DNA from: Pseudomonas sp.
GTDB lineage: Bacteria > Pseudomonadota > Gammaproteobacteria > Pseudomonadales > Pseudomonadaceae
DNA: 40,603 bases
Reading direction: 5' to 3'
Assembly: GCA_022448005.1 (NCBI GenBank)
Contig: JAKUTK010000045.1
Coordinates: forward strand, 1-40,603
Shown here: positions 1-40,603 of the stretch, in pieces
How positions within the stretch are numbered: the first letter of the stretch is position 1
Layout: each line of letters opens with the position of its first letter
Notes under the pieces: model-generated
Told to the model about the DNA's origin: nothing
Database searches by the model: none
The model's input: the letters and a program-made list of their open reading frames with translations, nothing else
Translations under genes and position numbers: made by a program

Positions 1-405
1 GAGCAATTGGCCTTGCTGGAGCGGACCCTGCAGCAGGCACCGGACCGACCTCACCTGGTCTGCCTGCATCATCACCCCGTTTCGATTGGCAGCCGCTGGA
101 TGGACAGTATCGGGCTGCACAACCGAGAGGCGCTATTCGAGGTGCTTGACCGTTTTAGCTGCGTCAAGGCGCTGCTCTGGGGGCACATTCATCAGGCGTT
201 CGATAGCGAGCGTCGTGGTGTTCGCCTGTTAGCCACCCCATCTACCGGCGTGCAGTTCGCGCCCGGCAGCGAGGACTTCCAAGTCGATACGCTTGCGCCC
301 GGCTACCGCTGGTTGCGGCTGTACGCTGACGGCTCACTCGATACCGGTGTTTCTCGAGTGGTCGGCATCGATTTCATAGTCGATTACTGCGTCAAAGGGT
401 ATTGA
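1..405 (+). CDS. cpdA: 3',5'-cyclic-AMP phosphodiesterase CpdA, C-terminal part (cut by window start)
   Basis: The frame is open from base 1, so the gene begins upstream; 134 C-terminal residues are visible. They carry two metal-binding elements of class III cyclic nucleotide phosphodiesterases (calcineurin-like metallophosphoesterase fold): a histidine-rich LHHHP motif near window residue 21 and the GHIH motif near residue 61. In pseudomonads CpdA hydrolyses cytoplasmic cAMP and so tunes Vfr/CRP-dependent genes; that role is family knowledge. Position directly before yqiA and parE matches the cpdA locus of gamma-proteobacteria, which supports CpdA over other metallophosphoesterases. The last residues after GVSRV look like a short non-conserved tail. 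A gap of about 130 bp follows before yqiA. Confidence 0.9.
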   Translation, partial: EQLALLERTLQQAPDRPHLVCLHHHPVSIGSRWMDSIGLHNREALFEVLDRFSCVKALLWGHIHQAFDSERRGVRLLATPSTGVQFAPGSEDFQVDTLAPGYRWLRLYADGSLDTGVSRVVGIDFIVDYCVKGY

Positions 406-538
406 TCTTCGCAGGTCTGTGAAGGCGTTTGTAGCTGACGCATTCCCGCACGGGTTGGTCTCGGGCTTCCCTGGCGGCTTGCAGCGTGCGCGCCTCGCCT
501 TGTAGCCTTCCCATCCTTTGTCAGCCCAGCGAATCAGC

Positions 539-1156
539 ATGCCTCGCGAACAGCCCACCATTCTCTATATGCATGGCCTCAACAGCTCACCGTTGTCGCA
601 TAAGGCCAGCCAGCTGACAGCAGCGCTGTGTCGGCTGGACCGGACTGACTCGCTGCAGGTGCCGGCGTTGCATCATCATCCACGACAGGCCATTGCGCAG
701 CTTGAGACGGCGATTGCAGAGCTGGGGCGGCCGCTGCTGGTCGGCAGCTCCCTCGGCGGATACTATGCAACGCATCTCGCCGAACGACACGGCCTCAAGG
801 CCTTGCTGATCAATCCGGCCGTTACGCCTCATTGCCGTTTCGATGGTTATCTCGGCCCCCAAACCAACCTCTACAGCGGCGAGGTCTGGGATCTGACCGA
901 AGACCATGTCACCGCACTAGCCGAGCTGGAGGTGCCATCGCCGCAAGATGCCGAGCGCTACCAGGTCTGGTTGCAGACAGGTGACGAAACGCTGGATTAC
1001 CGCCATGCGGCTGATTACTACAGGGGCTGTGCGGTGCGCATCCAGGCTGGTGGTGATCATGGTTTCCAGGGGTTTGCCGAGCGGCTTCCTGCCTTGCTGG
1101 CGTTTGCCGGCTTCGATCCGGCCCTGTTTGCAGACGTCGATTTTTCCGATTTATAA
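539..1156 (+). CDS. yqiA: YqiA-family alpha/beta-hydrolase (esterase)
   Basis: A 205-residue cytoplasmic alpha/beta hydrolase of the YqiA/UPF0227 family, a group with esterase activity on short acyl substrates and no settled physiological substrate. Visible are the oxyanion-strand motif YMHGLNSSP near the N-terminus, the nucleophile elbow GSSLGG, and a C-terminal GGDHGFQGF with the likely catalytic His; an Asp in TGDET is the probable third triad member. I chose ATG 539; an upstream in-frame TTG at 518 would add seven residues outside the conserved fold. No strong ribosome binding site precedes either. The order cpdA-yqiA-parE is conserved in enterobacteria and pseudomonads, and parE starts 18 bp downstream, so co-transcription is likely. 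Confidence 0.88.
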   Translation: MPREQPTILYMHGLNSSPLSHKASQLTAALCRLDRTDSLQVPALHHHPRQAIAQLETAIAELGRPLLVGSSLGGYYATHLAERHGLKALLINPAVTPHCRFDGYLGPQTNLYSGEVWDLTEDHVTALAELEVPSPQDAERYQVWLQTGDETLDYRHAADYYRGCAVRIQAGGDHGFQGFAERLPALLAFAGFDPALFADVDFSDL

Positions 1157-4034
<2,878 letters not shown>

Positions 4035-4038
<4 letters not shown>

Positions 4039-4562
4039 GTCAGCCTGCCGGGCGTCGCGCCGGGCGCATCATGCTGGTCCTGGCCTGGGGGGCTGGGTTG
4101 CTGTTGGCCACGCGGTTTTTTTCGGACTGGGAACAGAGCCGCTTCAACCCCAATCGCGAACCGGTGTCGGTCATCCAGGGCGAGCAGATAGAGGTGCATC
4201 TGGACAGCAACCCCCAGGGGCATTTCGTGGCCGATGGCCAAATCAATGGCGAGACAGTGACCTTTCTGCTGGACACCGGCGCTACAGATGTCGCAATTCC
4301 CGCCAAGCTGGGTGATCGCCTTGGCCTGTCCCGCGGCGCTCCGGTAATGCTGCACACCGCCAACGGGCAGACCACCGGTTACCGGACCGTACTGGACAGT
4401 CTCGCCCTTGGCGACATTCTGCTGCACGACGTACGTGCCATCGTGGCGCCCGGCTTTGGCGGTGAGCAGATCCTGCTTGGTATGAGCGCCCTGAAACAAC
4501 TCGAATTCACCCAGCGCGCCGGCACTCTGGTGCTGCGCCAACACGCCACGGATCGACCATGA
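4035..4562 (+). CDS. membrane-anchored retropepsin-like aspartic protease (TIGR02281-type clan AA)
   Basis: A 175-residue protein with one N-terminal membrane segment (about residues 12-29) followed by a single retropepsin-like domain. The catalytic motif LLDTGATD is at residues 79-86, preceded by the hydrophobic strands usual for this fold, and a later [12 protein letters not shown] segment matches the second conserved part of TIGR02281-type proteases. One domain implies a homodimeric active site, most likely on the periplasmic side. The start is GTG 4035, overlapping the previous stop (GTGA); an in-frame TTG at 4020 is less likely. The stop overlaps parC by ATGA. Substrate unknown. The tight overlaps on both sides suggest co-translation with the topoisomerase genes. 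Confidence 0.82.
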
Positions 4563-6808
4563 GCGAAACTATCGACCTGAGCCTGGACGGCGTGGAGCGT
4601 CGCTCCCTTGCCGACTTCACCGAGCAGGCCTACCTGAATTATTCGATGTACGTGATCATGGATCGCGCACTGCCGCATATCGGCGACGGGCTCAAGCCCG
4701 TGCAGCGGCGCATCATCTATGCGATGAGCGAACTGGGACTGAACGCCGATTCGAAGCACAAGAAGTCGGCGCGGACGGTGGGTGATGTGCTCGGCAAGTT
4801 TCATCCCCACGGTGATTCGGCCTGTTATGAAGCCATGGTGCTGATGGCTCAGCCGTTCAGCTACCGCTACACGCTGGTCGACGGCCAGGGTAACTGGGGC
4901 GCACCGGACGATCCAAAATCCTTCGCGGCCATGCGTTACACCGAAGCACGGCTGTCGCGCTACTCCGAAGTGTTGCTGTCCGAGCTGGGGCAGGGGACCG
5001 TCGATTGGGTGCCCAACTTCGACGGCACCCTCGACGAGCCAGCGACCCTGCCCGCGCGCCTGCCTAACCTGCTGCTCAATGGCACTACGGGGATCGCGGT
5101 CGGCATGGCGACCGACGTGCCGCCGCACAATCTGCGCGAAGTCGCCGCCGCGTGCGTGCGTTTGCTGGACGACCCGAAAACCACCGTCGAACAGCTCTGT
5201 GAACATGTGCAGGGTCCGGACTACCCGACCGAGGCGGAAATCGTAACACCGCGCGCCGATCTGCTGAAGATTTACGAAACCGGGCGAGGCTCGGTGCGCA
5301 TGCGCGCGGTGTATCGCGTCGAGGACGGCGATATTGTGGTCACCTCGCTGCCGCATCAGGTCTCCGGCTCCAAGGTGCTGGAGCAGATCGCCGCGCAGAT
5401 GCAAGCGAAGAAGCTGCCGATGGTCGCTGATCTTCGTGACGAATCGGATCACGAGAACCCGTGCCGGATCGTCATCATTCCACGATCCAACCGGGTAGAC
5501 GCCGACGAGCTGATGCAGCACCTGTTCGCCACCACTGAGCTGGAGTCGAGTTACCGGGTCAACACCAACGTTATCGGCCTTGATGGTCGACCGCAGGTGA
5601 AGAACCTCCAGGTGCTGCTCAGCGAGTGGCTGACCTACCGCATCGGCACCGTCCGGCGGCGCCTGCAGTTCCGCTTGGACAAGGTCGAGCGGCGCCTGCA
5701 CCTGTTGGAAGGTTTGCTGGTCGCCTTTCTCAACCTCGACGAGGTGATCCATATCATCCGTACCGAGGATCAGCCCAAGCCTGTGTTGATGGCGCGCTTC
5801 GAGCTGTCCGAGCTACAGGCTGATTACATTCTTGACACCCGTTTGCGCCAGTTGGCGCGGCTGGAGGAAATGAAGATCCGCGGCGAGCAGGATGAGCTGG
5901 CTAAAGAGCGGGAAAAGTTGCTGGCGCTGCTCGGCAGCGATGCCAAGCTGAAGAAGCTGGTACGCAAGGAGCTGATCGCCGACGCCGAGACCTACGGCGA
6001 CGACCGCCGTTCGCCGATCGTTGCGCGCGCCGAAGCCCGCGCGCTATCGGAAAACGAGTTGCTGCCTTCCGAGCCGGTCACCGTGGTGATTTCCGAGAAG
6101 GGCTGGGCGCGCTGCGCCAAGGGCCATGACATCGACGCCACCGGGCTGTCCTACAAGGCCGGCGACGGCTTCAGGGCGGCCGCTGCGGGTCGCTCTAATC
6201 AATACGCCGTGTTTATCGATTCGGCCGGGCGCAGCTATTCGCTGGCGGCCCACTCGCTGCCCTCGGCGCGCGGCCAGGGCGAGCCGCTCACAGGCCGTCT
6301 GACGCCACCTCCTGGTGCCGGTTTCGAGTGCGTCTTGCTGCCCGACGATGAGTCGCTGTATGTGATCGCTTCGGATGCCGGTTATGGCTTTGTGGTCAAA
6401 GGCGAAGATCTGCAGGCCAAGAACAAGGCCGGCAAAGCATTGCTGTCGTTGCCGGCCGGCGCGCGAGTCGTCGCGCCTCGGCCGCTGAAAAGCCGTGACC
6501 AGGACTGGTTGGCGGCCGTTACGACCGAGGGGCGTCTGCTGGTATTCCCGATTCGTGATCTACCGCAGTTGGGCAAGGGCAAAGGCAACAAAATCATCGG
6601 CATTCCGGGAGATCGGGTCGCCAGTCGTGAAGAATATCTGACGGATCTCGCCGTGCTGCCGGAAGGGTCGACTCTGGTCTTGCAGGCCGGCAAGCGTACC
6701 TTGTCGCTGAAGAGCGAGGATCTGGAGCATTACAAGGGCGAGCGCGGGCGGCGGGGCAACAAGCTGCCGCGCGGCTTCCAGCGAGTGGATGCGCTGTTGG
6801 TCGAATAA
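4559..6808 (+). CDS. parC: DNA topoisomerase IV subunit A (ParC)
   Basis: The DNA-cleaving subunit of topoisomerase IV, 749 residues, matching the family length. The winged-helix DNA gate holds the catalytic Tyr127 in [10 protein letters not shown]. The quinolone-resistance region reads [10 protein letters not shown] with Ser87 and Glu91, the susceptible-type residues. A coiled-coil arm follows (about 350-480), then a C-terminal beta-pinwheel from about residue 500 that would bind and shape DNA. It starts at ATG 4559, overlapping the aspartic-protease stop by ATGA. ParE lies three genes upstream, so the holoenzyme subunits are in one probable operon. About 220 bp without a gene follow before the PqiC-like gene. 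Confidence 0.97.
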
Positions 6809-6857
6809 GTTGCCGGGTCGAAAAGGTCCTGAAGGCTGGCTTCTGATTGACGTTTCG

Positions 6858-6882
6858 CGGAAGATAGCCGCCTTCCGATTTA
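6858..6882 (+). terminator. weak hairpin downstream of parC
   Basis: A 6-bp perfect stem (CGGAAG at 6858-6863 with CTTCCG at 6872-6877) and an 8-nt loop, followed by ATTTA. The T tract is poor, so this is only a possible terminator for the parE-parC operon. The rest of the 217-bp gap to the next gene shows no coding signal I trust. Confidence 0.25.
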
Positions 6883-7025
6883 GCCGGTTTGCGATGCGGT
6901 GGCTGCAATTGCCGGCTGCATCGAGGGCCAAAGACAATCAGCGCGATGGCTGACGGTAAATGATTGCAGTGGCGCCGACAGGTAGCCGCCTTGCGACGTC
7001 GCCCAAGCCCGGTGCAAAGGTAGAG

Positions 7026-7721
7026 ATGAACGTGCAACGCTTCACAACTGTTTTGCTACTTGCCTGTGCCAGCCTGGCCGGGTGTGTCACCCAACCCGTG
7101 CCGATGTATCGACTCGACAACGGCGCTGTGGAGATGCCGGGGCAAGCGGCGGATGGCGCAGCGGTTCTGTTGGGACCGGTAAAATTGGCAGACTATCTGC
7201 AGCACGACGCCTTGCTGCAGCGGCTGCCGGATGGGAGCCTCGCCGCTGATGGCCAGCGGGCGCGCTGGGCAGGAAGCCTGCAAGGCGACATCAGCCAGTT
7301 GCTGTTGCGCCAGTTGGCCTCACGCTTGAAGACCCAGAGCCTGGAACTGAGTCCCGGCAGTAAGGGCTTCAGCCCTGAAGTACAGATCGAACTCGAGATT
7401 ACCCGCCTGGACTCCGGCCCTCAGCATCCTGCTGTGCTGGAAGCTCAATGGCGCGTGCTGGACGGGCAGGGCAAGCGCCAGAGCAGTCGTCTGGTTCGGT
7501 TGCAGGAGCAGCATCAGGGCAGCGCAACCGATCAGGTACGCGCGCAAAGTCTGCTCCTGCAGCGGCTTGGCGAGATGATGGCGAGTGCGGTGGAGCCAGT
7601 GATGGTGGCCAAGGCGCGAACCAAACACAGCGTCAGCAAAGCACCGAACAAGCCAGAGGCTGCTCCGGCAATCCCAGCAGTGGAGCCCATCAGGACTGAC
7701 CTGGAAGTGTTTCGCTTCTGA
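7026..7721 (+). CDS. PqiC-like ABC-transport auxiliary lipoprotein
   Basis: A 231-residue lipoprotein: the lipobox LAGC puts the lipidated cysteine at residue 20, and the +2 residue is Val, compatible with outer-membrane sorting. After it comes YRLDNG and a domain of about 170 residues with alternating strands (VLLGPVKLADYL, DISQLLLRQLASRL, EVQIELEITRLDSG) typical of the PqiC/YmbA auxiliary family. PqiC partners inner-membrane PqiA and the MCE protein PqiB in a trans-envelope lipid channel, but no pqiA or pqiB is nearby. The start ATG 7026 has an AAGG upstream; an in-frame ATG at 6960 would bury the signal peptide. The C-terminus (about 195-231) is Lys/Ala/Pro-rich and probably disordered. 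Confidence 0.78.
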   Translation: MNVQRFTTVLLLACASLAGCVTQPVPMYRLDNGAVEMPGQAADGAAVLLGPVKLADYLQHDALLQRLPDGSLAADGQRARWAGSLQGDISQLLLRQLASRLKTQSLELSPGSKGFSPEVQIELEITRLDSGPQHPAVLEAQWRVLDGQGKRQSSRLVRLQEQHQGSATDQVRAQSLLLQRLGEMMASAVEPVMVAKARTKHSVSKAPNKPEAAPAIPAVEPIRTDLEVFRF

Positions 7722-7872
7722 GCAGGTGACCCTCGCTCAAAACGTCTATACGCACCGTTGCGCTCAGTTCGGGCAATCCCCGGTAGGTGGGTCGTACCCG
7801 CCACGCCGTGGACAGTTCCGCTGGCGTAGCTGGCATCAGCCTCTTGTAGTAGCTGTCCGGCAATCGCTCCGC

Positions 7873-7914
7873 TCCGCAGCGATGCGAGCGCGCTGATCAC
7901 GCTCTGCGGATTTT
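7873..7914 (+). terminator. possible terminator after the PqiC-like gene
   Basis: A 7-bp perfect stem (TCCGCAG 7873-7879 with CTGCGGA 7904-7910), with a 24-nt loop that can pair partly within itself, is followed directly by TTTT. It lies in the 257-bp convergent gap between the PqiC-like gene and the YtjB-like gene. The long loop makes it a moderate candidate only. Nothing else convincing is seen in this gap. Confidence 0.35.
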
Positions 7915-7978
7915 CAACCTTTCCGACTGACGTCATGGCCACGATGGCCGACTCCCATGTTTCGGCCGAGTGCTGGCG

Positions 7979-9526
7979 TCAGCTGATGCGGTTGCGCAGC
8001 TCGTGCATGCGCGCGAGCTGGCGCTCCAGTAGCGAGGGGTAGGGTTCGAGCAGCCTTTCGACGCAGCAGGCGCCCTCCGGGCTTGCAATGGGGCGGATGC
8101 GAGCACGCTGGCGAATCAGGTTGTCTTCGCCAATTCCGCGTTCGACCAGCAGCAGGTTACGGCTGTGCTGCGACATGGCCAGCGCGGCCTGTGCCGGCTC
8201 GCTGAGCAGCAGATCACCCTGGCTCAGGTCATAAAGCCCTTCGCCTTGAGTGAGCCCTAGCTGCAGCTGCAGCGTGATGCCGCTATCGGCGACCTCGATC
8301 TGCAGGGCGTGGCCCAGCGCGCGCATCAGCTCGCCACAGCAGAGCGCGTGGGTCAGGTAGTTCTGCTCGTCGTCCTGGCTGTGGAAGAGCATCAGGCTGC
8401 TGCCGTCGTTGAGCGTATGCAGCTCGGCCTGATACAGCGTCGAGGCCTGTTGCAGGCAATCGCTGTAGCGCTGCAGCAGCTCAGTCAGCCGTGCGCGAGG
8501 TAAGCGGCGCAGTTGTTCCTGGGCTCCGAGCTGAATCGCCAGCACGCCGCTTTTGCCAGTCGTGGCTGGCGCTGCGGGGGTGACCATTGCCGGGGAGGGC
8601 GCGGGCTGCGACTTGGGCTCATCGAAGGGCGGGTCGTCATCGAAATCGTCGTCGAATGAGTCGTCCGTAACCTGATCTTCCGTCGGCAGGCTTTCAGCCA
8701 CATCGTCGAGATGGCTCCGAAGATCCGTGTCAGAACGTTCGTAGTCGTTGACCGGCACTGCGACTGGCACCTCGAAATGCGCCGAATAGAGATCCTCCAT
8801 GCTGTCGTCCAGCTCGATCTCCGGCTCCGGCTTCTCGGGTACCAGGCGTGCCTGCAGCTGCCGCGCCAATTCGCCTATCTCATCTTGCCGACCTGCGCCC
8901 GGTGCCGGGTCATCGGGGTCGCGCAACCACAGGCGCAACTGCATCAGGGGAAGTGAGAGCTGCCGGCCCAGGCGCATGCTTAGCGTAAGAGTCAGCGCCA
9001 GCAGGATGAGGCTGAGCAACCCCATGCTTTGCAGGCTGATGGTCATTGGTTGCTGGAACTGCTGCATGTCGAGGCTGATGCGCAAGTGCCCGGCGATCAC
9101 CTCTTGGAAACTGATGGGGGTGGAGTAGAGGCCTTCCTCGTCGCCCAACAGACTTCGCTGCGGGCGGGCACCCGACTCCGCCAGCACGCGGTTGTCCACA
9201 CTGTAGATCGCCGCATGCGCCACCAGCGGGTTCTTCACCAGATTGCTCAGTAGCACATTGAGGCTAAGGATGTCGTTGGCCACCAGCAGATCCGTCGCCG
9301 AGGCGGCCGTCTGGGTGATCAGGCTTTGCCCCAGGGCATCGGCCTGCTGCTCCATTGCATGCTTGAATTGCATGCCCATGACCCAGGCGTAGATGATCAG
9401 GGCCAGCGCGACCAGCAGCAGCGTGTGGCTGGCTACCCGCAGAACCAGCGGAACACGACGCTGGCGCAATGCGCGATAGATCAGCAGGAAGAAATTGTCG
9501 GGCTTGACGGATGCGGGCCGGTTCAC
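7979..9526 (-). CDS. YtjB/Smp (AhpA)-like two-TM protein with HAMP-like segment and degenerate cyclase-like domain
   Basis: A 515-residue inner-membrane protein. TM1 is at about residues 33-52, an extracytoplasmic sensor of about 110 residues follows, TM2 is at about 165-184, then a HAMP-like segment at 185-228. This front part matches the YtjB/Smp (AhpA) family, and placement divergent from serB matches smp-serB in E. coli. A very acidic, then Pro/Ala-rich linker (about 230-325) leads to a C-terminal domain (about 327-465) whose pattern recalls class III nucleotide cyclases: LAIQLG where the first metal Asp would be, HTLNDGSSLMLF near 370-381 resembling the GDG hairpin, and LQLGLTQGE near 421-429. 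The first catalytic Asp is missing, so I infer a non-catalytic domain. Function unknown. Start ATG 9526; the gap to serB is about 200 bp. Confidence 0.7.
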   Translation of the reverse strand: MNRPASVKPDNFFLLIYRALRQRRVPLVLRVASHTLLLVALALIIYAWVMGMQFKHAMEQQADALGQSLITQTAASATDLLVANDILSLNVLLSNLVKNPLVAHAAIYSVDNRVLAESGARPQRSLLGDEEGLYSTPISFQEVIAGHLRISLDMQQFQQPMTISLQSMGLLSLILLALTLTLSMRLGRQLSLPLMQLRLWLRDPDDPAPGAGRQDEIGELARQLQARLVPEKPEPEIELDDSMEDLYSAHFEVPVAVPVNDYERSDTDLRSHLDDVAESLPTEDQVTDDSFDDDFDDDPPFDEPKSQPAPSPAMVTPAAPATTGKSGVLAIQLGAQEQLRRLPRARLTELLQRYSDCLQQASTLYQAELHTLNDGSSLMLFHSQDDEQNYLTHALCCGELMRALGHALQIEVADSGITLQLQLGLTQGEGLYDLSQGDLLLSEPAQAALAMSQHSRNLLLVERGIGEDNLIRQRARIRPIASPEGACCVERLLEPYPSLLERQLARMHELRNRIS

Positions 9527-9666
9527 AGAGCGCGGCTCTACTCTTGAGGAAAGTGGCGCGCAGTATACGGAAAGCGCTGTGGGGGCTAAAGGTCACTCAG
9601 TCAAAGCAGACGAATTGCAGACCCGGCAGAGTGCAGATGCATGTTGAAAACTGGTGGTGTGCTGAA

Positions 9667-9695
9667 GCGTTAGCGCAGTCCTGCTGTTATAGAAT
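9667..9695 (+). promoter_or_regulatory. possible sigma70 promoter of serB
   Basis: A TAGAAT hexamer at 9690-9695 (five of six bases of the -10 consensus) lies 30 bp before the serB start. The sequence at -35 (around 9667-9672) is poor, so the call rests on the -10 and on the location in the divergent gap. Confidence 0.35.
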
Positions 9696-9724
9696 GCCGG
9701 TCTTCTTTGCATAGGAGCTGCGCC

Positions 9725-10939
9725 TTGCGCGAAATCGTCCTGATTAACATCACTGGGGAAGACCGCCCCGGGCTGACCGCGGCAATCACCGGCGTACTCG
9801 CTCAAGGTGGTGTGAATATCCTGGATATCGGTCAGGCCGTGATCCACGACACCCTGTCGTTTGGCATTCTGGTGGAAATACCCGATACCGAGCGTGCCTC
9901 TTCTGTCCTCAAGGACGTGCTGTTCATGGGGTACAAACATGATCAGCAGGTGCGCTTCACGCCCGTTGCGGAGGCAGACTACCAGCAGTGGGTGGCCGGG
10001 CAGGGCAAGCCCCGGCACATCGTCACCCTGTTGACCCGCAAGGTGACCGCCGAGCAGTTGCAGCGCGTCAGTTCGATCACCGCCAAGTATGGCTTGAACA
10101 TCGATCACATCGACCGTCTTTCCGGTCGCCAACCGCTGGACATGCCGGAAGAGCTGGGCAAGGGTTGCATCGAGTTTTCGGTTCGCGGCGAGCCTGCCGA
10201 TACCGCAGCGTTGCGCGCCGAGTTTCTCAGCGTGGCGCAGGAGCTTAACGTCGATATCGCTTTTCAGCGCGACTCGGTTTTCCGTCGCAATCGCCGGCTG
10301 GCGGTGTTCGACATGGACTCGACACTGATCGAGGCGGAAGTCATTGACGAGTTGGCCAAGGTGGCCGGCGTTGGTGACCAGGTTTCGGAAATCACTGAAC
10401 GTGCCATGCGCGGCGAGTTGGACTTTCGCGCGAGTTTCCGGGAGCGCTTGGCATTGCTAGAAGGCTTAGAGGAGCGCGCATTAGCAGAGGTGGGCGCCCA
10501 GCTCAGGCTCACCGAAGGCGCCGAGCTGCTTTTCGCCGAGCTGAAGCGCCTCGGCTACAAGACGGCCATCCTGTCGGGGGGGTTCACTTATTTTGCCAAA
10601 CAGCTGCAAGCCAGACTGGGCATCGATTACGTCTATGCCAACGAGTTGGAGATAGTCGATGGCAAGCTCACCGGTGTAGCACAGGAGCCTATTGTCGATG
10701 CACAGCGCAAGGCGGATCTGCTCCGCGAGCTTGCCGAGCGGGAGGGCCTGAGGCTGGAGCAGACCATTGCCGTCGGCGACGGTGCCAATGATCTGCCGAT
10801 GCTTGGGTTGGCGGGGTTGGGTGTCGCCTTCCGAGCCAAGCCTCTGGTCAAACAGTCGGCCAAGCAAGCTATCTCGACCTTGGGTTTGGACGGGATTCTT
10901 TACCTGCTTGGCTTCCGCGATCGTGAAGGAACGGAATAG
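9725..10939 (+). CDS. serB: phosphoserine phosphatase SerB with N-terminal ACT domains
   Basis: Catalyses the last step of serine synthesis, removing phosphate from phosphoserine in the cytoplasm. The protein has 404 residues, the long pseudomonad form. The N-terminal 180 residues carry ACT-like regulatory modules (VLINITGEDRPGLTAAI at the start, a second around HIVTLLTRKVTAEQL). The HAD catalytic core follows: motif I FDMDSTLIE with the nucleophile Asp, motif II LSGGFTYF, and motif III/IV GDGANDLPML. I place the start at TTG 9725, since AGGAG sits seven bases upstream and translation then begins MREIVLIN as in relatives; an earlier in-frame TTG at 9707 lies upstream of that Shine-Dalgarno sequence. 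It is convergent with the alcohol dehydrogenase. Confidence 0.95.
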   Translation: MREIVLINITGEDRPGLTAAITGVLAQGGVNILDIGQAVIHDTLSFGILVEIPDTERASSVLKDVLFMGYKHDQQVRFTPVAEADYQQWVAGQGKPRHIVTLLTRKVTAEQLQRVSSITAKYGLNIDHIDRLSGRQPLDMPEELGKGCIEFSVRGEPADTAALRAEFLSVAQELNVDIAFQRDSVFRRNRRLAVFDMDSTLIEAEVIDELAKVAGVGDQVSEITERAMRGELDFRASFRERLALLEGLEERALAEVGAQLRLTEGAELLFAELKRLGYKTAILSGGFTYFAKQLQARLGIDYVYANELEIVDGKLTGVAQEPIVDAQRKADLLRELAEREGLRLEQTIAVGDGANDLPMLGLAGLGVAFRAKPLVKQSAKQAISTLGLDGILYLLGFRDREGTE

Positions 10940-10944
10940 GTGAA

Positions 10945-10993
10945 CTGGAAGCTAAGCGGTTAAGGCTTTAGCTTCCAGCTAAGGCTTGCCTTA
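10945..10993. terminator. tandem hairpins between convergent serB and alcohol dehydrogenase genes
   Basis: Two perfect inverted repeats lie back to back. The first has an 11-bp stem (10945-10955 with 10968-10978) and a 12-nt loop. The second is TAAGGC-TT-GCCTTA at 10980-10993 and includes the stop codon of the minus-strand gene. There is no long T run on either side, so this is best read as a bidirectional terminator or transcript-end stabiliser. Confidence 0.55.
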
Positions 10994-12064
10994 CGGCTTT
11001 ATCGCCACCTTGAGCACCCCGTCGCGCTGATTGGCGAAGAGCTCATAGGCGTTGGTGATGTCGTCGAGGGCGTAATGATGGGTCACCAAAGGAGCGAGGT
11101 CTACGCGCCCTGAGGCCACCACGTTCAGCAACCGCCGCATCCGCTCCTTCCCTCCCGGGCACAGCGAGGTCACGATCTTGTGGTCGCCCAGTCCGGCATG
11201 GAAGGCGCTAAGTGGAATCGTGAGGTCGGCTGAATACACGCCCAGGCTAGAAAGCGTGCCGCCAGGCTTGAGCACGCGCAAGGCACTCTCGAACGTCGAC
11301 TGTTGGCCAAGTGCTTCGATGGCGGCGTCGACGCCGCGGCCCCCGGTGAGCCGGAGGATTTCCTCGACTACATCCGTTTGCTTGAAATTCAATGTCACGT
11401 CTGCGCCCATCTGCCGTGCAATGTCCAGGCGTGCATCGACACCGTCGACAACGATGATCATCCCGGCACCCCGCAGGCGTGCCCCGGCGGTCGCGCAGAG
11501 TCCGATCGGTCCCTGAGCAAAGATGGCCACTATGTCGCCGATCTTGATCTTGGCTGCTTCGGCGCCAGCGAATCCGGTAGACATGATGTCGGGACACATC
11601 AGCACCTGTTCGTCGGTGAGGCCGTCTGGGACCGGCGCCAGGTTGCCCTGAGCGTCCGGGACCAGTACGTACTCGGCCTGGGTGCCGTCGATAGTGTTAC
11701 CGAACCGCCAGCCGCCCATCGGCTTGTAGCCGTGGCAGGCGCAGCCGCCGTCCTGAGAGGAAAGACCGTCCTGGCTGGCATAGGAAGAGAAGTTAGGGCA
11801 GATCGCGCCGGCGATGACGCGCTGACCCTCCTGGTAGCCTTGAACATTGCTGCCGAGCTTCTCGATTATCCCCACAGGTTCGTGACCAATGGTCAGGCCG
11901 GCGACGACGGGGTACTCACCCTTGAGAATGTGTACATCGGTGCCGCAGATGGTCGTGGTGGTGATGCGGACCAGGGCTTCGTTGGGTCCGACGTCGGGGA
12001 CGGGTTTGTCAACAAGCTCGATTCGACCGGGTTCGACGAACGCGGCGGCTCTCATCATGGTCAT
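10991..12064 (-). CDS. zinc-dependent medium-chain alcohol dehydrogenase (TbADH-like)
   Basis: A 357-residue MDR-superfamily dehydrogenase, probably oxidising a short or secondary alcohol. The catalytic-zinc ligands look like Cys40 (TTTICGTDVH), His61-Glu62 (IGHEP) and Asp159 (CPDIMSTGF). An Asp as third protein ligand, the MGGWRFGN segment and LCPGGKERMRRL resemble the Thermoanaerobacter brockii/Clostridium beijerinckii secondary alcohol dehydrogenases. The four-Cys structural zinc lobe is absent. The Rossmann loop reads AQGPIGL, and the following strand ends VVDGVDAR; that Asp suggests NAD rather than NADP (inference). Start ATG 12064 is chosen because GAGGA lies seven bases upstream; a longer in-frame start at 12097 lacks this. 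The substrate cannot be told from sequence, and it sits alone between serB and fimX. Confidence 0.83.
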   Translation of the reverse strand: MTMMRAAAFVEPGRIELVDKPVPDVGPNEALVRITTTTICGTDVHILKGEYPVVAGLTIGHEPVGIIEKLGSNVQGYQEGQRVIAGAICPNFSSYASQDGLSSQDGGCACHGYKPMGGWRFGNTIDGTQAEYVLVPDAQGNLAPVPDGLTDEQVLMCPDIMSTGFAGAEAAKIKIGDIVAIFAQGPIGLCATAGARLRGAGMIIVVDGVDARLDIARQMGADVTLNFKQTDVVEEILRLTGGRGVDAAIEALGQQSTFESALRVLKPGGTLSSLGVYSADLTIPLSAFHAGLGDHKIVTSLCPGGKERMRRLLNVVASGRVDLAPLVTHHYALDDITNAYELFANQRDGVLKVAIKP

Positions 12065-12215
12065 GATGCTTTCCTCGCAGGCTGGGTCAGAACACACTAG
12101 TCCAACCCTGGCAATGGAGCCTGACAGAGGTCAATTACTGCGGGATCGCGGTGGGTCGGACCGGCCCTTTGGTCGGGAGTGATACGAGCGGTCGCCGGGA
12201 GCCCGTTCCGCTGGC

Positions 12216-14282
12216 TCAATCCTCTTCAGAAGAAAAGTTGTAGTCCATCGACTGGCTCGGGCCCTGCAGATATTGCCCTTGGATGTAGCCAACGCCCGCT
12301 TGCCAGAGCGTGGCCAGTACGGTGGCGCTGTCTACGAAGGGCACAATGGTCTGCTTGGCCTGTTCATGCAGCTGCGCCAGGAGCTGCTTGAGTGCTTCCT
12401 GATTCTCCTGACGGCTCAGATCCTGAGTATAGGAACCATCGATCTTCACAAAATCGGCGTCAAGGTGCTTCAGTGTATTGAGTGGGTTCAGCACGCAGCC
12501 GAACTGGTTCAGCGCTACGCGGCAACCAAGTCCTGTAAGCCCCTGAGTGAGCGCCTTGGCCTGTCTCAGGTAAGCGACGGCGTCGTTTTCGTCCAGTTGG
12601 AAGACCAGTGCATCGGGTGGCAGCCTTGAGGCCTTGAGTGCCGCTCCCAGCCAGCTAAGCAGGGACGGATCCTGCAGGCTGGTGCCGGACAGGTGAACCA
12701 TCAATCGCGTGCTGTGGCCCTTGTTGCGGTGTTCGGCGAGCAGTTTGATTGAGTTGAGCAGCACCCAGCGATCGATCTTGCTGGCCAGTCCTGCCTCTTT
12801 CGCCGCATCGAGGAACTCGCCCGGTGGCACCTCTGCGCCTTCGGGATCGAGCAGGCGAAGCAGCACCTCATAGTGTTCGTGGCTATCCCCGCGCAGACTG
12901 ATGATCGGTTGGAACAGCAGGCGGAAGCTGTTCTTTTCCAGCGCCTGCTGCAGCATCGCGAGGACATTGCCGCGGCTTGCGGCAGCCGCCAGCTCCCGTG
13001 CCGGGTCGTAGATTCTCAGTGCGTTGCCATCAGTCAGCTCTTCGGCGCAGCGGTGCGCGCGGTCGATCACGTCCCTAGCTTTCGCGGTCTGTTCGTCGAG
13101 GGCGGCGACACCGATACTCAGACTGGTCTGAACGGTACGGCCGCCGACATCGAAAAGATGTCCTTCGACCTTCCGCAGCAATTCGGACAGCGGCTGTTCA
13201 AGCTGCTTTGGCGTGGCCTCATCCATCAGGACCGCGAAGGCATCATCACCGAAGCGCGCCAGCTCGGCATTTTGCGGAAACTGCCCACGCAGCAGTTGCG
13301 CCAGTTCGGCCAGCAATCGATCCGAATCGCCAAGGCCGATCTCGGCCTGCAGGCTGGCGAAGCGATCAATGCGGATGTAGGCGAGGCTGGAATTCTTTCC
13401 GGCGTTTACGGCGCGCTCAACTGCGCCATCCAGTGACTCAAGGAAATGGTTGCGGTTGTAAAGGCCAGTGACCAGATCCTGGCTGCTGATCTCGCGCAGC
13501 TTTTCCAGTTCGGCATTGTCGCTTTCTGCACGAATGACGACCTGAATGCAGGGCTCGCCGTCGTAGCTGGCAGGCGAAAAATGCATGCTTGCTTTGAAGC
13601 TGCTGCCATCGGCGCGGACGCCTCCGCAAACCAGTTCGGCGCTGCCCTGCAAACTTTGATAGTTCTTCAGAAAACCTTTGAACTCGACCTGATCGCAGGA
13701 TGCGATCAGGTCAATCATCGGCATACCTTCGAGCTCTTCCACATCCTCGTAGCCAAACAGCTCGAGATAGGCGCGGTTGGCGTAGATATGCATGCCGTCA
13801 TGGACATAGGCAATTGCATCCACCGAGCTCTCGAGCAGCAGCTGGCAACGCTTTTCGGCTTCGCGTAGCGCCAGTTCAGCGGAGCGGCGAGCGCGGCGCT
13901 CTTCGAGGTTCGCCAGTTCCCTGCTGGCTGCCAGAATCAGCCATTCGTCCTCGCCTTGTGGCAGCGCGCCCTGTGCGCCCAGAGCAAGGGCTTCGGTAAT
14001 CGCGTCGCTGTCGTTGCCGTCGATCAGTTGGATGACCGGGATGTCCTTGGCTTGCTTGCGGATCGCACCGATAGCTTCGCTAGGATCGAGGTTGGTGCTG
14101 GTCGGCGCATTGATCAGCAAATCCCAGGTCTGCTGCAGCACATCGGCCAGGTCTTCGCTGGACGTCAGCCGATGAACGCGCGTCGCCTGGCCTGCGTTAC
14201 GAAACAGGCTGACCAGTCGCTCAGCTTCATTCTGCGAATCCTCGAGGATCAGCAGGCGGATGGTTTTCTTTTGCGGGGCCAT
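12216..14282 (-). CDS. fimX: FimX, degenerate GGDEF-EVL c-di-GMP receptor for type IV pili
   Basis: A 688-residue multidomain protein that in P. aeruginosa localises to a cell pole and is needed for type IV pilus assembly and twitching. Order: REC-like domain (about 1-125; LLILEDSQNEAERL at the start, but DLLINAP where the phospho-acceptor Asp would be), PAS (about 145-255), GGDEF (about 265-430) and EAL (about 440-685). The GGDEF signature is GDDAF (345-349) and the EAL signature is EVL (472-474); the DDFG catalytic motif is replaced by NQFG. All three are hallmarks of FimX as a c-di-GMP binder without enzymatic turnover. It lies 62 bp after fimW on the same strand, so the two are likely co-expressed. 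The ATG at 14282 gives the expected N-terminus. Confidence 0.94.
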   Translation of the reverse strand: MAPQKKTIRLLILEDSQNEAERLVSLFRNAGQATRVHRLTSSEDLADVLQQTWDLLINAPTSTNLDPSEAIGAIRKQAKDIPVIQLIDGNDSDAITEALALGAQGALPQGEDEWLILAASRELANLEERRARRSAELALREAEKRCQLLLESSVDAIAYVHDGMHIYANRAYLELFGYEDVEELEGMPMIDLIASCDQVEFKGFLKNYQSLQGSAELVCGGVRADGSSFKASMHFSPASYDGEPCIQVVIRAESDNAELEKLREISSQDLVTGLYNRNHFLESLDGAVERAVNAGKNSSLAYIRIDRFASLQAEIGLGDSDRLLAELAQLLRGQFPQNAELARFGDDAFAVLMDEATPKQLEQPLSELLRKVEGHLFDVGGRTVQTSLSIGVAALDEQTAKARDVIDRAHRCAEELTDGNALRIYDPARELAAAASRGNVLAMLQQALEKNSFRLLFQPIISLRGDSHEHYEVLLRLLDPEGAEVPPGEFLDAAKEAGLASKIDRWVLLNSIKLLAEHRNKGHSTRLMVHLSGTSLQDPSLLSWLGAALKASRLPPDALVFQLDENDAVAYLRQAKALTQGLTGLGCRVALNQFGCVLNPLNTLKHLDADFVKIDGSYTQDLSRQENQEALKQLLAQLHEQAKQTIVPFVDSATVLATLWQAGVGYIQGQYLQGPSQSMDYNFSSEED

Positions 14283-14344
14283 GGCTGCAGCTTTAGAACG
14301 CGCCGTAGAAGGGGCGTGGAGGCTAAAAAACGGTGATCGGCAAT

Positions 14345-16237
14345 CTACAGCGTGTTCCAGAGCGAGTCAAAATCTTCGCCCCGTGAAGCCGCCTGGGTGC
14401 CCCGCGCTGTGATCGGCGTCTCCTGAGCGGAAGCGGTGAGGCCCACCAACTGATACTCGAACTGGTTATAGCTGCTGGTGCCCGCTTGCCGGCAACACAG
14501 CATTGCGCGGTGCTCATCACCGTTCTGGTTGATCTGCACCTTCTGGCCTTCCTGAAAGGGCAGGCGCGGAACGATCAGCGTAGCCGGGCGCGAGATCACG
14601 CTGATCTCCGGTAACAGCAGAGCGCGCAGGTATTCGCTGCCCTGATCGGTCTTGCGTAGCAGACGAAGCCCGCAGGGCTGTGCCTGAGGCGCGATGAGCT
14701 CAACCCCCATCTGCGGCCCGCTGCCGCGGACTTGGCGGACCCAGCGCACCACTGCGACGCTCCAGGTCTTGCTGGCGGTGTCCTGCAGGCCGAGCAGCTC
14801 GCCTGCCTGAAGTTGCGCGGGGACCTCGCCCGGCCAGGACAGGCAGTAACCACCAGGGCTCTGGTCGACCCGTTGCACTTCGAATGTTGGAAACAGGTTC
14901 TCGGCTGCAGGTTGTGCGGCGTCGCCTTCCTCAATCATCTTGGTCGATGCGGTAACAGGGCGCACGAACTCAATATGGTCCTCCTCGGGCAGTCGCTCTT
15001 CCTCCACGACTTGGGCGTCGAACGCCACGGACCAGACGTCAGGTGCGGCATTGTTCAGTTTGAATACAGCGGAGCGAGTCGCGTCAGGACGTTTCAGCAG
15101 CTCGCCGAAGGGGCGTTGATCTGCCAGGTAGTAGTGCAATGCGCTCATGCCGATGCACAGCGTCATCGCGCCTTGTGTCGGGGCGCGTTGAAAGCTGCGC
15201 TCGGAAATGTCGCCCCAGGCGGCAACCAGATGTTGCAACAGGTCCGGATTCAGCCCTTCAGGGATAGCGAGGGCTTTGTGCTCAGGGGCCTCTGCGGGCG
15301 ACTGCAGGTGTGACTGGATGGCTTTGACCAGACCATGTGGATCGATGCCGAGCAGATCGGCGCGGGCACTGGCGGGATACATCGATCTGTAGCGCGGTGG
15401 ACCATCGATACGCGGGGATACGCCGAACAGGCTGGTCGGGCCCAGCCCGGCCTGCAGATGCACCAGGGCACTCCAGGGTTCGAGCAGTTGCGCGAGTTGA
15501 CCGATACCTTGCTGGCGCATCTGGTTGCAGCGCGCGCTGCCCAGCATCAGCGCAACGATATAGCTCTGTTCCGCGCTGAGGCCTGGGACCCTGTAGCACA
15601 GGTCGTCATTAACGATGGTGCGGTGTACGCCGTGCGTAACGGCTATCGCGTACAGCTGATGCAGTTCCAGCCACAGGCCTTCGGGAGTCGGGCTGTAGAG
15701 CTGTGTAGAACGCACGAGCATGGTGCTGAGGCTGCGGATAGCACGCTGCAGAGCAATGGTGAGCAGCTGCAGGCGGTCACGTCCAGTCTGGGGGGGCTGC
15801 TCGGCGGAGATCAGCTTGTAACCAATGGCGAGGGGGTTGTGCAGAGCCTGGCAGAGGCTAGCCACCTTTCGCGGACGCTCGCCGAGCACGATGGGCTGGT
15901 TGATGAAATAGCGTTCCAGTTCCCGGCAGACGAAATGAATTTCTGGGCGCAGCAATTCGAGCAGCTGCAGTCTGTTCGTCGCTGGCGTGCGTAGCTGATT
16001 GATCTCCCGCATGGCCTGATACAGCTGTCGCGCAGTCTCTCCAAGGTTCGCCTTGGGCAGACCCGAAAGCCAGCGTCTGACGCCGCGCACGCTGGGCTCG
16101 CAGAAGGATAACTCCTGACAATCCGGCGTCGGCACGCGCAACAATAATGGCTGGCTCTGATTATCCAAGCGATAAACTCCGTGGCATGCCTGCAGGCGTA
16201 CCACCAACGGCGATGGCGGGCTTCGCGGGCTTGTCAC
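14345..16237 (-). CDS. fimW: FimW-like c-di-GMP effector (PilZ-type C-terminus)
   Basis: A 630-residue soluble protein without signal peptide or membrane segment. The first 400 residues are alpha-helical and resemble nothing I can name by motif. The C-terminal part from about 450 has the PilZ fold pattern: VDQSPGG at 457-463 fits DxSxxG, followed by GELLGLQ, a W-x-VAVVRWVR strand and MGVELIA. The usual RxxxR half of the ligand motif is not visible in the expected place. In P. aeruginosa the gene directly upstream of fimX (PA4958, FimW) is a c-di-GMP effector recruited to poles during surface attachment; I assign the symbol by position and domain. The start is GTG 16237, with no internal Met before residue 76 and no clear ribosome binding site. 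Confidence 0.75.
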   Translation of the reverse strand: MTSPRSPPSPLVVRLQACHGVYRLDNQSQPLLLRVPTPDCQELSFCEPSVRGVRRWLSGLPKANLGETARQLYQAMREINQLRTPATNRLQLLELLRPEIHFVCRELERYFINQPIVLGERPRKVASLCQALHNPLAIGYKLISAEQPPQTGRDRLQLLTIALQRAIRSLSTMLVRSTQLYSPTPEGLWLELHQLYAIAVTHGVHRTIVNDDLCYRVPGLSAEQSYIVALMLGSARCNQMRQQGIGQLAQLLEPWSALVHLQAGLGPTSLFGVSPRIDGPPRYRSMYPASARADLLGIDPHGLVKAIQSHLQSPAEAPEHKALAIPEGLNPDLLQHLVAAWGDISERSFQRAPTQGAMTLCIGMSALHYYLADQRPFGELLKRPDATRSAVFKLNNAAPDVWSVAFDAQVVEEERLPEEDHIEFVRPVTASTKMIEEGDAAQPAAENLFPTFEVQRVDQSPGGYCLSWPGEVPAQLQAGELLGLQDTASKTWSVAVVRWVRQVRGSGPQMGVELIAPQAQPCGLRLLRKTDQGSEYLRALLLPEISVISRPATLIVPRLPFQEGQKVQINQNGDEHRAMLCCRQAGTSSYNQFEYQLVGLTASAQETPITARGTQAASRGEDFDSLWNTL

Positions 16238-16321
16238 GCCGTAATGTCAATATGCAATCGTTGTAGTTGATCATAGCGAACCAGCAGCAATTCGCCAGCG
16301 CTAGCCGACCATTGGCGGGTG

Positions 16322-17224
16322 TCAAATCTGCGGAGAATTCGATGGCGTTAGCGCTATGTCGCTTGCCGGCTTGGCTTGGCCAAGCCCTTCTCCCATGCGG
16401 ACCGGCGTCAGTGCCGACAGCTGCTCGGACCAGGCGACCCGATCCGCTCCAAACAACAGAATAACGGTGGAGCCGAGCTTGAAGCGGCCCATTTCGGCGC
16501 CCTTCTCCAGATGTATGGGCGCGCGCGCTGCTTCGTCGTAGTGAAAAGTCTTGAGCGTACGTTTGGGCGGCGTAACCAGTCCGGCCCAGACGGTCTCGAT
16601 GCTGGCGACGATCATTGCGCCCACCAGCACCATGGCCATCGGACCGTGTTCGGTATCGAACAGGCAGACCACCCGCTCGTTGCGAGCGAACAACTCCGGG
16701 ACCCCTTCAGCGGTGACGGTATTCACCGAGAAGATGCGGCCCGGTACGTAAACCATCTCCCTCAGAGTGCCCGCCAGCGGCATATGCACCCGATGGTAGT
16801 CCTTCGGCGACAGGTAGACGGTGGCGAAATCTCCACCCATGAAGGGCGCGGCGCGTTGGTGGTCGCCGCCAAGCAGTTCCATCACGCTGTAGCTGTGGCC
16901 CTTGGCCTGGAAAATACGCCCTTGCTCAATCTTGCCGAGCTGGCTGATGGCGCCGTCGCAGGGATTGAGTATCGCGCCGGGGGTCGGGTCGAGCGGGCGA
17001 GCGCCGTCTTTCAGTGCGCGGGTAAAGAAGGCATTGAAATGTTCGAAAGCAGTCGGCTCTTCGATCTGTGCTTCGTGCATCGGCACGCCGAAATGACGAA
17101 TGAAGGCCTTGATGAAGCTGTTTTTCACCCAGGGCAGGCGGCACTCGGCAAGGCAGCCGGCGAGGCGCGAAATCAGGTGATGCGGCAGCAGATACTGGAT
17201 GAATACAAACAAGCGATCTTTCAT
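16322..17224 (-). CDS. psd: phosphatidylserine decarboxylase proenzyme
   Basis: A 300-residue inner-membrane enzyme that converts phosphatidylserine to phosphatidylethanolamine. It matures by self-cleavage at the LGST motif: Gly251-Ser252, where the Ser becomes the pyruvoyl cofactor of the alpha chain. The other residues needed for cleavage are present: Asp90 in NPCDGA and His147 in DYHRVHMP. The ATG at 17224 has an AAAAGG seven bases upstream; longer in-frame starts at 17239 and 17272 run into the rhdA stop region and lack this. It begins 11 bp after rhdA, so the two are almost certainly one transcript. Proximity of psd to rsgA and orn (a few kb away here) echoes the E. coli arrangement. Confidence 0.97.
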
Positions 17225-17235
17225 GGATAACCTTT

Positions 17236-18051
17236 TCATAGCTGGATCGGGGTATCGGGTAGGTTGCCCCATTCGCCCCAGGAGCCAGGGTACCCCTTGA
17301 CCCGCGGATAGCCCAAGGCCTTGGCCAGCAGGTAGGTGAAGCCGGAGCGGTGATGCGTCTGGCAGTGGGTGACAATTTCCTTGTCGGCGGTGATGCCGAG
17401 CGCTTCCAGTTGTTCAGCGATGCCTTCGCGGATGCGCATAGCGCGCGCAGGGTCCATCGCGGCGGTCCACTCGAAGTTGACGGCGCCGGGGATGTGCCCC
17501 GCGCGTGCTGCGAGTGCTTTCTCGCCGCGGTATTCCTCTGGCGAGCGCGCATCCCAGATGACCAGGTCGGAAGCACCGAGCCGGCTTTCGAGATACTCAC
17601 GGGTCGCGCTAGGGGCTTCGTCGAGCTGCAGTGGAATCGGTCCGCCCGCAGCCGCAGGGTTGTCCTGCGAGAGGGGGCGCTGCTCTGCCAGCCAGGCGTG
17701 CAGGCCGCCGTTCAGATAGTGGTAGTGGGGATGGCCGATAACATCGAGCAGCCAGATGAAGCGGCCGGCCCAGCCACCCCCTTCGTCGTCGTAGACCGCG
17801 TAGACGGCGTCGGCACGATGCCCTAGCGCGCCAAACAGCGCTTCCAGCTGAGGCTTTCCGGGCAGATGTCCCGGCGCCGGCGGTTGACCGAGCTGAGTCT
17901 GCTTGGGGTCGACGAAGCGGGCGCCCGGCAAGTGTCCTTCGGCGTAGCGGGCCGCGCTGGTCAGGTCGACCAGAATCAGCTCGGGTGCATTCAGGCGCTC
18001 GGCCAGATCGGCCGGTTCGATGACTAGCGGCAAGGTGGAAAAGGCGGACAC
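17236..18051 (-). CDS. rhdA: thiosulfate sulfurtransferase RhdA (tandem rhodanese)
   Basis: A 271-residue cytoplasmic two-domain rhodanese that transfers sulfane sulfur. The N-terminal domain is the inactive copy; the C-terminal domain holds the catalytic Cys230 in the loop CQTHHRS. That loop, the length and the cysteine number are the same as in Azotobacter vinelandii RhdA as I recall it, which differs from the CRKGVT loop of mammalian rhodanese. I place the start at GTG 18051, because GAGG lies six bases upstream and the product then has the Azotobacter length; the longer frame from TTG 18063 has no ribosome binding site. It precedes psd by 11 bp and follows the HDOD gene by 43 bp. Confidence 0.94.
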
Positions 18052-18094
18052 GGCAAGCCTCAAACGGACGGAAAGGGGCAGTCTAGCGAAAAAA

Positions 18095-19609
18095 TCAGCG
18101 GACGCGTTTGCTGAACGTCGCCAGGGCGCGTTCGATGCATTGGGTCGTCTTGGTGAAGGCCTGCAACCCCATCTCGCTGAATGGCGTGTTGTTCTGATCG
18201 ACCACCAGCAGCATCACCACGCGATCGTCCAGACCGACGGAGCGCAACAGGACATGTTCGCTGGGAAACAGTGCTTTCAGTGCGCCGGGTAACAGCGCGG
18301 TGAATTGGGCGAGGTTATCCGGCTTGAGCCGCAGTAACGCCGGTTTTTCCAGCAGTCTGCGCAACACCTGGCTTTGCTCAGGTTCGAACGTCAGTCGGGT
18401 GGCCTCGCTCGGCAGTCCGCTGGCTTGCTGGCCGACCAGGCGCTGTTGCTTGCGATCTACCAGCAGCAACAGTACGCGTTCCATGCCCGCGCACGTCAGT
18501 GCCTTGCTAGCCGTCGCTGTGAGTTGCAGCACATTGTCGAATGGGCAGGGGACGCTGAGCAGCTCGCGGCAATGCTCGCGCCATTGGGCTAGGGTTTCGG
18601 TGTCTGGCAGTTTCGCGGCTTTTCCCACCTGGAATACGCTTTCCCATGGCCAGAGCAGGCCCTGGGCCGGATGCCACAGTTCGGTTGGGCCTATCGCGCG
18701 GGCGCTGGCCACCGCCTGCTGATGCGCCATCTGCTGCAATTCGGCGAGTGGGACCTGAAGGTAGAGCCCGGCGAGCCGCTGCCAGCGCAGACTGTGAATG
18801 CCGCTCCAGCTATGGTGCGCCGACAGCGCCAAGCCGTTGGCGAGCACAATGGTGTTGCTCGGCAAGGTGAGCCAGCGGCGCAGCGCGGGGTCGGCGTCGA
18901 GCATTTGTTGCTGGTGCAAAGGGTGTTCATTGTCGCGAGCGATGTGCAGTGCCTTGATCAGCATCCGCCGGTGCTCGTTGAGGAGCCGGTAGCCTTGGGC
19001 AATCCAGCCGGGCAGCCCCCAATGCTCGGCGGTGGCGATGCAGAGTTCGAGCAACGAGACGCCGAGCAATGATTGCTCGACCTGGCGAGCGGGCTCGCGT
19101 TTGACCAGCACGCGCTGCTCCCAGTTTTCCAGCAATTGCGGGTGCGCGGCGACCAATGCCCATGCCGGCGACAGGAACAGCAGACTGCTCCAGTGGATCT
19201 CCTGCCAGAGACGTGCGAGGCGTGATGCGAACAACCCGTTGGCCTGCTGGCTGGCGTGGCTGCTGATCAACATCAGCTGCCGCAATGGCGCTGGAATATC
19301 GGTTGGCTGCGCGGCGGGCACTTTTGCAAACAGGGCTTCGGCGCGCTTCAAGCCGATGCGGCTCAGCGCAACCTCAAGGCTTTCGGCCGGTTTGCTGGTC
19401 GATGCCGCGCTGCGGTTGGCTTCGCGAATTACGGTAAGTGCGAGGACCGGGCTTTCCTGAATGAGGTCCGAAATCTCGCGCATGGAAAGGCTGCTGTCAC
19501 CCAAGGCCCGTTGCACACGGGCATAGGGGCCGGCGGCCGCCGGCAGGACAACGGCGTCCAACGTCTTGAGCCAGGCTTCAAGCGTGCGGGGGAGTGGTGT
19601 CGTAGTCAT
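18095..19609 (-). CDS. HDOD-domain signalling protein
   Basis: A 504-residue cytoplasmic protein. Residues about 15-215 form an HDOD domain: LGDSSLSMREISDLIQESP, then LALTVIREANRS, the pattern of HD-related domains that lack metal ligands; HWGLPGWIAQGYRL near 190 fits the later helix. The second half (about 300-500) looks like a GAF-type sensor fold (VLLLLVDRKQQRLVG, VVMLLVVDQNN) but this is weaker. HDOD proteins act as scaffolds or sensors in motility, stress and c-di-GMP networks; no specific role is known to me for this one. It is the first gene of the minus-strand run leading to rhdA-psd-fimW-fimX and is divergent from motA across 170 bp. Confidence 0.75.
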   Translation of the reverse strand: MTTTPLPRTLEAWLKTLDAVVLPAAAGPYARVQRALGDSSLSMREISDLIQESPVLALTVIREANRSAASTSKPAESLEVALSRIGLKRAEALFAKVPAAQPTDIPAPLRQLMLISSHASQQANGLFASRLARLWQEIHWSSLLFLSPAWALVAAHPQLLENWEQRVLVKREPARQVEQSLLGVSLLELCIATAEHWGLPGWIAQGYRLLNEHRRMLIKALHIARDNEHPLHQQQMLDADPALRRWLTLPSNTIVLANGLALSAHHSWSGIHSLRWQRLAGLYLQVPLAELQQMAHQQAVASARAIGPTELWHPAQGLLWPWESVFQVGKAAKLPDTETLAQWREHCRELLSVPCPFDNVLQLTATASKALTCAGMERVLLLLVDRKQQRLVGQQASGLPSEATRLTFEPEQSQVLRRLLEKPALLRLKPDNLAQFTALLPGALKALFPSEHVLLRSVGLDDRVVMLLVVDQNNTPFSEMGLQAFTKTTQCIERALATFSKRVR

Positions 19610-19643
19610 GGCGCCGCCGAACTAGCATTTCATCGGGATGGCC

Positions 19644-19670
19644 TTTAGTCTGGCGCAAAAGTTCCGATAA
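19644..19670 (+). promoter_or_regulatory. possible FliA (sigma28) promoter for motAB
   Basis: TTTAGTCT (19644-19651; five of eight bases of TAAAGTTT), an 11-bp spacer and TCCGATAA (19663-19670; seven of eight bases of GCCGATAA) fit the flagellar sigma28 layout with exact spacing. It lies in the divergent gap about 110 bp before motA. The -35 match is moderate, so this is a candidate only. Confidence 0.42.
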
Positions 19671-19718
19671 CCAGAACAATTCTTTTCATCTGCCCTTCCG
19701 CCTGACCCCAATCGAGAT

Positions 19719-19756
19719 CGTGCGATGTCGCACGGCTTGTTTCAGGTGCCCTGAAA
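19719..19756 (+). promoter_or_regulatory. two perfect hairpins in the motA leader
   Basis: A 7-bp inverted repeat CGTGCGA-TG-TCGCACG (19719-19734) is followed six bases later by TTTCAGG-TGC-CCTGAAA (19740-19756). They end 23 bp before the motA ATG. They could be operators for a dimeric regulator or RNA stem-loops affecting motA translation; neither is followed by a T run, so a terminator is unlikely. Confidence 0.5.
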
Positions 19757-19779
19757 TCAGGTTTTAGACGTACCTACCT

Positions 19780-20631
19780 ATGGCAAAAATAATCGGCATC
19801 ATCGTGGTAATCGCCAGCGTCCTTGGCGGTTTCATTTTGTCCGGCGGCAAAGTCGCCGCGCTCATTCACCCGTTCGAGGTAATGATCATCGGTGGTGCCG
19901 CACTTGGCGGCTTTCTGCAGGCCAACCCTGGCAGCACGACCAAGATCGTGTTCAAGAAATCGCTACAGATGTTTGGCAACCGCTTTACGCACAAGTACTA
20001 CCTGGAAGTGCTGGGGATGCTCTACGAGATCCTTAATAAAAGTCGCCGCGAGGGCATGATGGCGATCGAAGCCGACCTGGAAGATCCAGCAGCCAGCCCG
20101 ATTTTCAGTAAGTACCCGGCGATCCTGAAGGACGAACGGATGACAGCCTTCGTCTGTGACTACTTGCGCATCATGTCCTCCGGCAACATGGCCCCGCATG
20201 AGCTGGAAGGCCTGTTCGACATGGAGCTCAACGGCCTCAAGGAAGAACTTGAACATCCGTCTCACGCCGTGGCGAAGATTGCAGACGGCTTGCCCGCGAT
20301 GGGAATCGTGGCTGCGGTACTGGGTATCGTGATCACCATGTCGGTGCTCGCTTCGGCAACCAACGCGGAGATCGGTGAGAAAGTTGGTACGGCCCTGGTA
20401 GGTACCTTCCTCGGTATTCTGGCGTCCTACGGCTTCTTCGGCCCGCTGGCGGCGGCGCTTGAGCACGACGCCAAGGAAGAACTGAATCTGTACGAGGGCA
20501 TCAAGGCGACCCTGGTGGCTTCGGCGTCCGGCATGCCGCCGACGCTGGCGGTGGAGTTTGGTCGCAAGGTGCTGCTGCCGGCGCACCGTCCAAGTTTCGC
20601 TGAGCTTGAACAAGCGATGCGTGGTAGCTAA
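19780..20631 (+). CDS. motA: flagellar motor stator protein MotA
   Basis: An inner-membrane stator subunit, 283 residues with four membrane segments: two near the N-terminus (about 4-22 and 33-50) and two after the cytoplasmic loop (about 170-190 and 200-222). The cytoplasmic loop (about 60-165) contacts FliG and is rich in charged residues. Prolines expected at the stator interface are present in GLPAMGIVAAVLG and GFFGPLAAALEH. The start MAKIIGIIVV is conserved in the proton-type MotA group. No Shine-Dalgarno sequence precedes the ATG (the upstream bases read ACGTACCTACCT). motB begins 8 bp after the stop. Pseudomonads usually have a second stator, MotCD, which is not in this window. Confidence 0.97.
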   Translation: MAKIIGIIVVIASVLGGFILSGGKVAALIHPFEVMIIGGAALGGFLQANPGSTTKIVFKKSLQMFGNRFTHKYYLEVLGMLYEILNKSRREGMMAIEADLEDPAASPIFSKYPAILKDERMTAFVCDYLRIMSSGNMAPHELEGLFDMELNGLKEELEHPSHAVAKIADGLPAMGIVAAVLGIVITMSVLASATNAEIGEKVGTALVGTFLGILASYGFFGPLAAALEHDAKEELNLYEGIKATLVASASGMPPTLAVEFGRKVLLPAHRPSFAELEQAMRGS

Positions 20632-20639
20632 GCGCAATC

Positions 20640-21668
20640 ATGGACAATACCCAACCAATCATCGTTAAGCGGGTCAAGAAGGTCGCCGCGGGCCACCACG
20701 GTGGCGCCTGGAAGATTGCCTTCGCCGACTTTGCGACCGCCATGATGGCATTCTTTCTGGTGATGTGGCTGATGTCCTCAGCCACGCCCGAACAAAAGCG
20801 TGCAATTTCGGGCTATTTCCAGGACCCGATTGGCTTCACTGAAAGCGCCAGTCCGCATGTGATCGATCTGGGCGGTACGCCAACACCTGCGCCGGACCGT
20901 ACGCTCAATGATGTCGTCGACCCTGCCATGCAGCAGAGCCAAAGCCAGGGCCAGAGCGAATCAGCGATGGATTCAGCGCAGGCGGAAACCTTTGCCGAGC
21001 AGTTGGATCGTGAACGTCTAGATCTGCTGCTTCAGGAGCTGCAGAACAAGGTCGACGAAAATCCGGAGCTGACCCGCTTCAAGGACCAGATTCTCTTTGA
21101 AATAACCCAGGACGGCTTGCGTATCCAGATCATGGATGCGGCCAACCGTCCCATGTTCGCCCTCGGCAGCGCCCAGTTGCAGGTGTACTTCGAGGATATT
21201 CTGTTGGCCATGGCCGACACCATCCGTGCGGTGCCGAACAAGATCAGCATCAGCGGCCACACCGATGCCAAGCCTTATTCCGGGCGCGGCGAATTCGGTA
21301 ACTGGGAACTGTCGGCCGGGCGCGCCAACGCGGCTCGGCGCACGCTGGTTGCCGGTGGCTATCCGGATGAGCAGATTGCTCGGGTGGTGGGCTATGCCTC
21401 TTCGGCCTTGTTCGACCGAGAGAACCCGCTGAACCCCGTCAATCGGCGCATCGATATTCTGGTGCTGACCAGGAAGGCGCAGCGCGATATCGAGGGAGAG
21501 CAGTCGGATGCGACCGAGAAAGGTGCAACCTCAGAGGCCGCATCCGCCGGCGATACGTCGTCGCCCTCGGCTGCGCCACCTGACCCGCTGCAAGCGCCGC
21601 AGTTGCGCGAGCGGCTGAACATCTTCGAGGACGGCGTGCTGCAGTTCGACCAGCCCGGCGGTAATTGA
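20640..21668 (+). CDS. motB: flagellar motor stator protein MotB
   Basis: The peptidoglycan-anchored stator partner of MotA, 342 residues. The single membrane helix FADFATAMMAFFLVMWL holds the proton-binding Asp30. A plug and flexible linker region (about 55-130, Gln/Ser-rich) precedes an OmpA-like peptidoglycan-binding domain, with ISGHTDAKPY and NWELSAGRANAARRTL as its signature and NPVNRRIDILVL near its end. The last 60 residues after that are acidic and Ser/Ala-rich, a tail beyond the OmpA-like fold. It is co-transcribed with motA. rsgA lies downstream on the opposite strand, 34 bp away and convergent. Confidence 0.97.
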   Translation: MDNTQPIIVKRVKKVAAGHHGGAWKIAFADFATAMMAFFLVMWLMSSATPEQKRAISGYFQDPIGFTESASPHVIDLGGTPTPAPDRTLNDVVDPAMQQSQSQGQSESAMDSAQAETFAEQLDRERLDLLLQELQNKVDENPELTRFKDQILFEITQDGLRIQIMDAANRPMFALGSAQLQVYFEDILLAMADTIRAVPNKISISGHTDAKPYSGRGEFGNWELSAGRANAARRTLVAGGYPDEQIARVVGYASSALFDRENPLNPVNRRIDILVLTRKAQRDIEGEQSDATEKGATSEAASAGDTSSPSAAPPDPLQAPQLRERLNIFEDGVLQFDQPGGN

Positions 21669-21702
21669 GCCAGGCATCTCAACGGCTTTTGGTTGGCGCT
21701 CG

Positions 21703-22734
21703 TCAGTAGTCGGCTTCCGTCAGGCCACTGATGATATGTCGGTAGCTGGCCATGCGCTGTGGCTGGATCTGGCCCTTCTCCAGTGCCTTGAGCAGGGCGC
21801 AGCCTGGCTCGCGGTCATGCTTGCAGTCGCGGAAGCGACAGTGCCCCAGCAACTCCTGGAACTCGATGAAACCAGCTTCGACGTCAAAGCGGCTTACGTG
21901 GCCCAGGCCGAATTCACGGATGCCTGGAGAGTCGATCAGCTCGCCACCGCCAGGGAAATGAAACAGTCGTGCGGTCGTGGTGGTGTGCGTGCCCTTGCCG
22001 GTCATTTCTGACAGCGCGCCCACCCGGGTGTCGACACCGGGCAGCAGGCTGTTGACCAGTGACGACTTGCCCACCCCGGACTGGCCGACAAATACGCTGA
22101 CATGCCCGTCGAGGCGCTCCTGCAATGCCTCCATGCCTGCGCCCCCGTGTGCCGAAACCTCCATCAGCGGATAGCCCAGCTGGCGATAAACCCCTAGCAA
22201 CGAGTTCAACGCGACTTCGTTCTGTGCATCGATCAGATCGGCCTTGTTCAACAGCAGCAGCGGCGTGATACCAGCGTGCTCAGCGGCAATCAGGTAGCGG
22301 TCGATGAGATTGGCGTGGGGTTCGGGCAGCGGCGCGAAGACGATAACGATCAGGTCGACGTTAGCGGCGACTGGCTTGAGCTGGCCGCGCGTGTCGGGTC
22401 GGCAGAGTTCGGATTGGCGCGGCAGCTGCGCGACGATGACGCCGATGCCCTGGTTACCTGGCCGCCAGACCACTCGATCGCCGGTCACCAGTGCTGGCAG
22501 GTTTGCCCGCAGGTGGCAGCGGAAGACCTGACCACAGTGCTCGCCTTCCTGAGCCTCGACTTCGACCTGCACGCCGAAGTGGGCGATGACCAGGCCGGTC
22601 TGTTCCGGGCCGAGATCGCCGCCCTCGAGTTCCTCCACTGCGCGCGATTCACGGCGCGCCGCGCGAGTGGCGCGCTCTTCCTGGATCTTCTCGATGCGCC
22701 AGCTTTGCCGGCGGTTGAGTTGGCGTTTGGCCAT
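21703..22734 (-). CDS. rsgA: ribosome small-subunit-dependent GTPase A
   Basis: A 343-residue circularly permuted GTPase that helps late 30S maturation and releases RbfA. It has an N-terminal OB-fold that contacts 16S rRNA (about 45-115), then G motifs in permuted order: LLNKADLI (G4) before [12 protein letters not shown] (G1) and [11 protein letters not shown] (G3). The C-terminal zinc finger is visible as [14 protein letters not shown]. The N-terminus is Lys/Arg-rich ([16 protein letters not shown]), as in pseudomonad RsgA. Start ATG 22734. It is transcribed away from the methyltransferase and orn genes, so the common divergent rsgA/orn pair is preserved apart from one inserted gene. Confidence 0.96.
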
Positions 22735-22862
22735 TTGCGTACGGTGCCCAGGTATGAAAAGACGGCGAGTCTAACATGCCCGTGAGAACACGCTGCGGGC
22801 CTGTTTTTGCTGGGCTTCTGGCCGGTAGACTAGCCAGTCTCTACCGCTGGCGGCGAGCGCCC

Positions 22863-24243
<1,381 letters not shown>

Positions 24244-24317
24244 TCACATTGCCGCGTGGGTTATGCAGAAACACGCTGGTCACGGGCTTCGTTTGCATGG
24301 ACGCAGCCTGTAGCCGG

Positions 24318-24959
24318 TTACCGCCCCAATTTGCGTAGCTCGTCCGACTCGATCACTCGCGTGCCTTCGGCTTCTTCCAGCGCCAGGCGCCAGAGCGCGC
24401 GCGCCAGCGTGCAGGCCGAGATGCCGCGGTATTTGCCTGGCAGCAGATAAGAGAGCGGGGCGGTAAGGCGTTCGACCGGACGCACTTGCATGCGCGGCCC
24501 CAGCAGCTGCGAAGGTCGCACGATGGTCAGCTGCGGCCAGCCCTGGGCGCGTAGCGCTTGCTCCATTTCGCCTTTGGCGCGGCAGTAGAAAATCGAACTG
24601 GCGGGGTCGGCGCCCAGTGAGCTGACGACCAGCAGATGCCGTGCGCCCAGTTCCCGGGAGCGTTTAGCGAAGGCGACAACCAGATCATGATCGATGGTGC
24701 GGAACGCTTCCTGGCTTCCGGCGTCCTTCAGCGTGCTGCCCAGGCAGCAGAACGCAGTGTCGATACTACCCGACAGCTGCGGCAGTAGCGCCTGCAGCGG
24801 CCCGATCGGGTTCTCGAGCCGCGGATGCCCGGCCAGCTGCTTGCGGCTGGGGGCGAGCACGCACTCCACGGTGGGTTCGTTGAGCAGGCGGTCGAGCAGG
24901 TGCTCGCCGGTTAGCCCGGTGGCGCCGGCAAGCAAAATACGCTGTGGCGTCAAATACAT
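24318..24959 (-). CDS. atypical SDR-family NAD(P)-binding protein
   Basis: A 213-residue Rossmann-fold protein of the atypical short-chain dehydrogenase group (HTATIP2/YbjT-like). The N-terminal nucleotide-binding loop is [14 protein letters not shown] (GxxGxxG). [10 protein letters not shown] and later [13 protein letters not shown] place the Ser and the YxxxK pair of the SDR active site, and [13 protein letters not shown] matches the conserved RP segment of this subgroup. Substrate unknown. The ATG at 24959 has AGGAAG six bases upstream. It is downstream of the MORN-caspase gene on the same strand, with a 98-bp gap. Confidence 0.8.
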
Positions 24960-25057
24960 GGTTTGGCTTCCTGTAACGATCAGTCAGATGGCACTGGCTG
25001 CTGGATGCTCAGCGTCCGCCAGTGTTCGACAACCTGCTCGGGCGCCCATATTTGCGG

Positions 25058-26659
25058 CTACGAAGCTTGATAGTGGTCGGCTTGCTCCCGTTCGGCAACC
25101 TTCGCCTGTGCCAGCGCGAATGCCTGCACAATATCCGGAGTTTCCTGCAAGGCCTCGGCGAAGAGGGCGCGGCCGAAGTAGGTGAAGTCGCTTTCCTCGG
25201 AGCAGCCAAAGGACACTCGGTCGGCGCGAGCTGCGGTAATGATGAGCGTATTGGGGCTCTTCAGTGGTTCGATGAAGCCGCCGGAATAGCAGGCTGAGAT
25301 AACTAGGATCTTGTTGCGTTCGGCGAGTGGCTGCATCAGCGCCGCCAGGTCCGCAGCGGGCAGATCGTCCAGGGCCAGTCGGGGTTGGGTCAGCACCAGC
25401 TGGTGGTCGGCCGAGCCGTGACTGGTCAGGTAGATGAAGATCAGGTCTTCCGGGCCGCTGCGCTCGGCCAGTCGGGCAATCGCGCGCTTGAGGTTTTCAC
25501 GCGTCGCCAGTGGCCGGTCTGCAAGGTGGTCGCGGTGGTTGACGAGGCTTATCTGGCCGCGGGCGGCGAAACGTTCGGCCAAGAAGTCATCGACATAGTC
25601 GACTTCGCGCAAAAACACGCTCTGCTGGCCATCGCCGGCAAGGGTCAGACTGTAGAGTTCAGCTGCCGGAGTGGATGCCCGCACCGCATCAAGGGCGTCC
25701 GCCAGCAGCTCTCCCTGGCGTAGCAGGCCTAGTTCCAGCGGGTCGGCGAGGCGCTTGCCTTGAGTGTTCTGACTCAGGCGGCCGGTTCGCCAGGTGCCGC
25801 TCCTTTGAGTGCCGTCCGCGAGCAGGAGAGTGCCGACTCCATTGAACTGGCCTTCGCGAAAACGGCCACTGTAGCGGTCACCGCCAGGCTGCTGCAGGTT
25901 ACCTTCGCCGTGGTACTGCCAGCGCTTGAAGTGTCCGCCGTAGTGCGTGCCGTCCATGCCGACATATTCACCGCTGCCGCTGAGTTCGCCGTTTTTGAAC
26001 TCGCCTTTCCAGACATTGCCGACAGCGTCTTCGTAGCGGCCCTGGCCATGGAAGAGGTCGTCCTCGAACTGGCCCAGGTAATGCTCACCGTCGTTGCCGC
26101 GGTACAGACCGTCGCCGCTGAGCCGGCCGTCGGTAAAGGTGCCGCTGAATACGCCGCTGGCGTCGCTGCGGGTGCCCTCGCCATCGGGCTGGCCGCTGAT
26201 GAACGCGCCTTCATAGCTGATGCCCTCTGCCTTCTGCAGCTTGCCAGTGCCATGGTACAGGCCATCCCGGAAATCCCCTTCGTAGCTCAGGCCAGGCTCG
26301 TTGTAGCGGCCCTTGCCGTTGAGACTTCCTTGTTCAAAGTGCCCTTCGTAGACGCCTCCAGTGGCGTAGCTGAAGCGCCCCTGGCCATCGAATAAACCAT
26401 CTTTGAACGCGCCTTCGTAGCGATCGCCATTAGCGCCCCGCCAGACACCTTGGCCATGCCACTGCCCGTCCTTGAAAGATCCGATGTAATGGCTGCCGTT
26501 GGGGTAGTCGATACGCCCCTCGCCCTGCAACAACCCATCGATCACCTCGCCCCGGTAGCGGCCACCATCGGGCAGCACGGCGTCGGCGGGCAGCAACGGT
26601 TCGCCATCACCGCAAGCGGTCAGAAAGCAGGCGAGCAGAACTGGAGCGAGGTGGCGCAT
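25058..26659 (-). CDS. MORN-repeat caspase-like (C13 family) lipoprotein
   Basis: A 533-residue predicted lipoprotein: the lipobox LTAC puts the lipid-modified Cys at residue 16, and Gly at +2 argues for outer-membrane sorting. Residues 34 to about 297 are eleven consecutive MORN units of 22-23 residues (each with a Y-x-G-x-F-x-x-G-x-x-x-G-x-G core) plus a partial twelfth. After a linker comes a caspase-fold domain with the His414 motif FIYLTSHGS and the Cys457 motif VISACYSGGF, the His-Cys dyad of clan CD peptidases; annotation pipelines tend to call these C13/legumain-like. The start is ATG 26659; a longer TTG start at 26698 would displace the signal peptide. The last residues (after AQAKVAEREQ) are polar. 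Natural substrate and partners are unknown. Confidence 0.83.
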   Translation of the reverse strand: MRHLAPVLLACFLTACGDGEPLLPADAVLPDGGRYRGEVIDGLLQGEGRIDYPNGSHYIGSFKDGQWHGQGVWRGANGDRYEGAFKDGLFDGQGRFSYATGGVYEGHFEQGSLNGKGRYNEPGLSYEGDFRDGLYHGTGKLQKAEGISYEGAFISGQPDGEGTRSDASGVFSGTFTDGRLSGDGLYRGNDGEHYLGQFEDDLFHGQGRYEDAVGNVWKGEFKNGELSGSGEYVGMDGTHYGGHFKRWQYHGEGNLQQPGGDRYSGRFREGQFNGVGTLLLADGTQRSGTWRTGRLSQNTQGKRLADPLELGLLRQGELLADALDAVRASTPAAELYSLTLAGDGQQSVFLREVDYVDDFLAERFAARGQISLVNHRDHLADRPLATRENLKRAIARLAERSGPEDLIFIYLTSHGSADHQLVLTQPRLALDDLPAADLAALMQPLAERNKILVISACYSGGFIEPLKSPNTLIITAARADRVSFGCSEESDFTYFGRALFAEALQETPDIVQAFALAQAKVAEREQADHYQAS

Positions 26660-26731
26660 GCGGCTATCCAGAGGGGGGGACGCCGCAGTATGCCGCAAAC
26701 TCAGTGGGGTGCGACAACTGCGCCCATTTGG

Positions 26732-27187
26732 TCAGACAACGCAGAGTGCCAGGGTCTCGGCAATGTAAGCAGGCTTCTCCACGCCTTCGATTTCCATCAC
26801 GGCACGCGACTTCAGAAGCCACTGGCCCGGGTTCTTCTCGTAAGCGTCGAGCAGCGTCGCTGCTACGCGAACCCGCGAGCCCACTCTGACCGGCTGGATA
26901 AAGCGCAGGCTGTCGAGCCCGTAGTTGACGCCCATCTTGGTCCCTTCGGGGCGAATCATCAGTTCGTCCATCAACATCGGCAGCAGCGACAGCGAGAGGA
27001 AACCGTGGGCGATGGTCCCGCCGAACGGTGTCTGCGCGGCCTTTTCCGGGTCGATGTGGATGAACTGGTGATCACCGGTGCAGTCGGCGAACTGATCGAC
27101 TCGCTGCTGATCGACGGTGAACCATTCGGAGCGGCCCAGCTCTTTGCCAATGTAATCCTTGAGTTCTGCTGCGGGTACTTGCGGCAT
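26732..27187 (-). CDS. MaoC-family (R)-specific enoyl-CoA hydratase-like protein
   Basis: A 151-residue single hotdog-fold protein. The hydratase-2 motif is FADCTGDHQFIHIDPEKA, with the Asp of GD and the following His as the probable catalytic pair, and GTIAHGFLSLSLLP as the second conserved stretch. This resembles NodN/PhaJ-type hydratases, which act on enoyl-CoA thioesters; the physiological chain length is not evident. The ATG at 27187 is preceded by a good GGAGG at spacing five. It lies 72 bp upstream of the MORN-caspase gene on the same strand and is divergent from the LrgA-type gene. Confidence 0.83.
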   Translation of the reverse strand: MPQVPAAELKDYIGKELGRSEWFTVDQQRVDQFADCTGDHQFIHIDPEKAAQTPFGGTIAHGFLSLSLLPMLMDELMIRPEGTKMGVNYGLDSLRFIQPVRVGSRVRVAATLLDAYEKNPGQWLLKSRAVMEIEGVEKPAYIAETLALCVV

Positions 27188-27313
27188 ATATCCTCCGGCG
27201 TTTGTTGTTTTGTTCGGGTGTGGCGCAACGCTAGATCAGCACGCAGCCGAGGGCGAATCAACCAAGCATGGTTGGTGCGAATGGCGCGCCATAGGCTGAT
27301 CGGAAGCTGCGCC

Positions 27314-27342
27314 GCGTGTCGCGGTGGCGAGATGCTTATAAT
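27314..27342 (+). promoter_or_regulatory. possible sigma70 promoter of the lrgA-lrgB-LON operon
   Basis: A perfect TATAAT at 27337-27342 lies 26 bp before the ATG at 27369. The bases at the -35 position (27314-27319) are a poor match, so an activator or extended contact may be needed if this is real. Confidence 0.4.
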
Positions 27343-27368
27343 TGCGCTCCTTTGCTCTGGAGGCTTCC

Positions 27369-27731
27369 ATGCTGCTACGCGGACTAACCTGGCTGTTGCT
27401 GTTTCAATTGCTCGGCACTGCGCTCAACGTAATGGTGCTGCCGATGTTGCCGGGGCCCATCATCGGCTTGCTGTTGCTGTTCATAGCGTTGTTGGCTCGC
27501 GGCCAGGCGAGCGAATCGCTGCAGGTCGCTGCGAGTAGTCTGTTGCGTTATCTGCCCCTGTTACTGGTGCCGCCCGCCGTGGGCGTGATGGCCTACACCG
27601 GGGCGATTCTCGAGGATTTCTGGGCCATCGTTGGCGTGCTGGTGCTCTCGCTGGTGGTGTCACTGGTGTTTACCGGCTGGCTGATGCAAACGCTGATTCG
27701 CCGTCAGCAACGCAAGGCAGGTCGCGCATGA
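27369..27731 (+). CDS. CidA/LrgA-family holin-like membrane protein
   Basis: A 120-residue inner-membrane protein with four predicted membrane helices and the family motif LPGPIIGLLLLF near residue 32. CidA/LrgA proteins are small holin-like proteins studied in murein hydrolase control and by-product export; which of the two names fits cannot be decided here. The ATG at 27369 has GGAGG five bases upstream, which rules out the longer in-frame start at 27342. The stop overlaps the lrgB start (ATGA), so the two are translated together. The C-terminus ends in a basic RRQQRKAGRA tail, probably cytoplasmic. Confidence 0.88.
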   Translation: MLLRGLTWLLLFQLLGTALNVMVLPMLPGPIIGLLLLFIALLARGQASESLQVAASSLLRYLPLLLVPPAVGVMAYTGAILEDFWAIVGVLVLSLVVSLVFTGWLMQTLIRRQQRKAGRA

Positions 27732-28447
27732 ACGCCATGCAATGGCAGGCGGCCTGGGAGGCGGTCATTCATCACCCCTTGTTTGGCGTGGCCATCACCT
27801 TGGCGGCTTTCCAGTTGGCCTATGCGGCTTACGAAAAAACCCGCTGGGTATTTCTGCAGCCAGTACTGGTGTCGATGGTGGTGGTGATCGGTACGCTTGT
27901 GCTTTGTGGCTTGAGTTATGAGGAGTATCGCGACAGCGCCCAGATGCTGACCGTGCTCCTCGGACCAACCACGGTGGCACTTGCCGTGCCGCTGTACCTG
28001 AATCTGCGCAGGATCCGCGAACTGTTCGGGCCAATTATGCTTACCCTGCTACTGGCTGGCATCGGCGCCACGGCGCTGGGTATGACGCTGGCCTGGGCTT
28101 TTGGTGCCGACCAGATGATCCTCATGACCCTAGCGCCCAAGTCGGTTACCTCGCCTATCGCCATGCTGGTGGCCGAGCAGATCGGTGGCGTGGTGGCGTT
28201 GGCAGCCGTCTTCGTGATGATCACCGGCATCATCGGTGCGATCATTGGTCCGGAACTGTTGCGCCGCTTTGGCGTTCAGCATCCTGCCGCCCGCGGCATG
28301 GCGCTGGGTCTGACCGCGCATGCGGTGGGAACCGCCCAGGCCCTGCAGGAGGGCGACGAGTGCGGCGCCTTTGCGGCGCTGGCGATGAGCCTGATGGGTG
28401 TGATGACCGCGGTGCTGCTGCCCTTGGCCGTGCTGATGCTGTCGTAA
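27728..28447 (+). CDS. lrgB: LrgB-family membrane protein
   Basis: A 239-residue inner-membrane protein with about six to seven helices. The LrgB signature is seen in LAPKSVTSPIAMLVAEQIGG near residue 137 and GLTAHAVGTAQALQEG near 195. It is paired with the CidA/LrgA-type protein immediately upstream through a 4-bp overlap, the usual two-gene arrangement. In plants and bacteria LrgA/LrgB-type proteins have been linked to glycolate or pyruvate transport, so a transport role is as likely as one in lysis control. The LON-domain gene starts 9 bp after the stop. Confidence 0.9.
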   Translation: MNAMQWQAAWEAVIHHPLFGVAITLAAFQLAYAAYEKTRWVFLQPVLVSMVVVIGTLVLCGLSYEEYRDSAQMLTVLLGPTTVALAVPLYLNLRRIRELFGPIMLTLLLAGIGATALGMTLAWAFGADQMILMTLAPKSVTSPIAMLVAEQIGGVVALAAVFVMITGIIGAIIGPELLRRFGVQHPAARGMALGLTAHAVGTAQALQEGDECGAFAALAMSLMGVMTAVLLPLAVLMLS

Positions 28448-28456
28448 GGAGGCTGA

Positions 28457-29047
28457 ATGAAGCTACCGTTGTTTCCGCTCGATACCGTGTTGTTTCCGGG
28501 GTGCACCCTCGATTTGCAGCTTTTTGAGGCGCGCTATCTGGACATGGTCAGCAGCTGTCTGAAGGCCGGGCATGGCTTCGGTGTGGTGCGCCTCATCGAG
28601 GGTAGCGAGGTGGGGCTGGCGCCGGCCGAATATGCCCTGACCGGTTGTGAAGCGCTGATTCGAGACTGGCAACAGCGGCCTAATGGGTTGCTGGGGATTC
28701 GCGTCGAAGGCGGCCGTCGCTTCGATGTGCTGTCGGCCGAAGTGCAGCGCGATCAGCTGACCGTTGCCGAAGTCACCTGGCGCGATGAAGGCGGCGATCC
28801 GCCCTTGGACGATGAGCATCTCGAGCTGGCGCTGTTGCTGGAGGCGCTCGGTCGCCACCCGATGGTCGAGGCGCTGGGGATGGGGAGTGCCGCTCAGGGC
28901 CAGCGATCGCTGGCGCACCAGTTGGCTTACCTGTTGCCGTTTCGGCCTGATCAGAAACTCGACTTGCTGCAGCTGGACGATCCTGAACTGCAGTTGCAGT
29001 CCATCCAGCGCTGGCTGGAGCAGTTGCAAGGCGATTCGACCGAATAG
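28457..29047 (+). CDS. stand-alone LON substrate-binding-domain protein
   Basis: A 196-residue cytoplasmic protein made only of the LON N-terminal (substrate-binding) domain, without the AAA+ and protease parts of full Lon. The N-terminus LPLFPLDTVLFPGCTLDLQLFEARY is the family hallmark (shown here only in part: LFPLDTVLFPG and FEARYLDM). It starts at ATG 28457 with a strong AGGAGG and follows lrgB by 9 bp, so it is very probably in the same operon. Function unknown; relatives may bind unfolded or specific protein substrates. It is convergent with the DedA-PAP2 gene after 23 bp. Confidence 0.88.
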   Translation: MKLPLFPLDTVLFPGCTLDLQLFEARYLDMVSSCLKAGHGFGVVRLIEGSEVGLAPAEYALTGCEALIRDWQQRPNGLLGIRVEGGRRFDVLSAEVQRDQLTVAEVTWRDEGGDPPLDDEHLELALLLEALGRHPMVEALGMGSAAQGQRSLAHQLAYLLPFRPDQKLDLLQLDDPELQLQSIQRWLEQLQGDSTE

Positions 29048-29070
29048 CAATGACGCCCGGTCGCTGGATG

Positions 29071-30390
29071 CTACTGATAGCGATACAGCAGCATGGCGCC
29101 TGGCAATGCCCAGATCGCAAAGGCCCCGATCAGTCCCAGCGTGGCCGGCAGGATCAGCCACCATATTTTCGGCGACAAGGCCGTCATCGGGGCGCGCCAT
29201 TGCACAAGGGTCAGGCTGGCGGCGCAAATACTCGCCGCCAGCACCGCGCCGGCGATAACGTCGGTTGGCCAGTGAACCCCTAAGTAGACCCGCGACAGCG
29301 CGATTGCGGTGGCCGGCAGTGCGCCCAGTAGCACCCAGGCCAGGCGCAGGCGCGGCGGCTGTCCGCGACCGGCGAGAACGCCCAGCGTGAGAAAGAAGGC
29401 AAAAGCTGCCGAGCTATGACCGCTGGGGAAGCTGTAACTGTGCAGAGGTTCCAGCAGGATTTCCGGCCGGATCCTGCCGAATGTGGCTTTAAGCGCGCCG
29501 TTGGCCAGTGCGGTGCCCAGCAGCGTGAGAACGGCGAAAGCTGCCGCGCGTACCTGTTTAGTGATGATCAACAACAGGCTCAGCAATACGGCGGCCCACA
29601 ATTGGGTCTGAAAATCGCCGGCGCGTGTAACTACGACCATGAAGCGGTCGAACATCGGGCTGCGCTCGCCCTGAACGACCGTCATCAGCCCTTCATCGAA
29701 TTCCACCAGGTAGGGCCAGCCGATAAACAGGCCGATCAGAACGGCGGCGCTGAGGCCAGCCGCAAGCGGCGTGACCCAGCGCATTTGATGCAGGCTGCCA
29801 TGCACTACGCCGCCGACGAGCAGGAGCAACGCGGCGGTGACGAAGCCGGCCTCGCTCCAGAAACCCTCCGGTAAAGGCAGTCGCACGGCAGCTCCCGCTG
29901 CCCAGCCGGGCAGCAGATAAGCCATCGACCAGCCGGCCGCGGCGACCAGGCTGACCAAGAGAAAACGCCCGAACGGCATATCGAGCATGCCAGCGGTTAC
30001 CGGCAGCATGGGCCGCAGCGGGCCGATGAAGCGTCCAACAAGAAGGCTGGCGATGCCGTAACGCTCGAAGTACACCTCGGCGCGATTCAGCCATTCCGGA
30101 TGGTCGCGCAGGCCGCGGATGCTGCGAATATTCTGGTGGTAGCGTCGTCCCAGCCCGTACGACAGCAGATCGCCGAGCAGTCCGCCGGCGTAACCCAAAA
30201 GCAATGTCTCGCCGAGACTGAGTACGCCGCTGCCGGCGACTACCGCGATGGCGAATACCAGCACCGTGCCGGGCATCAGCAACCCCACGATGGCGAGGCA
30301 TTCGAGACAGGCGACGACAAACAGGCTAAGGCCAAGCCACTGAGGGTTTTCAGCTAGCCAACTGGAGAGTGCGGTGAGCCATTCCGGCAT
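29071..30390 (-). CDS. DedA-PAP2 fusion membrane protein
   Basis: A 439-residue polytopic membrane protein joining two families. The N-terminal 200 residues are DedA/SNARE-associated (E at residue 30 in ACLECLAIVG; GRFIGPLRPMLPVTAG near 120), a group tied to undecaprenyl-phosphate or phospholipid flipping. The C-terminal part (about 240-430) is a PAP2 phosphatase with all three motifs: KATFGRIRP, PSGHSSAAF and SRVYLGVHWPTD. Together they suggest a lipid-pyrophosphate phosphatase coupled to recycling across the membrane (inference). The ATG at 30390 has AAGGA about ten bases upstream. Similar fusions occur in other proteobacteria. The 260-bp gap to proA holds the proA promoter candidate and nothing else I can support. 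Confidence 0.88.
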   Translation of the reverse strand: MPEWLTALSSWLAENPQWLGLSLFVVACLECLAIVGLLMPGTVLVFAIAVVAGSGVLSLGETLLLGYAGGLLGDLLSYGLGRRYHQNIRSIRGLRDHPEWLNRAEVYFERYGIASLLVGRFIGPLRPMLPVTAGMLDMPFGRFLLVSLVAAAGWSMAYLLPGWAAGAAVRLPLPEGFWSEAGFVTAALLLLVGGVVHGSLHQMRWVTPLAAGLSAAVLIGLFIGWPYLVEFDEGLMTVVQGERSPMFDRFMVVVTRAGDFQTQLWAAVLLSLLLIITKQVRAAAFAVLTLLGTALANGALKATFGRIRPEILLEPLHSYSFPSGHSSAAFAFFLTLGVLAGRGQPPRLRLAWVLLGALPATAIALSRVYLGVHWPTDVIAGAVLAASICAASLTLVQWRAPMTALSPKIWWLILPATLGLIGAFAIWALPGAMLLYRYQ

Positions 30391-30587
30391 GGGTCTTTTT
30401 TCCTTGGTTCGAGACGCTTCGACCCGGCATCTGGCGCCCGGGTTTCAAACGCATGGGCATGATAGCGCTGGTGATTAGCTCGAGCGGAGACTGATCTCTC
30501 GGCGGGTATCCACCCGCTGGGGTAGCCATGAGCACGTGGTGGCGTGAGCTGCAGTCGGATGCTTTTCTGCCATTCGCCCGGCGCCGC

Positions 30588-30616
30588 TGTGCGTGAGGCG
30601 CGTGGGTGGCTATAAT
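30588..30616 (+). promoter_or_regulatory. possible sigma70 promoter of the proA-led cluster
   Basis: A perfect TATAAT at 30611-30616 lies 34 bp before the proA ATG. The -35 region (30588-30593) is a weak match. It would drive proA and possibly nadD onward. Confidence 0.4.
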
Positions 30617-30650
30617 CAGCCGCTTTCCCTTCAGTCAGGCCAGCCAGACC

Positions 30651-31916
30651 ATGACCGAGTCCGTACTCGACTACATGACCCGCCTCGGTCGCGCCGCGCG
30701 CGAGGCATCGCGCGTGCTAGCGCGTGCCACCACGGCGCAGAAGAACCGTGCCTTGCAGGCCGCTGCCACCGCGCTTGATGCGGCGCGCGAGGAGCTGGTT
30801 CGTGCCAATCGTGAGGACCTCGAGGCCGGGCGTGCCAATGGTCTGGACGAGGCGATGCTTGATCGTCTGGCGCTGACGCCGGCGCGTATCGACGACATGA
30901 TCGAGGGGCTGCGCCAGGTCGCGAGCCTGCCTGACCCCATCGGTGAGATCCGCGACATGCGCTACCTGCCATCCGGCATTCAGGTTGGCAAGATGCGCGT
31001 GCCGCTAGGCGTGGTTGGCATCATCTACGAGTCGCGCCCCAATGTGACCATCGATGCGGCCAGCCTGTGTCTCAAGTCAGGCAACGCCACGATTTTGCGA
31101 GGCGGCTCGGAAGCGATCCATTCGAACCAGGCAATCGCTCGCTGCATTCAGCTGGGCCTGGCCGAGGCCGAGCTGCCAGCTGCGGCGGTGCAGGTTGTCG
31201 AGACCACCGATCGCGCCGCCGTTGGGGCGTTGATCACCATGCCGGAGTACGTGGATGTGATCGTGCCACGCGGTGGCAAGGGGCTGATCGAGCGCATCAG
31301 CCGAGACGCCAAGGTGCCGGTGATCAAGCATCTGGACGGCATCTGCCACGTGTTCATCGATCAGGCGGCCGACGTCGACAAGGCCATCCGCATCGCCGAC
31401 AACGCCAAGACCCAGCGCTATGCGCCATGCAACACCATGGAAACCCTTCTGGTCCACGCGTCCATCGCTACCCGAGTGCTGCCACCGCTGGCGGCAATCT
31501 ATTGCGAAAAGGGCGTTGAACTGCGTGGCTGCCCGCGGACTCGCGAACTTCTGGGTAGTCACGTGTTGGCTGCCAGCGAAGAGGATTGGTCCACCGAATA
31601 CAACGCGCCGATCCTGTCGATTCGCATCGTCGATTCTCTGGATGAAGCCATCCAGCACATCAACCGCTACGGCTCGCAGCATACCGACGCGATCGTCACA
31701 GAAAACTTCACCGATGCTCGGCGCTTCATCACTGAGATCGATTCGGCCTCGGTGATGGTCAACGCCTCCACTCGTTTTGCCGACGGCTTCGAGTACGGGC
31801 TGGGGGCTGAGATCGGCATTTCCACCGATAAACTGCACGCCCGCGGTCCGGTCGGCCTGGAAGGCCTGACCAGTGAGAAGTACGTGGTATTCGGCGACGG
31901 CCACGTGCGTAGTTGA
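30651..31916 (+). CDS. proA: glutamate-5-semialdehyde dehydrogenase (gamma-glutamyl phosphate reductase)
   Basis: The second enzyme of proline synthesis, reducing gamma-glutamyl phosphate with NADPH in the cytoplasm; 421 residues, standard length. The catalytic Cys is in YAPCNTMET. Also visible are the conserved [14 protein letters not shown] near residue 120, [12 protein letters not shown], and [15 protein letters not shown] near the C-terminus, which is the ProA signature. I use ATG 30651, which gives MTESVLDYM as in relatives; the longer frame from 30606 starts at the candidate -10 and is unlikely. The stop overlaps the nadD ATG by one base. proB is not in this window. Confidence 0.97.
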
Positions 31917-32575
31917 TGAGGGAGACCGGCACCCCTCGGCGCATCGGCCTTCTCGGTGGCACCTTTGACCCGGTGCATATCGGGCATTTGCGCGGCGCTC
32001 TGGAAGTGTCCGAGATGGTTGGGCTTGATGAGGTTCGCCTGGTCCCCAACTTTCGTCCGCCGCACCGTGAGGCGCCGAACAGCTCCGCGCAGGATCGCTT
32101 GACCATGGTTCGGCTAGCGGTGCAGGACTTGCCTCCGCTAACCGTCGATGCGCGCGAGTTGGAGCGTGACAAACCGTCCTACACCCTCGATACGCTGGAG
32201 TCTTTGCGTGCCGAGCTGAACGATGACGATCAGATTTTTCTCATTGTGGGTTGGGATGCGTTTTGCGGACTTCCTTCGTGGCATCGCTGGGATGAGCTGC
32301 TCGATCACTGCCATATTCTGGTCATGCAACGGCCGGATGCCGACAGCGAACCGCCGGAAGCGCTGCGGGACTTGCTGGCGGCTCGCAGTGTGAATGACCC
32401 GCTGACCATTGTCGGCAGCAGTGGGCAAATTGCTTTCGTCTGGCAGGCCCCGCTAGGGGTGTCGGCAACACGTATTCGTCAATTTCTGGCCAGCGGCCGG
32501 TCTGTACGCTTTCTCGTACCGGACGCCGTACTGGCTTATATCAACGCGCACGGACTGTACCGGGCGTCGAACTGA
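31916..32575 (+). CDS. nadD: nicotinate-nucleotide adenylyltransferase NadD
   Basis: Makes deamido-NAD from nicotinate mononucleotide and ATP. The 219-residue product has the nucleotidyltransferase motif [11 protein letters not shown] at residues 14-24 and the C-terminal SATRIRQ, a variant of the family ISSTxxR. The ATG at 31916 shares its A with the last base of the proA stop (TGATG), so translation is likely coupled; a TTG one codon earlier is also possible. In gamma-proteobacteria nadD sits near rsfS, rlmH and the rod-shape genes, as it does here. It is generally essential. Confidence 0.96.
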
Positions 32576-32589
32576 GGTTGTTTCACATT

Positions 32590-32949
32590 ATGCAAAATGA
32601 TTCTTTGGCCCAGCTGGCCGTTAGCGCCCTGGAAGATCTGAAAGGCTCGGACATCACGACCATCGATGTCCGTGGCAAGACCAGCGTTACCGACTTCATG
32701 GTGATCGCCAGCGGCACCTCCAGCCGTCACGTGAAATCACTGGCCGAGAATGTGCTCGAGAAGGTCAAGGAGCAGGGCGTGCGCCCTCTGGGCAGCGAAG
32801 GCCTGGATGGCGGTGAGTGGGCGTTGCTCGATCTGGGCGATGTGGTTGTGCATGTGATGCAAGTGCCTATTCGTCAGTTCTATGACCTTGAGCGCCTCTG
32901 GCAGGGCGCCGAACAGAGCCGAGCGCAGCACGCGGGCGAGCAGGAATAG
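32590..32949 (+). CDS. rsfS: ribosome silencing factor RsfS
   Basis: A 119-residue protein that binds ribosomal protein L14 on the 50S subunit and blocks subunit joining in stationary phase or starvation. Family features are present: [17 protein letters not shown] near residue 17, [16 protein letters not shown] near 37, [19 protein letters not shown] and FYDLERLW near 100. The ATG at 32590 has GAGG upstream at a rather long spacing of 12; a TTG at 32578 would place the Shine-Dalgarno sequence directly against the start. rlmH follows after 7 bp, and the pair is conserved. Confidence 0.95.
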
Positions 32950-32956
32950 TCGATCC

Positions 32957-33424
32957 GTGCGGATCAAGCTGATTGCGGTGGGCTCGAAGATGCCGCGCTG
33001 GGTGGAGGACGGTTGGCACGAGTATGCCAAGCGTCTGCCCTCCGAGCTGCCTCTGGAGCTCCATGAAATATCGCTAAACACACGCGGCAAGAATGCCGAC
33101 GTGGCGCGGTTGATTCGCCAGGAAGGCGAGGCCATGCTGGCGAAGGTGCAACCCGGGGAACGCATCGTCACCCTTGAAGTGACGGGTCGGCCCTGGAGTA
33201 CCGAGCAGCTGGCTGGCGAGCTGGAGCGTTGGCGGCTCGATGCGCGCAACGTCAATCTCATGGTGGGTGGGCCTGAGGGTCTGGCCCCAGAGGTGTGCGC
33301 CCGCAGCGAGCAGCGCTGGTCGTTGTCACCGCTGACGTTGCCCCACCCGCTGGTTCGTATTCTCATCGGCGAACAAATCTATCGGGCCTGGACATTGCTG
33401 TCGGGTCACCCTTACCACAAGTAG
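32957..33424 (+). CDS. rlmH: 23S rRNA pseudouridine-1915 N3-methyltransferase RlmH
   Basis: A SPOUT-class methyltransferase of 155 residues, the same length as E. coli RlmH, which methylates pseudouridine 1915 in helix 69 of 23S rRNA on assembled 70S ribosomes. The C-terminal trefoil-knot region shows [11 protein letters not shown], followed by [23 protein letters not shown] (in part: [17 protein letters not shown]) and the terminal HPYHK. The start is GTG 32957, giving [10 protein letters not shown] as expected, with AGGAA ten bases upstream; the frame is open further 5' inside rsfS, but that is not conserved sequence. Confidence 0.96.
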
Positions 33425-33440
33425 TTCAGCCCAACCGAAG

Positions 33441-35330
33441 ATGTCCCAGCCGATCCCCCTCAAGGACCATGAAAAAGACGCCCGTCTCGTGCGTCAGCGC
33501 GTGCTTGTGGGCGGGGCGTTAGTGGTGCTGCTGATCGGCGTGTTGATTGCGCGCCTGTATTATCTGCAAGTGGTGCAATACCAGCATCACTCCACGCTCT
33601 CGGAAAACAACCGCGTTCATGTGCAGCCCATTCCGCCCAATCGGGGCCTGATCTTCGATCGGGCCGGCAAGATCATTGCCGACAATCGCCCGAGCTTCAG
33701 CCTGACCGTGACGCGTGAGCGCGCCGAAGACTGGCGCAAGACGCTGGACACCGTGGTTGAGGTGCTGGAGCTGTCCAGTGAAGAGCGCGAGCTGTTCGAG
33801 AAGCGTGTACTGCAAGGGCGGCGGCCATTCGAGCCGGTGCCGATCATGTACGAGCTCTCCGAGGAGCAGATTGCTCGCATTGCCGTAGATCAGTTCCGTC
33901 TGCCGGGCGTTGAGGTCGCTGCCCAGCTGGTGCGGCATTACCCAGAGGGTGAGCACTTCGCTCATTCGGTCGGATATGTCGGCCGGATCAATGAGGCGGA
34001 GCTCAAGCAGCTCGACCCGGTCAACTACAGCGGTACTCACCATATCGGCAAGACGGGCATCGAGCGCTTCTATGAAGACTCATTGCATGGCCAGGTGGGC
34101 TACGAGGAGGTCGAGACAAACGCGCGTGGGCGAGTGCTGCGGGTGCTCAAGCGCACCGATCCGATACCGGGCAAGGACATCACTCTGACCCTCGATCTGG
34201 AACTTCAGCAAGCGGCCGAGGCTGCGCTGGCCGGACGTCGCGGCGCCATCGTCGCGCTGCAACCGTCGACTGGCGAGGTGCTGGCGATGGTCAGCCAGCC
34301 GAGCTTCGACCCCAACTTGTTCGTTACCGGAATCAGTTTCAAGGCGTATGGCGAGCTTCGTGATTCCATAGATCGCCCGTTGTTCAACCGTGTCCTGCGC
34401 GGGCTCTACCCGCCGGGGTCGACGATCAAGCCGATGATGGCGGTGGCTGGCCTGGATGCCGGTGTGGTGACCGAGAACAGTCGCGTGTTCGACCCAGGCT
34501 TCTTTCAGTTGCCCAACGTCAAGCACAAGTACCGCAACTGGAATCGCGGCGGTGACGGCTGGGTGGATCTGGAAACCGCGATCATGCGGTCCAACGACAC
34601 CTACTTTTATGACCTCGCCCACAAGATGGGCATCGACCGCATGCATGACTACATGAGCCGCTTCGGTCTTGGCCAGCGCGTGGCGCTGGACATGTTCGAG
34701 GAAACTGCCGGCCTGATGCCGTCGCGAGACTGGAAGCGTGGCCGTTACCGGCAGGCCTGGTACCCGGGCGAGACGGTCATTCTCGGCATCGGTCAGGGCT
34801 ACATGCAGACCACGCCCTTGCAGCTGGCCCAGGCGACCGCGTTGATGGCGACTCACGGCAAGTGGATCAGACCGCACCTGGCGAAAAGCATCGAAGGCGA
34901 AATGCCTGTCGACCCGGAACCGATGCCTGACATTCAACTCCGCGACCCCGATTACTGGGACGCTTCCATCAATGGAATGGTGAAGGTGCTGCACGGCGCC
35001 CGCGGCACGGCAAAGAAAGTGGGCGACACTGCCGCCTACCTTATCGCCGGCAAGAGCGGTACGGCGCAGGTCGTGGCCATCAAACAGGGCGAAAAGTACG
35101 ACAGCGGCAAACTCGCTGAACGCCATCGCGATCACGCCTTGTTTGTCGCCTTCGCACCTGTGCATGACCCGCAGATTGCGGTGGCTGTCATGGTCGAGAA
35201 CGGCGAGTCCGGCTCTGGCGTCGCGGCGCCAGTGGCCAAGCAGGTCATGGATGCATGGCTACTCAACGAGGCGGGCGAGTTGAAGGCCGAGTACGCCCCG
35301 CCCCTGACGGCAGAGAGGCCCAAACCGTGA
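33441..35330 (+). CDS. mrdA: penicillin-binding protein 2 (elongasome transpeptidase)
   Basis: The class B PBP that cross-links peptidoglycan during cell elongation in partnership with RodA (pbpA in Pseudomonas naming). The 629-residue protein has one N-terminal membrane helix (about 21-42), a pedestal domain with the RGLIFDRAGKIIADNRPSF stretch (in part), and the transpeptidase domain. Active-site motifs: SxxK at Ser327-Thr-Ile-Lys330 (PPGSTIKP), SxN-type Ser384-Asn-Asp386, and KSGT at 538-541. The Asp in the third position of the second motif is usual for PBP2. The GTG of rodA overlaps its stop (GTGA). It is the target of mecillinam. Confidence 0.97.
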   Translation: MSQPIPLKDHEKDARLVRQRVLVGGALVVLLIGVLIARLYYLQVVQYQHHSTLSENNRVHVQPIPPNRGLIFDRAGKIIADNRPSFSLTVTRERAEDWRKTLDTVVEVLELSSEERELFEKRVLQGRRPFEPVPIMYELSEEQIARIAVDQFRLPGVEVAAQLVRHYPEGEHFAHSVGYVGRINEAELKQLDPVNYSGTHHIGKTGIERFYEDSLHGQVGYEEVETNARGRVLRVLKRTDPIPGKDITLTLDLELQQAAEAALAGRRGAIVALQPSTGEVLAMVSQPSFDPNLFVTGISFKAYGELRDSIDRPLFNRVLRGLYPPGSTIKPMMAVAGLDAGVVTENSRVFDPGFFQLPNVKHKYRNWNRGGDGWVDLETAIMRSNDTYFYDLAHKMGIDRMHDYMSRFGLGQRVALDMFEETAGLMPSRDWKRGRYRQAWYPGETVILGIGQGYMQTTPLQLAQATALMATHGKWIRPHLAKSIEGEMPVDPEPMPDIQLRDPDYWDASINGMVKVLHGARGTAKKVGDTAAYLIAGKSGTAQVVAIKQGEKYDSGKLAERHRDHALFVAFAPVHDPQIAVAVMVENGESGSGVAAPVAKQVMDAWLLNEAGELKAEYAPPLTAERPKP

Positions 35331-36472
35331 GCGGAACATTTGACCGCACGCTTTCAACTACCGATGTGATGCGTCGCCGGGCGTCACTGTTACAGCGCAT
35401 GCATATCGACGGGGTGCTGCTCCTGTTGCTGCTGATGCTGGCGGCCGGAAGCCTGTTCGTCCTTTATTCCGCCGGCGGCAAGAATGTTGATCTGCTGATC
35501 AAACAGGCGACTTCCTACGGCTTCGGCCTGGGCGCCATGCTGGTCATAGCACAGTTGGAACCAAGATTCATGGCGCGCTGGGTGCCGGCGGGCTATTTGG
35601 CGGTCGTCGCATTGCTGGTGGCGGTGGAGTTCGTCGGTTACACCGCAATGGGGGCGACCCGCTGGATCAATATCCCCGGGGTTATTCGCTTCCAGCCGTC
35701 CGAGTTCATGAAGATCATCATGCCGATGACCATCGCCTGGTATCTGTCCGCGCGTGCCTTGCCGCCGGGTATCAAGCACACCATGGTCAGTCTGGGCCTG
35801 ATCCTCACGCCCTTCGTATTGATCCTCAAGCAGCCGGACCTGGGCACTTCGTTGCTGGTACTGGTCTCCGGTGCTTTCGTGCTGTTCATCGCCGGGCTGC
35901 GCTGGCGCTGGATCATGAGCGCGATCGCGGCGCTGGTGCCGATTGCGGTGGCCATGTGGTATTTCGTGCTGCACAAATACCAGAAACAGCGCGTACATAC
36001 ATTCCTCGATCCGGAAAGCGACCCGCTGGGAACCGGCTGGAACATCATCCAGTCGAAGGCCGCGATTGGTTCAGGCGGCGTGTTTGGCAAGGGTTGGTTG
36101 CTGGGTACCCAGTCACACCTGGATTTTTTGCCCGAAAGCCATACGGACTTTATCATTGCGGTTCTGGCTGAAGAGTTCGGCCTGGTGGGCGTCTGCCTTC
36201 TGCTGCTGCTGTACTTGCTGCTGATTGCGCGTGGCCTGGTCATCACCGTTCAGGCGCAAACGCTGTTTGGCAAGTTGCTGGCCGGTGCGCTGACGATGAC
36301 CTTCTTCGTTTACGTATTCATCAACATCGGCATGGTCAGTGGTCTGTTGCCGGTGGTAGGGGTGCCGTTGCCCTTCATCAGTTTTGGTGGCACTTCATTG
36401 GTAACCCTGCTATCAGGGTTCGGGGTTTTGATGTCGATCCACACCCATCGCAAGTGGATCGCACAGGTTTGA
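35327..36472 (+). CDS. rodA: rod-shape peptidoglycan glycosyltransferase RodA
   Basis: The SEDS-family glycosyltransferase that polymerises lipid II during elongation together with PBP2. The 381-residue product has about ten membrane helices. SEDS hallmarks include QPSEFMKI near residue 125, LKQPDLGTSLLV near 168 with the conserved Asp, LPESHTDFI near 268 and GVPLPFISFGGTS near 346. I take the GTG at 35327, which overlaps the mrdA stop; a downstream ATG at 35369 would remove only a polar N-terminal stretch and cannot be excluded. SltB1 follows within 6 bp. Confidence 0.96.
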   Translation: MSGTFDRTLSTTDVMRRRASLLQRMHIDGVLLLLLLMLAAGSLFVLYSAGGKNVDLLIKQATSYGFGLGAMLVIAQLEPRFMARWVPAGYLAVVALLVAVEFVGYTAMGATRWINIPGVIRFQPSEFMKIIMPMTIAWYLSARALPPGIKHTMVSLGLILTPFVLILKQPDLGTSLLVLVSGAFVLFIAGLRWRWIMSAIAALVPIAVAMWYFVLHKYQKQRVHTFLDPESDPLGTGWNIIQSKAAIGSGGVFGKGWLLGTQSHLDFLPESHTDFIIAVLAEEFGLVGVCLLLLLYLLLIARGLVITVQAQTLFGKLLAGALTMTFFVYVFINIGMVSGLLPVVGVPLPFISFGGTSLVTLLSGFGVLMSIHTHRKWIAQV

Positions 36473-36477
36473 CTAGA

Positions 36478-37503
36478 GTGAATTTCTTGGATCGATTACG
36501 GCGTGGCTGGTTGACACGAGCGCTCTGCGGAGCGGGTCTTTTCGCGGCGTTCGGAAACTCTCCGGCGGTTTTTGCGGCAGATTATCAGGGCGAAAAGGTC
36601 GCCGATTTCGTGCGCGAGATGACTCAGGATTACGGGTTTGCCAGTGAGCAGGTGGCCGAAGTGCTGGCGCAGGCAGAGCGCAAGCAGGTGATCCTCGATG
36701 CTATCTCCCGACCGGCCGAGCGCGTCAAAACGTGGAAAGAGTATCGGCCGATCTTCATGACCGATTCGCGGATTGCCCAAGGCGTGGACTTCTGGCGCGA
36801 GAATGAGGCGACGCTGGCGCGCGCCGAGCAGGAATTCGGTGTGCCGGCACAGGTGATCGTCGCCATCATCGGCGTTGAAACCTTCTACGGTCGCAACACG
36901 GGCAACTACCGGGTCATAGATGCTTTGTCGACCCTGGGCTTCGACTACCCGCCGCGCCAGCCATTCTTCCGCCAACAGCTCAAAGAGTTCCTCTTGCTGG
37001 CCCGTGAAGAGCAAGTCGACCCTCTCACGCTGACCGGTTCCTACGCCGGTGCCATGGGGCTGCCGCAATTCATGCCGAGCAGCTTTCGCGCCTATGCGGT
37101 GGACTTCGATGCAGACGGTCGCATCGATATCTGGAAGAACCCAGTCGATGCCATTGGCAGCGCCGCCAACTATTTCAAACAGCATGGTTGGACCGCCGGC
37201 GCGCCAGTTGTAGCGCGGGCTACGGTCAACGGTGAGCGGCATGGCGAAGGTCTGACCGAAGGACTTGAGCCAGTGAAGAATGCCGCGGAATTGCGAGAGC
37301 TGGGTTGGCAGTGGCCGGCCGAAACGAAGATGCCCGACGACACTGCGGTAACGGCCTTTCGCCTGGAGGGTGCCGACGGCGACGAGTACTGGGTCGGCTT
37401 GCCCAACTTCTATGTCATCACCCGTTATAACCGCAGCGTCATGTACGCCATGGCAGTCCATCAGCTCTCCGAGCAGCTGGTCCAGGCGCGGGGTGCGCAA
37501 TGA
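36478..37503 (+). CDS. sltB1: soluble lytic transglycosylase B (family 3)
   Basis: A 341-residue periplasmic murein lytic transglycosylase of the MltB family, which cleaves glycan strands to 1,6-anhydro ends. The catalytic Glu is Glu134 in IIGVETFYGRNTGNY. The family segments GAMGLPQFMPSSF and NPVDAIGSAANYFKQHGW follow. It has a signal peptide cleaved near AVFA (about residue 33) but no lipobox (its Cys follows Leu), which is why I prefer the soluble SltB1 name used for P. aeruginosa PA4001 over lipoprotein MltB. The start is GTG 36478; a TTG at 36469 is the alternative. The stop overlaps rlpA (ATGA). Confidence 0.9.
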   Translation: MNFLDRLRRGWLTRALCGAGLFAAFGNSPAVFAADYQGEKVADFVREMTQDYGFASEQVAEVLAQAERKQVILDAISRPAERVKTWKEYRPIFMTDSRIAQGVDFWRENEATLARAEQEFGVPAQVIVAIIGVETFYGRNTGNYRVIDALSTLGFDYPPRQPFFRQQLKEFLLLAREEQVDPLTLTGSYAGAMGLPQFMPSSFRAYAVDFDADGRIDIWKNPVDAIGSAANYFKQHGWTAGAPVVARATVNGERHGEGLTEGLEPVKNAAELRELGWQWPAETKMPDDTAVTAFRLEGADGDEYWVGLPNFYVITRYNRSVMYAMAVHQLSEQLVQARGAQ

Positions 37504-38483
37504 CCGCTCGTTTGCTGGCGGTAGCGGCCTTCGCTGTGCTGGTAGTCGGATGTTCGTCGGCGCCGACACCGTCGCCGGCCCCCGCGAAAAGCGCAGGCAT
37601 CAGCGGGCCGGGTGACTACTCACGGCCGCACAAGGACGGAGCACCGTGGTGGGATGTCGACGTCTCCAGCATTCCAGACGCAACGCCAACGCCGCACAAC
37701 GGCCCGTTCAAGGCCAATCCCTACACCGTGCTTGGCAAAACTTATTACCCGATTGGTGATGGGCGCAATTATCGGGCGACCGGAACGGCATCCTGGTACG
37801 GCACCAAGTTTCATGGTCAGCCGACCGCCAACGGCGAAAAGTACGATCTGTACGGCATGAGCGCCGCGCATAAGACGCTACCGCTGCCCAGCTATGTGCG
37901 GGTCACCAATCTCGACAACGGCAAGGCCGTGGTGCTTCGAGTCAACGATCGCGGCCCGTTCTACTCGGATCGAATCATCGACTTGTCTTTTGCTGCGGCG
38001 AAGAAACTGGGCTATGCGGAAACCGGGACCGCGCGGGTCAAGGTCGAAGGCATCGATCCGGAGCAGTGGTGGGCCGAGCGTGGCAGGCCAGCGCCTATGG
38101 TACTGGCCCAGCCTCAACGGGTTGCAAAGCCTTCAGTTGCTGCGCTGGCGCAACCTGTCGAGCAATACACGCCGCCACCGGCGCAGCATGCTGGCGCAAC
38201 CGTGCCAGTTGAGGTTGCCAATGACACCACGCTAGACGTATCTGGGGCGAGGGTTTACCTGCAGGTCGGCGCGTTCGCCAACCCTGATGCCGCTCAGTTG
38301 CTGCGTGACAAGCTCAGCAGCATGACCGGTGCGCCGGTGTTCGTAAGTTCGGTTGTCCATCAGCAGCAGATCTTGCACCGGGTACGCCTGGGACCCATTG
38401 ATTCCCCCGATGAAGCTGCGCAGCTCGAACAGAGCGTTCGCCTTGCCAATCTGGGAAACCCGCGGCGAGTAACCGGCGATTAA
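37500..38483 (+). CDS. rlpA: RlpA, septal lytic transglycosylase lipoprotein with SPOR domain
   Basis: A 327-residue outer-membrane lipoprotein (lipobox VVGC, lipidated Cys18, Ser at +2) that in P. aeruginosa cleaves denuded glycan strands at septa. The double-psi beta-barrel domain (about 93-190) starts at ATGTASWYG and holds the expected catalytic residues Glu113 (ANGEKYD) and Asp150 (VNDRGPF), with His124 in SAAHKTLPLP. A Pro/Gln/Ala-rich linker leads to a C-terminal SPOR domain (about 252-325; VYLQVGAF) that binds denuded peptidoglycan. It is translationally coupled to sltB1, consistent with joint action on glycan. A 72-bp gap separates it from dacC. Confidence 0.95.
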   Translation: MTARLLAVAAFAVLVVGCSSAPTPSPAPAKSAGISGPGDYSRPHKDGAPWWDVDVSSIPDATPTPHNGPFKANPYTVLGKTYYPIGDGRNYRATGTASWYGTKFHGQPTANGEKYDLYGMSAAHKTLPLPSYVRVTNLDNGKAVVLRVNDRGPFYSDRIIDLSFAAAKKLGYAETGTARVKVEGIDPEQWWAERGRPAPMVLAQPQRVAKPSVAALAQPVEQYTPPPAQHAGATVPVEVANDTTLDVSGARVYLQVGAFANPDAAQLLRDKLSSMTGAPVFVSSVVHQQQILHRVRLGPIDSPDEAAQLEQSVRLANLGNPRRVTGD

Positions 38484-38555
38484 AGCTGTACGTCGTTGAT
38501 AGATACACCACGCTGACCTGTACCGTTTTTGCCACACCACCTTTCTGAGAGCGCA

Positions 38556-39713
38556 ATGACTATCACCACCTTCGTGCACCGGCTGTTCCTCCTAACCGTG
38601 CTGGCCGTAGCGCCCACCGCCTGGGCCGAGCCGATCATTCCGTCACCGCCACAGCTGGCGGCCAAATCCTACGTCCTGATGGACGCCGCCAGCGGCAAGG
38701 TCCTGGTCGAGAATGCCGGGGATGAGCGCCTGCCGCCGGCCAGCCTGACCAAGCTGATGACGGCTTACATCGCCACGCTGGAAATCAAGAAGGGTCAGAT
38801 CTCCGAAAGCGACATGGTGACCGTCAGCGAAAAAGCCTGGCGCACTGGCGGCTCGCGGATGTTCATCCAGGTCAATACGCAGGTTTCGGTGGACGATCTG
38901 CTGCACGGCATCATTATCCAGTCCGGTAACGACGCCAGCGTGGCGATGGCTGAGCATATCGCCGGTAGCGAAGAGGCCTTCGCCGACCTCATGAACAGCA
39001 CAGCGCAGCGGTTGGGCATGAGCAATACGCACTTCATGAATGCCACCGGGCTGCCTCATCCAGAGCATTATTCGTCCGCTGCCGACATGGCCAAGCTGGC
39101 TCGCGCGATCATCCATGAGGATCCCGCGCACTACGGCATTTATGCGCAAAAGGAGTTCTTCTGGAACAACATCAAGCAGCCGAATCGCAACCTTCTACTG
39201 TGGCGTGACAAAACCGTCGACGGCCTTAAGACCGGCCACACTGAAGAGGCTGGCTACTGCCTGGTAGCTTCTGCAGTGCGTGATGACATGCGTCTGATCA
39301 CCGCTGTTTTCGGCACCACTAGCGAGCAGGCGCGTGCCGCCGAGACGCAGAAGCTGCTGACCTATGGCTTCCGCTTCTTCGAGACCCGAACCTTCTATCA
39401 GAAAGGTGTTGAGCTGGCGACGTCCCGTGTCTGGAAGGGCCAGCAGGACCAGGTGAGCGCCGGGCTTGCCAATGATCTGACCATGACCCTGCCGCGCGGG
39501 CAGATGGACAAGCTGCAGGCCGGCCTGACCTTTAACCCCGAACTCACGGCGCCAATCCAGCAGGGTGATGTGGTTGGCAAGGTTGAGGTCAGTCTCGATG
39601 GACAGTTGGTGCAAAGCACCGATCTGATTGCACTGCAGACCGTGGAAGAAGGTGGGCTGTTCAGCCGTCTGTGGGATAGCATTCAGCTGTTCTTCTTCAA
39701 TCTCTTCAACTGA
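38556..39713 (+). CDS. dacC: D-alanyl-D-alanine carboxypeptidase (PBP5/6 type)
   Basis: A periplasmic low-molecular-weight PBP that trims the terminal D-Ala of pentapeptides; 385 residues. The signal peptide is cleaved at AWAEP (about residue 24). Active-site motifs are S63LTK66, S123GN125 and K225TG227. The C-terminal beta domain ends in an amphipathic helix (FSRLWDSIQLFFFNLFN) that anchors the enzyme to the inner membrane. I use ATG 38556 (upstream GAGAG), not the longer frame from 38529, because the signal peptide then begins at MTITTFVH. The name dacC follows P. aeruginosa usage; dacA is the enterobacterial equivalent. It closes the elongation block before ybeD-lipB. Confidence 0.95.
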   Translation: MTITTFVHRLFLLTVLAVAPTAWAEPIIPSPPQLAAKSYVLMDAASGKVLVENAGDERLPPASLTKLMTAYIATLEIKKGQISESDMVTVSEKAWRTGGSRMFIQVNTQVSVDDLLHGIIIQSGNDASVAMAEHIAGSEEAFADLMNSTAQRLGMSNTHFMNATGLPHPEHYSSAADMAKLARAIIHEDPAHYGIYAQKEFFWNNIKQPNRNLLLWRDKTVDGLKTGHTEEAGYCLVASAVRDDMRLITAVFGTTSEQARAAETQKLLTYGFRFFETRTFYQKGVELATSRVWKGQQDQVSAGLANDLTMTLPRGQMDKLQAGLTFNPELTAPIQQGDVVGKVEVSLDGQLVQSTDLIALQTVEEGGLFSRLWDSIQLFFFNLFN

Positions 39714-39721
39714 CCTCTTGA

Positions 39722-39755
39722 GCGCGCCCAGGCTACCCGTCGGGCGCGCCCTTTG
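39722..39755 (+). terminator. GC-rich hairpin after dacC
   Basis: A perfect 8-bp stem (GCGCGCCC at 39722-39729 with GGGCGCGC at 39742-39749) and a 12-nt loop, followed by CCTTT. It begins 8 bp after the dacC stop and ends 20 bp before the next start. The T tract is short, so termination may be partial, allowing some read-through to ybeD-lipB. Confidence 0.55.
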
Positions 39756-39775
39756 CGGATCATGAGTCCGTTGCC

Positions 39776-40060
39776 ATGACTGAAAGTAAAAGCGAAACAC
39801 AGCCGCCGAAAATCGAATTTCCCTGCGAGCGTTATCCGATCAAAGTAATCGGAGATGCGGGGGAGGGCTTCAGCGACACGGTGGTCGAGGTGATCCGTCG
39901 GCATGCGCCGGATTTTGACGAAACCACTCTGGTGACTCGAGACAGTCGCAACGGGCGGTTTCTGTCCGTGCAGGTCTTGATCACCGCCACCAGCGTCGAT
40001 CAGCTGCAGGCGATCCATGTCGATCTGCGCGCTACCGGGCGTGTGCACATGGTGCTGTGA
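39776..40060 (+). CDS. ybeD: YbeD-like DUF493 protein
   Basis: A 94-residue cytoplasmic ACT-like ferredoxin-fold protein of the YbeD/DUF493 family. Typical stretches are [18 protein letters not shown] near residue 10 and [18 protein letters not shown] near 61, with the C-terminus TGRVHMVL. Its role is unknown, although conservation next to lipB suggests a link to lipoate metabolism or a regulatory function. The TGA overlaps the lipB start by one base, giving coupling. It is separated from dacC by a hairpin. Confidence 0.93.
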
Positions 40061-40603
40061 TGAGCGGCGAGCCCGCCAATCCGGTCTTGGGTGCTAGCTC
40101 TGTGGTAGATGATGCCCCAACGATGAGTGGCCCCTCGCTGGTGGTGCGCGAGCTCGGCCTGGTGGACTATCCGATCGCCTGGCAAGCCATGCAGCGCTTT
40201 ACCAACGAACGGCTGCCGGACACCGTTGACGAGATCTGGTTGCTACAGCATCCACGGGTATTTACTCAAGGGCAGGCCGGCAAGCCGGAGCACTTGCTGT
40301 TACCAGGTGATATTCCTGTAGTTCAGGCCGATCGGGGCGGACAGGTGACCTACCATGGTCCTGGGCAGCTGGTGTGCTATTTGATGCTGGATGTCCGGCG
40401 GCTGGGCTTCGGTGTGCGCGAGCTGGTCAGCCGGATCGAGCTTAGCTTGATTGATCTGCTTGCCAGCTACGGTGTAGACGCCTTGGCCAAGCCCGATGCG
40501 CCTGGCGTGTACGTTAATGGCGCCAAGATCGCCTCTCTCGGCCTACGCATCCGTAACGGCCGCTCGTTCCACGGTCTGGCGCTAAATGTGGACATGGACC
40601 TCG
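40060..40603 (+). CDS. lipB: octanoyl-[acyl carrier protein]-protein octanoyltransferase LipB (cut by window end)
   Basis: The frame is open from ATG 40060 to the window end (181 codons seen), so the 3' part is missing. LipB moves octanoyl groups from ACP to the E2 and H proteins that LipA then converts to lipoyl. The signature [14 protein letters not shown] is visible near residue 94, and [13 protein letters not shown] near 150 contains the likely catalytic Lys; the catalytic Cys lies beyond the window. ATG 40060 overlaps the ybeD stop (TGATG). An in-frame ATG at 40123 gives a protein closer to the usual family start ([12 protein letters not shown]) and is a real alternative. lipA would be expected downstream. 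Confidence 0.93.

Follow-up and report, generated by a model that had tools for sequence, protein, structure and literature searches.

What does a bacterium do with a predicted lipoprotein that carries a long array of MORN repeats in front of a caspase-like peptidase, and can the copy found here still do it? The question is raised by one gene in a 40,603-nucleotide stretch of Pseudomonas sp. DNA (contig JAKUTK010000045.1), the whole of which we call the window. Our answer, to which we give about an even chance of being right, is that the protein is a periplasmic, membrane-tethered MORN-C13 lipoprotein that likely cuts one or more envelope proteins, and that the window copy, 26 residues short, is likely impaired. 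The gene, its parts and its neighbours are arranged as follows.

26732..27187, minus strand: MaoC-like hydratase, the upstream neighbour, by gene order the likely PhaJ4/PA4015 counterpart
25058..26659, minus strand: MORN-C13 lipoprotein gene, ATG start, 533 codons plus TAG
26615..26659, minus strand: signal peptide, residues 1-15, read from the sequence (lipobox pattern in 119 of the 120 close relatives listed)
26612..26614, minus strand: Cys16, predicted from the sequence as the lipid-bearing residue of the lipobox LTAC
25805..26557, minus strand: eleven full MORN units, residues 35-285, from profile counts
25766..25804, minus strand: partial twelfth MORN unit, residues 286-298, from strands 285-291 and 294-298 of the model of relative L002
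25688..25741, minus strand: helix of residues 307-324 linking rod to peptidase, from the alignment and the model of a relative
25061..25657, minus strand: Peptidase_C13 domain, residues 335-533, C-terminus incomplete, from the profile match and the model of a relative
25418..25420, minus strand: His414, catalytic-dyad position, invariant in alignments
25289..25291, minus strand: Cys457, catalytic-dyad position, invariant and aligned with the legumain active-site Cys
25202..25204, minus strand: Cys486, second invariant cysteine (SFGC), with a legumain Cys at the aligned position too
25058..25060, minus strand: in-frame TAG, past which the relatives read on
24980..25057, minus strand: post-TAG stretch matching in frame the C-terminal tail of the relatives and ending at TGA 24980-24982
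24318..24959, minus strand: NAD(P)-binding SDR-like protein, the downstream neighbour

Searches of the window with Rfam and ARAGORN gave 0 matches and 0 tRNAs, and the promoter and terminator scans of positions 24200-27500 gave 0 hits each. The genome that holds the window has a single match to the whole protein and a single PF01650 match, and no PF02493 match was found there beyond this gene.

The original prediction described a lipobox, an array of eleven MORN units of 22-23 residues and a caspase-fold domain with a His414-Cys457 dyad. The lipobox and the array were confirmed by the sequence, by Pfam (MORN PF02493, 113.8 bits against a cut-off of 22.5, E 8.7e-34) and by a repeat profile, with the partial twelfth unit as an addition. 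The catalytic domain could be named more sharply. It matched Peptidase_C13 (PF01650) at 118.8 bits against a curated cut-off of 22.8 (E 3.8e-34), while the NCBIfam EACC1-caspase model NF047832 scored 35.6 bits against a cut-off of 140 and no C14 (PF00656) match was listed for the window protein by Pfam at E 0.01. By its sequence the domain is assigned to family C13 (legumain/GPI8) and not to the C14 caspases, and "caspase-like" is a loose name for it. Most of what is known of C13 enzymes comes from lysosomes, vacuoles and GPI anchoring.

A structure prediction returned the caspase/haemoglobinase fold of clan CD for L002, a 93% identical relative, the model being that of L002 and not of the window copy. 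To judge invariance we used two alignments, A1 with 49 rows and A2 with 31. His414 and Cys457, which align with the legumain dyad, are invariant in both, as are Gly415, Ser483, Gly485, Cys486, Glu525 and Ser533, and Pro535 shows no variation among the 31 intact rows of A2; patterns for the dyad and tail motifs matched 240 of the 240 relatives listed. The model and the retention of the pair in orthologs support what was first proposed, a predicted cysteine peptidase fold of clan CD whose His/Cys pair is conserved. Judged by this fold and invariance, His414 and Cys457 would work as they do in the rest of clan CD, by attack on a peptide bond. A redox switch formed by Cys457 and Cys486 is an idea that we mention in passing, the second cysteine being also present in legumain.

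The comparison with legumain, in which numbering was counted from Cys189, bears on specificity. Position E187, which we take to lie on the S1 side, corresponds to Ser455 in the window protein. PMC4357240 gives the S1 pocket of legumain as R44, H45, S216 and D231. Of these, S216 is kept as Ser483, D231 is replaced by Arg497, at a position that varies among kin, and R44 and H45 fall outside the aligned stretch. Because two alignable S1-side positions differ, a preference for Asn seems unlikely from the alignment, so the P1 preference is probably not that of legumain. The two proteins also differ in their outer parts: the window protein adds the N-terminal lipobox and the MORN array, and the C-terminal activation peptide/LSAM domain of legumain is absent here, since L002 ends 8 residues after its helix 541-551.

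We next consider where the protein would reside. After the signal peptide, the lipobox L-T-A-C occupies residues 13-16, and the protein would accordingly be exported and lipidated at Cys16. A strict pattern recovered the lipobox in 29 of 37 further family genomes and inspection by eye in the other 8, the 37 being rows reported in one piece, so that short versions in two pieces are under-counted; two-piece rows occur in most of genus group g6. Outside the family, relatives with MORN repeats mostly bring an N-terminal hydrophobic segment of their own, be it an anchor, a signal peptide or a lipobox. An outer-membrane location had been proposed, and the residues that follow Cys16 in the window protein, Gly-Asp-Gly-Glu, are not decisive for sorting. 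According to PMC6469965, many inner-membrane lipoproteins of P. aeruginosa are without Asp+2, acidic residues are favoured, and the suggested inner-membrane signals are Lys+3 or Ser+4, Asp+2 being the E. coli signal. Among the eight family relatives missed by the strict pattern, four have Asp+2 and two Lys+3; these carriers are L275, L282, L284, L285, L278 and L287. Given such relatives, the sequences lean towards the inner membrane, and the outer-membrane assignment was dropped as unproven in view of the loose Pseudomonas sorting rules and the same relatives.

The repeats were counted with a profile built from nine of the window protein's own units. The eleven units start at residues 35, 58, 81, 104, 126, 149, 172, 194, 217, 240 and 263 and span 22-23 residues each. 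In the model of the nearest intact relative they are predicted with high confidence to form a rod. The dimer of a 14-repeat MORN construct measures 250-260 Å, which gives about 0.9 nm for each repeat, and on this measure eleven repeats would extend roughly 10 nm. Such a rod could hold the enzyme off the membrane and might offer a docking or dimerising surface. The number of repeats is nearly constant: in the genus, 49 of 53 genomes carry 11 units, including all of the 30 best-scoring loci, and the four exceptions, all among the other 23, have 10 (G043 and G001) or 8 (G025 and G009). Across 51 genomes of other Pseudomonadaceae we counted exactly 11 matches in 46 and 11 units by spacing in 50, and L064 has 9. 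MORN-bearing relatives outside the family have at least 4-11 units, which are lower bounds under a profile made from the window's own repeats. This near-constancy fits a spacer, but a strict ruler is hard to square with the four genus genomes that have fewer repeats. In the same four genomes (G043, G025, G009 and G001, loci L246-L249), the 10, 8, 8 and 10 repeats accompany an intact C13 motif and tail. As a separate observation, the MORN part matches the phage family phrog_7324, of unknown function, at 4.1e-34, so long MORN proteins occur in phages too.

The window copy itself ends early. Its protein is 26 residues shorter than that of the nearest relative, and 119 of the 120 close relatives listed measure 557-560 residues; the sole shorter one (532 residues) is missing its N-terminus and has the tail. 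Searches that tolerate stops extend the C13 match across the stop and flag it as "1 TAG". The C13 profile is covered from position 104 to 243 of 258 in the window copy and as far as 251-254 in family relatives, and the domain of the window copy falls short of the last strand and helix. In the L002 model the tail forms a strand (536-538) and a helix (541-551). All 51 of the 51 other genus genomes read carry the tail in frame, a count that sets aside G012, where the gene lies in two frames. Intact copies are thus present in relatives. For the rest of the window gene, dN/dS was 0.17 against L002 and 0.10-0.14 against four other relatives, and the window gene had 8-12 private changes where L002 had 16-21. 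Purifying selection on the remainder of the gene, together with the few private changes, indicates that the stop is either recent or a base-call or sequencing error. Since the lost tail comprises the last core strand and helix, the window copy is likely impaired, with its activity likely reduced or absent. G012 (L214, 939-2536), another Stutzerimonas genome, has the gene interrupted in two overlapping frames.

The protein is common in its family. Within the genus, 53 of 56 genomes had a match, 48 of them as a single nearly full-length piece and 5 in two pieces; in the family the figures were 227 of 298 sampled genomes and 11 of 19 genera, about six of the family matches (group g5) being weak, between 1e-38 and 1e-52. 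The gene is not needed everywhere, as 3 of the 56 genus and 71 of the 298 family genomes have no match. The C13 domain in any architecture was found in 52 of 293 genomes of the order, 62 of 398 of the phylum, 59 of which passed the cut-off, and 1 of 14 controls. Within the class, a profile of the bacterial subfamily matched 34 of 321 genomes, with strong scores of at least 287 bits in 22 (own genome included). PF01650 matched in 80 of 99 Moraxellaceae genomes, and those read were without MORN repeats; MORN-less C13 proteins of other Proteobacteria have one or several hydrophobic segments as anchors. No close relative turned up in viral contigs, in a scan sensitive to close relatives only. In a tree of 66 C13 domains (75 minus nine near-duplicates, with the weak class matches L201-L208 left out) the MORN label needs 3 changes, of which strongly supported branches force only 1, and one origin of the MORN-C13 proteins is possible. 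The named database matches are from Stutzerimonas and Pseudomonas, which makes Stutzerimonas the likely genus, and are already labelled C13 family peptidase.

The neighbours had been said not to reveal the role, and a survey of their co-occurrence bears this out. The order MaoC-C13-SDR, with the two neighbours directly adjoining, is kept in 9 of the 10 Pseudomonadaceae loci examined, together with lrgA, lrgB and a gene for a Lon-substrate-binding domain; at L168, of these genes only C13-SDR is kept. In the regions read from outside the family, neither MaoC nor SDR was found next to C13. C13 apart, a comparison of 20 window genes at E 1e-8 recovered no match in 10 such regions, nor in 5 shorter Moraxellaceae loci, of which L178 and L079 are the same place. 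The SDR gene persists where C13 is missing: of the 15 family genomes examined that lack a C13 match (the three genus misses and 12 others), 10 gave an SDR match, in two cases a weak one. Eight of these SDR loci were read. MaoC and SDR lie side by side with C13 absent between them in G051 (L217, 1340-1501), only part of MaoC is kept in G037, neither MaoC nor lrgA lies within 1500 bases upstream in G052, and in G064, G068, G071, G079 and G086 (L219-L223, three genera) lrgA and SDR are present with neither MaoC nor C13 between; lrgA is kept in 7 of the 8. We infer that the C13 absences beside kept neighbours are losses. The gene is dispensable in places and often lost with MaoC, and SDR and lrgAB are independent of it. 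A function drawn from the neighbours was dropped, the gene order being kept within the family only. At the Moraxellaceae loci L178 and L134, a gene that we presume to be UppP-like stands one gene upstream of C13.

Which process the peptidase would serve is suggested by a MORN-less relative in Acinetobacter, likely AbrP, by analogy with which the role would be upkeep of the envelope barrier. Each of the 18 genomes of group g131, which appear to be Acinetobacter, has one PF01650 match, so that abrp is likely the Acinetobacter C13 gene and the five-helix C13 form likely AbrP. According to four reviews, deletion of abrp, a peptidase C13 gene of A. baumannii, increases membrane permeability and slows growth, with effects on several antibiotics (PMC10203620, PMC5346588, PMC10838990, PMC10218405); susceptibility to drugs was raised according to PMC10203620 and PMC10218405 but reduced according to PMC5346588. 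In A. baumannii, a peptidase C13 gene also predicted early exposure to polymyxin (PMC4872528). Against the analogy, the A. baumannii AbrP candidate shares 38% identity over the C13 part that could be aligned and sits on a different tree branch. Its A. baylyi counterpart has five hydrophobic segments whose charge pattern places the C13 domain in the periplasm, and its model, of middling confidence (pLDDT 73.9), shows five long helices, a further helix (200-217) and then C13. AbrP-type proteins are therefore like the window protein in the shared invariant positions (same subfamily), in the helix before the domain and in a predicted periplasmic domain, and differ in having five transmembrane helices instead of the lipobox and MORN array.

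A second link leads to P. aeruginosa, which has a 579-residue MORN-C13 protein (P0319) whose locus tag we assume to be PA4016. PA4016, a hypothetical protein, lies between PA4015 (PhaJ4) and PA4017 (PMC3406104, PMC3398322), where the gene is also placed within the family. From this position and the presence of the 579-residue protein PA4016 is likely the orthologue, a link that rests on gene order and locus tags. In PMC3406104, a transposon insertion in PA4016 was attenuated in worms in the delta-exoU background only, and a second allele was not; PA4016 also appears in an envelope proteome table (PMC7835679). Taken more broadly, the Proteobacteria may hold an unstudied class of legumain-type peptidases, tethered in the periplasm, that protect the envelope barrier and whose common catalytic domain sits on exchangeable holders, a MORN ruler of almost fixed length in Pseudomonadaceae, a five-helix bundle in Acinetobacter AbrP and a single anchor elsewhere; we put this forward tentatively and think it rather improbable.

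Other readings of the same protein were weighed against a tethered envelope peptidase. The most serious, with a substantial though less than even chance, is that the window gene is a dead pseudogene in the course of being lost, as seems the case elsewhere in the family. The in-frame TAG that cuts off a conserved tail, the G012 copy in two frames and the lack of the gene beside kept neighbours in G051, or together with MaoC in G064, G068, G071, G079 and G086, are what one would see in such a case; the dN/dS of 0.17 and the smaller number of changes specific to the window gene than to L002 argue against it, and a base-call error or partial activity is possible. The enzyme might instead act like a GPI8/PIGK transamidase, cutting a periplasmic protein and passing it to an amine acceptor, thereby fixing proteins to the envelope. 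This we consider unlikely. PMC9604545 reports Asn or Asp at legumain position 215 in ligase-prone enzymes, PIGK (Asp) included, where it lowers protease activity, but the position, Ser215 in legumain and Thr in the profile consensus, is Val482 in the window protein. By this residue hydrolysis appears likelier than transfer. Caspases also have Val, Tyr, Ala or Ile there, the GPI8/PIGK signature is missing with no known acceptor, and outside the family the regions read show no neighbour kept next to C13.

An equally doubtful proposal concerns the rod. In the original prediction the repeats positioned the peptidase on a membrane surface, which would have the MORN array bind membrane lipid and lay the enzyme down on it. 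The MORN name and the older literature favour this, as does TbMORN1, which bound individual phospholipids and co-purified with PE; yet in the same source TbMORN1 failed to bind vesicles in vitro or membranes in vivo, and MORN repeats are recast there as protein-protein modules that dimerise in structures (PMC7725318). Lipidation would already tether the protein through the lipobox, and most MORN relatives outside the family bring the hydrophobic segment described above. Lipid anchoring by the repeats was dropped as the default on these TbMORN1 results. Less probable still is an effector of cell death or phage defence, in which a caspase-like protease would kill or arrest the cell on a signal, perhaps working with the holin-like lrgAB genes. 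The "caspase" model of PADLOC matches weakly over residues 370-501 (E 2.5e-5), and lrgA/lrgB lie in the same block as C13 in 9 of 10 family loci, which points that way. On the other side, the protein has a single architecture and a fixed place in the family loci read, its lipobox implies a location outside the cytoplasm, lrgA remains in 7 of 8 loci where C13 is gone, and neither the low EACC1-caspase score nor the viral contigs, scanned for close relatives, lend support. A defence system or mobile element was likewise set aside, with PADLOC weakly positive and the viral scan for close relatives empty.

The tethered envelope peptidase thus combines known domains in an unstudied way: a widespread envelope protein with a known enzyme family in a new mount. 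Our literature search found no study pairing MORN repeats with a C13 peptidase. The nearest was a table of MORN-metacaspases from aquatic metagenomes, in PMC4933709, which likewise place MORN repeats before a caspase-fold domain and differ in having a metacaspase domain with 1-4 MORN repeats listed against eleven and C13 here. If a periplasmic C13 peptidase is common in Pseudomonadaceae and akin to an Acinetobacter gene already linked with membrane permeability, envelope upkeep would gain a further class of protease, and bacterial MORN repeats would gain a function open to test. Because the count of eleven is so nearly constant, the ruler hypothesis can be tested directly, with the natural absences and shorter versions as ready comparisons.

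Elsewhere in the window, Pfam placed a VTT/DedA domain and a PAP2 phosphatase domain in a single protein (29071-30390, minus strand), plausibly a lipid-carrier flippase and a phosphatase in one chain.
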